Below, piece after piece: positions 1-64,000 of a stretch of DNA of 64,000 nt (position 1 is its first letter; every line of letters starts with the position of its first letter). The DNA comes from Microvenator marinus (GTDB taxonomy: Bacteria; Myxococcota_A; Bradymonadia; Bradymonadales; Bradymonadaceae), in assembly GCF_007993755.1 (NCBI RefSeq), contig NZ_CP042467.1, forward strand, positions 4,860,001-4,924,000, read 5' to 3'. The position numbers were made by a program, and so were the translations under genes. A model generated the notes under the pieces. It made no database searches. It was not told the origin of the DNA and was given only the letters and a program-made list of their open reading frames with translations.

Positions 1-1
1 T

Positions 2-1315
2 CTTCTTCGAACCGAAGGAAGGGAGGAGCTCTGGGCAATCATGGACTTTGCGCAGCCCAGTCTTCTGAGTTCCAAAGCAGACTTTAAGGCAAGGTATGAA
101 GAGCCGATCGAGCGACGCGGGCCAGAAGGGGACCAGGCGGCCCAAGGGTTGCTCGCTGCGTTGGGCAATCATTATCTGCGCCGAACCAAGGAGGAGGAGC
201 TCGCTGATCAGCTTCCGAACAAGACTCACCAGGTGTTTGAAGCACCGATGAGCCCCCAACAGTTCGAGATTTACGATGCGGTCAGACGCTGGTATGTGGC
301 AACTCAGCAAGGCCCTCTGCCCGCGATTAGCGGACTGATTATGGCCTGTGCGCATCCACTCGCCGTCAACCCGGATGTCTTAGAGGCCGTGGGATATTCG
401 AAGAGCTTCACGCAGGAGACCCAAGGCGCGGAGCTCATGGAGATGAGTGCCAAGTTCGCGTATCTTCGCGAGGCTCTGGAGCATGTCGCGAGCGCCGGTG
501 AAAAGGCGATCTTGTTCACCCGCTTTAAGGACTTACAGCTCTTGCTCCAGCGCTTCTTGACTGGTGAGTTCAAGATTCATCCTCGAATCGTGAATGGGGA
601 AGTGGCTGGAAATTCCCGACAGTCGCTCATCGATCGCTTCAATGAGGGCAAGGGGTTTGGTTGCATCATCATGTCGACGGATGCGGCGGGCGTGGGTGTG
701 AACGTGACCGGTGCGAATCATGTGTTCCATGTGACGCGCCCCTGGAATCCGGCCAAAGAGATGCAGGCCACAGACCGCGCTTATCGTATTGGACAGACGC
801 GCGACGTGACCGTCCACCTCCCAGTGGTGATGCACCCGACGTTGAATTCACTGGATAAGTTGCTCCATGACCTTTTGGAGAGCAAGCGCGAGCTAGCCAC
901 CCAGGTGATTCGACCGAGCGGCTCCCTGGACATCACATGGGAAGATCTCGAAGAAGGACTGGGAACGGTGGCATCGCACGAGACAGTGGAGTCGGTCCTT
1001 CCCTCCAACCTACCGTCCTTCAAAACTCCAGAGCTCGTTTTGAACCTCCTTGAGAGTCCTGTCTTGCGCGAACGTCTCGACCGACACGGCGTTCAGGGGA
1101 ACGACTTGAAGGTGGTTCTTTCATTTGCGCTCGAACGTGAAGGGCGCACCACCGTTTCCCAACTCGCACGTTGTATGAATCGCGACGAGAGTAGGGTCGC
1201 CAGAATGATCTCGCCACTCATGAACGTGCTGAATCGCGACGGCTACATGGTGCTGAGGCGTGAAGAGGGCTTGCTACACTTGAACAAAGACCTCCTTCAT
1301 CAACAATTTGCGTGA
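2..1315 (+). CDS. SNF2-family helicase/translocase, C-terminal part (5' end outside window)
   Basis: The reading frame is open to base 2, so this is the 3' part of a longer gene. The first residues, including LWAIMDFAQPSLL, match the region after motif III of SWI2/SNF2 ATPases. A complete helicase C-terminal lobe follows: AILFTRF, then STDAAGVGVNV (motif V) and ATDRAYRIGQTRDV (motif VI, with its arginines). These proteins use ATP to move along double-stranded DNA. The last 90 or so residues form a likely winged helix ending in NVLNRDGYMVL and LLHQQF. From memory, similar tails occur at the ends of PglZ and helicase proteins of BREX phage-defence systems; this is recollection, not a search. 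The gene ends in a likely terminator and is followed by DUF262 genes on the same strand. The helicase call is firm; a defence role is inferred. Confidence 0.9.
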   Translation, partial: LLRTEGREELWAIMDFAQPSLLSSKADFKARYEEPIERRGPEGDQAAQGLLAALGNHYLRRTKEEELADQLPNKTHQVFEAPMSPQQFEIYDAVRRWYVATQQGPLPAISGLIMACAHPLAVNPDVLEAVGYSKSFTQETQGAELMEMSAKFAYLREALEHVASAGEKAILFTRFKDLQLLLQRFLTGEFKIHPRIVNGEVAGNSRQSLIDRFNEGKGFGCIIMSTDAAGVGVNVTGANHVFHVTRPWNPAKEMQATDRAYRIGQTRDVTVHLPVVMHPTLNSLDKLLHDLLESKRELATQVIRPSGSLDITWEDLEEGLGTVASHETVESVLPSNLPSFKTPELVLNLLESPVLRERLDRHGVQGNDLKVVLSFALEREGRTTVSQLARCMNRDESRVARMISPLMNVLNRDGYMVLRREEGLLHLNKDLLHQQFA

Positions 1316-1346
1316 AGCCTAGGAATTGACCCAGTATCTTTAGCTC

Positions 1347-1376
1347 CGGCATGAAACGTGCCGCCTCTTCTTTTTT
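1347..1376 (+). terminator. Candidate rho-independent terminator after the SNF2 helicase
   Basis: A five-base-pair stem (CGGCA/TGCCG, loop of seven) is followed after a short pyrimidine stretch by six T residues. It lies 30 bases past the helicase stop codon and would separate that gene from the DUF262 pair. The stem is short and the T run is slightly displaced, so the call is moderate. Confidence 0.5.
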
Positions 1377-1467
1377 ACCGTTTGCGCTTGTTGAACTCCA
1401 GGAACCTTGACACTCTCGAGCAAACAAATCAAAGCGCCGGAGCCGAGGTTCGGCGGTTGGAGGATAT

Positions 1468-3243
1468 GTGGCAGAACTGAGACTGAGGTCCGTCGGAGAC
1501 CTTCTGAACGAACGATTTTTCGTTCCAGACTATCAACGTGGATACCGATGGACGAAACGGGAGGTGGAAGCCCTGCTCAACGATGTGGAAGCTTTCTACA
1601 AAGAGAGTAAGAAGAATACATCCGGCAGTAGCTTCTACTGCCTGCAACCGATCGTGGTTAGCCCCCGTGAAGACGGCTCTTGGGAGTTGATAGATGGGCA
1701 GCAGCGACTGACCACAATACTACTGATTTTGCGTGAGTTGGGCGGATTAGCCCCGGGACTGTTGAGCTCGGTTTTCAGCGTCGAATATGAAACGCGAATG
1801 GATAGCCACGGCTATCTGATGGATCCACAAGAGTCGCTTAAGGATGCAAACATCGATTTCGCCCATATCTATGACACGTGGGCCGTCATCCGAGAGTGGG
1901 TCAGTAGCCGCGGAACGATGAACCTGCATCTTCTAACCACGTTCATTCAGCCGGATGATGAGGGGCCAAATGTGCGCGTGATATGGTATGAGTTGGATCA
2001 GAGCCAAAAGCCTGCGGAAGCCTTTATTCGCCTAAACATGGGCCGAATTCCTCTAACGAATTCAGAGTTGATTCGAGCCCTTTTCTTGAGTGAAAGTAAT
2101 GATTTGCACAGCTCCGAGCGTAACCAGATCGCCCAAGATTGGGATCTCTTGGAGAAGCAACTTCATCGCGATGAGTTTTGGTACTTCTTGCAGAACAGCT
2201 CGTCGCGTTCCACACGGATTGAGTTTCTCTTTGATCTATTTGTTCGCGTGAACTCGACCGAGGAGTTTGCAAAGGGCGACCAATTGCAGACGTTCTTGGA
2301 GTTTCAAAAATTGTTTGAGTCCGGAGACGTTCGCATCCTCTGGAAGGATTTTAAACACATGGCGGCCACACTGGAGGAATGGTTTGAGGATCGCACGCTC
2401 TTCCATCTGGTGGGTTTCTTGACCACAAGTGCTGAAGATGAGCGAAAGGGGAAAGATTGGCTAGTGAAACTCCTGAATCGCAGGCAATCCTTAAATCGGC
2501 GGGCATTTGAACGCTACGTACTGAAAGAGATTTGGAAGGTTTTTCAGGTTCAGACACACGTTCCAGAAGAAGGATTGTTCTCAAGGTTGATGGAGCATCT
2601 TGAGGAACTCTCGTACGATGAAAGCCGCGACCGAAGAGCGATTCGTGCAACGCTCTTGCTATTCAATATCGCCGAAATGCTTCAGAACGATGGTTCGAAC
2701 CACCGTTTTCATTTTGGGGCTTTGGTCAACGATCGATGGGATATTGAGCATGTGCGTTCAGTGGCGGAGTACATTCCCGGAAGTCCAGCCGACAGACGAG
2801 CATGGTTGGAGCGTGCTTGCGATTTTCTCGCAACCGTGGAGCAGGCTGCCCCCCTCAAGCAGGAGGTTGAAATGGCCATTGAAAAAGGTCTCGCTGACGA
2901 CGCGCTCTTCGAACACCTCTTCATGGGAATTCGTGAAGTCGCAAGAGAATCGGGAGATTTTGGCGATGGCAACTCGATCTCCAATTTGGTTTTGCTCGAT
3001 AGCAGCACCAATCGGGGATACAAGAATTCAATCTTTCCGGTGAAACGATTGTCCATCATTGGGCTGGACTTCGAGGGGCAATTTGTTCCGCCTGCTACCC
3101 GTAATGTCTTCCTGAAATACTACACCAAGACGCCGTCGCAATTGATGTATTGGGACGAACAAGACCAGGAAGAGTATTGGAAGACGATGTTGAGCACGTT
3201 TGAACGTTTCTTCGAACCCCTCACTTTTCAGGAGCGAGTATGA
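1468..3243 (+). CDS. DUF262 + DUF1524 protein, GmrSD-like type IV restriction enzyme
   Basis: The protein has 591 residues. The N-terminal DUF262 domain shows PDYQRGYRW at 20-28 and DGQQRLTT at 76-83; in GmrS and SspE this ParB-like fold binds and hydrolyses nucleotides. The C-terminus carries a DUF1524 His-Me-finger pattern: WDIEHV with His428, then SNLVLLD (Asn506) and a second Asn near 515. This is the usual GmrD nuclease signature. The fused protein is therefore probably a nuclease-competent GmrSD-type enzyme that acts on modified phage DNA. A GTG start is supported by GGAGG four bases upstream. The stop overlaps the next DUF262 gene by four bases (ATGA), so the two are translationally coupled. 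Family assignment is firm; the target modification is unknown. Confidence 0.9.
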   Translation: MAELRLRSVGDLLNERFFVPDYQRGYRWTKREVEALLNDVEAFYKESKKNTSGSSFYCLQPIVVSPREDGSWELIDGQQRLTTILLILRELGGLAPGLLSSVFSVEYETRMDSHGYLMDPQESLKDANIDFAHIYDTWAVIREWVSSRGTMNLHLLTTFIQPDDEGPNVRVIWYELDQSQKPAEAFIRLNMGRIPLTNSELIRALFLSESNDLHSSERNQIAQDWDLLEKQLHRDEFWYFLQNSSSRSTRIEFLFDLFVRVNSTEEFAKGDQLQTFLEFQKLFESGDVRILWKDFKHMAATLEEWFEDRTLFHLVGFLTTSAEDERKGKDWLVKLLNRRQSLNRRAFERYVLKEIWKVFQVQTHVPEEGLFSRLMEHLEELSYDESRDRRAIRATLLLFNIAEMLQNDGSNHRFHFGALVNDRWDIEHVRSVAEYIPGSPADRRAWLERACDFLATVEQAAPLKQEVEMAIEKGLADDALFEHLFMGIREVARESGDFGDGNSISNLVLLDSSTNRGYKNSIFPVKRLSIIGLDFEGQFVPPATRNVFLKYYTKTPSQLMYWDEQDQEEYWKTMLSTFERFFEPLTFQERV

Positions 3244-5534
3244 CTACATTCTTGGATGTTGTGAAAGAGGGCGGCATTCGTATCCCACTGCTCCAACGCG
3301 ATTATGCGCAAGGCCGCGAAGAGAATACACAAGTTCGCGAGTCTTTTCTGGATGCACTCGCTGAAGCCATTCGAGATGCTACGGGCAAGACCCTGAATTT
3401 GGATTTTGTTTATGGCCGGCGGTCAGACGGCTTTCTGGAGCCGCTAGACGGCCAACAACGTCTCACGACGTTGTTCTTGTTGCACTGGTATCTGGCCAGT
3501 CGCAATGGAGCTCAATCGGATTTCCGGGCTGTGATGTGGGATGGACACCATGCGAAGTTTTCCTACCTGACGCGACCGAGTGCACGCGATTTCTTCGACC
3601 GGCTGGTAGAGCAACCATTGGATATCTCCAGTTTGTCTCAAATGGATTCCGTTCAAAGCACTATTCGTGATCAAAACTGGTTCTTATTGGCTTGGTTGAG
3701 AGACCCTACTGTGAGAGGTGTTCTTACCGTGATTGATGCGATTCACCAGCGACTACACGATCTGGAGGATGGTTATTCCAGGCTAGTAAACGCCTCGCCG
3801 ATTGAGTTCCAATACCTGCCGCTGGACGAGTTCAATCTGTCGGATGACCTCTACATCAAGATGAATGCGAGAGGAAAGGCACTAACCCCCTTTGAGATTT
3901 TCAAGGTCCAAATTGAAGAGTTTGTTAAAGGGTGTTTTCAAGGCGAGCTCTACCCGGGATCGGCCTTTTCTTGGGCTCAATACTTTAGCCTAAAAATGGA
4001 CACTGACTGGACGGACATTTTCTGGAAGCACCGCGTTGGTGGAAGTAACGAGGTCGATCGGCAGTTTCTGAACTTCTTTAAGCTCTTCGGACTAGTGAGT
4101 TTGGTCGATTCGGGCCGCGACAACACCTTACTTGCTGCAGATCTCACATCTTTTCTGAGGAAGCCTGTTTCGCTGCAGTCTCTGCGTGAGTTGGGCCTAC
4201 TTGATCGTGCATTTGTTGAGCGCCTGGCGGACCTCTTGAATCGACTCGCTGCATCCGGCGAGGAACTCAGTTACCTAGGCCGCAGCGACTATTACGACGA
4301 AGTGGCTGACTTTGCGGAGATCCTGAATACCGGCGAAGGTTCAATGAGTGATTGGGTGAAGCGATACGCCTACTTTGCTTTCTTGCTCTCCCAGAAAGAC
4401 CGTGAGTTAAATCCAGATGCATTCCATGAGTGGATGCGCTTGGTTTGTAACCTTGTTCATGCTTCAGAGATTGAGCGTTATGACCGTTTTGCAAACGCCC
4501 TCTTGGCTGTCCAAACTCTCGCCAGTTACGGCGAGGGCGATCAGCTTCTGGAGCGCGTCGCAACGTGCGAGGTGATTGGCGGTCTGAACCAACAGCAGCA
4601 ACGCGAAGAACGTATCAAGGCCAGCCTAATTTTGACGCCTTTTCAGTGGAGACCGCTGATTGAGAAAGCAGAGACCCACGAGTATTTTCGAGGCCAAGTC
4701 GAATTCTTAATGCAGTTTTCTGGGATTTACGGTGTTTGGAGTCTTGATCGTTCATGGGATGAGAAAGAACACAAAGACTTCCAGCGAGCTTTTGAGTTCT
4801 GGTTTGAGCGCGCGAGGGAGGTGTTCCCTGTCGAGGGTCGCTTCGAAGATTTTCTGTGGGAGCGCGCGCTCTTGTGCAAGGGGGATTATCTGCTTGATTA
4901 TAAATACAACAAGAATCTCTTGAAGGATTCAGACCGTGATGTGAGCTGGAAGCGCTTGCTAAGGGCAGATACCCAGACAGAGAGCAGGGAAGCAAAGCGC
5001 GACTTGGTAAAGGAAGTGCTCTCTGAGTTTGACCCGAGGGAACCCGTTGGTTCTCTGCAGGCCACTATCCAAAATGGTGTTGGAGGTGCGGACGAGAGTG
5101 TGCTGTGGCGGAAAATGCTGGTCGAGCATCCCAATCTGATCAGGTTTTGTGGAAAGCGATGTTTGAGGTTTGAAGACGTAAACATCTATCTCTTAACAAA
5201 AACACGCAGAAGCGGTTACCATTCCGAGCTTGCCACGCATTGGCTGTCACAAGAGTTCCAAAGGGACAATGAGGGCTTTCAACCGCTCCAATGTGTCTAC
5301 CAAACTTCCAACACTGGGTATACCGAACCTCACGCGGTTTTCTCTTATAAGACTTCGACTCTAAAGGTTTTGGGGAACTGGCCGAAAGTAGGGATACTCA
5401 TCGATGGACCGGACTTTCCAGACGACATGTTCGCTGTATGGCAACCTACGAGCAACGCTCTTCCAGTGAAGTCGCCTGAGGAGTGTCGAGCACTACTTCT
5501 CAAATGGGCTGAGTATTTGAGGTCACAGAGTTGA
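3240..5534 (+). CDS. Second DUF262 protein with a long uncharacterised C-terminus
   Basis: The protein has 764 residues and its start overlaps the upstream DUF262 gene by four bases. The N-terminal DUF262 core is complete: LLQRDYAQG near 17-25 and DGQQRLTT at 70-77, plus a later KMNARGKALTPFEIFK segment typical of the family. Unlike its partner, I see no IEH...N-type DUF1524 nuclease signature. The last 400 or so residues are rich in Trp, Arg and Asp/Glu and match nothing I recognise. Proteins of this sort can be a sensor or regulator for a partner nuclease, but that is inference. The two DUF262 cores are clearly related yet divergent, so this is not a recent duplication. A strong hairpin terminator follows 24 bases after the stop. 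Confidence 0.88.
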   Translation: MTTFLDVVKEGGIRIPLLQRDYAQGREENTQVRESFLDALAEAIRDATGKTLNLDFVYGRRSDGFLEPLDGQQRLTTLFLLHWYLASRNGAQSDFRAVMWDGHHAKFSYLTRPSARDFFDRLVEQPLDISSLSQMDSVQSTIRDQNWFLLAWLRDPTVRGVLTVIDAIHQRLHDLEDGYSRLVNASPIEFQYLPLDEFNLSDDLYIKMNARGKALTPFEIFKVQIEEFVKGCFQGELYPGSAFSWAQYFSLKMDTDWTDIFWKHRVGGSNEVDRQFLNFFKLFGLVSLVDSGRDNTLLAADLTSFLRKPVSLQSLRELGLLDRAFVERLADLLNRLAASGEELSYLGRSDYYDEVADFAEILNTGEGSMSDWVKRYAYFAFLLSQKDRELNPDAFHEWMRLVCNLVHASEIERYDRFANALLAVQTLASYGEGDQLLERVATCEVIGGLNQQQQREERIKASLILTPFQWRPLIEKAETHEYFRGQVEFLMQFSGIYGVWSLDRSWDEKEHKDFQRAFEFWFERAREVFPVEGRFEDFLWERALLCKGDYLLDYKYNKNLLKDSDRDVSWKRLLRADTQTESREAKRDLVKEVLSEFDPREPVGSLQATIQNGVGGADESVLWRKMLVEHPNLIRFCGKRCLRFEDVNIYLLTKTRRSGYHSELATHWLSQEFQRDNEGFQPLQCVYQTSNTGYTEPHAVFSYKTSTLKVLGNWPKVGILIDGPDFPDDMFAVWQPTSNALPVKSPEECRALLLKWAEYLRSQS

Positions 5535-5557
5535 AGAATGCCTTGCTGATTGTTTTT

Positions 5558-5578
5558 GGCACGTAGCGTGCCGGTTTT
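5558..5578 (+). terminator. Rho-independent terminator after the DUF262 pair
   Basis: A perfect six-base-pair stem (GGCACG/CGTGCC) with a three-base loop is preceded by five Ts and followed by GGTTTT. It closes the DUF262 transcription unit, making the downstream CARF gene probably a separate unit or one reached only by read-through. Confidence 0.65.
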
Positions 5579-5703
5579 CCATTTTGTGCTAGAACTGTAC
5601 TTGCCGAACCTTCGGAACATTGGCAGAATTCTGGAAACGACTCGATTCAAGGAATCATTCTAGGGGCGAACTTTCGCGGGCGCCCTACCATGCGGGCGAA
5701 CTG

Positions 5704-6306
5704 ATGACCAAGAAAGTACTCGTTACATGGGTGGCTGTGGGGAACGATCCCTATGAGTTCGACAAGCAGTCGCAGCGATATCGAGAGGTAAACGGGGCGA
5801 AGTTAGTCGGGCCGACGTTGTCGCTCTTGGAGGGCGAGTATTCGCATTTGAGGACGCAGATCCACGATGTCGTTCTTCTTTACAGAGATATTCATAGCTC
5901 TGAACGAGAAAAACATGCTGTTCGGGACCTTCGGGCGGAGCTGAAGAAGCGTGATATCAAGGTCCATCCAAAGGCGTGGGGTGGTGTGGACCCAACGGAT
6001 CACAAAGCCATCTTTGAATTCCTGCGCAAAGCAATCCCTGAAATTCGAAACGATTTTCCAGAGGCCGAGCTGGTCGTGCACGTGAGTCCCGGGACCCCCG
6101 CGATGCATACCGTGTGGGTGTTGATGGCGGAGACGGGGTTCATAGACCCGCCCTTTCAGATTGTGCAGTCAAAACGGGAATCGGAGAGGCGCGGTCTCGA
6201 GGCCCTTTGCCATGAAGTTCGTGGTGATGCGAATCGCGTCCGTATAGGTCATCCGAATCATACCGCACTTTTCGTCTACACCAAGCGGCCTGCGATTCGT
6301 TGGTAG
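5704..6306 (+). CDS. Stand-alone RtcR-type CARF-domain protein, effector domain missing
   Basis: The protein has 200 residues counting from ATG 5704, chosen because the conserved part begins KVLVTWV; an in-frame start at 5620 would add 28 residues with no recognisable content. The order of motifs follows the N-terminal sensor of RtcR-type sigma54 activators: GPTLSLL, DVVLLYRDI, then HVSPGTPAM at 126-134, followed by an ESERRG segment where those proteins pass into their AAA+ module. Here the chain ends about 40 residues later in an unrelated tail, and only 167 bases separate its stop from mutS. CARF domains bind cyclic oligonucleotides or RNA ends. The protein is either a genuine stand-alone sensor or a remnant of a regulator. 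No clear ribosome binding site is seen. Confidence 0.75.
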   Translation: MTKKVLVTWVAVGNDPYEFDKQSQRYREVNGAKLVGPTLSLLEGEYSHLRTQIHDVVLLYRDIHSSEREKHAVRDLRAELKKRDIKVHPKAWGGVDPTDHKAIFEFLRKAIPEIRNDFPEAELVVHVSPGTPAMHTVWVLMAETGFIDPPFQIVQSKRESERRGLEALCHEVRGDANRVRIGHPNHTALFVYTKRPAIRW

Positions 6307-6387
6307 GAGAGATCGCCCAGCTGCGTCGTAAGCGCTAAAACACTGCCACTCGAGCCAGGGTTATCGCTCAGAGTTTCGTAAGGGTGA

Positions 6388-6414
6388 TTGCCGTTGGAGG
6401 GCGTCTTATATTAT
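6388..6414 (+). promoter_or_regulatory. Candidate sigma70 promoter for mutS
   Basis: TTGCCG and TATTAT are separated by 15 bases, which is shorter than ideal. The predicted transcript would start near 6421, leaving a leader of about 50 bases before the preferred mutS start. The upstream gene ends at 6306, so mutS needs its own promoter somewhere in this gap. Confidence 0.3.
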
Positions 6415-6473
6415 GACTCGTCATCCCCTACGCTCGACGATTGGGTCGGAGCCTGGACGCGAGGAGACGAGTC

Positions 6474-9134
6474 TTGAAAGTTACGCCGATGCTGCAGCAG
6501 TACCTGGATGCGAAGGCGAGGTACCCGGAAACGATCGTGTTTTTCCGCATGGGGGATTTTTACGAGATGTTCTTTGAGGACGCGGTGACCGCGGCTCGGG
6601 AGCTGGGGTTGACGCTTACTGCGCGCAATAAAGGTGAGGAGGATGAGGTCCCGATGGCTGGGTTTCCGCATCATTCCTCGGGGCCCTATATCTCGGCGCT
6701 GATCGAGCGCGGCATGGCGGTTGCGATTTGTGAGCAGCTCGAGGATCCGTCGCAGACTAAGGGGCTAGTGAAGCGCGACGTGGTTCGCGTGATCACGCCT
6801 GGTCTTGTGATGGACCCAGACTCGTTGGATGCGCGCACTCCGAATTACGTGGCGAGTGTGTACGGTGGGCAGAGTGGGTTCGGGGTGGCGTCGTTGGATG
6901 TTTCGACCGGTACGTTTCGTGCCACCTTTGTGCCGGACCATCTGGGCCTGGTGGCCGAGCTCGCCCGGCTTGGTGCGCGTGAGGTCATCTCTAACCCGTT
7001 GGCGTCTGAGGTGCTTGAGGCCCGTAAGACCAAGGGTTTTTTGCGCCCAAAGGACGAGGCGTTTTTTGAGAGTGACGAGGCGGAGTTTTCGTCTGGCTTG
7101 AGGATCGAGCGCGATTTGATGATGGACGGCCTTTTCTTGGACGAGAAAGAGGTCACGAAGCTTCTGCAACCTTTGCGGGCGCAAAAGGGCATGGATGCTA
7201 CGCTCTCGGCCTCTTGCGGCATCCTTCGCTACCTCGCCCAAACTCAGCGAGGCATCCCCACGCATATCCGCGCTGTGGAGTTCTACGAAGTTGGGCAATA
7301 TCTTGTTCTGGATGACTCGACGCGCGCCAATCTGGAGCTCACTGAGACGCTGATGGGCGGCAAGCGGGTGGGCAGTCTGCTCAATACCATAGATAAGACG
7401 GTGAGTGCGGCAGGTGGGCGCCTCTTGCGCCATTGGATGAACTATCCGCTGGTGGATCCAAAGCCGTTGAATTTCAGGCTCGATTCGGTTTCGGAATTCG
7501 TCAAGAAGACGGTGGTTCGTGAGGATTTGCGCCTTGCGCTAGACGGCGTCTACGACCTTGAGCGGCTCTGTGGGAGGATTTCGTCGGGGAACGCGAACGC
7601 GCGCGACTTGAAGGCGCTCTCGAACACCATCTCGGCCATTGCTCCCATCAAGGCCTTGCTTGCCGAGGTTGAGTCTACGCTTTTGGTAAATCTTACGACG
7701 CGGCTCGATACCTTTGACGATCTTCGTGAACGGCTCGAGGGGGCGATCGTGGCGAGCCCGCCGGTGTCGCTGAACGAGGGCGGGATATTTGAGCGTGGGT
7801 TTTCGGCGGACCTCGACGAGCTCATCGACCTTACCGACCACGGCAAAGACTGGATGCTCGCCTACGAGGCCAAAGAGAAAGAGCGGACTAAGATTTCAAG
7901 CCTGAAAGTCCGCTACAACAAGGTCTTTGGCTACTATGTGGAGATTACCCGGGCGAATCTGGACATGGTGCCGGACGACTATATCCGCAAGCAAACGCTG
8001 GCGAATGCCGAGCGCTACTTCACCTCCGAGCTCAAGGAGATGGAGGACAAGATTCTTGGAGCTGAGGACCGGCGCAAAGAGCTCGAATACCGGCTATTTG
8101 AAAGGCTTAGAAACGAGGTGGCAGGGCAGATTCCGGCATTGCTCTCGGCCGCACAGATTCTAGCGGAGCTCGATGTGTTGGCGGCCTTTGCTGAGCTCGC
8201 GCTGCGGCATGATTACGTGCGACCCGAAGTGGATGATGGGACACGTATTGTGATCGAGGAAGGTCGGCACCCGGTGGTGGAGAGGACCCTCGATTCGGAG
8301 CGATTCGTCCCAAACAGCGTGAATCTCGATACGCAATCGTCGTTCCTGCAGATCATCACCGGTCCGAATATGGCGGGTAAATCTACGGTGATTCGGCAGG
8401 TTGCGCTGATTACTTTGATGGCTCAGATGGGGTCCTTTGTGCCAGCGAAGACGGCGCATATCGGTACGGTGGACAAGATCTTTAGCCGTGTCGGAGCCAG
8501 TGATAATCTCGCGAAAGGGCAGTCGACCTTCATGGTGGAGATGACCGAAACCGCGCATATTCTTCAGCTTGCGACGGCTCGAAGCCTTGTGATTTTGGAC
8601 GAGATCGGGCGCGGTACCTCTACCTTCGATGGCCTTTCAATCGCCTGGGCTGTGGCTGAACATCTTCACGATCGCGTGCGTGCGAAGACCATGTTTGCCA
8701 CGCACTATCACGAGTTGACCGAGCTCGCCCGCACTATGGAAGGCGCCAAGAATATGAGTATCGCGGTCAAGGAGTGGAACGACGATATCATCTTCTTAAG
8801 AAAGCTCGTGGAGGGCCAGGCTAACCGCTCCTATGGCATTCAGGTTGGGCGCCTGGCCGGGCTGCCTGAGACGGTGGTGGCGCGCGCGAAGCAGGTCCTC
8901 GAGAATCTGGAGTCTGGACGCCTTGATGAGCGAGGTGTGCCGGTGGTTGCGCGCGGTCAGGCTCCGCGGGTCACACCGATCAACAACCCGAACCAACTCA
9001 CGCTCTTTGGTCAACGAAACCCGGCAGAAGTTGCGGTCATCGAGAAATTGGGGTCTCTTGATATCAATGCACTTACGCCGCTCGAGGCCCTGAATGCGCT
9101 CTCAGAAATGAAGCGAGTTATGGAGGAGACATGA
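6474..9134 (+). CDS. mutS: DNA mismatch repair protein MutS
   Basis: This is a full-length MutS of 886 residues from the TTG at 6474. That start has GGAG seven bases upstream and gives the canonical beginning KVTPMLQQY; a TTG at 6441 would add 11 atypical residues. The mismatch-reading Phe-Tyr-Glu lies at 29-31 inside FFRMGDFYEMFFEDA. The ABC-type ATPase has Walker A GPNMAGKST at 630-638, then STFMVEM, the Walker B stretch VILDEIGRGTS and the TFATHYHEL-like His region (FATHYHEL). MutS recognises mismatches and small loops and recruits MutL. The stop overlaps the next gene by four bases, so a lipoprotein is coupled to mutS translation, which is an odd partner. A second paralogue, mutS2, is at 51593. 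Confidence 0.98.
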   Translation: MKVTPMLQQYLDAKARYPETIVFFRMGDFYEMFFEDAVTAARELGLTLTARNKGEEDEVPMAGFPHHSSGPYISALIERGMAVAICEQLEDPSQTKGLVKRDVVRVITPGLVMDPDSLDARTPNYVASVYGGQSGFGVASLDVSTGTFRATFVPDHLGLVAELARLGAREVISNPLASEVLEARKTKGFLRPKDEAFFESDEAEFSSGLRIERDLMMDGLFLDEKEVTKLLQPLRAQKGMDATLSASCGILRYLAQTQRGIPTHIRAVEFYEVGQYLVLDDSTRANLELTETLMGGKRVGSLLNTIDKTVSAAGGRLLRHWMNYPLVDPKPLNFRLDSVSEFVKKTVVREDLRLALDGVYDLERLCGRISSGNANARDLKALSNTISAIAPIKALLAEVESTLLVNLTTRLDTFDDLRERLEGAIVASPPVSLNEGGIFERGFSADLDELIDLTDHGKDWMLAYEAKEKERTKISSLKVRYNKVFGYYVEITRANLDMVPDDYIRKQTLANAERYFTSELKEMEDKILGAEDRRKELEYRLFERLRNEVAGQIPALLSAAQILAELDVLAAFAELALRHDYVRPEVDDGTRIVIEEGRHPVVERTLDSERFVPNSVNLDTQSSFLQIITGPNMAGKSTVIRQVALITLMAQMGSFVPAKTAHIGTVDKIFSRVGASDNLAKGQSTFMVEMTETAHILQLATARSLVILDEIGRGTSTFDGLSIAWAVAEHLHDRVRAKTMFATHYHELTELARTMEGAKNMSIAVKEWNDDIIFLRKLVEGQANRSYGIQVGRLAGLPETVVARAKQVLENLESGRLDERGVPVVARGQAPRVTPINNPNQLTLFGQRNPAEVAVIEKLGSLDINALTPLEALNALSEMKRVMEET

Positions 9135-10888
9135 GACGATTTTTACCCTTCCTACTGGCGCTAGGCTGCGCGTCTAGTCCAGATGTCGAAGAGAAGAAGG
9201 TCTCAGAGAAGATCTCGGACGAAGACCGCGACGCGATTTTGGATGCACCGGTAAAGATTGAGCGATCGAAGGTCGCGGCAGCGAATCTCGCGCGATTGGA
9301 ACTCCCCGACACGCCGAACACGCCGGCGAGAGAAATCGACGGTGTGCTCGAAGATTGGGACCGAAAGCTCTTTAGAATCTTTGATAAGAAGTCGAGCGTG
9401 GAGTCTGGGGAGAGGTTCTGGAGAGGCCCGCGAGATCTGGCGATGCGCATCGCAGCGGATTCGGACCAGGGCTACCTCTACCTCGCCGTGGACGTCAAAG
9501 ACGACGAGGTCATTGCCGGGGATAGCGAGACGGTGGTCGACGCGATCGTGGTTACGATTCGCGACCCGAGCCTCGACAGATTTGTTCGCGCAGTGCCGCA
9601 AAGCGCGAAGATCCAGGACATGGTCAAGGCCGAGACCAAACTGATCTTTTTCCCTGATGGCCGCTACGGGCGTTATGATTCTTCGGATCCTCTACCGGAT
9701 AATATGGGAGTGATTTCCATCCAGGAGAACGACGAAGGCTGGCGCCTTGAGCTCGCCCTTCAGATTGAGGCGTTTGAGCAGGTCAGCAGCATCCCGCTTG
9801 AGACGGTCGCCTTCAGGGTGGACCTTTTGGACGGTGATGAGGCGGATAGGCTGGGCACTCAGACGGTATTTTCCATGCTTCCGGACCGCGGCAACGACGA
9901 GCCGAGGATGGCGCTCTTCAATACCGCCGGGCTACTTCCGCATTTTGAGGTCAACGAGGCGCCACCGCGCAAAAACGCGATTGGCACCTGGGTTGCGGAG
10001 GAGCAGACCTGGAATTTCACAGCGTTTGAGCGCGTGCCTGAGATTTGGGTGACCATTGATGATCGGAAGGCTTTCGAGGAGGCCGTGAGGGAGTCTGAGT
10101 CGGTCAACGATCTTTGTCAGGTGGCTCGAAAGGACGTGCAGCTGGTGGAGACCTATGCTTCGAGAGGCGGTGGGTTTCGTGCGGGCTTGTTGGTGTGTGG
10201 AGATCGCGAGGTCCGCGGCTCGTGCCCCAAGAATTCCAAGACGGATGTTTTCTGGCTCATGCTCAAGCAGAACGGCGGGTCCTGGCTTGTGGAGAAGGCT
10301 ATCAAGGTCTTCCCGGAGTCGTTGAACCAGTGTGCAACTCAGGCGGTTGAGGACGAAGAATTCTATTTTGGTTTCTCGATGTTCCCGCTCGATATGATCG
10401 ACCACTACACGTGGGCTGTCGGCTGGGAGAAGGCCCAGAAGGCCCACCAATACGATTACGCCGCAGAAGGTTTGACCATTATCCAGACGGAGCTTTCGAA
10501 TCCCGTGATTGGAAGTGTGTTGTCCGATGAGAAGCGCTCGGAGCGAAACGAGCGCGTCAAGACTGTCTCGAAGGTCTATCTCTCCTATGTGGATGATGAC
10601 GGACATTGGGATCTTTGCTCGGTTGAAGATGCCTTGGAGCAAGGTTGCGCCGGGGTGGATCAGGGCTGCAAGACCTACGAGCATGGCAAGCAAATTCTGA
10701 CGACCACACAGCTCTACAACCCCAAGACGCGGCGGTTTGAGCGCTACGAGCTCTCCAAGCATCCTGGCTGCAATGCCGACTTCGACTTCTCCGAGCGCGA
10801 GGGGTTCCTCTTGATGCAATCTCCAGGGCGAATTGGCTTCTTGCCTTCACCGTCTATGGAAGAGGGCGAGAGCCTGCAGCTCTTCTGA
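9131..10888 (+). CDS. Lipoprotein with a CBM9/DOMON-like N-terminal domain
   Basis: The protein has 585 residues and begins with a lipoprotein signal whose lipobox ends at Cys13 (LLALGC). Residues of about 70-240 have the pattern of carbohydrate-binding module 9-like beta-sandwiches: EIDGVLEDWD, then LAMRIAADSDQGYLYLAVDVKDDEV, then a long second half with WRLELALQIEAFE. The remaining 300 or so residues contain several paired cysteines and are not recognised. It probably sits in the outer membrane or on the cell surface and binds a ligand. The start codon overlaps the mutS stop (ATGA), implying coupling, though a functional link to mismatch repair is doubtful. Confidence 0.85.
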   Translation: MRRFLPFLLALGCASSPDVEEKKVSEKISDEDRDAILDAPVKIERSKVAAANLARLELPDTPNTPAREIDGVLEDWDRKLFRIFDKKSSVESGERFWRGPRDLAMRIAADSDQGYLYLAVDVKDDEVIAGDSETVVDAIVVTIRDPSLDRFVRAVPQSAKIQDMVKAETKLIFFPDGRYGRYDSSDPLPDNMGVISIQENDEGWRLELALQIEAFEQVSSIPLETVAFRVDLLDGDEADRLGTQTVFSMLPDRGNDEPRMALFNTAGLLPHFEVNEAPPRKNAIGTWVAEEQTWNFTAFERVPEIWVTIDDRKAFEEAVRESESVNDLCQVARKDVQLVETYASRGGGFRAGLLVCGDREVRGSCPKNSKTDVFWLMLKQNGGSWLVEKAIKVFPESLNQCATQAVEDEEFYFGFSMFPLDMIDHYTWAVGWEKAQKAHQYDYAAEGLTIIQTELSNPVIGSVLSDEKRSERNERVKTVSKVYLSYVDDDGHWDLCSVEDALEQGCAGVDQGCKTYEHGKQILTTTQLYNPKTRRFERYELSKHPGCNADFDFSEREGFLLMQSPGRIGFLPSPSMEEGESLQLF

Positions 10889-11067
10889 GTACAACGGGGC
10901 GATTTGGAGTATGTTTGCGCCAGTCGATTTGATTCGTTGGAGTGAAACTTCACCACGTAAACCGTCGATCGCCCAGTGTTTCCGCGAAATGAATATTTGG
11001 CATGGGGTGTGCAGTCTATAGGACCGACAACACGGAGTTGAACGGTTCAGCTCAGAGGAGACTGATT

Positions 11068-12540
11068 ATGAATTTTCGAATGATGATGGCACTTGGTTTG
11101 GCAACAACAGCGATTGCATGCGGTGGCGACGATGAAGGCGGCGAGAAGGTCTCACACGCAACGGCACGGCAGGCAATTAGCGCCAATACGGTAGAAGTAG
11201 CGACGAATATCAGCGCATCATTGGCTTTCCTCGAGAACTCCAACTTGGTGGCACGAGGGCTTGAGCTCGCACCCGCTGATGATTGTCCAACACCTGATGG
11301 TTCGGGCGCGGATTTCGACACTGGTGAATGCTCGTCGGAGCCAATCGAGTTTGATACCGATTTGAGTGAACAGACCGACCAGCTTACTCAAATTCTTGAG
11401 AACCAGGTTTTTGCTGACGGCAATATTGAGTCGAGCTCAGATACCTCGGTGACCTACTTGTTGCGCGGCGACGTGACCTGCGCATTTGGCGAGGAGCCAG
11501 CCGAACAGGAGTGTATCGACCAGGTTGATTCGCTTCAGCTTCGCCTCGTAGTAAGCTCGCCAGCGCCTGGTGATTACGACGTGGATGTCCAGGTCGGGCC
11601 ACAGCGCGCGAACCCAGTATCCTTTGAATTCCATCAGGATTCCCTGGCAGCTGAAGTGGACTTCGCTGGCATTAAATCAGCGCTTGCGTCGATTGATACC
11701 GAAGCTGCCGCTGAGCTCCCTGAGACCTTTGAAGGTCGGGTACGCGGAGAGATTGCTGTGGAAGGTGAGTCCAAAGTGGCTGTGACCCTAGCCGTGGTGA
11801 GCGCGATCGATATCGCGATCGAGGACGTCGCCATCAAACTGGCCGCGAGCAACCCGACCTTCCAGATCAGCGCAGACGGTGTGGCTGAAACGCTCACGGC
11901 AACGGCCGATATCGGCCAGCTCTATGTGAAAGGGCCTTTCGGCGTGACCGAAGTGTATGACGAAAACACCGGGGAATGGGTCTCCGATGAGTCAGAAGCT
12001 AAGGTCATGGAGCTCACGCTAGGAGGTGCCTCAGCCCAATCCGTTCTCTCAGGTGCTGACGACCAGATCGAGCTCACAAATCTTGGGCTTGGCGACTCGA
12101 CCACCACCGTAAAGATCGACGGACAAGAGGTATTGGCCGTCGATCTCAACGCCAACGATGGTCGTAGGTTTGGCGCGGTCCTGACCGGCTCTGACGATGC
12201 GCTTACGATTGAAGTTTCGCCCAAGTTTGAACTTCAAGCTGTGATGAACTTCGCAGGCATCGAAGACATGCCTGAGTGGATGGCAAACGACACGCTCTCC
12301 ATCGTGCTCGACGGCGCATCGGCCCCTAAGCTCGCTCTTGGTGAGCAGATTGAAGTCTTGGCTGGAACCCTGACCATGGGGCTCTTGAATGCTGGAGACT
12401 CGGTTTCGGTAGACGCTGGAATGTGTCTGACGGCGCCTGACGATGAGTTGATCATCGAAGAGCCTGGCGTTGAACCAGCACCTGAGCCAGAGCCAGCTTC
12501 GAGCCCAATCGCTGAGATGGTCGTCGAGGCATGCCTCTAA
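11068..12540 (+). CDS. Lipoprotein of unknown function
   Basis: The protein has 490 residues starting at ATG 11068, which has AGAGGAG about seven bases upstream; an upstream in-frame ATG at 11002 has no such site. The signal ends in a lipobox at Cys18 (TAIACGG) and is followed by an acidic linker. The mature part is low in Cys, and acidic, Ala-, Leu- and Val-rich, with repeated short beta-like stretches (VEGESKVAVTLAVV, MELTLGGASAQ). The C-terminus is Pro/Glu-rich (EPAPEPEPAS) and ends with a Cys. I recognise no domain. It ends three bases before the convergent nucleotidase gene, with no terminator between. Confidence 0.8.
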   Translation: MNFRMMMALGLATTAIACGGDDEGGEKVSHATARQAISANTVEVATNISASLAFLENSNLVARGLELAPADDCPTPDGSGADFDTGECSSEPIEFDTDLSEQTDQLTQILENQVFADGNIESSSDTSVTYLLRGDVTCAFGEEPAEQECIDQVDSLQLRLVVSSPAPGDYDVDVQVGPQRANPVSFEFHQDSLAAEVDFAGIKSALASIDTEAAAELPETFEGRVRGEIAVEGESKVAVTLAVVSAIDIAIEDVAIKLAASNPTFQISADGVAETLTATADIGQLYVKGPFGVTEVYDENTGEWVSDESEAKVMELTLGGASAQSVLSGADDQIELTNLGLGDSTTTVKIDGQEVLAVDLNANDGRRFGAVLTGSDDALTIEVSPKFELQAVMNFAGIEDMPEWMANDTLSIVLDGASAPKLALGEQIEVLAGTLTMGLLNAGDSVSVDAGMCLTAPDDELIIEEPGVEPAPEPEPASSPIAEMVVEACL

Positions 12541-12543
12541 GCC

Positions 12544-14214
12544 TTAAGGTTTGCGGGTAATTCGCTTCTTCGTCGGTGGTTCCACCGGCGATTTCTTCCC
12601 AAAATAACTTACAAACGCATCTAGATCGATGGGGCCGCCGAGTTGGTCGGTCCCATCGACTAGCACCGTGAATCCATCGCCACCGACGGCGATGAACGAG
12701 TTCACGGTGACGCGGTAATTTGCGGCTGGGTCGATGACCTTGCCGTTCAGCTTCATAGTCTTGGGGTCCACCTTTGAGCCGGCAGCAGCGCTTTCGGACC
12801 AGGTGTACTCAAACCCCTTAGAAACCTGGAGAAGGCGAGGGCGCGATTGATCGAGCCATTGTTGCTCGAGGAGTTGGTGGAGTTGTTTTCCGCTGAGCGT
12901 CATTGTGATGAGGCTATTCGAGAACGGCTGGATGGTATGAGCTTGTGCGAAGGTCACTTCGCCCGGCACACCGCCTTCTGGTGCGTGCAAGAGGTCAGCG
13001 CGAATTCCGCCCGGATTCATGAACGCGATTTGGGCGCCGCCGAGGTCGGTGGAGCTCGTCGCATCGAGCTGAACGTCAGCGATCAAGCGGCCAAGCGGTG
13101 ATTCCCCGTTCTCGTCCGTAGTGCGCAAGACGTCCGCCGTGACCTGACCGATTGGGCGATTCGCCATGGGCTCAACAATCGGGCGGTACTTCTCAACCAC
13201 AGCCAGAGTGGCGGCATGCTCCTCGCCCGTTCGGTCGATGATGATATTTCGCGCGGTCTTGCTCACCACGTCTTGGGTCTTGCGGTCGACCTGAAGGTCG
13301 ATTTCCGAGATGACCTGGCCGTAGGATTTTGCGCTAGTTACCAGTCGGTCATCGATTGTGCAGATATAGGGTTGATGCGTATGACCGGTCACAAACACGT
13401 CCACTTCTTTGTCCGTGTTTTTGACGATCTCCAAGATAGGCCCGGAAATTTCAGTGCAATCGTCTGGGTGGTCCGTAGCGGCGGGCCTGCCGCCTTCGTG
13501 AATCAGAACTACGATTGCCTTGACGCCGGCGGCTTTGAGCTCCTCAGTCGCCTTGTTGATGGCTTCGGCTTCGTCGCCGAAGTCCACATCTTTGATGCCG
13601 GACGGGTCCACGATGGAAGGCGTTCCTTCAAGCGTAAGGCCGATGAAGCCGACCTTAACACCCTCGAATTCCCGAATGCTGTACGCGGGAAAGATGGTTT
13701 TGCCGTCTGATTTCCAGGTGACATTGGCGGCGAGCATTTCGAATTTAGCGCCTCCATACTCGGATTCCGCAAAACAGCCGTGCGTTGGATGGCAGCCGCC
13801 TTTGGCGATACGCATCAGCTCTTCCACGCCTTCGTCGAACTCGTGGTTGCCCACGGCGTTGATATCCATGCCTGCTTCGTTAAGGGCTTCGATAGCCGGC
13901 TCGTCCTGAAATAATGCGCTGATCAGCGGGCTCGCCCCGATCATATCTCCAGCGCCCACAACAACGGTGTTGGGATGGAACTTTTTGATGTCTGAGATGC
14001 GCTGCGCCAGATAGGCTGCGCCCCCTGCCTCGATGGCCTCTCCGTCGATTTTCACTTTCCCGGAAGGGCCTTCGAGATGGCCGTGAAAGTCGTTGACGCC
14101 AATGACCTTGACGTGAACGGACTCGGATTCTTGGGCTTTGGGAAGCTCGTCCGCCACCTGAGGCGATGCTGAACAAGCGGTAAGCAGGGCTGCAAATAGC
14201 AGTGAGCGTTTCAT
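12544..14214 (-). CDS. 5'-nucleotidase / UDP-sugar hydrolase family lipoprotein (UshA-like)
   Basis: The protein has 556 residues from ATG 14214, which has AAAGGAG upstream. A lipobox ends at Cys14 (LLTAC), so the enzyme is probably anchored rather than freely periplasmic. The calcineurin-like metallophosphatase motifs are in order: GVNDFHGHL at about 39-47, GAGDMIGASP, VGNHEFDEG and TGHTHQPY. The C-terminal 5'-nucleotidase domain ends with YRVTVNSFIAVGGDGF, which stacks the base in this family. The enzyme removes phosphate from extracytoplasmic nucleotides, allowing nucleoside uptake. It lies ten bases after a PfkB sugar/nucleoside kinase gene in the same direction, which suggests a salvage pairing. 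Confidence 0.93.
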   Translation of the reverse strand: MKRSLLFAALLTACSASPQVADELPKAQESESVHVKVIGVNDFHGHLEGPSGKVKIDGEAIEAGGAAYLAQRISDIKKFHPNTVVVGAGDMIGASPLISALFQDEPAIEALNEAGMDINAVGNHEFDEGVEELMRIAKGGCHPTHGCFAESEYGGAKFEMLAANVTWKSDGKTIFPAYSIREFEGVKVGFIGLTLEGTPSIVDPSGIKDVDFGDEAEAINKATEELKAAGVKAIVVLIHEGGRPAATDHPDDCTEISGPILEIVKNTDKEVDVFVTGHTHQPYICTIDDRLVTSAKSYGQVISEIDLQVDRKTQDVVSKTARNIIIDRTGEEHAATLAVVEKYRPIVEPMANRPIGQVTADVLRTTDENGESPLGRLIADVQLDATSSTDLGGAQIAFMNPGGIRADLLHAPEGGVPGEVTFAQAHTIQPFSNSLITMTLSGKQLHQLLEQQWLDQSRPRLLQVSKGFEYTWSESAAAGSKVDPKTMKLNGKVIDPAANYRVTVNSFIAVGGDGFTVLVDGTDQLGGPIDLDAFVSYFGKKSPVEPPTKKRITRKP

Positions 14215-14224
14215 GGAGACTCCT

Positions 14225-15235
14225 TTAGGTTTCGAAACCGAGGTCATGCCAGGGGACTTCGTCGTGAGCGGGTAGTGCGCTTGTCGCGCCGAGTTGGGTG
14301 CAGACTCTGGAGCCCACCCAACAACCGAGATTGAGGATTCGTGTCCATTCGGAGTCGCCAAACTCGGGGACTCGAGCGCGAAGGCGCTCGGGTGAGAGCG
14401 GCGAATCCTTGGCCATAAAGCGGACGAGGCCGGAGACCATGCCTGCAACAAAGCCGTCGCCGGCGCCCGTGGTATCTACGACTTTGACGTCGGGCGCTTG
14501 GACGCTGAAGTAGGCATCTTGTGCGAATACCTCGGCGCCACGCTCGGCGCGGGTGGCGATGAGCGCGGAGACACCGGCAGGTCTAAGGATGGTCTCGTAA
14601 AGTGTTTTCGCGTCCGCTCCTGGTGCCAGGAATTCGATCTCATCGTCATTGAGTTTGACGATATCCGCATAGGTTAGGAGCCGGTGGATAATCGTGCGGG
14701 CGTGGTCCAAGTCTTCCCAGAGGTGTAGGCGGACGTTGGGGTCGATGATGATGAACTTTTCGAGGCGCTTTGCGTGGTTGAGGGCGCTGAACGTAGTGTG
14801 CGCGATCTCCGGCGTGATCAGGAGGTTCGAGCCGGCGATGAAAATCGAACAGGCTTCGATCGTCTCGACGCGAATATTCTCAACCTGAAAGAGCATATCG
14901 GCACTGGGGGCCCTGAAGAAGAGGAACGAGCGCTCACCCTTCTCGTCTAAGCTTACGAAGGTGATGCCTGTGCGCGCCAGATTGGTCTGGTGTACGCCGG
15001 AGGTATCTACGCCCTGGCGTTGAAGTTCCTCGATAAGGAAGTGGCCAAACTCGTCGGCGCCCACGTTGCCCATGAGTCCGACTCTTCGGCCGAGGCGCGC
15101 AATTCCGATGGCCATATTCGCTGGTGCACCGCCGGAAACGCGTCGGAACGAGTCCACGGAACGGAGTTTTCCGCTCTTGTTTGGTAGGAAGTCGACGAGG
15201 GCCTCGCCATAGCTGAGTACTTCGATTTTGCTCAT
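14225..15235 (-). CDS. PfkB-family carbohydrate (or nucleoside) kinase
   Basis: The protein has 336 residues, the usual length for fructokinase, ribokinase and adenosine-kinase relatives. The N-terminal signature GGAPAN is at 35-40 with ARLG following. The second signature DTTGAGDGF starts at Asp254, and Asp260 is the expected catalytic base. These enzymes phosphorylate a sugar or nucleoside with ATP in the cytoplasm. The substrate cannot be read from the sequence: the overall look is fructokinase-like, while the adjacent 5'-nucleotidase gene (ten bases downstream) would fit nucleoside use. The recO stop is three bases upstream, so recO, this gene and the nucleotidase form one leftward unit. 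Confidence 0.92.
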   Translation of the reverse strand: MSKIEVLSYGEALVDFLPNKSGKLRSVDSFRRVSGGAPANMAIGIARLGRRVGLMGNVGADEFGHFLIEELQRQGVDTSGVHQTNLARTGITFVSLDEKGERSFLFFRAPSADMLFQVENIRVETIEACSIFIAGSNLLITPEIAHTTFSALNHAKRLEKFIIIDPNVRLHLWEDLDHARTIIHRLLTYADIVKLNDDEIEFLAPGADAKTLYETILRPAGVSALIATRAERGAEVFAQDAYFSVQAPDVKVVDTTGAGDGFVAGMVSGLVRFMAKDSPLSPERLRARVPEFGDSEWTRILNLGCWVGSRVCTQLGATSALPAHDEVPWHDLGFET

Positions 15236-15238
15236 GCT

Positions 15239-16012
15239 CTAGTTCTCTATCAGGGATTCGAGGAGTGGGCGGCTCTTGAGTTGCGAGTCTTCTAGGAGTC
15301 GGTCGAGACTGGCGTAGATGATTCGTTTGACCTGGCTTCGTTTTGTGCCGTCCGTGAGTGCTTGGGGAGGCGGACCGTCTGGATTCCACAAATACCAGAG
15401 CGCGGCAAGTATATCTTGGTCGACGACCCCGAATCTCGGGGTATGCGGCAGGCAGTCCTGGCAGACGAGCCCTTCGCCTTCGCGGCTAAATCGGAGCTTG
15501 TCGAACTCCGAGCAATCTCTTGCGCAACGATGACACGAGTCGATGGCCGGCATCGCGCCTAGGTGAGCGAGGAGTTGGAGTTCGAAGTGTCGGACGATGA
15601 GCTGGTAGATCGCCGGGGAATCGTCCGCCTTTGAGACATGCGCAAAACTCTCGTCGAGGAGTGCCCAAATCTCGGGGCCCTCTTCGCCGTCACGTGTGGT
15701 CGCGCGGACGAGCTCGGTCATATACGAGGCGAGCGCGATCTTTTCGTACGAGGCTTCGATGCCGGGGTAGTCGGTGCAAACGCTGGCTTCAGTGAGAGAC
15801 ACCAGGTCTCGTCCGGGTTTTGCGGTATACGAGATGTTCAGCCCTCTGAGCGGCATCAGGCTTGCGCCAAACCTACGTTTGCTGGAACGAGCACTTCGGG
15901 CAAGCGCGGCCATTCTTCCACCGGTCTTGGCGTAAAACGTGACGATTAAGTCCTTTTCGCCATAGGGCACGGTGCGTAAAACAAACGCTTGAGTTTGCCG
16001 AAGGTCCGGCAT
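15239..16012 (-). CDS. recO: DNA repair protein RecO
   Basis: The protein has 257 residues, normal for RecO. The N-terminal OB-fold begins with QAFVLRTVPYGEKDLIV and contains the typical KTGGRMAALARSARSSKRRFG stretch. A zinc site is complete: Cys160, Cys163 and Cys167, then Cys184 and Cys187, as in Deinococcus-type RecO. RecO works with RecR to load RecA on SSB-coated single strands in the RecFOR pathway. It follows the DUF6918-like gene by three bases and is followed three bases later by the PfkB kinase, so it is in the middle of a tight leftward operon. Confidence 0.95.
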   Translation of the reverse strand: MPDLRQTQAFVLRTVPYGEKDLIVTFYAKTGGRMAALARSARSSKRRFGASLMPLRGLNISYTAKPGRDLVSLTEASVCTDYPGIEASYEKIALASYMTELVRATTRDGEEGPEIWALLDESFAHVSKADDSPAIYQLIVRHFELQLLAHLGAMPAIDSCHRCARDCSEFDKLRFSREGEGLVCQDCLPHTPRFGVVDQDILAALWYLWNPDGPPPQALTDGTKRSQVKRIIYASLDRLLEDSQLKSRPLLESLIEN

Positions 16013-16015
16013 GAA

Positions 16016-16474
16016 TCATGCCTCGTTTTTTGGGGCGTGCAAGTCGATCAGACGCCCGACGCCTGGCAGAGCGTCGATGACGTGCTTCTCTGCCTGACCT
16101 CTCAATTTTTGATAGGTGGACTTGATAATCTTGTTTTCTGCGCGCGCGGCTTTGGCATCGGTGATGCCGAGAAGAGCGTCGGCTGCAGTCTTTGAGTGCA
16201 AATTGATATAAGTTTCGAACTTCTTTGAGCCGTGGTCGGCGAGGAAGTTTTCATAAACAGGGGAGAGTGAATCAGCGAATTCGTCGAGGAGTTTGTCGAC
16301 CGCGATATCGATCATTCGGCCGTCTTTGAGTTTCTTGACGACGCTATAGCCACCCTTAAGCGCAACGCCTGAGAGTCCGGACTTGCTCGCAACTTCAGCG
16401 TCAATGAGCTTAACGGTATCTTTGATAACAATCTTACGGTCTACAGTATCCAATCTAGACTTTAGCTCGCTCAT
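16016..16474 (-). CDS. Small helical protein, probably DUF6918 family
   Basis: The protein has 152 residues and no signal peptide or membrane segment. The region LIDAEVASKSGLSGVALKGGY followed by a long amphipathic helical part resembles what I remember of the DUF6918 family found in actinobacteria and myxobacteria; this is recollection only. Function is unknown. A good ribosome binding site (AGAGGA) precedes the ATG, and a 13-base inverted repeat at 16500-16512 lies in the leader. The gene heads a tight run with recO, PfkB and nucleotidase genes, and the M23 peptidase lies 71 bases upstream in the same direction. Confidence 0.75.
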   Translation of the reverse strand: MSELKSRLDTVDRKIVIKDTVKLIDAEVASKSGLSGVALKGGYSVVKKLKDGRMIDIAVDKLLDEFADSLSPVYENFLADHGSKKFETYINLHSKTAADALLGITDAKAARAENKIIKSTYQKLRGQAEKHVIDALPGVGRLIDLHAPKNEA

Positions 16475-16499
16475 GCGATTCCTCTTGTTTTGGGCGTTC

Positions 16500-16512
16500 C
16501 GGGTAGTACCCG
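16500..16512. repeat. Short perfect inverted repeat in the leader of the DUF6918-like gene
   Basis: CGGGTA and TACCCG are separated by one base. The repeat lies about 26 bases before the start codon at 16474, where an operator or a small RNA hairpin could act. No T run follows in either direction, so it does not look like a terminator. Confidence 0.4.
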
Positions 16513-16545
16513 ATTCAAGGTCCTCTTGTCTACGCGGGCAGGAGC

Positions 16546-17496
16546 CTACTGGGAAACCAGATCCCCGTTGGGCTCGTCATAAGACGTGGAGCCCTGCGGC
16601 ATGCCTTTCTCCACAAGCTTCTCTCCGATTTTGTAGTTCGAGAACTTTAGAGGAAGGCTCTCGGCGAACGGAAACTCAGCGGAATTCTGTGCGTGGACGT
16701 GAAGGTGTGGCTCAAGGCTACGCCCTGAATTACCGCATTCTCCGAGCTTTTGGCCGGTCTTGACCGTATCCCCGGGGGCCACAGTGACCGATCCTTCCTT
16801 TAGGTGGGCCAGAAAGAGATGGGCATTCTCGTCAAACTTGAGGATCACGAAGTTGCCGAACGTCCCGCCCGTTGGTACCTCGCCGGGTACATTGTCGGTT
16901 TCGGAGTTTTGTACGTCGTAGACCGTAGCGTCCAGCGGCGCCAAGATAGGCTGGCCAAAACAGAAGTAGTCTTCATTCTTGGCACCATCGAGCTGGAATT
17001 TCTTTCCGTCTCTGAGCACCGTAAAATCATAGCCCCAGCGGTAGGCGGGCGTTGTGGCGTGGTAGTTTCGGTCGCGATCTTCGCCGCCCGCCATGGTCAT
17101 CCATTCACCTTCAAACGGAAGGCGGATCTCGGTGGTCGTGGACCAATCTTCGGTCGAGAGAGGAGGAGAGAAAAAGGGAATCGTGCCAAAAACGCCCATA
17201 AAGAGCAGGGCGCCAAGGGCGATGGTTCGGGGACGCTGAATGGCCGGCGGTCTAAAGATCGTGCGCAGAAGGCCAAAGAACATCATCGGAACCGTGAGAA
17301 ATCCGATGCCCGGGACCACAATCCCATGGGCCCAAACGCTTGGTGTGCCGAGCCTCAAAAAGACTAGAATCCACGCGACCAAAAAGACGGCCAGCAGAAT
17401 CATTGCGAAGATAGCCCACCACTCCCATTTATGGTTGCCAGCAGGCATGACCTGGGGCGTGTTTTCGGCGGGTGGGTTGGATTCGATTTCGGACAT
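16546..17496 (-). CDS. Membrane-anchored M23-family (LytM-type) peptidase
   Basis: The protein has 316 residues. Three membrane segments lie at about 27-48, 55-77 and 91-109, putting the C-terminal domain outside the cytoplasm. The peptidase domain has NYH at 144-146 and YRWGYDF with Asp157, then NSGRSLEPHLHVH ending at 268, the zinc-binding pattern of lysostaphin-like endopeptidases. The first His sits further from the Asp than in classical HxxxD LytM, as in a subfamily I recall with NYH...RYAYDF. It would cut peptide cross-links in peptidoglycan or act as a binding module. A likely promoter (TTGACG-17-TAAAGA) lies just upstream, divergent from the 1459-residue membrane protein gene. Confidence 0.88.
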   Translation of the reverse strand: MSEIESNPPAENTPQVMPAGNHKWEWWAIFAMILLAVFLVAWILVFLRLGTPSVWAHGIVVPGIGFLTVPMMFFGLLRTIFRPPAIQRPRTIALGALLFMGVFGTIPFFSPPLSTEDWSTTTEIRLPFEGEWMTMAGGEDRDRNYHATTPAYRWGYDFTVLRDGKKFQLDGAKNEDYFCFGQPILAPLDATVYDVQNSETDNVPGEVPTGGTFGNFVILKFDENAHLFLAHLKEGSVTVAPGDTVKTGQKLGECGNSGRSLEPHLHVHAQNSAEFPFAESLPLKFSNYKIGEKLVEKGMPQGSTSYDEPNGDLVSQ

Positions 17497-17521
17497 AGTT
17501 CGACCTCAGAAATTCTCCAAA

Positions 17522-17536
17522 GACTCTTTAGGAGTC
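17522..17536. repeat. Inverted repeat overlapping the -10 of the M23 peptidase promoter
   Basis: GACTC and GAGTC arms of five bases are separated by five bases. The repeat covers the predicted -10 hexamer on the minus strand, a common operator position. It is short and could be chance. Confidence 0.35.
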
Positions 17537-17553
17537 AGGGTTAAGCTCGTCAA
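17525..17553 (-). promoter_or_regulatory. Candidate sigma70 promoter for the M23 peptidase gene
   Basis: On the minus strand TTGACG is separated by exactly 17 bases from TAAAGA. Transcription would start near 17518, giving a leader of about 22 bases that contains GAGG at a suitable distance from ATG 17496. Confidence 0.5.
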
Positions 17554-17555
17554 CC

Positions 17556-17584
17556 TTGACAGGTTCTTTGGTGAGGGGGATCTT
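17556..17584 (+). promoter_or_regulatory. Weak candidate promoter for the 1459-residue membrane protein gene
   Basis: A perfect TTGACA is followed after 17 bases by GATCTT, a poor -10. Its -35 lies back to back with the -35 of the divergent promoter: GTCAA, two bases, TTGAC. Confidence 0.3.
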
Positions 17585-17620
17585 CTGGGCCTAACTTTGA
17601 AAAAAGCCCGTAGGTAGCTT

Positions 17621-20600
17621 ATGTTTAAGCGTCTCTCTCTAGCTCTGAGCGCGTGTTTGATGGTCCTTGGGGCCTCTGAGCTCAGCGCTCAAAACACACC
17701 AGCGATTCCTGGTCCCCTGCAGAGTTGGGTGGGTTGGGTACTTGAAGATGTGCCGAATCTCTACTGCCCGTCTACGCCGGAAGGCAAAGAGTGTGTCTGG
17801 CCGGGAGAGCTCTCGGTGTCTACCACCTCGACGGGAGCCTCGTTTGAATACCGTGTGTTTTTGGATACTCAGGCAGAGATTCAACTGCCCGGAAATCGCG
17901 ATTACTGGCCTCAAGACCTGAGCGTAAATCGTGGCAATGAAACGCTAGAGGTGGCGCTGATTGAGCGGGACGAAGTCCCCTTCTTGAGGCTCCCAGCGGG
18001 TGAATATCAGGTTCGAGGGCGCTTCCTTTGGGATCAGGCGCCCGAAGTTCTGGCGATTCCCTCGTCCGTAGGTCGTGTCACGCTGAGTCTTTCCGGCCGT
18101 GAAATCGCGCATCCTCGCATGTCAACTGACTCGCTTTGGTTGGGCGATAAGGCCTCGGAGAAGGAAGTCGGCGAGTCCGAGAGCGTCAAGGCCACGATCT
18201 ACCGCAAGATTTCGGACGATGTTCCACTGCGGGTGATTACCCGTCTTCAGCTCAATGTTTCGGGCAAAGCGCGCGAAGTTGAGCTCGGGAACATCCTTTT
18301 TGAAGGCGCTCTCCCAGTCAGGGTTCAAAGCTCCATTCCGACCCGTGTTCCGTCCAATGGAAGTGTCAGCGTCTACGTGCGCCCGGGCACACATACCGTG
18401 GAGATCGAGACTATTACGCCGAATGCCGTGTCGGAGCTCAGCGCGCCCACGCCTGGTCCCCAAATTTACGAGCCACAGGAATACTGGGCGTGGGAGCCCA
18501 ACGAGTTGATTCGATCGGTCAAGCTCGACGGCGCCACCGGCGTGGACCCTGAGCGCACCTCGCTTCCCGAGGAGTGGCGGCAGTTTGCGACCTACCTCGT
18601 GGAACCGGGAACCAAGGCAACGTTTACCGAGCTGCGCCGCGGCATGGCTGAGCCGTCGCCGAATCTCATCAATCTCAGACGTGAATTCTGGCTCGATTTG
18701 GACGGCCAGGGGTATTCGGTGCGCGATCGACTCAGTGGCACCATCAACCAGGGGTGGAGATTGAACCTTGGCCAGGGTAAGCTTGGGCGCGTCACGGACA
18801 CCTCGGAGGGCAGCGATCTACTCATCACCAAAGATGCTGAGTCTGAGTTGCCCGGCGTAGAGATTCGCAAGCCAGGCGTCAATCTTGAAGCTGAATCAAG
18901 GCTCGAAGAAGCGCTCAGCCGGTTGACAGTCGTCGGATGGAATCATGACGTACAGTCCTTGAACGCTACGATTCATCTTCCTCCGGGTTGGAGTTTGCTG
19001 GGTGGAAGTGGTGTGGACCGAATGCCCGGAACATGGCTTGAATCCTGGCGACTCTGGGATTTCTTCTTCGTGCTCTTGGTGGCGCTGAGTGCAGGGAAAC
19101 TCTTAGGCTGGCGGTGGTTCCCCGTGGCTATTTTGGCGCTGATTCTTTCCCACGGCCACCATGATGCCCCGACTTGGGTCTGGGTGGTTCTCCTCGCGAC
19201 TCTGGCGCTCTTGCGGGTACTGCCCGAGGGGTTGATTCGCAAAGCCGTGATCGCGCTGAGAATCGTGGCACTCGTGTCTCTTGCCATTATCCTCGCCCCG
19301 TTTGTGCGAGATCAGGTGCGATGGGCTGTGCACCCTCAGGTGGCAGACCCTCAGTTCCAAACTATGGATTCGAGCTTTGGAGGATTCGACGCGGATCGGT
19401 CCATGGCGCCTATGGCTCCCGCAGCTGAGATGGAGCCCATGCAAGAGCAAGATGAAGCATCGGAGGATTTCTTTGCAGTGAGCAAAATCGACTCGATGGA
19501 ACGCGGTTATGGAGGGTCTGCAAGCTCGGGGAAAAAGGAGAAAAAGTGGGCGCTTCAGCAAGTGGACCCCAACGCAGTGGTGCAGACGGGATACGGCGTG
19601 CCCACGTGGTCATGGACTACGTGGCGGCTCGTATGGGTGGGGCCGGTGAGGCAAGACCACGAGATTCGGCTCTACCTGCTCGGGCCTCTGGCAAATGCTG
19701 GCCTGAATTTTGTGCGAGTTGCGCTCCTCATTCTCTTGGCGCTCTTGATGATCAGCCGTCGCGATATGACGGCAACTCGTTCAAAAACCATGGCGGCAGC
19801 GCTGGTCATGCTTTTGGCCGGAACTGCGAACGCAGCCGAGCCGCCTCCAATCGAACCTATTCCGATCCAAAACAACGCGAATCTGAACGCGAACCTCATT
19901 CCTCTGCCGTCCCCAGGCACACCGGAGGGCAACCAACTCCTCGAGGAGCTCAAACGGCGGCTCGTCAAGTCTCAGGAGTGCAGCGGTGAGTGTGTGGTGG
20001 TGAGCCGCGCGGATATTTCTGTTCGGGAATTGAACTTTCGTATGCGTGCAGAGGTCTTTGCCGAGCGCGACGCCTCGTGGACTCTGCCAGGGCCTGCGGA
20101 TCCCCTCACGTTAAGCCGTGTTGCGCTCAACGGCACCACCACAAACCAGCTGCGACGTGAAGAAAATGGGCTCGTGTTGGTGCGCGTTCCCCAGGGTCGT
20201 AACATCATTGAAGTCGAAGGTGTGCTCGTCAATCGCAACTCGTTGACGATTCAGTTTCATGCCGATACCAAGCCGAGATACGTCACGTTTAGAAGCTCGG
20301 ATTGGACGGTAGACGGCATTGGTCCAAGTGGTCTTCCAGACAGTTCTCTTCAGCTGACGCGCCAGTCGGGCCAAGCTGCGTCTGATGCTGCACTCACGGC
20401 CGAGCTGCCACCGTATTTCTTTGTGGAGAGGACTTGGGAGCTTGGACTTCCGTGGCAGATTCGCACGGTGATTCGCAGGCAGGACGCCTCGCGCCCTCAA
20501 CTTCTGAAGTTCACAATCGGCGAGCAGGAAAAGGTAATCTCGGATGGAATCCGAACCGAGCAACGAGAGGCACTGGTGGATTTTGCTCGTGGCGTCTCCG

Positions 20601-22000
20601 TGGTTGAGTTCTTGAGCGAGATACCTATTTCGGAGTCCGTGAACATCTCAGCGCCGCTAGACAAGCCGTGGACCGAGACCTGGCGAGTACAATGCTCACA
20701 GATGTGGCGTTGTGACTTCTCGGAGCTGCCGAGGATTTCGGACGTCAACAACGGGGTCTACGAGCCGCTCTGGAAACCGTGGCCTTCTGAGAGCCTCGTG
20801 GTGAGTGTTTCCCGGCCGGATGCGACCGAGGGGCCCGCCACCACCGTGGACAAGGTTAGCTACGCCCTCACGCCCGGAAAACGCCTCTTGCAAGGGAAGT
20901 TGGAGGTGGAGATTCGTTCTTCGACCGCGACCAACTACGAGATCACCTTGCCTGAGGGCGCGGAGCTTCAACGCGTGTTTCTGGGAGGTGCGGAGCGCTC
21001 CATCCGTCCACGGGACTCCAAGGTCTCTTTGCCCATCGTGCCCGGAAAGTCGCAATATGTGCTGGAATGGCAGCAGCCCTGGGAGCGCTCGTTTAAGGAG
21101 CAGGTCCCCGCGGTTAAACTCGGTAGCGATTCGGTGAACGTGGAGACCACGATTGAGGTGGGTGAAGACCGTTGGCTCATCTGGGTGAGTGGTCCGCAAT
21201 GGGGGCCAGCTATCTTGTTCTGGCCGCATTTGCTCACGCTCCTTCTCATCGCGCTTTTGCTCGGGCGCATTCCACATATCCCGGTCAAGACCTGGGAGTG
21301 GTTGCTTCTGGTGATCGGACTTTCTCAAGTCCCTGTTGTGGCAGGCCTCCCGATTGTGCTTTGGTTTGTTCTCCTGAGTCTGAGGCAGCGTCAGCCCGCT
21401 GATGAGTGGTGGAAGTTCGACCTTTCCCAGCTTGGGCTTGTGGGCCTCACGCTTGTTGCCGCTGGCGCTCTTTACGGCGCAATCCACACAAACCTTCTCT
21501 TTGACGTAGACATGCAGGTCGAAGGCGCGCGTTCGTCGAACCGCCTCCTGCGTTGGTACATGGACCAGAGCGCGCCAGCGCTGGCCGAGCCTGCGCTTTA
21601 CTCCCTGCCCATCTTGGTCTGGAGAATCCTCATGTTCCTCTGGGCGTTCTGGCTGGTCTCGAGGCTGATATCCTGGGTGAAATGGGGCTGGTCTGCGTTC
21701 TCTGAGGGTGGACTTTGGAAATCGAAGCCCAAGCTTGCGGTCGCGCGGCCAAGAACCCAAACCGAGGCAGGCTCACCCGTGCCACCGTCAGGACTTGAGC
21801 CAACCAGGAAGGAGCACGGAACTCTTCCCGGCGTGCGGACACCGAGCCAGGAGGAACCCAATGTTCAAAGGCGAAACACCCCGTCGCACACCGATGTGAT
21901 GCCGTCGCGGAAAACTCCTACGGCCCCAGAGTCTACAGCCGATGAGCCAACGCCTTTCTCGCCGCCTCAGTCCGAGGCGGAAGACGATTCCAAAGATTAG
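17621..22000 (+). CDS. Very large multi-domain membrane protein of unknown function
   Basis: The protein has 1459 residues with a cleavable signal ending near ELSAQ (about residue 23). The next 450 residues are beta-rich and begin GPLQSWVGWVL. A block of four or so hydrophobic helices lies at about 475-565, another at about 690-715, then at about 722 a stretch resembling a second signal peptide (AAALVMLLAGTANAAEPPP) opens a second large extracytoplasmic part. Four more membrane segments fall between about 1193 and 1356, followed by a Pro/Thr/Glu-rich tail. The layout suggests two exported halves, perhaps an old fusion or duplication. I recall uncharacterised proteobacterial proteins beginning in a similar way but no function. 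It overlaps the convergent kinase gene by four bases. Confidence 0.85.
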   Translation: MFKRLSLALSACLMVLGASELSAQNTPAIPGPLQSWVGWVLEDVPNLYCPSTPEGKECVWPGELSVSTTSTGASFEYRVFLDTQAEIQLPGNRDYWPQDLSVNRGNETLEVALIERDEVPFLRLPAGEYQVRGRFLWDQAPEVLAIPSSVGRVTLSLSGREIAHPRMSTDSLWLGDKASEKEVGESESVKATIYRKISDDVPLRVITRLQLNVSGKAREVELGNILFEGALPVRVQSSIPTRVPSNGSVSVYVRPGTHTVEIETITPNAVSELSAPTPGPQIYEPQEYWAWEPNELIRSVKLDGATGVDPERTSLPEEWRQFATYLVEPGTKATFTELRRGMAEPSPNLINLRREFWLDLDGQGYSVRDRLSGTINQGWRLNLGQGKLGRVTDTSEGSDLLITKDAESELPGVEIRKPGVNLEAESRLEEALSRLTVVGWNHDVQSLNATIHLPPGWSLLGGSGVDRMPGTWLESWRLWDFFFVLLVALSAGKLLGWRWFPVAILALILSHGHHDAPTWVWVVLLATLALLRVLPEGLIRKAVIALRIVALVSLAIILAPFVRDQVRWAVHPQVADPQFQTMDSSFGGFDADRSMAPMAPAAEMEPMQEQDEASEDFFAVSKIDSMERGYGGSASSGKKEKKWALQQVDPNAVVQTGYGVPTWSWTTWRLVWVGPVRQDHEIRLYLLGPLANAGLNFVRVALLILLALLMISRRDMTATRSKTMAAALVMLLAGTANAAEPPPIEPIPIQNNANLNANLIPLPSPGTPEGNQLLEELKRRLVKSQECSGECVVVSRADISVRELNFRMRAEVFAERDASWTLPGPADPLTLSRVALNGTTTNQLRREENGLVLVRVPQGRNIIEVEGVLVNRNSLTIQFHADTKPRYVTFRSSDWTVDGIGPSGLPDSSLQLTRQSGQAASDAALTAELPPYFFVERTWELGLPWQIRTVIRRQDASRPQLLKFTIGEQEKVISDGIRTEQREALVDFARGVSVVEFLSEIPISESVNISAPLDKPWTETWRVQCSQMWRCDFSELPRISDVNNGVYEPLWKPWPSESLVVSVSRPDATEGPATTVDKVSYALTPGKRLLQGKLEVEIRSSTATNYEITLPEGAELQRVFLGGAERSIRPRDSKVSLPIVPGKSQYVLEWQQPWERSFKEQVPAVKLGSDSVNVETTIEVGEDRWLIWVSGPQWGPAILFWPHLLTLLLIALLLGRIPHIPVKTWEWLLLVIGLSQVPVVAGLPIVLWFVLLSLRQRQPADEWWKFDLSQLGLVGLTLVAAGALYGAIHTNLLFDVDMQVEGARSSNRLLRWYMDQSAPALAEPALYSLPILVWRILMFLWAFWLVSRLISWVKWGWSAFSEGGLWKSKPKLAVARPRTQTEAGSPVPPSGLEPTRKEHGTLPGVRTPSQEEPNVQRRNTPSHTDVMPSRKTPTAPESTADEPTPFSPPQSEAEDDSKD

Positions 22001-25000
22001 TCTTGAATGAGGTTTCGAACGCGCTCGGCGTCCTCGATGAGGCCGAGTTCTTCGTAGATTTCTAGAGATTTTGACCAGAGCTCTACGGCGGCTTCTCGTT
22101 CACCTGCTGCCACGTGATGTCCGGCCAATTCTTCCAGAGGCCTCGCGTAGTCGATGTCCGCAATGGGGAGGCTCGTGGCCAAACTCATCACGCGTTCGTG
22201 CCAGCCTGAGCGGTCGCCCTGCCGTGCACGCGCCACCGCGAGGTTGTACTCAATCCCAGCCAAGAGATACGGATAATCCCCGCCTGAGACGATGTTTAGT
22301 GCGCCTTCGAGGTAGGTCTGTGCAGCGCTCGCGTCTTCGAGCTCCAGTGCGTTCAAGCCCAGGTTCGCAAGGACGATAGCAACGTCGTACTCGGCACCGA
22401 TTCCCTCATAGATCTCAAGTGCGCGGCCGTAGGCTCGGTCGGCTTCTTCAAACCTCTTTTCGAGCCTTTCAACATCACCGAGTCCGTTATGGCACATGCC
22501 TGCGCCGCGGCGGTCTCCAAGCCGCTCATAATGTGAAAGCGCTCGTGAATAGAGCTTTCGCGCCTCATCAAAATCTTTGGAGTAGCGGGCGACCTGAGCC
22601 AGGCTCAGGAGGTTTCGCGCGATGCCGAGCGGGGAGTTGATGGACCGATAAATATCGAGAGAGCTTACGAATTGTTGGCGGGCTTCCTCGCCAGAGCCGA
22701 GCATTCGCTGAACCTCACCGAGGATCCAAAGCGCCTCGGCTTGGCCCTCTTCATTCTTATTCTCACGTGCAATTTTGAGGCTTTCGTTGGCGAGCTTTGT
22801 GGCGACTTCGTAATCGGCGCGATGCCAGGCCACTCGGGCGATTCCGAGCGTTGCCGCCACTTCGAGCTTCTTCTCGGTGGGGTTTGAGCGAAGGAGTTCT
22901 GCGACTTTCCTAAATGCCCAATCAGCGGCTTCAAAATCACCGCGTTGCCACGCGATATGCCCGAGTCCAAGCCAAGAATTTCCGAGCGGGGTCAAAATCT
23001 CAGGTTTTAGCTTGCTCGAATCCTTTCCAACAATTCTAACCACACGTCTGTACGCGGCCTCGGCTTTGAAGAAGTCGCCAAAACCCTCCAGGAGGTCACC
23101 CAGTCGCCAAAGTGCATGGAGGTAATCTTCGGCCTTGATACCGGCCTTGAGGAAGGCTTCGCGGTCAAGATGTGTGAGCAGAGGATCTTTGGACTCGGGC
23201 TGGTTTGAACGGTCGTGTCCAAGTTTTCCATCCATGATCTCAAGCGCCTCTTCCCAAGCGGTGGCGGCCTGCGCCAAGACAAACGAACGTTGCGCCGTCT
23301 CCGCTGCACGTCGATACCACTCGAGCGCCTTTGGTGTGTCTCGGGCGGCGTTCCAGTGCCGGGCGATCTCCATGGCAAAGGTATCTGCGCCGGCTCCGAA
23401 TACCTCGGTCATGGCCTCGGCGGCCTGCCGATGAAGTCCACGCGAGACCAGCGGCCCAATGCCTCTTAGGAGGTGGTCGCGCAAAAGCCCGTGGCTAAAC
23501 GAGTACCAGTCGTCTCCACGGCCCTCGATTTCCGTGAAGAAACCTTCGACCACGAGTCGGTCGAGGTCGTGATCACAATGCCGCAAGAGGTCTTGGTCGC
23601 CGCTGAGTTCGATCATGCGGCGAAGGACTTCATATTGAAACCTCAAGCCAATGACGGCGGCAAACTCAAGATGCCGCTGAAGTCGGCCTTCGACCTTATA
23701 ATGCGCTTCGGCCTGCTCGATTCGTACGCGGAAGAGATCGGCCAAACTCGGAGGAACTGCGCCGCGAACCTGCTCGAGGTCGCGCGCAAAATAGCGCCCA
23801 CCTTCGTTCTCCAAGAGATTTTCGTCCCGAAGATATCGAATCAAGAAGCTCAGGTGCAGAGGATTACCCGAAGAGCGCTCCAGAACTACGTCTGCGAGCT
23901 CATCTTCCATTGGCATCAAGGCGTCCACGAGCATTCGGCCCGTATGCCCGCTGAAACGCTCGAGCTCAATCTTTTCGACCGTTTCGCCCAAGTAGCGGCT
24001 GAGGCTTGAGAGTTTGGACTCGAGCTCAGGTCGCTCCGCCAGATCCTCAGTACGGATGGTGGCCACAACCAGCACAGGAATACGTCTGTGGCGGAGCTCG
24101 ACGGCGAGGTAATCGAAGAAATCGGCGAGTTCTCGACCGGCCCAATGGATATCGTCGAGGATGATCAGCCGTGGTTTTCGGATCGCGCCGATTTCGATGA
24201 TTCGGGTCAGCGTGGCAAAAAGCGCGGATGTGGACACCGACGAAGGACGCGTGTCGTCATGCGCCGTGGGGCGGATGAAGTCGATGACCGCTGCCGCGTC
24301 TTCTTCAGAGTTGTGGCCCCATTGTTTGAGGCGCTGCTCCACGCGCTGAACGACCTGTGCGCGCGGCAGGCCACGGGTGCGGAACATGCTCTCCATGACG
24401 TCCTGGACGCCGCGCAAGCTCGAGCTGCCACCGCGCGTGAAAGTGCCCACGTTGGAGCGCATCAGGCCGTTTTCTTCCACTACTTCTTTGAGCCACGAGC
24501 TGAGCCGTGTCTTTCCAACGCCAGCTTCCCCGCTTATGAGGACAATCGAGCCGCGCCCGTCGTCGCATACTCGAGCCACCAGATCGTTCATCCGGTTCCG
24601 CTCGCTGATGCGCCCCACAAAGGGTGTTCGGCCAAGCGCGTTCGGGATTTCGATGACTTCGACTTCGCCGTCTTCGTCTTCGAGCTGATATGGCGATTGC
24701 CGAATCTTGGCCGGATTGTCCATCGGGGTCAGGATCTGGCTGCGTGCGGCAGGCTTGACCAACGGCTCAGGCGTGATGTTGAGCTCGGTGTTCTCGCGGG
24801 CTTCGTCCAAGATCGGGCGAAGGGCCTTTCGCATTTCTGCTGCCGAGGACCAGCGCTCCAGGGGATTTTTGGCCAGCGCTCGCATGATCGCCTCGATCAT
24901 TTGGTCCGGCGGCTCCAGGCCCGGTCGCGCAAGTATCGGCGGAATCGCATCGTGCACGTGCCTCGACATGACAGCCAAACCACGCTCGTCTCCATACGGA

Positions 25001-25695
25001 GGGTATCCGGTGAGCGTCTCGTAGAGGATAAGCCCAACATTGTAGAGGTCCGAGCGCGGGCTCAGGTTCCGCTCACCCATCGCCTGCTCAGGGCTCATAT
25101 AGCGAGGCGTACCAATGACCTCACCGCGCATCGTGTCGCGCCGCTCGGTGGGCTCGTCGTCCGCGTCTTCACTGGCGAGCCCAGCTACTGTCGCGATTCC
25201 AAAGTCTACGAGCTTCGGGATGCCAATCGATTCTGGCAAATGGGCGCCCGCGAGCACGATATTATCAGGCTTGAGATCGCGATGGATAACCCCTCGAGCG
25301 TGCGCATGTGCCAAACCGGCCAAAAGCTGATCGGCCAACTCGAGCGTGTTTCGCACCGAAAGTCCCTTCTCGATAGCCTCGGTCAGCGAGATCCCTTCGA
25401 TGAGTTCCATCGCGATATAGAGGCGTTCGAGATCGTCGGTTCCGTGGTCAAAAACACTTGCGATATTGGGGTGCGCAAGGCCGGACGCAGCGCGCGCCTC
25501 GCGTCCGAATCGCCGCATGATTTGTGGGTTTCCGGCATATTCTTCGCGCAAGAGTTTTAGCGCGACGACCCGTCCAAGAGGTTGCTGAGTCGCACGCCAA
25601 ACCTCGCCCACGCCGCCTCGCCCCAGCAGCTGGTTCAGGACGTAACGTCCCGCTACGATATGTGCTTCACTCACGACAACACCAAGGTTAGGCAC
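21997..25695 (-). CDS. Ser/Thr protein kinase fused to AAA ATPase and TPR repeats
   Basis: The protein has 1232 residues. An N-terminal Hanks-type kinase (about 15-290) has the Gly loop LGRGGVGEVW, VALKLL, HRDLKPDNI, DFGIATV and GTPRYMSPEQ. After a linker an AAA/STAND-type ATPase begins VLISGEAGVGKTRLS (P-loop near 388) with LIILDDIHWAG as Walker B. From about 740 to the end there are many helical TPR units. The architecture is like PknK and related signal-integrating regulators of myxobacteria. The start is uncertain: GTG at 25695 or GTG at 25674 (giving SEAHIVAGRY), neither with a strong ribosome site. A good promoter candidate lies at 25725-25752. No membrane segment is visible, so it is probably cytoplasmic. 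Confidence 0.93.
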   Translation of the reverse strand: MPNLGVVVSEAHIVAGRYVLNQLLGRGGVGEVWRATQQPLGRVVALKLLREEYAGNPQIMRRFGREARAASGLAHPNIASVFDHGTDDLERLYIAMELIEGISLTEAIEKGLSVRNTLELADQLLAGLAHAHARGVIHRDLKPDNIVLAGAHLPESIGIPKLVDFGIATVAGLASEDADDEPTERRDTMRGEVIGTPRYMSPEQAMGERNLSPRSDLYNVGLILYETLTGYPPYGDERGLAVMSRHVHDAIPPILARPGLEPPDQMIEAIMRALAKNPLERWSSAAEMRKALRPILDEARENTELNITPEPLVKPAARSQILTPMDNPAKIRQSPYQLEDEDGEVEVIEIPNALGRTPFVGRISERNRMNDLVARVCDDGRGSIVLISGEAGVGKTRLSSWLKEVVEENGLMRSNVGTFTRGGSSSLRGVQDVMESMFRTRGLPRAQVVQRVEQRLKQWGHNSEEDAAAVIDFIRPTAHDDTRPSSVSTSALFATLTRIIEIGAIRKPRLIILDDIHWAGRELADFFDYLAVELRHRRIPVLVVATIRTEDLAERPELESKLSSLSRYLGETVEKIELERFSGHTGRMLVDALMPMEDELADVVLERSSGNPLHLSFLIRYLRDENLLENEGGRYFARDLEQVRGAVPPSLADLFRVRIEQAEAHYKVEGRLQRHLEFAAVIGLRFQYEVLRRMIELSGDQDLLRHCDHDLDRLVVEGFFTEIEGRGDDWYSFSHGLLRDHLLRGIGPLVSRGLHRQAAEAMTEVFGAGADTFAMEIARHWNAARDTPKALEWYRRAAETAQRSFVLAQAATAWEEALEIMDGKLGHDRSNQPESKDPLLTHLDREAFLKAGIKAEDYLHALWRLGDLLEGFGDFFKAEAAYRRVVRIVGKDSSKLKPEILTPLGNSWLGLGHIAWQRGDFEAADWAFRKVAELLRSNPTEKKLEVAATLGIARVAWHRADYEVATKLANESLKIARENKNEEGQAEALWILGEVQRMLGSGEEARQQFVSSLDIYRSINSPLGIARNLLSLAQVARYSKDFDEARKLYSRALSHYERLGDRRGAGMCHNGLGDVERLEKRFEEADRAYGRALEIYEGIGAEYDVAIVLANLGLNALELEDASAAQTYLEGALNIVSGGDYPYLLAGIEYNLAVARARQGDRSGWHERVMSLATSLPIADIDYARPLEELAGHHVAAGEREAAVELWSKSLEIYEELGLIEDAERVRNLIQD

Positions 25696-25724
25696 CCACG
25701 TACCAAATTTGCGGGGGCGGCCCC

Positions 25725-25752
25725 TATATAGACACCCATCCTAGGGCTGCAA
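25725..25752 (-). promoter_or_regulatory. Candidate sigma70 promoter for the kinase/ATPase gene
   Basis: On the minus strand TTGCAG and TATATA are separated by 16 bases. Transcription would start near 25717, about 20 to 45 bases before the two possible GTG starts. Confidence 0.5.
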
Positions 25753-25756
25753 GCCC
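25744..25756. repeat. Inverted repeat over the -35 of the kinase promoter
   Basis: GGGCT and AGCCC arms are separated by three bases. The repeat contains most of the predicted -35 hexamer, so a protein bound here would block the promoter. Confidence 0.4.
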
Positions 25757-25790
25757 AAACGTTCAAAAATCTGCAACTCCACCAAATTTT

Positions 25791-25818
25791 TTGCCAACCT
25801 GCGTACACCACCTACTCT
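25791..25818 (+). promoter_or_regulatory. Candidate sigma70 promoter for the gene at 25896
   Basis: TTGCCA and TACTCT are separated by 16 bases. A start near 25825 gives a leader of about 70 bases that includes the 16-base palindrome at 25862-25877. Confidence 0.42.
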
Positions 25819-25861
25819 GTGAAGAGAAGGGTCAGCGATTGGTCCTTCTGAAAAGACTCAA

Positions 25862-25877
25862 CCGGCGAATTCGCCGG
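25862..25877. repeat. Perfect 16-base palindrome in a leader
   Basis: CCGGCGAATTCGCCGG is an uninterrupted perfect palindrome. It lies in the predicted leader, seven bases before the AAGGAG ribosome binding site of the gene starting at 25896. It could be a dimeric repressor site or an RNA stem affecting translation. Confidence 0.55.
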
Positions 25878-25895
25878 CTTATCCAAGGAGTGGAC

Positions 25896-26330
25896 ATGAG
25901 CGTCATTGAAATCGGACCTGAGCGTCGACGTCGTCGTAGTTCAAACACCTACGAAGCGATTCGTCTGCAGCTCGACTACATCGCGAAAACACAAAACCTT
26001 CGAAACTTCACCCTCGGTGATAATCGAGGCCTCACTCTCGCACATTCAGGCGAGGGCTTTGAAGCTGAGATTCTCGCTGCGTATGCGCCTTTGTTGGCTA
26101 AATGCCTCGACCGTCAAAAACGCGCTCAGATTTTTGAGCGATTGCAGCATTTTGTGCCGACCGCGAGCGAGCAAAGCCTGCAAATTCGTACGTTTGCCGT
26201 GGATGGTGAGGTGCTTCACCTCGCCGTGCTCGCTGAGAACACGGTGAAGCACACAGACCTTTACCGCGCAGCGACGGGTGTTCGTCGAATTCTCGACCAG
26301 GGCACGAGCCAAGCACGCGCGGCATCCTGA
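25896..26330 (+). CDS. Small cytoplasmic protein of unknown function
   Basis: The protein has 144 residues from ATG 25896, which has AAGGAG five bases upstream; longer in-frame versions would overlap the promoter. After a basic stretch (ERRRRR) the chain alternates helices and strands (EAIRLQLDYIAKTQNL, FTLGDNRGLTLAHSG, EVLHLAVLAENT). That order is compatible with a Roadblock/LC7-like fold, a family that partners small GTPases and kinases, but no signature is decisive and the idea is inference. It is divergent from the large kinase gene and shares its promoter region, so a joint role in signalling is possible. It ends directly against the convergent PhoH-type gene. Confidence 0.7.
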   Translation: MSVIEIGPERRRRRSSNTYEAIRLQLDYIAKTQNLRNFTLGDNRGLTLAHSGEGFEAEILAAYAPLLAKCLDRQKRAQIFERLQHFVPTASEQSLQIRTFAVDGEVLHLAVLAENTVKHTDLYRAATGVRRILDQGTSQARAAS

Positions 26331-27707
26331 TTAGAGAAGGTTCGCTGCCAGTTCTGCCAGCGCGGACCGCTCGCCCTTAAAGAGCGTCACGGACGAGAAG
26401 ATCGACTGCCCTTTAAAGCGGTCGATCACGTACGTGAGGCCGTTTGACTCGCTATCGATATAGGGATTGTCGATCTGGTACGGGTCGCCTGTCAAAATGA
26501 GCTTAGAGCCTTCACCGATGCGGGTCAGGATGGTCTTGACTTCGTGCGGTGTGAGGTTCTGAGCCTCATCGACGATAAAGTACTGATTGGGGAGCGAGCG
26601 GCCACGGATATACGTCAGCGGCTCGATCTCGATGATTCCCATATTGATCAGTTCGTCAGCCCCACGCCCAGCGCGCTTGTCCGCCTTGGTCAGCCCCATC
26701 AGATATTCGACGTTATCAAAGATAGGTCGCATCCATGGGTTGAGCTTCTCTTCCATGGTGCCCGGCAGGTATCCGATATCGCGTCCCATCGGGAAGATCG
26801 GCCGCGAGACCACCAGCTTGGAAAACTTCTGCTCGTCGGTCACCTTACGCAGTCCGGCCGCAATCGCCATCAAGGTTTTTCCGGTGCCGGCCTTACCCAA
26901 GAGCGCAACGAGCGCGATATCGTCGTCCAAGAGGGCGTCGAACGCAAAAGCCTGTTCTTTGTTTCTGGGTCGCACACCCCAAACGTCTTCTCGAGCCCGC
27001 CGATTCAAGGGTTTGAGGACAAATCCGTCCTCGTTTTTCTTGATTCGTCCAAGGGTGGTTTGCGGGCCAGATTCAGAGCGAACAAGTGCGTATTCGTTGT
27101 CGTAAAACGCGTCCATCGGCACACCACCATTGGCCTCAAGGCCATCGTTTGTGCGGTGTGGGATGTATTTGGAGAGGTCTAGGTCAAGGGCACCTTCGTC
27201 GTGCAATTCATCGATGACTTCTGCGGGAACCACGATTTCACACGCACCCGGGTAGAGCTCGGTGATCGAGACCTTATCGTCTTCGTAGTTCTCGGCATCC
27301 AGTCCCAATACATCTGCGCGAACGCGCAGGTTCGTGTCTTTGGTGACCAGGATGCACGGCCGGTCGGGGTCGTTCTCCTTGATATGGAGGGCGACGCCGA
27401 GGATTCGGTTGTCGTTGACGTGCTGGTGAAGCACCGCGTTATCCAGCACCTTGCCGGCGAAGCCGACGCGCAAGATGCCGCCGCCGGGTGTGGGTACACC
27501 TTCGCCCAGATTTCCGAGGTCGCGGAAATCGTCGAGCAGGCGACTCACCTCTCGGGCGTTTCTGCCAAGCTCGCTCATTTGCTTCTTAAAACTGTCGACT
27601 TCTTCGATCACGTAGATCGGGATGATGACGTTATTATCGGCAAAGCGCACCATCGCACGGGGATCGTGCAAAAGGACGTTCGTATCCAGCACAAAATTCT
27701 TGGACAT
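26331..27707 (-). CDS. PIN domain-PhoH family ATPase (PhoH2 type)
   Basis: The protein has 458 residues. The N-terminal PIN RNase domain starts FVLDTNVLLHDP with Asp8 and has further acidic residues (EEVD, KDTNLRVRAD). The C-terminal PhoH ATPase has Walker A LLGKAGTGKT at about 269-278, PIFPMGRDIGYLPG and the Walker B-like FIVDEAQNLTPHEV, then LTGDPYQID. Two-domain PhoH2 proteins are reported to unwind and cleave RNA in an ATP-dependent way, sometimes as toxin-antitoxin partners; here no antitoxin-like gene is adjacent. The stop abuts the stop of the convergent gene ending at 26330. The IgGFc-type lipoprotein gene ends downstream of 27742 and lies 34 bases upstream. Confidence 0.94.
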   Translation of the reverse strand: MSKNFVLDTNVLLHDPRAMVRFADNNVIIPIYVIEEVDSFKKQMSELGRNAREVSRLLDDFRDLGNLGEGVPTPGGGILRVGFAGKVLDNAVLHQHVNDNRILGVALHIKENDPDRPCILVTKDTNLRVRADVLGLDAENYEDDKVSITELYPGACEIVVPAEVIDELHDEGALDLDLSKYIPHRTNDGLEANGGVPMDAFYDNEYALVRSESGPQTTLGRIKKNEDGFVLKPLNRRAREDVWGVRPRNKEQAFAFDALLDDDIALVALLGKAGTGKTLMAIAAGLRKVTDEQKFSKLVVSRPIFPMGRDIGYLPGTMEEKLNPWMRPIFDNVEYLMGLTKADKRAGRGADELINMGIIEIEPLTYIRGRSLPNQYFIVDEAQNLTPHEVKTILTRIGEGSKLILTGDPYQIDNPYIDSESNGLTYVIDRFKGQSIFSSVTLFKGERSALAELAANLL

Positions 27708-27741
27708 ATTTCTCTCAGAATTCAGGGGCTTTGGGATTGAA

Positions 27742-29793
27742 TCAGAATGTGTTGAGTTTAGCGAGGTCTAGGCCGCCCGTATAGGCGTAAGATACATAGT
27801 CATCATATCCATAGACGACGATGCCAAACGCTATCTGCGCCTCGATTCGATGCGGCCCATCTTCTACAGGAATATGGACGCGTGCCATCTCTCCGTCTTG
27901 GATGAGCTTGTAGTCGAACTGGGTCAGGTCCAGCTCCTGGCCATCCAAAGACACCGTAAAGCCTGGGCGAATCACCACCGTGACGTAGCTTTGCCAGTAG
28001 GTTGCAGGGGTCAAGAATGAGTACTCGGTTCGGTACTGCTCCTCGGGTGGAAGGAGGAAAAACGCGGGGTCCCCAGCATGGTCACCAAACTGAGCATCCA
28101 CTTTCACGCTATTTTGGCCGCTCAAGAACGCACCCACCATGATGGGTTTGCCAGCCTGTACAACGAATGCCTCTGACGTGCCGAACTCGCAGGTCTGGCC
28201 GGCGTCCAACGTGAACACGCCAGACTCAGGGTCGTCCGAGAAGTTTCTGCACGGCGACACGCCTTCGTCTGCTGGAGGCAAGCTCATCGGGGCTCCGAGC
28301 GAGATTCCGGTCTGGATCTCGGTGTCGTCTTGGGCGGCTACAAATTTCCAATAGGTTCCTTCGCGCGTGTCCACAGGGTCACCCTCTTGGCGCCTTAGTT
28401 TAAGCGGCGCAGCCACAAATTTGGTACCCCAGGTCTCAAGCGGGAAAAGCTGCGACTCAAGGTGGTCACACGCTGGATTTCCAAACGGCACGAATGCACA
28501 GGTGTGCCCTCCAAAAACACTCACCGGTTTGGAGGCAGTGATTCGCGCGCCCGTCATATCCTCCACAGGACTTGCACCTGACCCCGCAACGTTGAGGACT
28601 TCGTGGGGTTGGAGCACGACCGTCATTCTGCCATTGGTATCCGGGCCAGAGATTCTTCCCGTTGTCGGCGGGTAAATGGTTTCGGCAGGGGCGCGATTGA
28701 CGCCTTTTGGTGGCGGCAATTGAATCGTCACCGAGGTGTCCGGCTCTGTGGCCACGATGGTCATTGTAGACGAGTAGGGTTCGGCCAGACGCGCCGATGA
28801 CGTGCCCGCCCAAACCGCGTAGCTCAGGAACATATAGTTCTCGGTAAGCGCGCTCTTAGGGAGCAGCAAGCTCGCGTCGTTGGTATAGTTGTAATTGCAG
28901 CAAAGCGGGTTGAATTGATACGCAACCACGGGCTGTGTGGCCGAGACCTTATAGGCATTGGGGGTAAGACTCGTGGAGCCGAAAGGAATCTCTCGGTGCG
29001 GCATAATCAGGGTCATCATCGAGCCGCGCGGGAGCACGATATTGTCGATCGCACCGTCAACTTTGAAGAGTTCTTGGCCGCGTGGTCCGAGAACGCGACT
29101 CTCAACCGTCACCAAATCCATTCCGGGTTGTGGGATGTCTGTGCCAACTGTCCTCGAAACCACGGCCTCGGCGTGCTCGTCGGGCCCGGAGAAAACGGAA
29201 ATCCGCGCGTCGTAGGTTTCGCTCGGATTGAAAAGAACAATCGCGAAGGGCGGCCGTTGTTCGGGTGGAATCTGATTTTCTTCGGCGTCCGAAAGGAGAT
29301 GGTTCTCAAGCTCAACGGCCCAGTATTCGCAGCCGATATAACTGCTCGTGAGCTCGGCGAGTCGGCATCGGCTAAGGCAGTTACCTTCCTCACACGTGCT
29401 AGAGCCTGTGCAGGTCTCGGCGTTTTCGAACGCCGTGCCTTCGTCGTTGCACAATTGCGTTTGCGACGTGGACTCACAGCGTCGGGTGCCCGGAACACAC
29501 GCGACTTCAACGCATTCGGCGTTTCGGCACACGGAAAGGGGCGTATTGGGGCAAGATGCCGGTACCAGCTCGGTGCCGTCGCTACTACAAACGCGAGTCG
29601 CAGGCGTATTTTCCTGACCGCATTCGACGAGCTCACCCGGCTCACAAATGACTTCTGGCGGCATATCCTCGACGAGGTCAGGTCCCGCATCGGCGGTGCC
29701 ATTATTCGTAGAGCTATTGGCGGGCGTTGTCTCGTCAGAACAGCCCCACGCTACAAGAGCGAACACAACCATCAAAAATTTACAGCTTCTCAT
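27742..29793 (-). CDS. Cys-rich lipoprotein with IgGFc-binding-type domain
   Basis: The protein has 683 residues with a lipobox at Cys18 (LVAWGC) and an acidic linker. Residues of about 50-140 are a Cys-rich stalk with repeated CEPGE, CVPGTRRC and CEEGNC units. From about 148, SYIGCEYWAVELEN and FAIVLFNPSETYDARISVF open an IgGFc-binding N-terminal type domain that runs nearly to the end, with QFNPLCC and HTCAFVPFGNPACDHLESQ. Such proteins are surface-exposed and thought to bind other cells or matrix; in a possible predator this would suit prey contact, which is inference. Its start overlaps the stop of the upstream membrane protein gene by four bases. Confidence 0.88.
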   Translation of the reverse strand: MRSCKFLMVVFALVAWGCSDETTPANSSTNNGTADAGPDLVEDMPPEVICEPGELVECGQENTPATRVCSSDGTELVPASCPNTPLSVCRNAECVEVACVPGTRRCESTSQTQLCNDEGTAFENAETCTGSSTCEEGNCLSRCRLAELTSSYIGCEYWAVELENHLLSDAEENQIPPEQRPPFAIVLFNPSETYDARISVFSGPDEHAEAVVSRTVGTDIPQPGMDLVTVESRVLGPRGQELFKVDGAIDNIVLPRGSMMTLIMPHREIPFGSTSLTPNAYKVSATQPVVAYQFNPLCCNYNYTNDASLLLPKSALTENYMFLSYAVWAGTSSARLAEPYSSTMTIVATEPDTSVTIQLPPPKGVNRAPAETIYPPTTGRISGPDTNGRMTVVLQPHEVLNVAGSGASPVEDMTGARITASKPVSVFGGHTCAFVPFGNPACDHLESQLFPLETWGTKFVAAPLKLRRQEGDPVDTREGTYWKFVAAQDDTEIQTGISLGAPMSLPPADEGVSPCRNFSDDPESGVFTLDAGQTCEFGTSEAFVVQAGKPIMVGAFLSGQNSVKVDAQFGDHAGDPAFFLLPPEEQYRTEYSFLTPATYWQSYVTVVIRPGFTVSLDGQELDLTQFDYKLIQDGEMARVHIPVEDGPHRIEAQIAFGIVVYGYDDYVSYAYTGGLDLAKLNTF

Positions 29794-30407
29794 TTAGCGT
29801 CCTTTGCTGCGCCACACGGGTGTAGGGAACTCGTGTGCCAGACGCGAAAGTTCTGGAATGCGTCTTCTGTAGCGACCAATGCGCGATTCAACTTGTCTTC
29901 GGGGTCTTCGAGCTCTGCCTTCTCAGTCGGTAGTTTCACAAAAACATCGAGCTCGCGGTCCACAAATTTAAACCAGGTGTCGAGCTCCTTTCGACTATCG
30001 TCAAAGCGGAGGTTCGCTTCTTTTGACGCATCAAAATCCTTGGCCAGACCCGCTTTCAACTCTGCCACGCGCTTTAGGAGTGCTTCGACCTTTGCGCTGT
30101 CCTCGCCGAGCAAGTCTTGCCGCAGGTCTTTCCTGAGCGTGTTCCATGTCTCTTGGTGCTCCCCGACGGACGCGATCACCGCGCGACATGCTGGATCGTT
30201 GGTGTCCTCCAAAACCTCGGCCTCACCCGCCTCAATGTCCACACGTGGACCGATGAGGGATTCGCTATAAGCCCACGTGATGGCGAGCAGTGAAAGCGCG
30301 AGGCCTAGGATCACGGCGGATACGAGCAAGGTCTTCTTGTTTCGTTTCGACTCCGCCGCCCGAAGTTCCTCGATCAGCGGATCACTTGATTTATTCTTCT
30401 CTTCCAT
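29790..30407 (-). CDS. Single-pass membrane protein with coiled-coil exterior, unknown function
   Basis: The protein has 205 residues. A charged cytoplasmic start (about 25 residues) leads to one membrane helix at about 26-46 (LLVSAVILGLALSLLAITWAY). The outside part contains two Cys, one near the helix and one near the end (PACRAV, HPCGAA), and a long charged helix likely to form a coiled coil. I recognise no family. It is upstream of and coupled by a four-base overlap to the IgGFc-type lipoprotein, so it may help anchor or export that protein. It is divergent from the PAQR gene, with 141 bases between. Confidence 0.75.
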   Translation of the reverse strand: MEEKNKSSDPLIEELRAAESKRNKKTLLVSAVILGLALSLLAITWAYSESLIGPRVDIEAGEAEVLEDTNDPACRAVIASVGEHQETWNTLRKDLRQDLLGEDSAKVEALLKRVAELKAGLAKDFDASKEANLRFDDSRKELDTWFKFVDRELDVFVKLPTEKAELEDPEDKLNRALVATEDAFQNFRVWHTSSLHPCGAAKDAK

Positions 30408-30548
30408 GCGTCCTCATTTCGTTCGAGAGCCGAGCATAATGGAGATTCGACTTAAAAACACCTCCTTCGTGAACATCGACTTTGTCACACAAATTTCTTC
30501 GAGTTTGCGCCTGATTTATCAATCACTTTCCTGTAGTCTCAATTTTAG

Positions 30549-31241
30549 GTGACTGACCAATCAAGTTTCGGAGTTCGTGTGCAAGAGTCTCGTCGTGTGA
30601 AGTTTTTTAAGGATCCAGCGAGCGCTTGGACGCATTTTGCTGGATTCTGGGCGGCGATGGTCGGCCTCTTGTTCCTCATCATCCAGGCCCCTCCGGAGAG
30701 CGCGAAGCTCGCATCATTCGTATTCTATGGCATCTGTCTCGCGGTGCTTTTCCTCGCCTCGTCCTGCTATCACTTCTTCGATATTGGCGAGCGTGGAAAT
30801 CACATGCTCAGGCGTGTCGATCACGCTGCGATCTACTGGTTGATCGTCGGAACCTACGTTCCGCCCGTCGTTCATCTTCTGGAAGGAACGCTCCGCACGA
30901 ATATGCTCATTCTGCTCTTCGTCGTGGGAACGCTGGGCTCGCTCTACAAGTTGATTTGGTTCAAAGCCCCCGTGTGGCTCGACGTGATGGTCTATGTGGG
31001 GCTCGGATGGATGATCTTCATCCCCGAAAATTTGCTATCTTCTATGGATACTTACACGTTCACGTGGATGCTGATCGGCGGCCTCTTTTACACGGTCGGA
31101 GCGGTTGTTTTTGCCACCGAATGGCCCGACCCTTGGCCAAAGAAGTTCGGCCATCACGACATCTGGCACCTCTTCGTGCTCGCCGGTGCCGCGTGCCATT
31201 TCTACTTTGTTTATCTCTTCTTACCTGTACCCATTCCCTAA
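30549..31241 (+). CDS. PAQR / hemolysin III family membrane protein
   Basis: The protein has 230 residues with seven hydrophobic segments. The hallmarks of the family are present: DPASAWTHFAG near the start, SSCYHFF, RRVDHAAIYWLIVGTY and the late HDIWHLFVLAGAACHF. The His and Asp residues in these motifs bind zinc in adiponectin receptors, where the domain acts as a ceramidase-like hydrolase; bacterial members have been linked to membrane fluidity. The start at GTG 30549 lacks a ribosome binding site, and a CTGATT-17-TAGTCT promoter would begin transcription almost at the start codon, so the mRNA may be leaderless. A GTG at 30579 with GGAG upstream is the alternative. Confidence 0.92.
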   Translation: MTDQSSFGVRVQESRRVKFFKDPASAWTHFAGFWAAMVGLLFLIIQAPPESAKLASFVFYGICLAVLFLASSCYHFFDIGERGNHMLRRVDHAAIYWLIVGTYVPPVVHLLEGTLRTNMLILLFVVGTLGSLYKLIWFKAPVWLDVMVYVGLGWMIFIPENLLSSMDTYTFTWMLIGGLFYTVGAVVFATEWPDPWPKKFGHHDIWHLFVLAGAACHFYFVYLFLPVPIP

Positions 31242-31264
31242 ATCAGCTCTTCGCTTAGCGAAAC

Positions 31265-31280
31265 GTTCAATTGATTGAAC
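31265..31280. repeat. Inverted repeat after the PAQR gene
   Basis: GTTCAA and TTGAAC arms are separated by four bases. A second small hairpin (TTCGC/GCGAA) lies just before it at 31250-31262. No clear T run follows, so these may be a weak terminator for the PAQR gene or an operator for the next one. Confidence 0.3.
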
Positions 31281-31389
31281 TCCTCGGCGATATGTGGTAA
31301 TGGCCACGCGCTTCGCGGGACTGTGATGGTTGAGTCATGGGCGGATCTTCTCCTTGGGTCGCGAGTGAATACAAGTCAGGAGGCTATTT

Positions 31390-32505
31390 TTGGATACATC
31401 GACATTTCTCAAGCGACATCTGGACGCGAGCGAAGAAGAGACCCCCCGTCTCATCGAAATGGCTGCAATCTCGCTGGCCGAAGGCACAGACTTCCCCGTC
31501 GGACCTGGCTCCGAGGAGCGGCTCTGGAGATACCTTCAATACCCATACTACTTGGGGCTTTTTGCGCGAAAAGTGATTACCGCTGAGGGGATCTCCCACT
31601 CGGTGAAAGAAAAACTCTGTCACGCCGTGCTCCAAGTCAATGTTCATCTCGATGAGGGCCAAGAGCCCGGTCCGGGGCTTTTCCAGCTCTCCGCATGGCT
31701 CGGAGACGAGAAATGCCTCGTGCGAGACGATTATCTGGGTCTTCGCCGCGGCCTTATCTGGCTTCCTCGCCTCACGAACAGTTATATTGAGCCTACACAG
31801 CACATCTTCCCGAGCTGCGAAGGCGTGCTTACGCACCCTGATATCTCAAGGGAAGAGGCGATCGAGCTCATTTTGATGATCCTCACGGCCAAAGAGGCTA
31901 TCGGGAATCAAGGTCGCGACATCTTCGACCACGTCATGAGCCAGCCTCTGATTTCGAAGAGCCTCAAAAGAGAGGTCTGTCAGGTCGTGGTGCAGAACGC
32001 CATTCCTTTCCCACGCGGCGAGTATCAGCACCCGATTGAGACGACGGCAGAAGAGCAGGATCGCCTCAGCATCCGCTTTCTTCCAGGCGGTGTTCGTCGC
32101 CGCGCTGTGGTTTGGCTTGCGCGCCTTGGTCGCGACTCGAACGAGCTTCTGAAGCGATTACTCAAGCCGAATACGGTTCGCGGGTACGGCGGAGACCAAG
32201 TTGCGAGTGGTGCCTTGGATTTGCTCGACGAAATGTGGGAGCAGATCGACGACGAAGGCCGCCTCGCTCTATTGAATAAGGCCGCTGATTTGCCCGATAC
32301 GGCTGTGCGAAAGCGCGCGTATATTCTGGGCGAGAAGTACCTTGGACTCGATTTCCTCCGGCAGTCTTTGGACGATAAGGCCAAGAGTCTTCGGGAGTGG
32401 GCCAAAGAGAGGCTCGATCGCCGCGAAGCCGGTGAAATCCCAACCATCGAGCAACTTCGTGCTGAACTCGAAGAAGAACTCGAAGAAGCCGAAAGCGACG
32501 ACTAG
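31390..32505 (+). CDS. Helical-repeat (HEAT-like) protein of unknown function
   Basis: The protein has 371 residues and no signal or membrane segment. The TTG start at 31390 is decided by a perfect AGGAGG at 31378-31383 with six bases of spacing. The chain is mostly amphipathic helices, with AVVWLARLGRDSNELLKRLL and further pairs of helices that look like HEAT or armadillo units, and it ends in an acidic tail (ELEEELEEAESDD). I do not recognise a family. Its stop overlaps the murI GTG start by one base, so it heads the murI operon and the two are translationally coupled. Confidence 0.8.
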   Translation: MDTSTFLKRHLDASEEETPRLIEMAAISLAEGTDFPVGPGSEERLWRYLQYPYYLGLFARKVITAEGISHSVKEKLCHAVLQVNVHLDEGQEPGPGLFQLSAWLGDEKCLVRDDYLGLRRGLIWLPRLTNSYIEPTQHIFPSCEGVLTHPDISREEAIELILMILTAKEAIGNQGRDIFDHVMSQPLISKSLKREVCQVVVQNAIPFPRGEYQHPIETTAEEQDRLSIRFLPGGVRRRAVVWLARLGRDSNELLKRLLKPNTVRGYGGDQVASGALDLLDEMWEQIDDEGRLALLNKAADLPDTAVRKRAYILGEKYLGLDFLRQSLDDKAKSLREWAKERLDRREAGEIPTIEQLRAELEEELEEAESDD

Positions 32506-33332
32506 TGGACAGACCTATCGGCATTTTCGATAGCGGCGTGGGTGGTCTGACCGTCATGCGGGCGCTCGCCGACCTCTTGCCCAACGAAAACCTCGTTTAT
32601 CTGGGTGATACGGCGCGCGTGCCTTATGGCAATCGCGGTGCCCAAACCATCAAACGCTACTCCCTGAATGCCGCACGCTTTCTAGTTGAGCGGGATATCA
32701 AAGCCCTCGTGATCGCCTGTAATACAGCGACCGCCTACGGCTTGGGTGCGGTCCGCGAGACTTTCCCGGATCTGCCGGTTATCGGCGTGGTCGATCCTGT
32801 GGCGAAAGTCGCTGCCTCGTTGACTAAGACAGGTGTCGTGGGCGTTATCGGTACGCGCGGGACGATTTCTTCAGGGTCTTACGAAGCTCGCCTCACTGAG
32901 ATTTCTCCAGCCATTAAGACCGTTTCACAGGCGTGTCCGCTTCTCGTACCACTCGCTGAAGAAGGCTGGTTAGACGGGCCGGTGGTAGACGCAGTATTAC
33001 AAGAATACCTTGGACCGATGGGATCGCAGGATCTCGACGTGATGATCCTTGGGTGCACACATTATCCGATTCTAAGAAGCGCGATCGAATCGGCATGTGC
33101 GCGAATCTGGGAAAAACCCATCACGATTTTGGACTCAGCGAGTGCGACCGCTGAGGCGTTGCGGACTAGACTTCATGCGTCGAACCTGCAACGAATAGGT
33201 GGAGAGGGTCGATTCGAGTTCCTCGCAACCGATGACCCTCGCCATTTTGGCCGCACGGCAACGACTTTTTTCCAAGATGAATTGGCGTCGATTGAGCACG
33301 TCGATATCTTGGACGTGTCTCAGAGTAGCTGA
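32505..33332 (+). CDS. murI: Glutamate racemase
   Basis: The protein has 275 residues, normal for MurI. It starts IGIFDSGVGGLTV and has both catalytic cysteines: Cys72 in IACNTATA and Cys184 in LGCTHYP. The enzyme converts L- to D-glutamate for the peptidoglycan stem peptide and acts in the cytoplasm. The GTG start shares its first base with the stop of the upstream helical-repeat gene. A PEGA-domain protein follows after 15 bases. The assignment is secure. Confidence 0.97.
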   Translation: MDRPIGIFDSGVGGLTVMRALADLLPNENLVYLGDTARVPYGNRGAQTIKRYSLNAARFLVERDIKALVIACNTATAYGLGAVRETFPDLPVIGVVDPVAKVAASLTKTGVVGVIGTRGTISSGSYEARLTEISPAIKTVSQACPLLVPLAEEGWLDGPVVDAVLQEYLGPMGSQDLDVMILGCTHYPILRSAIESACARIWEKPITILDSASATAEALRTRLHASNLQRIGGEGRFEFLATDDPRHFGRTATTFFQDELASIEHVDILDVSQSS

Positions 33333-33347
33333 GCCCGCTTAGAACTG

Positions 33348-34511
33348 GTGAAAATGATGAAACTAAAATGGATCGCGCTTTCTATCCTCTTCTCCACATT
33401 TTTCATCTCTCAGGCGCAAGCCGAAGATATGGCCGGATTGCAGGTCAACTTTGAGACAGGAGTCGATGCACTCGTCGCAGCAGACGCACGGCAAGCCATC
33501 AATGACGCGTTTAAAGGCAACTCGGCTTGGTCCTACAAGGACGTCGATGATACCAGAGCACGCTTAAATCCGGTCGTCCGTGATTGCTTTACGGTTGATT
33601 GTCTAAAAAAGGCGGGTCAACAGGCTCAAGCGAAAGCCGGAATTCGGGTGTCATTCTCTGGCGAGGCGCAGATCTACGACTGGACGGTCGAAACCTTTGA
33701 CTTGCGGGACGGTTCTCAGCTCGCGATCCGCAAGGGTGCGTGTGAGCTTTGTGGGCGAAGCGAAGTTTCTCGAACCTTTCGATCGACCATGGATTCCGTT
33801 CTGAGCGCATCCAAATTGAAGAGCTCCGGCTCAACTTCCAAGCCTCCCGCCAATACGCCGGTAACAACCAAACCAGACACCACGCCAACCACCACACCGA
33901 GCACAGGTACGCCGACCGATACAGGTGTTCGAATCGTCAAGATCGACATCTCAACCGAGCCACCTGATGCCGTGATTACCTTTAGGGATGCCGAGGTGGG
34001 ACGAGGCCGGGCGACTGTCGAAGTCGGTCCTGGTGACCATCTATTCACCTTCACAGCTGAAGGTCATAGGACCGTCAAAGAGATGGTTGTTGTTGAAGGT
34101 GACGCCACCAATACCGCGCTGCGAGTACATCTGCCGAAGAAAGAGGGCGCGCCGGAGGCCGTTGAGGTCTCGTCCAGAGGCCCCGTGGACCGTCTCGAAG
34201 AGTCTCGAGTTGTCTATGGCGTGATTGGAACAGTGTTCGGGCTCGGCCTTATCGGCACAGGGATGTACCTTGGGGCGATTGACGGCGAGCCGAACTGCGA
34301 TGGCGGAACTTTTAGTGATTGCGCTGAGATTTACGACACGTCCACCGCTGCGTTTCTCACGACCTTTACGGGAACGGCACTTCTAACAGCCGGAGGCGTG
34401 CTCTTGGCTTGGGAAGCTCTGGCCGGCTCAAGTTCCAACGAAAAATCAGTGCAAGTCGCACCCAGCGTGAGCCCTGACGGGGCAGGTATTGGAATCTTCG
34501 GCAGATTCTAA
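33348..34511 (+). CDS. Exported protein with PEGA domain and a C-terminal membrane helix pair
   Basis: The protein has 387 residues. A signal peptide ends near SQAQAED (about residue 26). Residues of about 27-150 form an unrecognised domain with two CXXC-like cysteine pairs (DCFTVDC, CELCG). A Thr/Pro-rich linker at about 160-195 is followed by a PEGA domain at about 197-265 (STEPPDAVITFRDAEVGRG, GPGDHLFTFTAEGH). Two hydrophobic stretches, at about 290-310 and 335-358, end the chain. In Myxococcota such proteins often accompany Ser/Thr kinases and bind envelope components. It probably belongs to the murI unit, with 15 bases separating them. The start may be GTG 33348 or ATG 33354. Confidence 0.8.
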   Translation: MKMMKLKWIALSILFSTFFISQAQAEDMAGLQVNFETGVDALVAADARQAINDAFKGNSAWSYKDVDDTRARLNPVVRDCFTVDCLKKAGQQAQAKAGIRVSFSGEAQIYDWTVETFDLRDGSQLAIRKGACELCGRSEVSRTFRSTMDSVLSASKLKSSGSTSKPPANTPVTTKPDTTPTTTPSTGTPTDTGVRIVKIDISTEPPDAVITFRDAEVGRGRATVEVGPGDHLFTFTAEGHRTVKEMVVVEGDATNTALRVHLPKKEGAPEAVEVSSRGPVDRLEESRVVYGVIGTVFGLGLIGTGMYLGAIDGEPNCDGGTFSDCAEIYDTSTAAFLTTFTGTALLTAGGVLLAWEALAGSSSNEKSVQVAPSVSPDGAGIGIFGRF

Positions 34512-34575
34512 TCACGGCTAGTCAAAACCGTCTGCAGCTACCATACTCGGCCAATCCAATTTGTAGGACGCGTTT

Positions 34576-35922
34576 ATGGCCGAGAAGGTACCGGTCAAAA
34601 AGAGAGAGATCTTTGGTTGGGCGATGTATGATTTCGCCAACTCTAGCTACACCACGGTGGTGATCTCGTTCGTTTATTCGGCCTTCTTCACGGCACACGT
34701 GGTGCCGGCAGATAGTACCGTAAAAGACTCGTTCTGGGCGCTCGCCATCGTCTTTTCCACCATCATCGCTATCGTGCTCTCCCCACTTGCGGGCGCCATT
34801 TGCGATTTTAGCGGCGGAAAAAAGAAGTACCTTTTGGCGAGCACGTTGACGTGCGCGATCTCCACAGCGTGCCTCGCCTTTGTTGGGCCTGGTGATATCT
34901 GGCTGGCGATCTTTCTCATTGCGATCAGCAATGCGGCGTTCATGCTGGGTGAGAGCTTCATAGCGAGCTTTCTGACCGATATCGCCAACTCGGACAATAT
35001 GGGAAAGATCTCGGGCTTAGGCTGGGGACTGGGCTATTTTGGAGGCCTTTCCAGTTTGATTCTCGTCTACAGTTTTATCGGTGACTCGGCCGCGCTCGAA
35101 GCCTCCGAGGTAGTCTCTCGAAATCAGATCGCGATGCTCATGCTCTCCGGTTTCTTCTTCCTCTCCGCTCTCCCCACGTTCATCTTGGTCAAGGAGCGAA
35201 CAGAGCCCGTCGCCGGATTTGAAGATGCGGGCTTTAAGAGACTCATGCTCGCGGGTATGAACGAGATGAAGTCCTCGTTCTCGCTGGTCAAGAACTATCC
35301 GGTCCTCTTCAAGTTCTTCCTCGCCTTCATGGTCTACATGGCAGGCCTTGAGGTGGTCATCAAATTCATCGGGATTTATTCGCAAGTCGAGCTGGAGCTC
35401 TCGGCGAGCTACCTGCAGATGATGTTTATCATCCTTCAATTCAGCGCTGCCGGGGGCGCACTCGCCTTTGGCTTCTTGGAGACGCGAATCGGCGCCAAGA
35501 CCACCGTTCTGACCACTATCGTCTGGTGGGTAATTGGGGTGATGGCCATCTTCTTCCTCGACCAGATTGCGGCCTTTGCTGGGACCGAGCGCGGAAATGT
35601 CTTCCTCGTAATTGCGATGATTGCAGGCGCGGGCATTGGTTCAATCCAAAGCTCTAGCCGCGCGGTTGTGGGGCTTTTATCTCCGCCCGGGCGCTCCGCT
35701 CAGATGTTCGGTTTTTGGGGCATGTTCATGCGACTCGCGATTATCCTCGGCATGACCTTCGGCCCCGTGGCAGACGCCTTGGGCTCAAGGAGAATGGCGC
35801 TCCTACTCGTGGCAGGCTTCTTCATAGTTGGAGGCTTAATGCTGGTGCGCGTGCCGATCACGGAAGCCATCGAAGCGAATCGACGACTCCTCAACGGAGA
35901 CGTTAAGGAAGAGGCAGGATAA
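34576..35922 (+). CDS. MFS transporter, UMF1 (Atg22-like) family
   Basis: The protein has 448 residues with about 12 membrane segments. It begins with the family signature REIFGWAMYDFANSSYTTVV and continues with FSGGKKKYLL in the first cytoplasmic loop and GMTFGPVAD-type stretches late in the chain. The family is related to yeast Atg22, which exports amino acids from the vacuole; bacterial substrates are unknown. It lies 64 bases after the PEGA gene on the same strand. Its last 20 bases overlap the end of the convergent IPT/TIG lipoprotein gene. Confidence 0.92.
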   Translation: MAEKVPVKKREIFGWAMYDFANSSYTTVVISFVYSAFFTAHVVPADSTVKDSFWALAIVFSTIIAIVLSPLAGAICDFSGGKKKYLLASTLTCAISTACLAFVGPGDIWLAIFLIAISNAAFMLGESFIASFLTDIANSDNMGKISGLGWGLGYFGGLSSLILVYSFIGDSAALEASEVVSRNQIAMLMLSGFFFLSALPTFILVKERTEPVAGFEDAGFKRLMLAGMNEMKSSFSLVKNYPVLFKFFLAFMVYMAGLEVVIKFIGIYSQVELELSASYLQMMFIILQFSAAGGALAFGFLETRIGAKTTVLTTIVWWVIGVMAIFFLDQIAAFAGTERGNVFLVIAMIAGAGIGSIQSSSRAVVGLLSPPGRSAQMFGFWGMFMRLAIILGMTFGPVADALGSRRMALLLVAGFFIVGGLMLVRVPITEAIEANRRLLNGDVKEEAG

Positions 35923-38900
35923 CCGACCAGTTGTTCACGCTATAAGCCCGCCACACCTCCTGCGAGACATCTCGGAACGTGAATCGCTCGTAATCGAACC
36001 CACCTTTGAGCTTGACCGCGAAGATGCTCAAGAAGAGCGGCTCTTGCACCAACGGTGAAGGTCTCTCGGCGGGTGGCAGTCCAGAAAAGCTTGGGAATTC
36101 GGGAATCACAGCGCGTTCTTCACCCGCAGGAATGATCCACTCCCAAACAGGGATGCCGAGGCTGTTTCTAAGTGTCAGATACGTAAAATCCGGAGGATAG
36201 ACTTGGTTTGCGCGGAACCGAATCATATTGTCCTGCACTCGCGTTCCTGGCTGCGGTGATACTGGCTGCGGAACGCTTAGGAGTGCTGGCAGAATGACCA
36301 TCTGGCCGTTGGGGGTGATGTTCTCCTGAATCACGCGCGAGAAGGGCGTGCCAAGCCCGGTGTAGCTTCCTCCGAGTGCGATGAACGAGATGTCTTCGAG
36401 CACGCCCGAGAGTTCCGGCTGGCGCTGAACCTCAACGATATCGCTCAGACTTCGTCCCCGCGTTGGACTTCGGAAAACACCTTCAAATCCAAAGTCCCAA
36501 AAGACCTCCATAGCGTTATTGTCAGGGCCTGTGGGGGCATACTCGGTATTGACCAACTTAAACGAGAGGGACTCGTCCAGCGGGATATTACAGAGTAAAT
36601 CGACTTCCCTGATGTCTTGATCGCTCAGGAATATAAACCGTTCCACAGCGGCGAGCTGGGGCGTGAATTCTTGAGTGTTACTGTTGAAGGTTCCGCAGAG
36701 GGCAACAACCGCCAAATCTCCTATTCGGGAGCGAATCTCATAGGCTCCCTCGCCGAGAACGATGGCATTTGGCCCAGCGGACGGGTTGCCTGCAAACACC
36801 GCGCGCTGTGTGGTGGCCACGACGGCCATCTCGTAAATCGCCTGGTCGTCAGGGACCGAGAGCTTGCCGTCGGCCGTCACGTTGCCGCGGATGGTGGCAA
36901 ATGGCGGAGGTGCGCCACCGCCGGGATTTGGCGGAGGGTTGAGCAGGTTCAAGAAGACCGTGATGTTCTCAGCATCCACCGTTTGAACGGTGACCGTGGA
37001 GTAGCCCGCTGCGGTGGCGGTAACTGTTTGCGCGCCTAAAACCTCAGGGCCAGAAAGTGTCACCATTCCGTTGACGTCCGTGAACCCCTGATAAGGCGTC
37101 TCTGCACGTGTTGAGAGCATCACGAACGCGTTTTCGAGTGGGCCCCCGCCACTTGAGTAGACCGTAACGTTGACTGAGCCGTCGATAACGCCGCCCGAAG
37201 CCCCGCCGAATTGAGATGCAGGGTTGAAGTAGGTGTACGTGTACGGTCCTTGTGCAGTCGCGCCGTTGGCGCCTACTTCCAAATTGGCTGGTCCCACCGG
37301 CCCGGGTGGGGCGCGGAACGTGAGGTTATTTCGGTCGAGCCGTCGAATCTGAGCTCCAGGATTGCCGCCAAGAGTCACCACGATTTGGCCGGAGAATCCG
37401 CGGCCACGCACATTCACCAGGGTGTTCCCGGCAACGGAACCACGGGTCGGACTAAAGCCCCAGATCTCCAGAGTTTCTGTGTACTCAAAACCGTCGACGA
37501 GCTCAGCCTCCAGCTCAGAAGCACTGACTTTGATATCGGCGGGGCCAGCTCGACCAGGGGGTGATACAACGCGAAGCTCCGTGTCAGAAATCACCTGAAA
37601 CTCAGCGCTGATGCCGCCGATCGTGACTCGGGTGACACCGCTCAAACCTTCGCCCTGAATCACAATCTCAGTCCCACCTTCTACGGGGCCGCTCTCTGGC
37701 GTACTCGTTGAGATTTCGAGATCGGCGAGGTAGGTATAGCCGTTAGGGAGCGTGTCTAAGACGCTCGCGCTTTCCAAGAGCGTCACGTCCACCTGACCAA
37801 GGCTTGTGCCCGCTGGGAGCTCGATCAACGCCCAGGCGTCAGTTCGGTTCAGGTAGATGGCTGGGTTTCCGTCCACGTAGATGTCGCGCCCGAGAAATCC
37901 CCAGCCTAAGACTTGTGCCTGATTGCCCCCAGAAATGGGGCCAGAGGCTGGGCTGATGGCAGCGATTGTCGGTGAATCGTCAGGCCTGTAGTAAAAGGCA
38001 TCACGCGCCACAGCTGCGTCGGAATCGGTGAGCAAGGTGATGTCAGCAAGCCCAACACCAGGCGGCGTCAAGACTTGAACGGCCTGTTGCGCGATGTTGA
38101 TATTCTGAACGGGAGCTCCACGCCCATCAAAGAGCACCTGAAGACTGGCGTCCATGCCAAGCACTTTGAGCGTGACGAGCTCGCCGCCCACCTCAGATCC
38201 CGAAGCAGGGTCAATCTCGACGAGCTCCAGTGGCTGAAAGTACTCCACCGCATCCACGGCGACCGCAGAATCCTCCGGCGTTGTGACGCGAAGATCGACG
38301 AGACCAGCGCCTTGTGGCGGCGCGTAGGCTTGAATCAGCCCATCGGAGAGGTAAATGGTACCTAAGGCCGCCTCTGAGCCGAAACTCACGGCAGCGTTCT
38401 CCTGAAACCCGCTTCCACGAATCTCAACCAAGGTGCCACCGTTGGTTGGGACTCGGCTCGGTGTAATCTGGTCGATCCGCAGGTCCTCCACATATCTGAA
38501 GGCATCCACCAAGACCTGCGATTCTCCGTTGGGATTGACGACCTTGACCGAAACCGGCCCGGGGCCGTTTCCGGGAGGCGTTCTGACGACGAGCTCGTTC
38601 CCGCTTAGAGAGGCTTCGACGCCCTGGCTCGCAAAGAAGACCTGTGCTCCATCTTCAAGACCACTCCCTTCGATTCGGACCGAGGTTCCGCCCTCGACGG
38701 GGCCGCTTGAGGGCACCACAGCTCGCAATTCAAAGCGTTGAGGCTCCCCGAAGTCATCCGGGCCAAAATCGAAATTGAAGAGGTCTTTGGGGTCCCCAAA
38801 ATCATCGACAGGGTCAACACCCTGGTCTTGGTCTGGGACCACGGGCATATCAGACGGCATGTCCGGTTCAAGAATGAACTGGTCGGGATCTTCGATGACG

Positions 38901-38983
38901 TCCACGAAATCACTGGCCTTCAAACAATCCCCGCAACCGAGGGTAAGGCTCAGGAGGAGCAGAAAGCTCGCTCGAAGTCGCAT
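35903..38983 (-). CDS. Large lipoprotein with six IPT/TIG domains and a carboxypeptidase-regulatory-like domain (copy 2)
   Basis: The protein has 1026 residues with a lipobox at Cys17 (LTLGC) and a long Asp/Pro-rich linker. Six IPT/TIG (immunoglobulin-like) units follow in a row, each recognisable by a SGPVEGGT-like start and a GxGF or GxGL turn (for example PSRVPTNGGTLVEIRGSGF and PTRGSVAGNTLVNVRGRGF). A domain of carboxypeptidase-regulatory type comes next (GSVNVTVYSSGGGPLENAF, then SGPEVLGAQTVTATAAGYS). The last 350 residues are unrecognised. It is a surface or periplasmic adhesive rod. The adjacent gene upstream encodes a paralogue with the same domain order, 13 bases away. Confidence 0.93.
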   Translation of the reverse strand: MRLRASFLLLLSLTLGCGDCLKASDFVDVIEDPDQFILEPDMPSDMPVVPDQDQGVDPVDDFGDPKDLFNFDFGPDDFGEPQRFELRAVVPSSGPVEGGTSVRIEGSGLEDGAQVFFASQGVEASLSGNELVVRTPPGNGPGPVSVKVVNPNGESQVLVDAFRYVEDLRIDQITPSRVPTNGGTLVEIRGSGFQENAAVSFGSEAALGTIYLSDGLIQAYAPPQGAGLVDLRVTTPEDSAVAVDAVEYFQPLELVEIDPASGSEVGGELVTLKVLGMDASLQVLFDGRGAPVQNINIAQQAVQVLTPPGVGLADITLLTDSDAAVARDAFYYRPDDSPTIAAISPASGPISGGNQAQVLGWGFLGRDIYVDGNPAIYLNRTDAWALIELPAGTSLGQVDVTLLESASVLDTLPNGYTYLADLEISTSTPESGPVEGGTEIVIQGEGLSGVTRVTIGGISAEFQVISDTELRVVSPPGRAGPADIKVSASELEAELVDGFEYTETLEIWGFSPTRGSVAGNTLVNVRGRGFSGQIVVTLGGNPGAQIRRLDRNNLTFRAPPGPVGPANLEVGANGATAQGPYTYTYFNPASQFGGASGGVIDGSVNVTVYSSGGGPLENAFVMLSTRAETPYQGFTDVNGMVTLSGPEVLGAQTVTATAAGYSTVTVQTVDAENITVFLNLLNPPPNPGGGAPPPFATIRGNVTADGKLSVPDDQAIYEMAVVATTQRAVFAGNPSAGPNAIVLGEGAYEIRSRIGDLAVVALCGTFNSNTQEFTPQLAAVERFIFLSDQDIREVDLLCNIPLDESLSFKLVNTEYAPTGPDNNAMEVFWDFGFEGVFRSPTRGRSLSDIVEVQRQPELSGVLEDISFIALGGSYTGLGTPFSRVIQENITPNGQMVILPALLSVPQPVSPQPGTRVQDNMIRFRANQVYPPDFTYLTLRNSLGIPVWEWIIPAGEERAVIPEFPSFSGLPPAERPSPLVQEPLFLSIFAVKLKGGFDYERFTFRDVSQEVWRAYSVNNWSVILPLP

Positions 38984-38996
38984 CAGAACTCCCTTC

Positions 38997-41900
38997 TTAG
39001 AAAGACACGAAGTGTACGTTCACTGAATACGCGTCCCAAAGTCCGATATCCAAATCGGCGTAGGAAACGTTGGCGTAATTGAAATTGGCCATGCGAATCC
39101 CGATGATTTGAACCACGAAGGTGCCAAGGGGATACGGTGAAGGCTGTGTCGGACCGGTGAACTGAGGGAAATCAGGTAGTTTAAAGCTAGTCTCAGTGCC
39201 CGGCAGGAAGACGTCCCAAATAGGTGTTTGTTGGAAGTCTGTGATCCGGACGTAATAGAAACTCGGGAGGTTTGTCGAGTTCGTATTGAAGATGAAGGTC
39301 CGGTCTACTGGTACCGAGAAATCTTGAGGTGACGTAATCGTAGGCACGCCTAACAGAGGCGGGAGTTCGATGATCTGATTGATGTTCGTCACGTTGCGCT
39401 TCACGGCCAGGCTTGAAGGATACCCAATGGCTGGAGTGACGGCGCCGCCGCTTACAAAATAGGAAGCGTTGGCCAATACGCCAGTAAGTTCGGCCTGATG
39501 TCTTGCTTCGATGATATCCGCGTCACCTCGAGCAACGTTGTAGCCTCCAACCACGCCCTCAAATCCGAGGTCGAGCCAGGGCGTGACTTCATTTGTGGTA
39601 GGGCCATTCGGGCCGCGGGGAGGCTGATTCAACTTAAATCTCAAGACGTGGTCGAGAGGTATGTTGAGGTCGATATCAACCGTGGTGGTCTGCTGGTCAG
39701 CAGCCGTTTGGTAGCGCTCAATGCCCATGTAGAGCGGCGTAAACTCTTGCGTGTTGTTGTCGAAGAGTCCGCCATAAGCGACCACAGCCATGTCTCCCAC
39801 GCGTGAGCGCAAGGTGTACGGCCCATCGTCGTAGAGCACATTGCCGCCGCCCGGATCAGGGTTCTCGGTGAATGGGTCCACCTGGGTGGTCACCACAATC
39901 GCCATTTGAAACTGAGTCGGGCCAGGTTCCGCAAGTTTATCCAACCCCGTCACGTTTCCAACAAAGGTATGCGAAGGCCCTGCGGGGGGCATTCCCTCCG
40001 GTGGTGGAGGCGGGGGGGATAGAAAGAGCGTGACGTTCTCAGCGTTAACTCGTTGAAGAGATGCCGACGAATAGCCCTCGGCAACAGCTGTGATGGTCTG
40101 CTCACCGAAGACATCGGGCCCTGAGATTGTCACCATTCCGTTTGCGTCGGTATAGCCCGTATATGGGGTTTGTGCGTTGGTCGAGAGCATCACGAAGGCA
40201 CTTTCAATAGGTGCCCCACCCATCTCGTAGACGGTCACGTTGACCGCCCCTTGGATTGGGCCTCCCCACGCTCCGCCGAACCGTGCGCCCGGGTTGAAGA
40301 ATGTGAACGGAGTCGGTGCGGTAGCCGAATCGGCTCCTCGCTCAAACACGAGGGGAACCGTGCCCGTTGGGTTTGGCGGCGTCCTCAGGGTCAGTGTTTG
40401 TGAGTCCAAAACCTGAACGGCAAGGGCTGGGTTTTGGTCAAAACGAGCGGTGATACCGTCCGTGAAACCGCGGCCCAAAACCTCGACATACGTGTTACCG
40501 GCGACGGACCCACGAATCGGGAAATAACCGAAAATTTCAAGGGGTTCAGTGAAGGTGAAGGCATCTCTGAACGATGCTTTGACGCTGCCTCGCTCGACCT
40601 TGACGTCGACGGTTCCTGGTGTATGCGCTGGCGCACTGGCCGTGATCTGGGTGGGTGAGTCTAATACAAAACTTGCCTGGACGAGGCCAAAATAAACGCG
40701 TGTCGCGCCGGTAAAGCCTTCGCCGGTGATGACCACGTCGTAGCCGCCTGCTGCCTCTCCTTCGTTCGGAGCGACGCTATCGATCCAGAGATTTTCTACG
40801 TAGGTGAAACCATCTGTGAGGGTTCGAGTTCCAGCGCTTGAGGTGGCGGTGATGTCCACTACGCCTGGAGCGTGGGCAGGAACCTCAACCACCACATGAC
40901 CGGGCCCACTTTCAACGATGGTCGCAGGGATCGAATCGAACTCGATAGATAGTGCGGCGTCATCAAGACCGGAGCCGATGATTGTGACTTTTGTACCGCC
41001 AATGGCTGGAGCCTCGGCCGGGTCAACGCCAGCGATCTGGAACTCTCCTGGTGCCGCGTAGAAGAAACCGTCCCTTAAGATATCTGCGCCCGAATCCGTC
41101 TCCGCTCGGATATCGGCGAGTCCAGCCGCGCCTGCTGGAGTGGTGACGTCGGCGCTGGTACCGTCTGCTGCCGCACTCACCACGGTAGCTGCCGCGCCAT
41201 TAAACTCCACGATCATCGAATCTTCAAAGCCTGAACCTTCAAGGGTTACGGTATCACCGCCAGCCGTTGTTCCGGAGGCAGGGCGCACGCGCTCTACTTT
41301 AACCGGTGCGTAGTAGGTCAACCCAGCTACGAGTTTGGCGGTCGCATTTCGGCTCGAAGCGCGGACATCCACTACACCGGCGGGTGCGGGAGGCGTAATC
41401 ACTCGAAGTCGAGTTTCCGATACAAGGACGTGAGAAAGACCTGTGAGGCCGCCAAAACTGACGCGCGTGTCTTCGTCAAAACCTTGGCCGAGGACTTCTA
41501 CTTCGATTCCACCGCTGGTTGGTACGCGTGCAGGGGAGACGGCATCCACCGTCATGGCCACCGTGTACGTAAATCCGCCGTCTACAACGACTTCACCGCC
41601 TTCAGGGTCCAGAACTTTGACGGTGATGGGACCGGGAGCGCTTCCAGGAGGTGTTTGGCCGACAAGGTCTCGGTTGACGAGCTCCGCCTCAGCTTGGCGC
41701 GAACCAAAAAAGACTGCCGTGTCGCGCGTAAATCCGGTGCCGGTGATCACAAAAGGCGTTCCGCCGAGCACCGAGCCCGAAGGAGGAAGGATGTCCTGAA
41801 CGGCGAGTTCTTCGTCTCCGAAGTCAAACTCGCCGAAATCAAAGAGGCCTTCGTCGGGTTCAACCACCATGTCTGGTGGATTGCCCATATCCTCTTCAGG

Positions 41901-42056
41901 GTTGTTCGCGTCGGGTTCTGGCGTCTGATCGACCACCATATCACTCATATCGGAAGGTTCGGAATTGTTGGTCGGGGGCTCAACATCGTCAGAGCACGCT
42001 CCGACGGTCATCAATAGAACCCCGAGCAACATCCATTTTCGTATGCTATTCACCAT
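38997..42056 (-). CDS. Large lipoprotein with six IPT/TIG domains and a carboxypeptidase-regulatory-like domain (copy 1)
   Basis: The protein has 1019 residues with a lipobox at Cys21 (TVGAC) and an acidic linker rich in Asp, Pro, Met and Val. It has six IPT/TIG units (PPSGSVLGGTPFVITGTGF through PIRGSVAGNTYVEVLGRGF), then GAVNVTVYEMGGAPIESAF of the carboxypeptidase-regulatory-like domain and a shared C-terminal region (TQEFTPLYMGIERY here, TQEFTPQLAAVERF in the copy). The two copies differ at many positions, so the duplication is old. It is the first gene of the pair, with a promoter candidate at 42108-42136. Likely role: surface binding or adhesion; the ligand is unknown. Confidence 0.93.
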   Translation of the reverse strand: MVNSIRKWMLLGVLLMTVGACSDDVEPPTNNSEPSDMSDMVVDQTPEPDANNPEEDMGNPPDMVVEPDEGLFDFGEFDFGDEELAVQDILPPSGSVLGGTPFVITGTGFTRDTAVFFGSRQAEAELVNRDLVGQTPPGSAPGPITVKVLDPEGGEVVVDGGFTYTVAMTVDAVSPARVPTSGGIEVEVLGQGFDEDTRVSFGGLTGLSHVLVSETRLRVITPPAPAGVVDVRASSRNATAKLVAGLTYYAPVKVERVRPASGTTAGGDTVTLEGSGFEDSMIVEFNGAAATVVSAAADGTSADVTTPAGAAGLADIRAETDSGADILRDGFFYAAPGEFQIAGVDPAEAPAIGGTKVTIIGSGLDDAALSIEFDSIPATIVESGPGHVVVEVPAHAPGVVDITATSSAGTRTLTDGFTYVENLWIDSVAPNEGEAAGGYDVVITGEGFTGATRVYFGLVQASFVLDSPTQITASAPAHTPGTVDVKVERGSVKASFRDAFTFTEPLEIFGYFPIRGSVAGNTYVEVLGRGFTDGITARFDQNPALAVQVLDSQTLTLRTPPNPTGTVPLVFERGADSATAPTPFTFFNPGARFGGAWGGPIQGAVNVTVYEMGGAPIESAFVMLSTNAQTPYTGYTDANGMVTISGPDVFGEQTITAVAEGYSSASLQRVNAENVTLFLSPPPPPPEGMPPAGPSHTFVGNVTGLDKLAEPGPTQFQMAIVVTTQVDPFTENPDPGGGNVLYDDGPYTLRSRVGDMAVVAYGGLFDNNTQEFTPLYMGIERYQTAADQQTTTVDIDLNIPLDHVLRFKLNQPPRGPNGPTTNEVTPWLDLGFEGVVGGYNVARGDADIIEARHQAELTGVLANASYFVSGGAVTPAIGYPSSLAVKRNVTNINQIIELPPLLGVPTITSPQDFSVPVDRTFIFNTNSTNLPSFYYVRITDFQQTPIWDVFLPGTETSFKLPDFPQFTGPTQPSPYPLGTFVVQIIGIRMANFNYANVSYADLDIGLWDAYSVNVHFVSF

Positions 42057-42107
42057 TGCCTCATTTGTGCCGATGCAGCCTCAGCCGCACATGTCGGGAG
42101 AGTGTCT

Positions 42108-42136
42108 ACACTAGCCACAACCCTGAGCACTTTCAA
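42108..42136 (-). promoter_or_regulatory. Candidate sigma70 promoter for the IPT/TIG lipoprotein pair
   Basis: On the minus strand TTGAAA and TAGTGT are separated by 17 bases. The start would be near 42101, about 45 bases before ATG 42056. The -10 matches only the key first, second and last positions. Confidence 0.35.
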
Positions 42137-42152
42137 ACATCTTTTCGAGTGT

Positions 42153-43274
42153 TTAAACAGCTCGCCCGTCCAAAAATTCCTTGTCTGGGAATTGTTCGAA
42201 ATAATCGACGAGGGCTTGCATGTAGGCGGATAGGTGCGGACAGCGGACCTCAGAGTCCGCCAAGGCCTTGGAGGCGTTCGTGGTGTCGTATCGTGCGTCG
42301 TGGGTAAAATACTCGAGGACCTCTCTCGGGATTCCAAGTCTCTTCTCAAGACCCTCCACGCTGAGCGCAGCGTCGAGCAGTTTTGGAGGCAAAAATCCGC
42401 GAGTTTTGGGACGATCCATACACTTTAGACCGAGCGCAATGATGTCCTTGGCGCGCATCGGATGGGGATCTGCGAGGTGATAGACCTTGTTTTCGGTCCC
42501 ATCTTTGAGCCCGATATGGGCCATCGCATTCGAAACAAAATCTACGGGAACGATATTGACGAAGGTGTCGCCACGCCCGATTTGCGGAAAGGGAGCCCAG
42601 CTAGGAAGTTTCTTGATCATCTTGAGCAGATAGTAGGGCCCGTCGTACTTATCTGTTTTGCCATTGCGCGAATCACCTACAACGATCGAAGGCCGAAAAA
42701 TCACCGAAGGCACCTCGGACATGCGTCGCTGTACCTCCATTTCCGCCCAGAATTTGGTGGATTCGTAATGGTTGTTATGAGCCTGACCCTCATCGAGCTC
42801 GTCTTCCAATATGGCGCCTTGCCGTTTGCCGGCCACGTAACACGTCGAGACGTAGTTCAAACGCCCGTTCTTAAGCCCGGCGCAAAAGTCTACGACCTTG
42901 ACGGTTCCGCCCACATTCACGCGGTACGCGAGCTCTTCGGGCACAGCGAGGTCGTAGATTGCGGCGAGGTGCCAGACCACGCCGATCTTCTCTTGGAGGC
43001 TTTGGTACTCAGACTCGCTCAGGCCCAGGTTTGGCGCGCTGATATCCCCCTCGATAAGATGAAACTCGCCCTTAAACTCGGGATGCATGCGCGTGATTTC
43101 GTCGAGCCTTTTTTGAGCCAACCCGCGCATCTTAGACTGAATGAGAAAGGTGAAATCACCGTGACGCTGGACTCTGATCAGCGAATCCAAGAGGCGCCCG
43201 GCCAAGAATCCAGGGAATCCCGTGATCAAGGTCGCGCGATCACTCAAAGTGGTCTGGGGTGATTTCTTTTTCAT
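42153..43274 (-). CDS. Extended SDR oxidoreductase (fatty acyl-CoA/thioester reductase-like)
   Basis: The protein has 373 residues from ATG 43274, which has GGGA upstream; a more upstream frame adds about 40 residues with no conserved content. The NAD(P)-binding loop is TGFPGFLAGRL at about 18-28. The active-site pair is Tyr170 and Lys174 (YESTK), with STCYV upstream supplying the Ser/Thr. VWHLAAIYDL and FRPSIVVGDSRNGKTDKYDGP are typical of NAD-binding 4 (male-sterility/Lys2-type) reductases that act on acyl thioesters. The true substrate is not readable. A ten-base palindrome around the stop codon (42150-42159) may be a weak transcription end signal. It is divergent from the M61 peptidase gene. 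Confidence 0.9.
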   Translation of the reverse strand: MKKKSPQTTLSDRATLITGFPGFLAGRLLDSLIRVQRHGDFTFLIQSKMRGLAQKRLDEITRMHPEFKGEFHLIEGDISAPNLGLSESEYQSLQEKIGVVWHLAAIYDLAVPEELAYRVNVGGTVKVVDFCAGLKNGRLNYVSTCYVAGKRQGAILEDELDEGQAHNNHYESTKFWAEMEVQRRMSEVPSVIFRPSIVVGDSRNGKTDKYDGPYYLLKMIKKLPSWAPFPQIGRGDTFVNIVPVDFVSNAMAHIGLKDGTENKVYHLADPHPMRAKDIIALGLKCMDRPKTRGFLPPKLLDAALSVEGLEKRLGIPREVLEYFTHDARYDTTNASKALADSEVRCPHLSAYMQALVDYFEQFPDKEFLDGRAV

Positions 43275-43346
43275 GATAGTTCCCATTGAAACTGGCCGCG
43301 GCGGAGTATGGCACGAGACCGTCTGGTTTTCGAGTCCTAATGGTTC

Positions 43347-43375
43347 TTGGCCGAGTTCGCACTCGCTGGTAGCGT
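43347..43375 (+). promoter_or_regulatory. Candidate sigma70 promoter for the M61 peptidase gene
   Basis: TTGGCC and TAGCGT are separated by 17 bases. The start would fall near 43382, leaving a leader of about 24 bases with GGAG before ATG 43406. Confidence 0.33.
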
Positions 43376-43405
43376 GCGCTGGAACAAATTCTCTTGGAGA
43401 CAAAG

Positions 43406-45199
43406 ATGTCCGCCATTCGATTCAAGCTAGATTTACGTGAATCCAACACACATTACGCCGAGATTGAGGCCACGTTTCATGGGGTGGCCGAGCTCTCGGA
43501 GCTCATCGTACGGCTACCTGTCTGGAGCCCAGGTTCCTATCTCGTGCGAGAGTATGCGCAGCATATCAGCGGCATGAAGGCCAGCGCGGACGATGGGAGG
43601 GCCAGAGGTGTCAAAAAGATCGACAAGTCCTCCTGGCGTATCGATTGCCGAGACTCGCATACGATCACGCTGAAGTACCGAGTTTACGGCCACGATCTTG
43701 GCGTTCGGAACAACCATTTCGACGGGTCACACGCATTCGTTACGCCCGCGGCGACCTTCGTGTACGTGGATGAGAGGCTTCACGAGGCCATTGAGGTGGA
43801 CGTGGTCGCACCTCCGAATTGGAAGACGTTTACCGGTCTGAAGCGCCCCGTAGAATCAAAGGCGTTTTTTGTGGCTACGGATTTCGACCAGCTCTACGAC
43901 TGCCCGCTCGAGGTGGGTCCGCATGAGTTCTTCGACCTCGAGATAATGGGCCGACCTCACCGATTTGTGACGTGGGGCAAAGGGAATATCGACTTTGCCC
44001 GGCTCAAGGACCATCTTCCGAAGCTCGTCGACGCGAACGCCGAGATTTTTGGTGGTGAGCTTCCTTACGAGAATTACACGACGATCATTCTCTTGACCGA
44101 TAACCTTTACGGCGGGCTTGAACACAAGAACTCCACGGCGTTGATGTATCCGCGCTTTGAGTTCGAATCAGGGAAGTCCTTGGATGCCCCGATTGAGGAC
44201 GATTCCTATATCAACTTCCTGAGTCTCTTCGCGCACGAGCACTTCCACGTCTGGCACGTCAAGCGCATCCGGCCTGAGCGCCTCGGCCCATTTGACTACC
44301 AGCGAGAAAACCTCACTCGGGACATCTGGACCATCGAAGGCATCACGTCCTACTACAACGACGTGACGCTGCTGCGCGCGAACCTCATCTCACCGAAGAA
44401 ATTCCTCGACATGATGGCGCAGAATATCAAGCGCATGGAGACGATCCCTGGGCGTTTCGTGGAGTCGGTCGAAGAGTCGAGCTTCAACGCCTGGATTGGA
44501 ATCTATCGTCCTCACGAAAATAGCGTCAACGCTTCGGTGTCGTACTATCTCAAGGGCGCAATTGTGGCGGCGTTGATCGATATCTACATCCGCACCGAGA
44601 GCCAGGGAGAGAAATCGCTCGACGATGTCTTGCGCTACCTCTGGCAGCATCATGCGAAAGACCGCGGGTATCCGGAAGGAGCGCTCGAGTCGATCATCGA
44701 GGAGAGCACGGGCGTGAACATGGGAGACGTCTTCGATACTTTGGTTCGAGGGACTCAGGACCCGGATTACACGGACTATCTTGAGGGTGTGGGGCTCGAG
44801 CTGAGCCGTAAGCACAAGGGCGAACCAGGACCGTGGATCGGCGTCAACCTCAAAGAGAGCGGCGGAAGTGTGCTCGTGAGCAGCGTTAGAGCTGACGGTC
44901 CGGCCCATGGCCTTTTGAGTCCGGGCGATGAGCTACTCGCAATCGGAGGGTTCAGGCAGAAGGGTACAGACCTTAAGCCAAGATTGAAGCTCGCCGGTCT
45001 GAACGAGGTGGTCAACGTGCTGATCTCAAGGCGTGACGAAATCATTGAGGTGCCGCTTGTGGTTCGCCAAGAGCCGCCGACCGAATACGAGATTCGCATG
45101 CGCGAGGGAATGACCTCTGAGGTTCGAGAGCTTTTAGTTGCCTGGTTGGGCGGTCTACCGGTAGATGACGCTCCAAACACCAAAAAGGTGGAAGAATGA
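43406..45199 (+). CDS. M61-family metallopeptidase (glycyl aminopeptidase type) with PDZ domain
   Basis: The protein has 597 residues from ATG 43406 (GGAG six bases upstream). The N-terminal beta-domain begins RFKLDLRESNTHYAEIEATF and has LPVWSPGSYLVREYAQH, typical of the family. The gluzincin motif is HEHFH at 277-281, with the third ligand region TIEGITSYYND downstream. A PDZ domain lies at about 470-570 (VLVSSVRADGPAHGLLSPGDELLAIGG). No signal peptide is visible, so it is probably cytoplasmic. M61 enzymes remove N-terminal Gly or Ala residues. The stop overlaps the CcmH-type gene by four bases. Confidence 0.94.
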   Translation: MSAIRFKLDLRESNTHYAEIEATFHGVAELSELIVRLPVWSPGSYLVREYAQHISGMKASADDGRARGVKKIDKSSWRIDCRDSHTITLKYRVYGHDLGVRNNHFDGSHAFVTPAATFVYVDERLHEAIEVDVVAPPNWKTFTGLKRPVESKAFFVATDFDQLYDCPLEVGPHEFFDLEIMGRPHRFVTWGKGNIDFARLKDHLPKLVDANAEIFGGELPYENYTTIILLTDNLYGGLEHKNSTALMYPRFEFESGKSLDAPIEDDSYINFLSLFAHEHFHVWHVKRIRPERLGPFDYQRENLTRDIWTIEGITSYYNDVTLLRANLISPKKFLDMMAQNIKRMETIPGRFVESVEESSFNAWIGIYRPHENSVNASVSYYLKGAIVAALIDIYIRTESQGEKSLDDVLRYLWQHHAKDRGYPEGALESIIEESTGVNMGDVFDTLVRGTQDPDYTDYLEGVGLELSRKHKGEPGPWIGVNLKESGGSVLVSSVRADGPAHGLLSPGDELLAIGGFRQKGTDLKPRLKLAGLNEVVNVLISRRDEIIEVPLVVRQEPPTEYEIRMREGMTSEVRELLVAWLGGLPVDDAPNTKKVEE

Positions 45200-45648
45200 A
45201 GACAGTTCTTGCGATTTTGTTACTCATTTCACTCGCCGCACCAGCGTGGGCGCAGGACGTCGATCCGGGCACAGTGTCTCGGATCACGCACGAAGTCTCG
45301 ATGGAAGTCTATTCTCCATTTTGCCCAGGCAAGACCCTTGCAATGTGCCCCTCGCCGAACGCGGCAGATGTCCGTATGGACATCCAGAAGATGGCTACGG
45401 AAGGCATGGAAAAGGAGGCCATCAAAGACGAAGTGGTCAAAAAGTACGGCGAAGAGTTTAGGCTTCAGCCTCCGCCAGCAAGCGATAATTACGGACTTTT
45501 TGCGCTGATCTTTCTGACCTTCATCGGTGTTTTTGGGATCGTGAAATTTATCTCGCGAAAGCCCACAGACGGGGCTCCTCAGCCCGACCCATCAATTCAT
45601 GAAGAAGACGATTATCTGGATGAACTTCGAGAAGAAGTTCGGTCCTAG
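45196..45648 (+). CDS. ccmH: CcmH/NrfF-family cytochrome c maturation protein, variant heme-handling motif
   Basis: The protein has 150 residues: a signal peptide (cut near WAQD, about residue 20), an extracytoplasmic helical domain, a membrane helix at about 97-117 and an acidic cytoplasmic tail. The helix pattern NAADVRMDIQKMATEGMEKEAIKDEVVKKYGEEF is typical of CcmH. Instead of the classical LRCxxC the cysteines are Cys43 and Cys51 in SPFCPGKTLAMCPS, a variant I recall from other delta-group genomes. CcmH keeps the apocytochrome CXXCH thiols reduced for heme attachment. No other ccm gene is nearby; the coupling to an M61 peptidase gene is unusual. Ends five bases before the convergent hydrolase gene. 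Confidence 0.83.
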   Translation: MKTVLAILLLISLAAPAWAQDVDPGTVSRITHEVSMEVYSPFCPGKTLAMCPSPNAADVRMDIQKMATEGMEKEAIKDEVVKKYGEEFRLQPPPASDNYGLFALIFLTFIGVFGIVKFISRKPTDGAPQPDPSIHEEDDYLDELREEVRS

Positions 45649-45653
45649 CCGAT

Positions 45654-46757
45654 CTAGTTGGGGTCTTTGAGCTTCTGGATGATGATGTCCACCAAAGCCT
45701 CAGAGAGCACCGTCGGGTCCTGGTCTAGGTCCACTAGCGGGTGTGTCAGGCCCTCAATGATAACGATTTCTGGGGCATTCTTAACGTTTCGTAGCTTCTC
45801 CTCCGCATCGGCGGGGAGGTCAAAGTCTTTACCTCCGATAACGGCCAGATCATCAGCGGATATGGCGAGTAGCGCGTTTTGGTGGACCGTTTCGAGCGAA
45901 GCCCACGCTTTGCCTGAAACGCCCATAAAGTCTCCCGACGTATCACCGGTGCTGACTTTGGATTCCGCGACTTTCCAAGCTTCGAGCTGAGTCTTCAACT
46001 GCTCGATGACGCGATTGATTTGGTCGGTTTCGGCGTCATTTCTTCCTGCGACCGACTTCTCGAGCTCTGCCAGGGACCAGGCGAGCTGCAACTCCACAAG
46101 TTTCATGGGGGCAACGGGCGCCCAACCTACCAAAATCCGCTCCTTTGCTCCGGTAGCCGCGAGCGCAAGCTCTGCACCTTGCCCATGACCAACGATGGAA
46201 ACGGCAGATTGGTCCACATCGATCTGAGAGCCAAGTGCGCCTACCGCCGCGTTGAGATCGGCGAGGAGCGCGTCTCCGAGTTTCGACTCCACGTCGTCCA
46301 AATGGCTGCGCGGGTAATCACATTGCCCCGGCCCACCCACCACACACGTGCGTTTGTCGTAGATAAGTACCGCAAACCCACGCTCGGCTATGGATTCAGC
46401 GAGCGAGCGGTACACCGGAACCTCCATCGGAAGTTGTATGCCCAACGCTCCCTGTATTCTGCCGTCGCGGCCAAGGGGGCCAAAATCATGCGCGATAACC
46501 ACGCCTGGTACACGCAAGTTCGCATCGATCTTAGGTTTGAGGATGGTCCCTTTGAGTTCTGCACCAAGCGAGGAAAACGATATCTCCGTCTCTTCCACAG
46601 CAAAGACTTCGTCCTCACTCTCCAGGGTTTCAGGAACCTCAGGATTTTCAACCTGAGCGTTTGGCTCCGTGGATTTCGATTCGGTCTTCGTGTTGCTCGA
46701 TGTGCTCGCGCAACCCAGCCAAAATATGGCGATGAAAAAAAAGTAGGACTTTTTCAT
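45654..46757 (-). CDS. Alpha/beta-hydrolase-fold lipoprotein with Gly at the nucleophile position
   Basis: The protein has 367 residues with a lipobox at Cys16 (IFWLGC) and an acidic linker to about residue 50. The fold is that of dienelactone-hydrolase or peptidase-S9-like proteins: PGVVIAHDFGPLGRDGR, then RGFAVLIYDKRTC, then the nucleophile elbow VGHGQGAELAL near 190-200, and a late THPLVDLD with the expected His. At residue 192 the usual Ser/Cys of GxSxG is Gly (codon GGG on the coding strand), so classical catalysis should be absent. It may be a binding protein, or the base may be an error. The gene starts within the stop of the HD-domain gene (four-base overlap). Confidence 0.82.
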   Translation of the reverse strand: MKKSYFFFIAIFWLGCASTSSNTKTESKSTEPNAQVENPEVPETLESEDEVFAVEETEISFSSLGAELKGTILKPKIDANLRVPGVVIAHDFGPLGRDGRIQGALGIQLPMEVPVYRSLAESIAERGFAVLIYDKRTCVVGGPGQCDYPRSHLDDVESKLGDALLADLNAAVGALGSQIDVDQSAVSIVGHGQGAELALAATGAKERILVGWAPVAPMKLVELQLAWSLAELEKSVAGRNDAETDQINRVIEQLKTQLEAWKVAESKVSTGDTSGDFMGVSGKAWASLETVHQNALLAISADDLAVIGGKDFDLPADAEEKLRNVKNAPEIVIIEGLTHPLVDLDQDPTVLSEALVDIIIQKLKDPN

Positions 46758-48157
46758 TTTAAAACCTCAGAAAGTATTGCCTTTTCTAGCTTTTCCTCTC
46801 CGACCAAAGCGCTTGCGACACGTGGGTGTGCAAAAATCCGGATCTTCTTTACGACCATCATGAAATCGTCTTGGACCCCGGCGATCACACGCGAGAGCTC
46901 GTGCAGCGGGTATTCTTTCTTTCCACTTGCATCTGGATACACGATTCCGACCGTTTCAAGTTTGTCCTTATCGCGCGGCGGAGTGTCGATGATGATATCC
47001 GCTGGATGTAGCGGCCAGCCAACCATGCCGGAGATACGAGCTCGAAGCCTATCAACCAGGTCGTAGACCTCACTCGAGCTCATCGAATAGATGCGCTCGT
47101 AGGCACGCTGCTTGGTGGTTTCCTGATAAACGCGGCTAAAGGTCGCGATCCGTTTGTAGAGCTGACGCCGGTTTCCGCTCAAGGCCTCGATGAGGTAGCG
47201 CGCGGCGCTTGGGTCCGGCGAATTTTCCACGAGCCAATCTAAGAACTCATCATCACTACGTCGGAGCAGGATTTCGAGTTGTTCGTCTACCCCGAGCTCG
47301 GTCCGACTATGAAACGCGGCCAATCCCGCCTCAAGCATCGCGCTCGCCGAGCGCACGGTGTGGTGCCAGTAGGCCTCGGAGAACATGGTGTAGCGCCCAA
47401 AAATGAAAATCTCAGCCGAGACTTTCCCACGAGCTAAGAGGGCCACCCGGTCTTCTTTGGTGTTCAAGGTGAGCGAGGAAAGGAGCCGTTCGCGGTCATA
47501 ATTTCGGCCGTACGGCACACCGAGATGGATCGAGTCCCGCTCCAAATAATCCATCTTATCTGCATCGATGGCGCTCGAGATTACTGAGCGGAGAACCTTG
47601 TCGGTTTGCGTGGCTCTCGGACCAAGCCCTGAGCTCAATGCGATCACACGCTCTGGGTCTACTCCGAAACGCGAGCGTATCAACTCGCCAATCGAAAGTT
47701 CTCCTCGCAGATGCTCGATATTGCCACGAATGATTTCGGCGCCCACGTTCTCGTGTTTTGGCGTGTCTCGGCCTTTTAGATGCAAAGCCTCGAGGCTATG
47801 GGCGTAGGGATAGTGCCCTAAGTCATGGAGTAGCCCCGCGAGGAGTACGGCCATCACGTCTTCTTCAGCGAGTGAGTCGCGCAGCGCCGCGTTATTCCTA
47901 AGCAAGCTTTGCATGTAGAGAATCGTACACGCGTAGACCCCAAGGCTATGTTCGAATCGAGTATGGGTTGCGCCTGGGTAGACCAGATGCGTGGGACCAA
48001 GTTGTCGAATTCGTCTAAGTCGCTGAAAGGCGGGGTGGTCTATGAGCTCGCGTATGCGTGCGGTCGTCGGAACGTTTTGTAGTTCAGGGATGCGCACACT
48101 GCCGGTCGCACCGAGGCCGAGCTCCGGAATACTGAGTAGTAGATTTGGGCTGAGCAA
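46754..48157 (-). CDS. HD-domain phosphohydrolase (dNTPase-like)
   Basis: The protein has 467 residues. The metal-binding series of the family is present: HTRFEHSLGVY, then LLHDLGHYPYAHSLE (the HD motif) and SAIDADKMDYLERDSIHLG. This is the pattern of deoxynucleotide triphosphohydrolases and their relatives such as YwfO. Such proteins hydrolyse dNTPs or other nucleotides. A TTG start at 48157 is supported by GAGGAG upstream. It lies between the GGDEF gene (12 bases away) and the alpha/beta hydrolase gene in a leftward unit. No signal or membrane segment. Confidence 0.92.
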   Translation of the reverse strand: MLSPNLLLSIPELGLGATGSVRIPELQNVPTTARIRELIDHPAFQRLRRIRQLGPTHLVYPGATHTRFEHSLGVYACTILYMQSLLRNNAALRDSLAEEDVMAVLLAGLLHDLGHYPYAHSLEALHLKGRDTPKHENVGAEIIRGNIEHLRGELSIGELIRSRFGVDPERVIALSSGLGPRATQTDKVLRSVISSAIDADKMDYLERDSIHLGVPYGRNYDRERLLSSLTLNTKEDRVALLARGKVSAEIFIFGRYTMFSEAYWHHTVRSASAMLEAGLAAFHSRTELGVDEQLEILLRRSDDEFLDWLVENSPDPSAARYLIEALSGNRRQLYKRIATFSRVYQETTKQRAYERIYSMSSSEVYDLVDRLRARISGMVGWPLHPADIIIDTPPRDKDKLETVGIVYPDASGKKEYPLHELSRVIAGVQDDFMMVVKKIRIFAHPRVASALVGEEKLEKAILSEVLK

Positions 48158-48169
48158 GAGTGCTCCTCA

Positions 48170-50122
48170 TCAGATGGCTATTCGATTTCGGCCGGCCAAT
48201 TTGGCCTGATAGAGCCGTTCGTCAGCCACTCGCATGAGGCCTTCGAACTGGTCCGAGTCCGTGTCGAACTCCGCAATACCACCGCTGAAGGTTGAGTGGA
48301 ACTCCTCTCCGGTATCGCCGTGAAAAGTGATTTCTCGAAACTCTTCGAGCACACGATGAACTACCTGGCGCGCCGTTACTGCGCCCTCATCCACAAGCAG
48401 GATGGCGAATTCTTCGCCGCCCCATCGGCAGCGAAGGTCCTCATGGCGGAAGCGATTCTTGAGCAGACGGCCGAGCTGGGCGAGCACTTTATCGCCTACC
48501 AAGTGGCCGTGTACGTCATTGACTTCTTTGAAGCGGTCGAGGTCGATGATGCAAAGCGCAAACTCGCGCCTCTTGCGACGAGATTCCGAGATTCGAAGCG
48601 AGACTTGTTCGAGGAACGCGCGACGCGTCAGGAGGCCGGTCAAGAGGTCCACGTCGGCACGCTCTCGATGTCGACGCATACGTTCGATTCGAATTGCTAG
48701 GCGGGCGTGGAGCTCGTCACGTGCGATCGGTTTGGTCAGGAAATCGTCCACACCAGCGCGGAATCCGGCCACGCGCGCTCGGGTACCGCCTTGGGTTGAG
48801 ATCGCGATGACTGGAAGGTCGTGAAACCTCGGGGTGGCGCGCACAATCCGGCACGCATCCAAGCCGTTTACTCCGGGCAAGGTCGCGCTCACGATCAACA
48901 CATCAGGGTCAAGCAAGCCTAAGTCTTGGACGATTTTCGCCGCACTCTCGCGGACCGAAACGGCCATACCAATAGACTCCAAGTAGGACCGAATCTCGCT
49001 TACCGAATGCGGGTCGTCCTCGACGAGAAGCACGTGTGGCTTCGCGGCGCGCCTGAGTCCGGTCATGAAACGAGCAGACTCGAGGAACTCGTTTCGCTCC
49101 ATCGGTTTCTCGAGGATGCGCTCGGCTCCTACGTGTGCGGCCTCAACGCGAAACTCCATCGCTCCGGTTTGCGACGCCATATTCTGAGGCATGAGAAGTG
49201 TCACGGGAACATCTTGAGTGCGCTGCCTCTCTCGCGCTTCACGAGTCAACTCAAACGCCCGTGGGCGACTCGCGTCCATCAAGACCCCGTCCACTTGAGG
49301 GTCTCTTAGTACGTCCAAAAAGTCGTCTTCGCTCGCCCTGATCACGCCAATGAGGTTCTCGGCGCTCCATTTTTCGATGTCGGCGACCATGCATTCGTCT
49401 TCGGTGACGACCACAAGGTTGGAGACGTGCCGTGATTTTGGAGGCGGCACATGCTCGATCTGCTCCCGCCTCGCTTCGATGATTGCGGTATCAAGCACAT
49501 CTCGAAGCTCCGCCCAGACGTGAGGGTTTAGGCGCCCATCTCGGGCGGCAGCAGCACCCTGTTCCAAACGTGCCAGCGAACTGCTCACAAGGTCCAATCC
49601 GGATTGCCGAGTCAGAATTTGAAGCATCTGCGCCCTGTCACGTAATGTGTCCAAGAGCAAAGGGTCTCGCCTGGAGCGATGCAGAAGCTCTTCGAGCTCC
49701 GTGAGACCATCTTCAACCGTCTTCGAGGCCTCGAGCACAACCGAATCCAGCCCAAGCTCGGTATCCGAACTTTCTTCGAGTGCGGAGGTCCTAAGGCTGT
49801 CGACTTGGACCGCAAATTCAAGGGGCGAGACGGGCTTTTGAATGACTAGCGTGGCCATTGCACTTAGCGGCTCAGCCAGCGGCTCGAAGACGCTGCTCAG
49901 GAGTACGATTCTTCCTCGCCAGCCGGTTGCGCGTCGTTCCTTGAGCCACTCCAACGACTCCTCATTCGAATCCACCACGCACAAACATTCGTCGGTCACG
50001 CAATGTGCCGGAACCCTGCTTGTCGAGTCGTATGTAGAGACCTTGTAGCCTCGATGCGACAGAATCCTCTCGAAAATACCCCTCGAAAATCGGTCTGAAT
50101 CCACCAAGACCACATTGGTCAT
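48170..50122 (-). CDS. Triple-receiver, GGDEF-domain diguanylate cyclase
   Basis: The protein has 650 residues from ATG 50122; an upstream TTG at 50161 would overlap the protease gene. Order: receiver 1 (about 1-105, phospho-Asp in CLCVVDSNE), a helical segment (about 120-220, HPt-like), receiver 2 (about 240-355, Asp in GVLMDASRP and Lys in EKPMER), receiver 3 (about 363-480) and GGDEF (about 490-650). Receiver 3 has Ser412 (LIVSATLPG) where the phosphorylated Asp belongs, though its acidic pair and Lys remain. The cyclase site is intact (RWGGEEF), and RHED five residues before it is the product-inhibition I-site. It should make cyclic di-GMP under control of multiple inputs. The HtrA gene is 25 bases upstream. 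Confidence 0.94.
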   Translation of the reverse strand: MTNVVLVDSDRFSRGIFERILSHRGYKVSTYDSTSRVPAHCVTDECLCVVDSNEESLEWLKERRATGWRGRIVLLSSVFEPLAEPLSAMATLVIQKPVSPLEFAVQVDSLRTSALEESSDTELGLDSVVLEASKTVEDGLTELEELLHRSRRDPLLLDTLRDRAQMLQILTRQSGLDLVSSSLARLEQGAAAARDGRLNPHVWAELRDVLDTAIIEARREQIEHVPPPKSRHVSNLVVVTEDECMVADIEKWSAENLIGVIRASEDDFLDVLRDPQVDGVLMDASRPRAFELTREARERQRTQDVPVTLLMPQNMASQTGAMEFRVEAAHVGAERILEKPMERNEFLESARFMTGLRRAAKPHVLLVEDDPHSVSEIRSYLESIGMAVSVRESAAKIVQDLGLLDPDVLIVSATLPGVNGLDACRIVRATPRFHDLPVIAISTQGGTRARVAGFRAGVDDFLTKPIARDELHARLAIRIERMRRHRERADVDLLTGLLTRRAFLEQVSLRISESRRKRREFALCIIDLDRFKEVNDVHGHLVGDKVLAQLGRLLKNRFRHEDLRCRWGGEEFAILLVDEGAVTARQVVHRVLEEFREITFHGDTGEEFHSTFSGGIAEFDTDSDQFEGLMRVADERLYQAKLAGRNRIAI

Positions 50123-50147
50123 GAACTTTGTCCCATTTAAAGTAATT

Positions 50148-51470
50148 CTACTTTGACCCAATCTTTACAGCGACAAATATTGTACGTCCTGCACGCTGAA
50201 TCAGAAAACGAAAAACACCTTTGGAGTTCGATATCGCATTCTCAAGCTCTTTCTGCGAAGAGACCGCCGTCTCACCAACTCTTAAGATAATGTCTCCGGG
50301 TCTAAGAACGCGGGCGCCTGCACTTCCAGGCGTTACGCGTGTCACCACCACTCCCTTGCCCATCTCAGCACCGAGCTGCCTTGCAACCTGTGCGTCCACC
50401 GGAGCTACATTGATGCCCAGATTTTGCACGCCGGAGTCCGGCCGCTCAAAATTCGGTGTACTTGCTTGTCCAATTTCAGGGCGCTCGGCCACCTGAACCT
50501 TGGCGGCAAGATTCTTGCCGTTTCGTGTGTATTCAACGTCAATCTTCTTCCCGGGCGGGCTCTGGGCAACGGCGATCAGGAGTTCTTGTATTTCGCGCAC
50601 GCGCTTCCCGTCGATCTTAGTCACCACATCTCCGGGCTGCAGTCCAGCCTTCGCTGCTGGTCCCTGTCCGTCTACACTTCCGATGACCACGCCATGCTTC
50701 TTAGGAAGGTTGAACGCGCGGGCGAGTTCGTCATCAAGCGGTTGAACGCCGATGCCCATAAAGCCGCGCGAGACGCGCCCGTTGTCGCGTAATTGAGGTA
50801 GCATCGCCTTGACCATATCGATTGGAACGGCAAACCCGATTCCCTGACCGTCCCTGATGATCGCGGTGTTCACACCCACGACCTCACCTTTCATATTGAA
50901 GAGAGGACCACCGCTATTTCCCGGGTTGATGGACGCGTCGGTCTGAATGAAATTATCATAAGGTCCGGCACCGATATTGCGGCCCATCGCGCTCACGATT
51001 CCGGCCGTGACCGAGTAATCGAGTCCAAAAGGGTTACCGATGGCAACGACCCACTCACCTACTCGGAGCGCGGTCGAGGAGCCGAGCTCCACCGCAGGAA
51101 GGGAGCGTCCTGCCTCCACTTTGAGGAGCGCGATATCCGTGCTCGGGTCGGCGCCCACCAATTCGGCTTCGTAAGATTCTCCGTCATTTAAGGTGACCTG
51201 GATCTTCTCAGCACCTTGGACCACGTGGTTATTGGTAAGGACCAGTCCGGCCGAGTCTACGATGAATCCCGAGCCTTGCCCCATTCGGGTGGGCCTACGT
51301 TCTGTGCCAAACCCGAAAATCGATCCGAATCCCGCGCTGACTTCGGTTTGTACTGAAACAACTCGGCCCTTTTGCTCATCAAAGAGCGTCGCCACGTCCG
51401 GCAGTGCCTGCGCAAACGCAGCGGTTGATGCAAACAGAATCACGAACCCAATCAATAAACTCCTTTTCAT
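50148..51470 (-). CDS. Periplasmic HtrA/Deg-type serine protease
   Basis: The protein has 440 residues with a signal peptide (cut near AAFAQA, about residue 20). The chymotrypsin-like domain has His82 (TNNHVV), Asp112 (STDIALL) and Ser186 (NPGNSGGP), a complete catalytic triad. Two PDZ domains follow: GFMGIGVQPLDDELA with AGLQPGDVVTKIDG, then LGINVAPVDAQVARQLG with RVLRPGDIILRVG. HtrA proteases degrade or refold damaged envelope proteins. It is the first gene of the leftward unit that continues with the GGDEF, HD and hydrolase genes, and it is divergent from mutS2. Confidence 0.96.
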   Translation of the reverse strand: MKRSLLIGFVILFASTAAFAQALPDVATLFDEQKGRVVSVQTEVSAGFGSIFGFGTERRPTRMGQGSGFIVDSAGLVLTNNHVVQGAEKIQVTLNDGESYEAELVGADPSTDIALLKVEAGRSLPAVELGSSTALRVGEWVVAIGNPFGLDYSVTAGIVSAMGRNIGAGPYDNFIQTDASINPGNSGGPLFNMKGEVVGVNTAIIRDGQGIGFAVPIDMVKAMLPQLRDNGRVSRGFMGIGVQPLDDELARAFNLPKKHGVVIGSVDGQGPAAKAGLQPGDVVTKIDGKRVREIQELLIAVAQSPPGKKIDVEYTRNGKNLAAKVQVAERPEIGQASTPNFERPDSGVQNLGINVAPVDAQVARQLGAEMGKGVVVTRVTPGSAGARVLRPGDIILRVGETAVSSQKELENAISNSKGVFRFLIQRAGRTIFVAVKIGSK

Positions 51471-51592
51471 ACGTACCTCGTCTCTTGCCTCTCAGAAGCT
51501 TCACTCATGTACTAACGTCGACACGTTGCGATTTTAATCCAGACCATGTATGCCCCCTCAAAGATTTAGGTGGCCGGGATCAAGGTTGATTC

Positions 51593-54130
51593 ATGCAAGA
51601 ATATTTCCAAGATGACGCGCTCGAAGGCGCAACAATAAGCAGGGAGGCGCAGGCGCTCTTTGATGTGACGCTTTTGCCGAGCGATCCCAAGATTCCGGCG
51701 AAGACCGCCGCGGATTTGGAATGGGAGGGCCTCGTCGAGCTCGTGATGAGGCGAACATTGACCCCGGAAGGCGAAGAGATTGCCGGGCGTCTTGGACCTC
51801 TGCCTAGTGCGAAGCACGCGCAACTGCGTCTCCAGCAGGTCGCTGAGTGTATGGCGCTCCTTGAGACCGAGGACGACTTGCCGCTTAGAGGCGCGTCCAG
51901 AATTCGAGATGCTGTCGCGTATTCAGCTCGTGAAGGCGTGCTCAGCGCCAATGATTTGGAAGCCATTGCCAAGACGTGTGACGTCGCTTCGAGGACACGA
52001 CGCTACCTCAGGCATCGAGCGGAGCTCGCCCCAGGGCTGACGAGCCTAGCGGCAGGCGTCGAGTCCCCGTTTTCCAAAACAGCAGTGGCGGGTCTTGACC
52101 CATGTCGGGATCTTCGAGACGCGCTACATTACGCCGTGGAGCCTGGTGGAAGGCTCAGCGACAACGCGAGCCCGGACCTCGGCCGGCTGCGTCGTGAAGT
52201 CCAGAATCAGACGGAGAGGATCAAGGCTCGCGTGGAGAAACTTCTGCGCTCGTTCGAAGAAGACCATCTCCTCCAAGACCAGTATTTCACGGTTCGCGAA
52301 GACCGTTACGTGTTGCCGCTAAGGGTGAGCGCGAAGCGGCAAGTTGACGGAATCATTCACGGTTATTCGGGTAGCGGTCAGACTGCGTTCGTAGAGCCTC
52401 AAGAGCTTATCGAACTCAATAATCAGCTTCGCTGGGCCCAGATCGAGGTTGAAGAGGAAGAGCGCCGAGTCCTGCAGCGTTTGAGCCTGCTCGTTGCAGA
52501 ATCTGCCGATGCTTTGATTCATAACTCGTGGGTCATCGCGTACTTGGATTTGATCCGAGCGCTGGCCAAATTGAGCACTCAGCTCGAAGCGACCATCCCG
52601 ACTTTGAGTGAGAATCTGGAGATTCGACGTGCTCGGCATCCGCTCCTCTATCTGAAGCTGAAGGACCGTGGAGAAACCACGATTCCAAACGATGTGCGGA
52701 TGAGTGCGGATGAGCGTGTGCTCATCGTATCCGGGCCTAATACTGGCGGTAAGACCGTCTTGCTCAAGACCCTGGGTATGGCCGCGCTCATGGCGCAATC
52801 AGGCATGCCTGTCTTGGCCGACGAAGGCTCGTCCATTCCTTTCTTCAAGGTGGTCTTTTCGGACATCGGAGACGAGCAGAGCATCGAGAAAGATCTCTCT
52901 ACGTTCTCGGCTCACCTGACCAATATCACGAGTTTCTTGCCCCAATGTGATGAGTCGGCGCTTGTGCTCTTGGACGAGCTCTTTGCAGGTACTGACCCTC
53001 AACAGGGCTCAGCGCTCGCCGTGGCACTTTTGGAAGATTTGGCGACGCGTCAGACGCGGACCTTCATCTCTACGCACCTCGAAGGTCTCAAGACGCTGGC
53101 CCTGGAGAATCCGTCTTTCGTTAACGCCTCCATGGGTTTTGATGTCAAAAGCCTGAGGCCGACCTACGAGATGACGCTCGGAGTACCGGGGAGTTCGTTC
53201 GCCCTTCGAATCGCTGACAGACTCGGCTTTCCTGAGCATCTCGTGGAGCGCGCCGCACGTGTGCTCGAAGGCGAGGGTAAATTGGGTGTGGATGAAATCC
53301 TCGCGCAACTTGAGGACCAGGCTACAAGGCTCAAGGCTGAGCAGAAACATTATGAACAACTTCGCCGAGAGGCCGAGGTCGCACGCAATAAGTACCAGAA
53401 TAAGTTTCAGGAATTGCGTGGAAAGGAACGCGAGATGTTGCACGAGGAATCTCGCGCGCTCAAGAAACGTCTAGATGAGGCGCGAAACACCATCAAAGCG
53501 CAACTCAAGGCCTTGAGAGACGCCGAGATTACTCGAAGCGAAGTGGATCAAGCGCAACGAAAGCTTCAAGAGGCTGAGAAGGCACTTGAGTCCGTCAAGG
53601 AGAAGACTCGCGCTCCGAGCGCAGACGCCTCGGGATACGTGCCGGTTGAGATCGAAGAAATCGAAGTGGGCATGGATGTCTTCGTTGCGTCGTTCAAACG
53701 TCCTGGCGTGGTTCTCTCTAAGCCTACGTCCAACAACGACGTGCAGGTCCAAGTTGGAGCCATCAAGTTGATGGCACAGGCAAACGACCTCTACTTCCCA
53801 TCCGAAGCCGCGAGAAAAGGCCGCTCTTCGAGACCTGGCCCCACGTTGGAGAGTCCACCTTCGGGAGTCTTTGTTCAAACTTCAGCCAACACGGTGGACT
53901 TGCGCGGGATGCGTGTGGAGGAGGCCATCGAGAGAACCGACCTCTTCTTGGACGCGATGTCCATGCAGGGTGAGGCCGGCGCGATGATTATTCACGGGCA
54001 TGGAACCGGGGCGCTAAAGCGCGCCATTCGAGACTACCTGGCGAGCTCGAATTACGTGAAAGAGTACCGACGTGGTGAGCGCGAAGAGGGCGGAGACGGA
54101 GTGACCATTGCCTTGCTTGGAGCCAAGTAA
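51593..54130 (+). CDS. mutS2: MutS2 endonuclease/ribosome-rescue protein
   Basis: The protein has 845 residues. It lacks the mismatch-reading domain and has the MutS2 order: core and clamp, ATPase with Walker A GPNTGGKTVLLKTLG and Walker B LVLLDELFAGTDP, a coiled coil rich in KRL and EAR (about 560-680), and a C-terminal Smr domain with VDLRGMRVEEA and HGHGTGALKRAIRDYL. MutS2 is known for suppressing recombination and, in some bacteria, for splitting collided ribosomes. The start ATG is preceded by a weak site; the first 40 residues extend beyond the usual beginning at LEWEGLVELV. A DUF2231-like membrane gene follows, sharing one base. Confidence 0.96.
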   Translation: MQEYFQDDALEGATISREAQALFDVTLLPSDPKIPAKTAADLEWEGLVELVMRRTLTPEGEEIAGRLGPLPSAKHAQLRLQQVAECMALLETEDDLPLRGASRIRDAVAYSAREGVLSANDLEAIAKTCDVASRTRRYLRHRAELAPGLTSLAAGVESPFSKTAVAGLDPCRDLRDALHYAVEPGGRLSDNASPDLGRLRREVQNQTERIKARVEKLLRSFEEDHLLQDQYFTVREDRYVLPLRVSAKRQVDGIIHGYSGSGQTAFVEPQELIELNNQLRWAQIEVEEEERRVLQRLSLLVAESADALIHNSWVIAYLDLIRALAKLSTQLEATIPTLSENLEIRRARHPLLYLKLKDRGETTIPNDVRMSADERVLIVSGPNTGGKTVLLKTLGMAALMAQSGMPVLADEGSSIPFFKVVFSDIGDEQSIEKDLSTFSAHLTNITSFLPQCDESALVLLDELFAGTDPQQGSALAVALLEDLATRQTRTFISTHLEGLKTLALENPSFVNASMGFDVKSLRPTYEMTLGVPGSSFALRIADRLGFPEHLVERAARVLEGEGKLGVDEILAQLEDQATRLKAEQKHYEQLRREAEVARNKYQNKFQELRGKEREMLHEESRALKKRLDEARNTIKAQLKALRDAEITRSEVDQAQRKLQEAEKALESVKEKTRAPSADASGYVPVEIEEIEVGMDVFVASFKRPGVVLSKPTSNNDVQVQVGAIKLMAQANDLYFPSEAARKGRSSRPGPTLESPPSGVFVQTSANTVDLRGMRVEEAIERTDLFLDAMSMQGEAGAMIIHGHGTGALKRAIRDYLASSNYVKEYRRGEREEGGDGVTIALLGAK

Positions 54131-54582
54131 TGGCGTGGATTCATCACTTGAGCCTGCATTTTCCGATTGCCCTGAGTTTTGTGCTCGCGGCCTTCGGAAT
54201 ATACACGCTCAAACGTGACGAGGATTCACTTTGGACGGCGCTCGTCTGGGGTTCGCGGTTTGCCTTTCTGACGACTTCGATTGCGGCGATCAGCGGCTTG
54301 TTGGCTGCACGTGAGCTCTGGACCGAAGACGGCCCCTATGTCCTCATCCACCATCGAAACCTAGGGCTTCTGGTCTGGGCGTGCGCTGGAGCCGCGTTTG
54401 CTGGTCTCGAGTGGGGGCGTTACGAAGGTGAGAAGAAAGCGATGAAGTTCGGAGCGCTCGCGTGGATTGCAGTTTCCGTTGCAGTTCTTGGTGCCGGACA
54501 TTGGGGTGGTTGGGGTATACACCATGACGTACTCCCGTGGGATGTAGAAGATCCCGGCGTTCGCATCGAGCGTCGAGGGTAG
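54130..54582 (+). CDS. Four-helix membrane protein, DUF2231-like
   Basis: The protein has 150 residues with four membrane helices: about 10-22, 38-60, 77-95 and 105-125. The start MAWIHHLSLHFPIALSFVL and the HxxHFPIAL pattern, along with later RNLGLLVW, are like the DUF2231 family of haem/iron-associated membrane proteins; function is unknown. The tail HWGGWGIHHDVLPW has many His. Its start codon shares one base with the mutS2 stop, and the Ski2-like helicase gene begins 15 bases after its end, so all three are probably co-transcribed. Confidence 0.8.
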   Translation: MAWIHHLSLHFPIALSFVLAAFGIYTLKRDEDSLWTALVWGSRFAFLTTSIAAISGLLAARELWTEDGPYVLIHHRNLGLLVWACAGAAFAGLEWGRYEGEKKAMKFGALAWIAVSVAVLGAGHWGGWGIHHDVLPWDVEDPGVRIERRG

Positions 54583-54597
54583 AGAACAAGGCATTAA

Positions 54598-56790
54598 ATG
54601 GAATTTCATGGATTGAAACTCGACGGCTTTCAGGCCGACGCCGTACGCCACATTCAGGATGGGAAGTCGGTGTTGGTGGCCGCACCCACGGGAACGGGAA
54701 AGACCCTGATCGCGGACTACCTGATTGAGCAGGTGCTCAACGATGGCGGAGAGGTAATCTACACCGCTCCTATCAAGGCGCTCTCGAACCAGAAATACCG
54801 AGAGTATTCGCGTCAATACGGCGAGGAGAAGGTCGGGCTGGTCACGGGTGATATCGTGATCAATCGCGACGCTCCAGTACGCATCATGACAACCGAAATC
54901 CTGAGAAATATCCTTCTTCAGGAGCATGAGGATCTCAACACTTCGGCCGAGGAGGCTCAAGAGCTTCGAGACACAGCACCGGCTAGCTACATGCGCCTTC
55001 CAGAGACGAGCCGTCTCCGCGCTGTAATCGTGGACGAGATCCACTTCGTAGATGACCCGGATCGCGGCACCGTTTGGGAAGAAATGCTCATCTACTTGCC
55101 GAGAACGGTGAGAATTCTGGGCCTTTCCGCAACGCTTTCGAACCTCGAGCAATTCGCGAGCTGGCTTTCTCATATCCGAGGCACTCAGGTGGAGGTCGTG
55201 CGCGAAAACCAGCGTGCCGTTCCTCTCGAATTCCACATGGTCAATCAGGAGACGGGCCTCGTCTCCCCGAAGGACTTTGAAAAGTCATGGCGAAGGTGGC
55301 GAAAGGAGAAGAAGGAAAATCGCTCGGACCGCGACTCACAAAGCAAGGGTCGAGGCCGACGAGACAAAGGCAGGGGAGGGCGGCGCAACGACTTCGCCGA
55401 GCGCACGCGCCACGTAGATGTCTTTAGGCTTTTGCCCGCCAACCAATACCCCGCGCTCTACTTCATCTACTCTCGCAAGATGACCGAACAGCTCGCGTTC
55501 GAACTCTCCAGAACACCGGTGGGTAGGACGCTTGCGCGGAGCGCAAAAACTCAGGAAATCTCCAAGCGTATCGCGCCGTTTGAGTCCGAGTACCCCGAGG
55601 TCTTTACGACGCACCTCAAGGGACTTCTGGAGAAAGGGATTGCTTTCCACCACGCGGGTCTTCACGTGGCGCTCAAGGCGTTGGTAGAGGAGCTCTACGA
55701 GGCCAAACTTATACAAGTTCTCTACTGCACGTCGACCTTTGCGCTCGGTATCAACATGCCAGCGCGCACGGTGATTTTTGATTCGCTAGAGAAATTTGAC
55801 GGGGTGGAAATGGTCCCCCTGAGCGTACGCGAGTTCATGCAGATGGCCGGACGCGCGGGTCGCCGTGGAATTGATACCGAAGGCGACGTGGTCATGCGCA
55901 TGGACTTTAGCGAGTTCAGCGAAGCGTCAACTTTCTTTAAAACCCTGCTCGGAGGCCGAAGCGAGCCAGTCTCCTCGTCCTTCAATCTTTCCTTCAATTC
56001 GGTTGTGAACCTTTTGGAGCGTTACTCGGACGACGAGATTCGCGTCATCTTGGGGCGCTCGTTTAAAGCCTATCAGTACACCGAGGACGTTGAGTTTTTA
56101 GAGGAGGATCTGCGCGAGTTGAGGGCGGCGAAGCCTTCGTCAGACAAGCAGCTGCGCGAATACAATCTGGAAGAAGCAGTGCTTGAGCGAGCGATTGCTG
56201 AGGCCGGGCGTCCCCATCTCTGGGAAAACTTCCTCAAGAAGGTCGAGTTCCTGAGAACGTTTGGTTACCTAAATCCCGACGGCTCGTTGCGTTCGGCCGC
56301 AAAAGTACTCAAGAAGATCCAGTTCCAAGAAATACTGGTGACAGAGCTCTTGCTCGAAGGAATCTTCGAGGACAAGTCTCCCGAAATGATCTTCGGCATC
56401 ATGTGCGGACTCGTGCAGACGCTTCCAAGAACGGCCAGAGTTCGTCCACCCGACTCCGAAGAATGGTGGTCTACTTTCAGCGCTGTGGAGGCTGTCTTCA
56501 ACTCCGATATCGTTCAAGCGGCGTACGGCCTGGTGCAGGGCGAACCTGTGTGTACCCCAGCGATCATGCCGCTCGGAGAAGCCTGGGCAAACGGAAGTAC
56601 ACTCCCCGAGATTTTGGAGATGGTTTCAAACCCCACCGATTTGTCGGGGGATTTGGTCGGCTCGTTTAGACGTGGCAAAGACCTTGTCGGTCAGCTTCGC
56701 AATCTTTACGACGACGATCCGGACCGTCGTAAAGAACTCACCAAGCTCATACGCGCTGTGACACGCGATGAGGTCGAAGTTATCGACTAA
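54598..56790 (+). CDS. Ski2-like DExH helicase
   Basis: The protein has 730 residues. Motif I is APTGTGKT (about 29-36), Ia APIKALSNQKY, II VDEIH, III LSATLSN, and IV-VI include ALGINMPARTVIF and QMAGRAGRRGID. This matches Ski2/Mtr4/HelY-type RNA helicases. A basic low-complexity insert rich in Arg, Gly and Lys at about 235-265 (RDKGRGGRR) splits the two RecA lobes. The C-terminal 200 residues are helical. Bacterial members may act in RNA turnover, but that is inference. The gene overlaps the convergent methyltransferase gene by four bases. Confidence 0.93.
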   Translation: MEFHGLKLDGFQADAVRHIQDGKSVLVAAPTGTGKTLIADYLIEQVLNDGGEVIYTAPIKALSNQKYREYSRQYGEEKVGLVTGDIVINRDAPVRIMTTEILRNILLQEHEDLNTSAEEAQELRDTAPASYMRLPETSRLRAVIVDEIHFVDDPDRGTVWEEMLIYLPRTVRILGLSATLSNLEQFASWLSHIRGTQVEVVRENQRAVPLEFHMVNQETGLVSPKDFEKSWRRWRKEKKENRSDRDSQSKGRGRRDKGRGGRRNDFAERTRHVDVFRLLPANQYPALYFIYSRKMTEQLAFELSRTPVGRTLARSAKTQEISKRIAPFESEYPEVFTTHLKGLLEKGIAFHHAGLHVALKALVEELYEAKLIQVLYCTSTFALGINMPARTVIFDSLEKFDGVEMVPLSVREFMQMAGRAGRRGIDTEGDVVMRMDFSEFSEASTFFKTLLGGRSEPVSSSFNLSFNSVVNLLERYSDDEIRVILGRSFKAYQYTEDVEFLEEDLRELRAAKPSSDKQLREYNLEEAVLERAIAEAGRPHLWENFLKKVEFLRTFGYLNPDGSLRSAAKVLKKIQFQEILVTELLLEGIFEDKSPEMIFGIMCGLVQTLPRTARVRPPDSEEWWSTFSAVEAVFNSDIVQAAYGLVQGEPVCTPAIMPLGEAWANGSTLPEILEMVSNPTDLSGDLVGSFRRGKDLVGQLRNLYDDDPDRRKELTKLIRAVTRDEVEVID

Positions 56791-57608
56791 CCCTCGGCTT
56801 CTTGAAGCTCTTGCAGGCCTTGAAAGCGGCGGATCGAGAGGTCGAGATATTCATCGCTCTGGTCGAGCCCGACGTATTTACGACCGTGTGAAACCGCAGC
56901 GATTCCAGTCGTTCCCGAACCCGAGAACGGGTCGAGAATCGTTGCGCCTTCGTCGGTGCTCGCCAGCACAATGCGGCGCAAAAGCTCCATCGGCTTTTGG
57001 GTAGGGTGTTTGCCGAACGTCTTCTCGTCTTTTCGAGGTGACATGATCGACCATAGATTTTTCATCTGTTTGCCGCCGTTCTCTTCCTTCATCAGCGCGT
57101 AATTGAAGGTGTACTTGGCTTTATGGTTCTTGGCCGCCCAGAGAATGGTCTCCGTCCCGTGCGTGAAGTATCTGCACGAGAGATTCGGCGGAGGATTGAC
57201 CTTGAACCACGCGATATCATTGAGGATCTTGAAGTCCAGAAGCTGCATAGCAAAGCCGATGCTGTAGATCACGTGATGGGTCCCTGAAACCCACATGGTG
57301 CCGTTGGGCTTGAGAAGTCGTTGGCACTCGTTGAGCCACGCCATGTTGAACTCATGATTGGCTTGAGCACCCTGGCTTCGGTCCCAGCGGCCCTTATCCA
57401 CAGAAACCATGCGGCCGTTCTTACACGTTACGCCACCGTTGCTGAGAAAGTACGGTGGGTCAGCAAAAATCATATCGAATTGTGCGTCAGCCATGCCGCG
57501 CATCAGTTCGAGTGAATCACCCTGAAAAAGTGTAAATTCGGGACTCTGAAAATAAGGTGCAGATAGCGTCTGCGGCTGGTCGTTTGACCAGATCTCCATC
57601 GATGACAT
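56787..57608 (-). CDS. Beta-class N6-adenine (or N4-cytosine) DNA methyltransferase, orphan
   Basis: The protein has 273 residues from ATG 57608, which has AGGGA upstream; an in-frame ATG at 57635 lies inside a hairpin and has no site. The catalytic motif IV is ADPPYFLSNGG at about 49-59, and the SAM-binding motif I, DPFSGSGTTGIAA, is near the C-terminus, the order of the beta class (as in HinfI, RsrI and CcrM). It transfers a methyl group to a specific DNA site. No restriction enzyme gene is adjacent, so it may be an orphan regulator or a protective methylase. The leader contains two AGGA-loop hairpins that may regulate it. The target sequence cannot be read. Confidence 0.93.
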   Translation of the reverse strand: MSSMEIWSNDQPQTLSAPYFQSPEFTLFQGDSLELMRGMADAQFDMIFADPPYFLSNGGVTCKNGRMVSVDKGRWDRSQGAQANHEFNMAWLNECQRLLKPNGTMWVSGTHHVIYSIGFAMQLLDFKILNDIAWFKVNPPPNLSCRYFTHGTETILWAAKNHKAKYTFNYALMKEENGGKQMKNLWSIMSPRKDEKTFGKHPTQKPMELLRRIVLASTDEGATILDPFSGSGTTGIAAVSHGRKYVGLDQSDEYLDLSIRRFQGLQELQEAEG

Positions 57609-57626
57609 GACTTCCCTGTCGCGTCG

Positions 57627-57646
57627 CGTTCGCATCCTTGCGAACG
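57627..57646 (-). promoter_or_regulatory. AGGA-loop hairpin 1 in the methyltransferase leader (CsrA/RsmA-like site?)
   Basis: A perfect eight-base-pair stem encloses a four-base loop that reads AGGA on the minus (mRNA) strand. The decamer GCAAGGATGC at its core is shared with hairpin 2. The known CsrA SELEX consensus contains CARGGAUG in a hairpin loop. It ends about 18 bases before ATG 57608. Confidence 0.45.
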
Positions 57647-57687
57647 GGCCTTCACGGCCAGTTTTAATGCGGTTCTCCGGTCGAAAT

Positions 57688-57701
57688 GCGCATCCTTGCG
57701 C
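57688..57701 (-). promoter_or_regulatory. AGGA-loop hairpin 2 in the methyltransferase leader
   Basis: A perfect five-base-pair stem (GCGCA/TGCGC) has the same AGGA loop on the minus strand, and the same GCAAGGATGC core as hairpin 1. The two hairpin centres are 58 bases apart. A flanking GGTC/GACC pair at 57679-57682 and 57704-57707 may extend it with an internal loop. Confidence 0.4.
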
Positions 57702-57757
57702 TGGACCAAACCGCCCTCAAAACGAGCTTATGACGCCACGGATCGGTGTCAAAAAAA

Positions 57758-58462
57758 CTATTTAAATTTTTCGAAATCAGCGGCGCATGGGAATGCGTAC
57801 GCGCCTTGCTCGGCGTTTCCGGGGCGCTGCATCAACACAACGTCAAACCCTGCTTCCGACGCGGCTTGAGCCTCTTGAAGGATATCCGTGGCAAAGAGAA
57901 CGTGCTCGCCACCAATCGCTTCTTTGATGAGACGGTAACTAGCCGCCTCACGTTTGGGGCCGGTGGTGGTGTCGAAGTAGCCGCTCAGCATGCCTGTGAG
58001 GTCGCCAGCCACGCTATGGCCAAAGAGGAGTTTCTGTGCGGCGATGCTACCCGAAGAGTAGATATAAGTTTTTGCGCCCCTACCGTGCCAACGATGCAAT
58101 GCCGCTGGAACATCGGGAAAGACGTGTCCTTTCAAGCGGCCGTCTTTGTAGCCGGCTTTCCAAATCATGCCTTGAAGACTCTTGAGCGCGGTGGTCTTTC
58201 TGTCCTGGTCCATCTGCCAGAGCACGTTTTTGGCAGCGTTTTCAGGGGAATCGGGGAGCGGAGCGCTCAGTCCCTCGGCTCTGTCGGACTCGGCTTGTGC
58301 CAACAGGCCGGCACGAACCTCGGAGAGCGTATCCCAGTTTTGGGAGAGATAGTTTTGCACTTCGTTTCGAGCGAAGGGAAAGAGCTCATCGTAGACAAAC
58401 GAGATAGATGTAGTTGTGCCCTCGATATCGAGCACAAATCGGTCATAGGTTTTCATCGTCAT
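57758..58462 (-). CDS. mtnC: Acireductone synthase (enolase-phosphatase)
   Basis: The protein has 234 residues from ATG 58462 (ATG 58456 is an alternative). The HAD motif I is FVLDIEGTTTSISFV, with Asp12 and Glu14 as in this subfamily; the second signature KTYIYSSGSIAAQKLLFGH follows, then GPKREAASY. MtnC converts 2,3-diketo-5-methylthiopentyl-1-phosphate to acireductone in the methionine salvage pathway. Other mtn genes are not visible in the window. The gene overlaps the end of the small lipoprotein gene by 20 bases, so the two are coupled. The assignment is secure from the motifs. Confidence 0.95.
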   Translation of the reverse strand: MTMKTYDRFVLDIEGTTTSISFVYDELFPFARNEVQNYLSQNWDTLSEVRAGLLAQAESDRAEGLSAPLPDSPENAAKNVLWQMDQDRKTTALKSLQGMIWKAGYKDGRLKGHVFPDVPAALHRWHGRGAKTYIYSSGSIAAQKLLFGHSVAGDLTGMLSGYFDTTTGPKREAASYRLIKEAIGGEHVLFATDILQEAQAASEAGFDVVLMQRPGNAEQGAYAFPCAADFEKFK

Positions 58463-58694
58463 CCAAGCCTTGTTTTGGGCAAAGTTCGTGGTCAAGTCGT
58501 GTTTCGGCACTCTTCGGGTCGAGCTCCCACGCCCTCAAAAGAAAGGTCTGAGCTGCGTCGTAATCCTGCCTTGCACACGCGCGGTCGGCGTGCTCAATCC
58601 AGCCCTGCGCGTCATCTTTGACGGGTCGACCTGTCTGTGCGTAACACCCGCTCAGCCCCACGAGGAGCGCTATGAAATAGAGTAGATTCATCAC
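58443..58694 (-). CDS. Small lipoprotein with one TPR-like helix pair
   Basis: The protein has 83 residues. A signal ends in the lipobox at Cys17 (VGLSGC). The mature part is a helical hairpin (HADRACARQDYDAAQTFLLRAWELDP) like a single TPR unit, then an acidic tail. The start is GTG 58694 or ATG 58691. It ends inside the start of mtnC (20-base overlap). No function is recognised; it is too small for an enzyme. Confidence 0.7.
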   Translation of the reverse strand: MMNLLYFIALLVGLSGCYAQTGRPVKDDAQGWIEHADRACARQDYDAAQTFLLRAWELDPKSAETRLDHELCPKQGLDDDENL

Positions 58695-58811
58695 GCGGGT
58701 TTGATACCATAGGAAGGCGCGAGAGGTCAGCCATCTGAATCAAATTCGGGACTTCCGCGTCTAAATATCGAGAACATCGAGAATCGCGCCACACCGCAGT
58801 TGGAGTTCAAA

Positions 58812-59579
58812 ATGGCCCGTATACTCGCGTATATATGCAACGATATTTCGCTTTCGTCCCATCTTTTCAAGACGGTCGAGCCCTCTGAATCTCTGGTGAC
58901 ATCCTCGTCTGGGATCGGTTGGGTTCAAAATGAACGCTCGCTTCTGAGGATCAATCCAAAGCCGAGCCGGACCTCGCCCATTGAACTGATTGCCGACGTA
59001 CCCGCTCGGGCAACCATCGCCAGCCTGAACGACGACCAGGTCACGCGCAATGCCCACGATGTGCAGCCGTTCAGATTCAGACGTTGGGTCTTTGCGAGCG
59101 CCGGTATGAGCTCAGCAGAGGACCTGCCTAGACAAGATCTTGTGGACCACGTGGCGCCTTTTCTCGTGCAGAACATCAAAGGGTCCTCGTTGGATGAGGT
59201 GGTTTTCCATGTCCTGATGACCCATATACACCAGGCGGAAACACGGGCAGGGGATAGGAGTACTGAAGAGCTCGCCAACGCCATTCTCGAAGGAGTTCAG
59301 TGCCTTCGAGAACTCGACAAAATCGAGTTTCAGGCTCTCATTGCGACTCATCGAAACGTGTTCAGTGTGGGTATCGGCAGCCCGATTTATGCACAATCGT
59401 TTGCGGGCCTTGATGTGCAAGAGGACGCTCTCTTCGCCGGCCACAAGCCAAAGACTACCTCCAATCCGGCCTTTAGGGCCGCTATGCTTCAGAATTGGGA
59501 GGAAAAGGAGAGCGTCCGTCTGAACGACGGTGTCTCTTGGATCGACGCCAACTGGGAGATTCAAACGCTCCCACTCTAG
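58812..59579 (+). CDS. Class II glutamine amidotransferase-like protein lacking the catalytic Cys
   Basis: The protein has 255 residues from ATG 58812 (GGAG six bases upstream). The start MARILAYICNDISL followed by SSGIGWVQNERSLLRINPKP resembles YafJ/EgtC-type class II amidotransferases (Ntn-hydrolase fold). Those enzymes begin Met-Cys-Arg, the Cys becoming the N-terminal nucleophile; here position 2 is Ala. FRFRRWVFASAGMSS and VVFHVLMTHIHQAETR fit the later part of the fold. Without the Cys it should not use glutamine and may bind or regulate. An alternative view is that a related family naturally has MAR. It is divergent from the mtnC unit and ends three bases before the convergent zinc-ribbon gene. 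Confidence 0.8.
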   Translation: MARILAYICNDISLSSHLFKTVEPSESLVTSSSGIGWVQNERSLLRINPKPSRTSPIELIADVPARATIASLNDDQVTRNAHDVQPFRFRRWVFASAGMSSAEDLPRQDLVDHVAPFLVQNIKGSSLDEVVFHVLMTHIHQAETRAGDRSTEELANAILEGVQCLRELDKIEFQALIATHRNVFSVGIGSPIYAQSFAGLDVQEDALFAGHKPKTTSNPAFRAAMLQNWEEKESVRLNDGVSWIDANWEIQTLPL

Positions 59580-59581
59580 CG

Positions 59582-60070
59582 CTAATCCTCTTCTTCGACC
59601 TTCTTACGCCGAATAAACGTTGGGACCTCAGCATCCTCGATCTCCTCCACGCCTTCTAGACGGCTATGGTCGGGGGATGCCTCTTCGCGAAAGCAACGAC
59701 GGCAAATGTAGGGCTTGCCGCGACGCGGTGGCTTGGAGGACTCCTCTTGGCGACCGCATTCTGTGCAGGTCATCATCCAAGAGCGTTTCTTAGTCTCCAT
59801 TTCCTTCTTTTCGCGAACCATTTCCCAGCGAACTTTCCCCTGAGCCTTCATGCATGCTTCGCAGAGGATTTCATTCAGTGGAACGCCTTTGGGCTTGTAG
59901 TCCAGCGACGATTCAAGGCCGCAGCCCGAACACACAAAATTCATGACGACTCGTGTTCCGTGCTTCTTGCGCGGAGCATTGAGTGTCTTTTCGAGATTGT
60001 AAGTAGGGCCATCTGATTCCCGAAACTCGGGTTCATCAAAGCCTTGGTTGTCGTCGTCATGCCTGCTCAT
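59582..60070 (-). CDS. Double zinc-ribbon protein of unknown function
   Basis: The protein has 162 residues with two complete CXXC...CXXC ribbons: Cys47, Cys50, Cys70 and Cys73, then Cys102, Cys105, Cys123 and Cys126. The linkers are very basic and rich in Lys and Arg, while the ends are acidic. There is no signal peptide, so it is cytoplasmic and probably binds nucleic acid or a polymerase/ribosome component. I recognise no named family. It follows the Cys-rich lipoprotein gene by six bases on the same strand. Confidence 0.75.
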   Translation of the reverse strand: MSRHDDDNQGFDEPEFRESDGPTYNLEKTLNAPRKKHGTRVVMNFVCSGCGLESSLDYKPKGVPLNEILCEACMKAQGKVRWEMVREKKEMETKKRSWMMTCTECGRQEESSKPPRRGKPYICRRCFREEASPDHSRLEGVEEIEDAEVPTFIRRKKVEEED

Positions 60071-60076
60071 ACGTCC

Positions 60077-62092
60077 TCAGGGCGAGTTGTCGGATGCGGG
60101 ACTCGGAGTCATCAAGTGGAAGTCCACCGAGTTATCATCCGTGTCTCCTACCACACTTGGGTCCGAAATTGGCCATCGTGAAAGTGATTTTCCGGCACTG
60201 CTCGTCGAGAAAGATTTGGAACTGCCTTCGCCGGCAAAAGTATCTGAGGCGCCAAATGAACCGTAGCCGATTGCGTCGACAACGCGTCCGCCAAACTCAA
60301 GCACGAAATTATCGGGCCCGTTTTGGAAATCCGATCCCTCGTAGGGCACCGTGCATCGGTTCAAGAGCGCGTTTGAAGCTGTGTCGATATTGCAGACCAC
60401 GACGTAACCCGAGTTGATGCCTTCGTTAAGGGTGTATCCGCTGAAGTCCACTCCATCCACGACTGCAGTGCCATTTTCATCAAAGGTGAAGATATAGTCG
60501 TTGCCATTTAGACCATTGATGGCACGCAAGACGTAGCCGTCGAGCGCGATATCTTCCCACCCTTGAATCGGTGCAACTACCTCAACAAAGGTATCTGAAC
60601 CGGTGTCCGTGCCAGGTTGGTCGAAGTAGACCTCGTTGATTCTGAGGTCAGCATTCGGAATGCCTGGTGTGGGGTAGAAGGTCAGGAAATCAGCCGAGTT
60701 ATCATCGGTATCGACGCCGTTAGTTCGGCCGATCGAGCGTCCGGAAGTCGACGATGGGGCAGCTGTGCCTTCGCCTTCAAACACGCTGGTTCCGGCGAAG
60801 GTTCCGTATCCCACCGCGTCGACAACTTGGTCCGAAACATCCAGTAATTTCACATTATCCGGACCGTTTTGCATGCCGTCTTGGCCACCGCCGTACGAGG
60901 TCATGATGAAGTATTTATTCGTTGGGATGAACGAGAGGAAGTTGTCAGGAGTTTCCATGCCGATGATGGCGAACCCGTTGCCGTCAAGCTGTGCACCAGC
61001 TGGCAAGGTGAACGTTCCATAAGTCGCGCCACCCGATCCGTTGACAAGTTGAATCTCAAAATCCGCGATCGAAAGACCCGGAGGGCCAAAGAGCTCGATG
61101 AAGGTTGGCGATGTTCCATTGGAGCGCACATCGTCACCGGCAGCGTCATAGAAGATCTCGTTGATCACGACCTTTCCAGTCACGGCTGGGGCCTCGCACA
61201 TGGTGGCGCCACCGCCAGACACGCAGGTCTCGGTGCCTGGACACGCTGCTGGGGGTGAGAACGCCAGACATCCGTCAGTTTGAGTTTCACATCGTGAGAT
61301 CTGATTTCCTACACAAACAGCTTCGTTGGCGAGGCATCCGTCCTGGCATGTCGTGGCCGCAACACACTCACCGGCTCTGCACTCTTCGCCAGCGGAGCAA
61401 GCCACCGCTGATGAGAGCTCGGAACACGAGTCAGAGTCGTAGTTTCCACAGGTCAAGACGCCGTTTGGCGAGCAGATGGTCTCTTCGCCTTCGCACTCGT
61501 CTTCGCATGCCGTTGACGTCACGCAGGCACCTTCTTCGCACGCCGTTCCGGCTTCACACTCTTTGCCGGCGCCGAACACGAGGCATCCCTGAGGGTTGCG
61601 CGTACAGGTGCTCAGAAGGCCTTCGAGGCACGCTGTGGCGCTCTCTTCGCACTCATCCACACACTCCGACTGCTTACACAAGCCATCAGCGCTATCGCAA
61701 TATTCGCCAGCCTGGCATGCAGCTGCAGAACCAAACTCAAGACAGCCGTCGTCATTATGATCGGCACATGTCTCGGATTGGCCCATACTATTGCAGCGAT
61801 TGGCGGGCGCTTGGCAGGTATCTTCGCAGGTCTTTGGGACCCCAAGACAATCGTTATCGGTGCAGGTTTCGTCCATTGCACAGACCCTGCGCTCAAGCGC
61901 AAAACATCCGGTCAAGGGATTGCGCAGGCAAACCTCCACGGTGTTCGCATCCATGCACGAGCGGTCGCCAAGCACGCATTCGTCCTCGCATTCACCGTCC
62001 ACATTATTCGGGGCAGGTGTGCCGGGATCGTCGGTGCCACAAGCACCTGCAAAGAGAGTAACTAAAGCTAAAAGTAGAAATTTACGGGACAT
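60077..62092 (-). CDS. Cys-rich lipoprotein with two lamin-tail domains
   Basis: The protein has 671 residues from ATG 62092, which has GGAGG four bases upstream. The lipobox ends at Cys18 (FAGAC). Residues of about 30-295 hold six or seven related Cys-rich modules of about 40 residues, recognisable by CEDECxG-like starts and DGCLxF or GCLVF turns. Two lamin-tail-type domains follow, each with KVVINEIFYD or RINEVYFD starts, an FIEL/FVEVVAP stretch and NGPDNVKLLD/NGPDNFVLEF and VVDAVGYG/VVDAIGYG. Such domains occur on bacterial surface proteins and DNA/metal-binding lipoproteins. Function is unknown; surface exposure is likely. Confidence 0.87.
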   Translation of the reverse strand: MSRKFLLLALVTLFAGACGTDDPGTPAPNNVDGECEDECVLGDRSCMDANTVEVCLRNPLTGCFALERRVCAMDETCTDNDCLGVPKTCEDTCQAPANRCNSMGQSETCADHNDDGCLEFGSAAACQAGEYCDSADGLCKQSECVDECEESATACLEGLLSTCTRNPQGCLVFGAGKECEAGTACEEGACVTSTACEDECEGEETICSPNGVLTCGNYDSDSCSELSSAVACSAGEECRAGECVAATTCQDGCLANEAVCVGNQISRCETQTDGCLAFSPPAACPGTETCVSGGGATMCEAPAVTGKVVINEIFYDAAGDDVRSNGTSPTFIELFGPPGLSIADFEIQLVNGSGGATYGTFTLPAGAQLDGNGFAIIGMETPDNFLSFIPTNKYFIMTSYGGGQDGMQNGPDNVKLLDVSDQVVDAVGYGTFAGTSVFEGEGTAAPSSTSGRSIGRTNGVDTDDNSADFLTFYPTPGIPNADLRINEVYFDQPGTDTGSDTFVEVVAPIQGWEDIALDGYVLRAINGLNGNDYIFTFDENGTAVVDGVDFSGYTLNEGINSGYVVVCNIDTASNALLNRCTVPYEGSDFQNGPDNFVLEFGGRVVDAIGYGSFGASDTFAGEGSSKSFSTSSAGKSLSRWPISDPSVVGDTDDNSVDFHLMTPSPASDNSP

Positions 62093-62173
62093 TCTTCCTC
62101 CAAAGTCCAACATGTTTGCGCGTGGATAACACAATATGAATCCGAATGCGAAATTGGATGTGCACACAATTTA

Positions 62174-62202
62174 TTGTCTGCACTCTTTGTAGCTGATACG
62201 TT
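62174..62202 (+). promoter_or_regulatory. Candidate sigma70 promoter for the zinc-ribbon Ser/Thr kinase
   Basis: TTGTCT and TACGTT are separated by 17 bases. The start would be near 62209, about 20 bases before ATG 62231, whose ribosome site AGGAAAG lies within that leader. Confidence 0.4.
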
Positions 62203-62230
62203 AGACTGCGAACAAATCTTTAGGAAAGTA

Positions 62231-63838
62231 ATGGCAGTATGCCCAAAATGTGGTCATCGGGGAGGAGATGTTGCGTCGCCTTGCCCCAATGACGACCACT
62301 ACCTCGTTCCCGAATCTGCGATCTCCCCTCATAAGAACGACAAGAATCTCGGTCGCCTCATCGGCGGAAAGTACATTGTGACCTCGTTGATTAGCGAAGG
62401 CGGGATGGGCGCTGTCTACCGAGCCATTCAGACGCCAGTGGACCGCGAAGTCGCGCTCAAAGTGCTTAAAGCCGAGCTTGAATCCTCGGCAGAAGGCGCT
62501 GAGAGATTCTTGAGAGAGGCGAGGGCGGTCTCCAGGCTTTCGCACCCGAACATCATTACGCTCTTTGATTTTGGTGTGGACGCAGGCCAGCCGTTTATGG
62601 CCATGGAGTACGCGCCTGGGGTCAGCCTCGGGAAATGGCTGGAAAGCACCACACTCTCCTTGGATCGGATTATACACGTCATCACCCAGACGGCGTCGGC
62701 TTTGGCTGAGGCCCATAATCAGGGGATTGTGCACCGAGATCTAAAGCCCGAGAATATCATCGTCATCCGCTCTGGAAACGACCCTGACTTTGTGAAGCTC
62801 TTGGACTTCGGCATCGCCCGTTTGGTGAACGCGACAGCCACGCGAGGCCTGACGCGAGAAGGCGAGGTCTACGGGACGCCGCACTATATGGCGCCTGAGC
62901 AGGCAAAAGGTGAGGCGAATATTGGGCCTCCGGCAGACGTGTATTCCATAGGAATCATGCTCTATCAGCTGCTCTGCGCAAAGATGCCCTTCGACGCGCC
63001 TACACCACTAGCCGTGCTCTACCAGCACTTGCATGAGCCGCTTCCTGCTATCGCGGCGCGCCCTGGAGTGGTGGTTTCTCCTGAGCTGGAAAGGATCATT
63101 CGCACAGCGACGCAGAAGTCGGTTCAAGACCGCTACCAGACGGCTTCAGAGCTTCTCGGGGCGCTGCAAAATCTTAAGAACCCCACTAGGGCTCCGGCCT
63201 TGGCGGAGGAGTTATTCGCTGATTTTGGGGGTACGATTCCGGGAGCCACACCCCTGGCATCCACGCAGAATCATCCGGCTCTGCAATCTTCGGCAATTCC
63301 TGTCCATGATCCTGACCCAAGCATCGAATTGCCGCCGGAGCCCCACGTTGAAGAAGGCGTGTCCAAAGCTCTGATCGGCTTGGTTGCCGCGTTAATGCTG
63401 GCTGTCATCGGTGGAGTTGCATATCTTGCTCTGGATACTTTCTCAGGTCAGGCAACGACTGAACCCGTAGATGTGGTTCAGAATCCACCAGTCGAAAAGA
63501 AGACCCCGCCCCAGCCTGAGAAGACCGAACCAGAGAAAGTGGCCGAAGTACCCAAAGTCGAACCTGTGGCTGTGCAAGAACCTGAGAAAGTTGAGCCCGA
63601 GAAAGTCGAGCCTGAAAAGGTAGAGCCCGAAAAGGCAGAGCCCGAGAAAACCGCGGAATTGGCCAAACCTGAGCCGAAGACAAAAGTTGCGGCTTCAACA
63701 AAAACTAAAGTCAAGAAAGTCTCAGAACCTAAGGTCGAGAAGACCGAGCCCGCGAAAGTAGAAGAGCCCGTTGAGGCTGAAAAGAAAGTGGAACCGATGA
63801 AGTTCAAACCCGTCGGTGACCCTCGAAAATGGAATTAG
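62231..63838 (+). CDS. Ser/Thr protein kinase with N-terminal zinc ribbon and long PEK-rich exterior
   Basis: The protein has 535 residues from ATG 62231. It starts with a small zinc-ribbon-like knot (CPKCG at 4-8, Cys18, His22). The kinase domain runs from about 43 to 310: GGMGAVYRA, VALKVL, HRDLKPENI near 168, DFGIARL and GTPHYMAPEQAKG. A membrane helix lies at about 379-401 (ALIGLVAALMLAVIGGVAYLAL). The exterior C-terminus is almost all Pro, Glu, Lys and Val (five PEKVE-type units), like the rigid linkers of TonB, and ends KPVGDPRKWN. There are no PASTA repeats. It may sense the cell wall or transmit a signal across the periplasm, which is inference. A gene for an exported protein starts 64 bases downstream. 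Confidence 0.92.
   Translation: MAVCPKCGHRGGDVASPCPNDDHYLVPESAISPHKNDKNLGRLIGGKYIVTSLISEGGMGAVYRAIQTPVDREVALKVLKAELESSAEGAERFLREARAVSRLSHPNIITLFDFGVDAGQPFMAMEYAPGVSLGKWLESTTLSLDRIIHVITQTASALAEAHNQGIVHRDLKPENIIVIRSGNDPDFVKLLDFGIARLVNATATRGLTREGEVYGTPHYMAPEQAKGEANIGPPADVYSIGIMLYQLLCAKMPFDAPTPLAVLYQHLHEPLPAIAARPGVVVSPELERIIRTATQKSVQDRYQTASELLGALQNLKNPTRAPALAEELFADFGGTIPGATPLASTQNHPALQSSAIPVHDPDPSIELPPEPHVEEGVSKALIGLVAALMLAVIGGVAYLALDTFSGQATTEPVDVVQNPPVEKKTPPQPEKTEPEKVAEVPKVEPVAVQEPEKVEPEKVEPEKVEPEKAEPEKTAELAKPEPKTKVAASTKTKVKKVSEPKVEKTEPAKVEEPVEAEKKVEPMKFKPVGDPRKWN
63581..63655 (+). repeat. Five 15-base tandem units encoding PEKVE-type repeats
   Basis: Five units in a row encode PEKVE, PEKVE, PEKVE, PEKAE and a decayed last unit (PEKTA). 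Third positions differ between units, so the repeat is kept at protein level rather than being a fresh slippage product. Confidence 0.7.
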
Positions 63839-63902
63839 TCACGAATCTTGACGTGTCGGGCGCCGCGTAGCACTCTTCGATGAGTCGAATAAGGTGTCTT
63901 TT

Positions 63903-64000
63903 ATGAATAGTTCCCGATACTCGAGTGTGCTTGTGGTGATGCTGAGCGTTTTGCTCGCCTCACCCAATGTTTGGGCCGATCCCGGCAAGGCTGCAGAGTA
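63903..64000 (+). CDS. Start of an exported protein (cut by the window end)
   Basis: An ATG at 63903 opens a frame that runs to the last base of the window: 32 complete codons. It begins with a signal peptide (YSSVLVVMLSVLLASPNVWAD), cleaved probably after NVWA. Nothing more can be said of its function. It follows the Ser/Thr kinase gene by 64 bases and may be its partner. Confidence 0.6.
   Translation, partial: MNSSRYSSVLVVMLSVLLASPNVWADPGKAAE

Follow-up and report, generated by a model that had tools for sequence, protein, structure and literature searches.

The window analysed here, a 64,000-nt stretch of the Microvenator marinus genome, carries on its minus strand a gene for a DNA methyltransferase of the N6_N4_Mtase type with a DPPY motif, preceded by a leader in which several hairpins are predicted to expose a GGA triplet. 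By sequence, the closest solved structures to the enzyme are CcrM (6pbd, the best score) and HpDpnA, with the DpnA structures reaching E 6.5e-28. The features of the gene and its leader are listed below by window position, each with the evidence on which it was called.

56787..57608, minus strand: orphan DNA methyltransferase, beta-class N6_N4_Mtase, DpnA/CcrM-like, 273 aa from the revised start (PF01555, E 2.3e-56)
57609..57620, minus strand: candidate CsrA-type site 3, GAC(AGGGAA)GUC, overlapping the ribosome-binding site, motif at -10 (ortholog comparison)
57627..57646, minus strand: candidate CsrA-type site 2, hairpin CGUUCGCA(AGGA)UGCGAACG, motif at -32 (sequence and fold)
57647..57659, minus strand: GGCC(GUGAA)GGCC, probable decayed remnant of a GGCCA(C/A)GGAUGGCC hairpin (leader comparison)
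57688..57701, minus strand: candidate CsrA-type site 1, hairpin GCGCA(AGGA)UGCGC, motif at -90 (loop unpaired in the predicted fold)
57725..57730, minus strand: putative -10 box TAAGCT, 16 nt from the -35 box (a weak match; TA...T in several orthologs)
57741..57744, minus strand: GATC in the promoter spacer, 2 nt past the -35 box, candidate methylation-feedback site (ortholog comparison)
57747..57752, minus strand: predicted -35 box TTGACA of the methyltransferase promoter (in 20 orthologous regions TTGAC(A) stands 5' of the GGA sites)

The longest open reading frame of the methyltransferase starts at an ATG within hairpin 1. This start was rejected: it lacks a proper ribosome-binding site, and the frame does not extend more than 18 nt 5' of the conserved start in three orthologous loci (L024, L027 and L029). 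The probable start is instead the ATG at 57608-57606, and for the same two reasons both hairpins probably lie in untranslated leader.

The gene is not part of a restriction-modification operon, its neighbours being mtnC-like and helicase genes. Homologs of 51-57% identity are adjoined by D12-class methyltransferase genes, and in two of these loci by a DpnII endonuclease; no DpnII endonuclease and no D12 methyltransferase turned up in the M. marinus genome, so that the enzyme is, as far as tested, the orphan that a preliminary description of this DNA had taken it to be. Since such homologs sit in DpnII restriction operons, it is likely to be GATC-specific. The gene is convergent with a Ski2/Hel308-like helicase gene (window 54598-56790), with an overlap of 4 nt; a similar helicase gene adjoins the ortholog in locus L067, and the neighbourhood is therefore at least partly conserved.

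Two of the leader hairpins had been described before, with coordinates and stems exactly as found here: CGTTCGCA(AGGA)TGCGAACG at 57646-57627, with a stem of 8 bp, and GCGCA(AGGA)TGCGC at 57701-57688, with a stem of 5 bp, both on the minus strand. Their cores are identical, as had been claimed, but the shared stretch is CGCAAGGATGCG, which at 12 nt is two longer than the one then given. The AGGA loops are likewise present, but the rule derived from CsrA and RsmE favours ANGGAN hexaloops over tetraloops, and in these terms the leader motifs have loops of AAGGAU (twice) and AGGGAA (once). CsrA ligands selected by SELEX have the consensus RUACARGGAUGU, with the loop as an ANGGAN hexaloop (PMC7652899). 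Nor are the two hairpins the full set, as the leader contains three CsrA-type sites: the third, GACAGGGAAGTC, lies 6 nt 3' of the lower hairpin with the ATG at 57608-57606 immediately after it, and is at once a GGA in an ANGGAN-type loop and the ribosome-binding site.

The three motifs, at -90, -32 and -10, are separated by 58 and 22 nt. The predicted fold of the RNA (133 nt, -50 kcal/mol, z -2.4) places all three GGA motifs in loops. None of 500 dinucleotide shuffles of the window leader had a pair of GGA-loop hairpins with stems of 5 bp or more, and three CANGGANG motifs were reached in 0.2% of shuffles.

Of 26 Bradymonadales genomes, 21 have an ortholog of the methyltransferase (61-76% identity), and none of the 13 genomes with a completeness of 90% or more and a contamination of 5% or less is without one; further N6_N4 methyltransferases, more distantly related, occur in some of these genomes. 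In 16 leaders of the family, the 120 nt nearest the start codon contain 43 CANGGANG motifs where shuffles give 1.28, and the opposite strand has none; the same leaders have 21 GGA-loop hairpins against 0.54 expected. The orthologs behind these counts are not statistically independent, and for some of them the start was chosen with knowledge of the motif, a choice that has no strong effect on the motif counts. Motifs recur near -90, -67 and -11. Between -85 and -96 a GGA site is present in most orthologs. Near -67 most genomes have a hairpin resembling GGCCA(C/A)GGATGGCC, of which the window has what is probably a decayed form, GGCC(GTGAA)GGCC, and instead a hairpin at -32. The site that overlaps the Shine-Dalgarno sequence, ACA(A/G)GGA(A/T)GT, is found at the same position and with nearly the same sequence in 13 of the 16 leaders: two orthologs read ACAAGGATGT and two ACAGGGATGT, both exact matches to the consensus core, and the window reads ACAGGGAAGT. 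Outside the motif, stem pairs three to six of 27 distinct upstream sites are complementary far more often than in partner shuffles (P <=0.003) and each occurs as several pair types; the loop is constant and the stem varies by compensatory pairs. The pattern has exceptions within the order: loci L032 and L040 have no CsrA-type site and L028 only one, and in the order's other family, f2, sites are fewer, although two of five leaders (L037 and L039) still have a hairpin just 5' of the Shine-Dalgarno sequence. Examined homologs outside the order lack a leader of this type. That it is kept in most of the order's relatives examined suggests that DNA methylation is set at the level of translation.

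A transcript from the predicted promoter would start near 57717-57719. A generic promoter scan of the leader region found no promoter, missing the TTGACA box owing to the weak -10 box, and the promoter call therefore rests on the comparison of orthologs. The conserved predicted -35 box lies 5' of both hairpins and of the third site, all of which may lie in the transcript. Of 20 orthologous promoters 18, that of the window among them, have a GATC 3' of the -35 box and no more than 20 nt from its start, with 4.9 expected from local density; the typical arrangement is TTGACA-NN-GATC. Over the upstream 450 nt of 21 loci there are 198 GATC sites against 81 expected, and dense clusters (up to 49 per kb) stand 5' of many orthologs (L020-L040); the window has no such cluster. 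Given the GATC in orthologous promoters, feedback by methylation on the methyltransferase gene is plausible as a second layer of control.

CsrA controls carbon metabolism, motility, biofilm formation and transcription factors. The M. marinus genome encodes it in a single copy (C1:3265317, E 3.7e-23), so that a gene whose presence the preliminary description had proposed to check does exist, with its key RNA-binding residues kept: in an alignment to solved RsmE and CsrA structures the protein retains L4, R6 and R44, of which L4 and R44 have been highlighted as critical for RNA binding (PMC7652899). Of the 26 genomes of the order 24 have csrA, and none of the 21 with the methyltransferase lacks it. 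FliW, sought as a CsrA antagonist, is absent, and no CsrA antagonist was identified; a search for CsrB/Rsm sponge RNAs (Rfam clan CL00106) gave RsmW as its best match, which at 17.9 bits (E 0.48) falls short of the gathering score, 52.

The regulation by a CsrA-like protein that had been proposed for this gene is supported, as a prediction, by GGA sites in orthologs that are strand-specific, overlap the Shine-Dalgarno sequence and covary in their stems, together with the presence of csrA. We consider it probable that the methyltransferase leader is a target of CsrA (RsmA-type), with translation repressed as in E. coli glgC. From what the computations established (the sites, their strand specificity and spacing, the Shine-Dalgarno overlap, conservation, stem covariation and csrA) we infer binding by CsrA, repression as its direction and a signal that governs it. 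In such a mechanism a CsrA dimer would hold the ANGGAN loop of the -32 hairpin, with the -90 hairpin as a further tether, and would bridge from the upstream hairpin to the GGA in the ribosome-binding site at -10; the ribosome would then be excluded and the methyltransferase left untranslated, as with glgC, until an antagonist released CsrA and the enzyme could be made. Both spacings, 58 and 22 nt, fall inside the 10-63 nt over which a CsrA dimer can bridge (PMC7652899), and elsewhere in the genome a PilZ gene is preceded by hairpins of this type, which also counts for CsrA. Counting against it is the 8-bp stem of site 2, more stable than those of most SELEX ligands, which have at most 4 contiguous pairs (PMC7652899); the weak -10 box, the orthologs with one site or none and the absence of FliW weigh on the same side.

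CsrA might bind the leader and yet activate the gene, by stabilising the mRNA or by remodelling the leader to free the ribosome-binding site, which here lies inside a predicted local hairpin; flhDC and ymdA are activated by CsrA through leader sites (PMC7652899). We regard this as unlikely, given that CsrA on the conserved site, which coincides with the ribosome-binding site, should compete with the ribosome, and that the hairpin around that site has only 3-4 bp in most orthologs.

Alternatively, the palindromes could act in DNA, as operators for a dimeric transcription factor or as sites bound by the methyltransferase itself, and control would then be transcriptional. Many DNA methyltransferases are controlled at transcription, and the hairpins are perfect inverted repeats 3' of a predicted promoter; but the motif is confined to one strand (43 against 0), its central NGGA is constant and its arms vary, where an operator would do the opposite, one of the sites is linked to ribosome binding, and the same motif recurs with different arms before the unrelated PilZ gene. 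We therefore hold an operator to be quite improbable. Constant loop, varying stem, single strand and the link to the ribosome-binding site together fit recognition of an RNA loop by CsrA rather than a DNA operator.

The 12-mer core has six occurrences in the genome of 5,847,748 bases, and the window leader accounts for two of these; the 10-mer core has 19 against 9 for its reversed control. In most other genomes the count of GGCCANGGATGGCC is 0-3, usually with one copy in the methyltransferase leader; two genomes of one genus, G002 and G017, carry dispersed GGCCAGGGATGGCC arrays (89 and 18 copies). Those arrays notwithstanding, the recurrent intergenic palindrome family that the preliminary description offered as its alternative, in which the hairpins would be REP-like copies with no regulatory role, is largely refuted by the copy counts and by the variation of stems among orthologs, and its remaining probability is very small. 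In G002 and G017 (loci L140-L146) the copies form tandem arrays with a unit of 31-45 nt and a hairpin GCCAGGCCA(GGGA)TGGCCTGG, mostly in intergenic-looking sequence; transcripts of these arrays, if made, could titrate CsrA.

Taken as a signal by itself, the generic palindrome CGCANNNNTGCG was rejected: it occurs at 255 places in comparison with 155 for the reversed control, a mild excess, so that the palindrome alone says little and the signal lies in the loop and its context. At least three CANGGANG motifs within 100 nt on one strand were found at 2 places in an 864 kb sample of the M. marinus genome, with 0.31 expected, the 20-kb sampling grid having happened to include the PilZ locus, already known from a pattern search; the two places are the methyltransferase leader and the leader of a PilZ-domain gene 5' of a dapF-like gene. 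The PilZ leader (C1:408956-409040; L121:18956-19040) has GTCA(CGGA)TGAC, GGCACA(AGGA)TGTGCC and GGCCA(AGGA)TGGCC in series, and is a candidate for a second CsrA-type leader of this genome. In another genome, G004, the GGCCAAGGATGGCC hairpin is also found at two loci, before a PilZ gene (L074) and 5' of a DAP epimerase gene (L090). A search for CAAGGATG followed by CANGGANG 8-38 nt on gave 8 matches genome-wide and none for the reversed control. GGA-loop hairpins also stand near the starts of an FtsQ-like gene (L150, C1:746317-746345) and an ABC-ATPase-like gene (L153, C1:4845641-4845679), both named by eye, which may be considered candidate further targets of CsrA; the other four of the 8 matches, mostly in open frames, look like chance.

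Returning to the proposed repression of the methyltransferase by CsrA, a wider picture can be proposed tentatively: a double lock, in which the promoter would be sensitive to methylation of its own GATC and the mRNA held by CsrA, so that metabolic or lifestyle state would set adenine methylation genome-wide in the Bradymonadales. This extension seems to us possible, though somewhat short of an even chance. The open literature that we searched holds no report of CsrA/RsmA control of a DNA methyltransferase, which may have been described elsewhere. The mechanism itself is of a known kind; what is new is the class of target, its conservation and the joint GATC promoter. If an orphan methyltransferase is a multi-site CsrA target across many genera, the epigenome would be linked directly to an RNA regulator of global reach, and control by CsrA would suggest how the dosage of an orphan methylase is set. 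The motif could also be used to define the Csr regulon of the group, of which we found no description in the literature searched.

Three known systems bear comparison. DpnA (M2.DpnII) of DpnII-type restriction systems is represented by the homologs of 51-57% identity in D12/DpnII loci; unlike these, the M. marinus enzyme has neither endonuclease nor D12 methyltransferase in its genome, and the CsrA-type leader is missing from the examined homologs outside the order. Caulobacter CcrM is the cell-cycle methyltransferase whose promoter contains its own methylation sites; its control as known is transcriptional and proteolytic, and not by CsrA. Like CcrM, which supplies the best-scoring solved structure (6pbd), the present enzyme is an orphan conserved in its clade, but at 234 bits it is far under the CcrM equivalog cut-off of 830. 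The E. coli glgC leader (PMC7652899) differs in that its target is a metabolic enzyme and not a DNA methyltransferase, and the leader described here, whose sites are predicted from sequence, has an additional upstream (third) hairpin and a conserved promoter GATC. The two leaders are alike in their several GGA sites, with a hairpin just 5' of the ribosome-binding site and a second site overlapping it, at a spacing that lets a CsrA dimer bridge the two.
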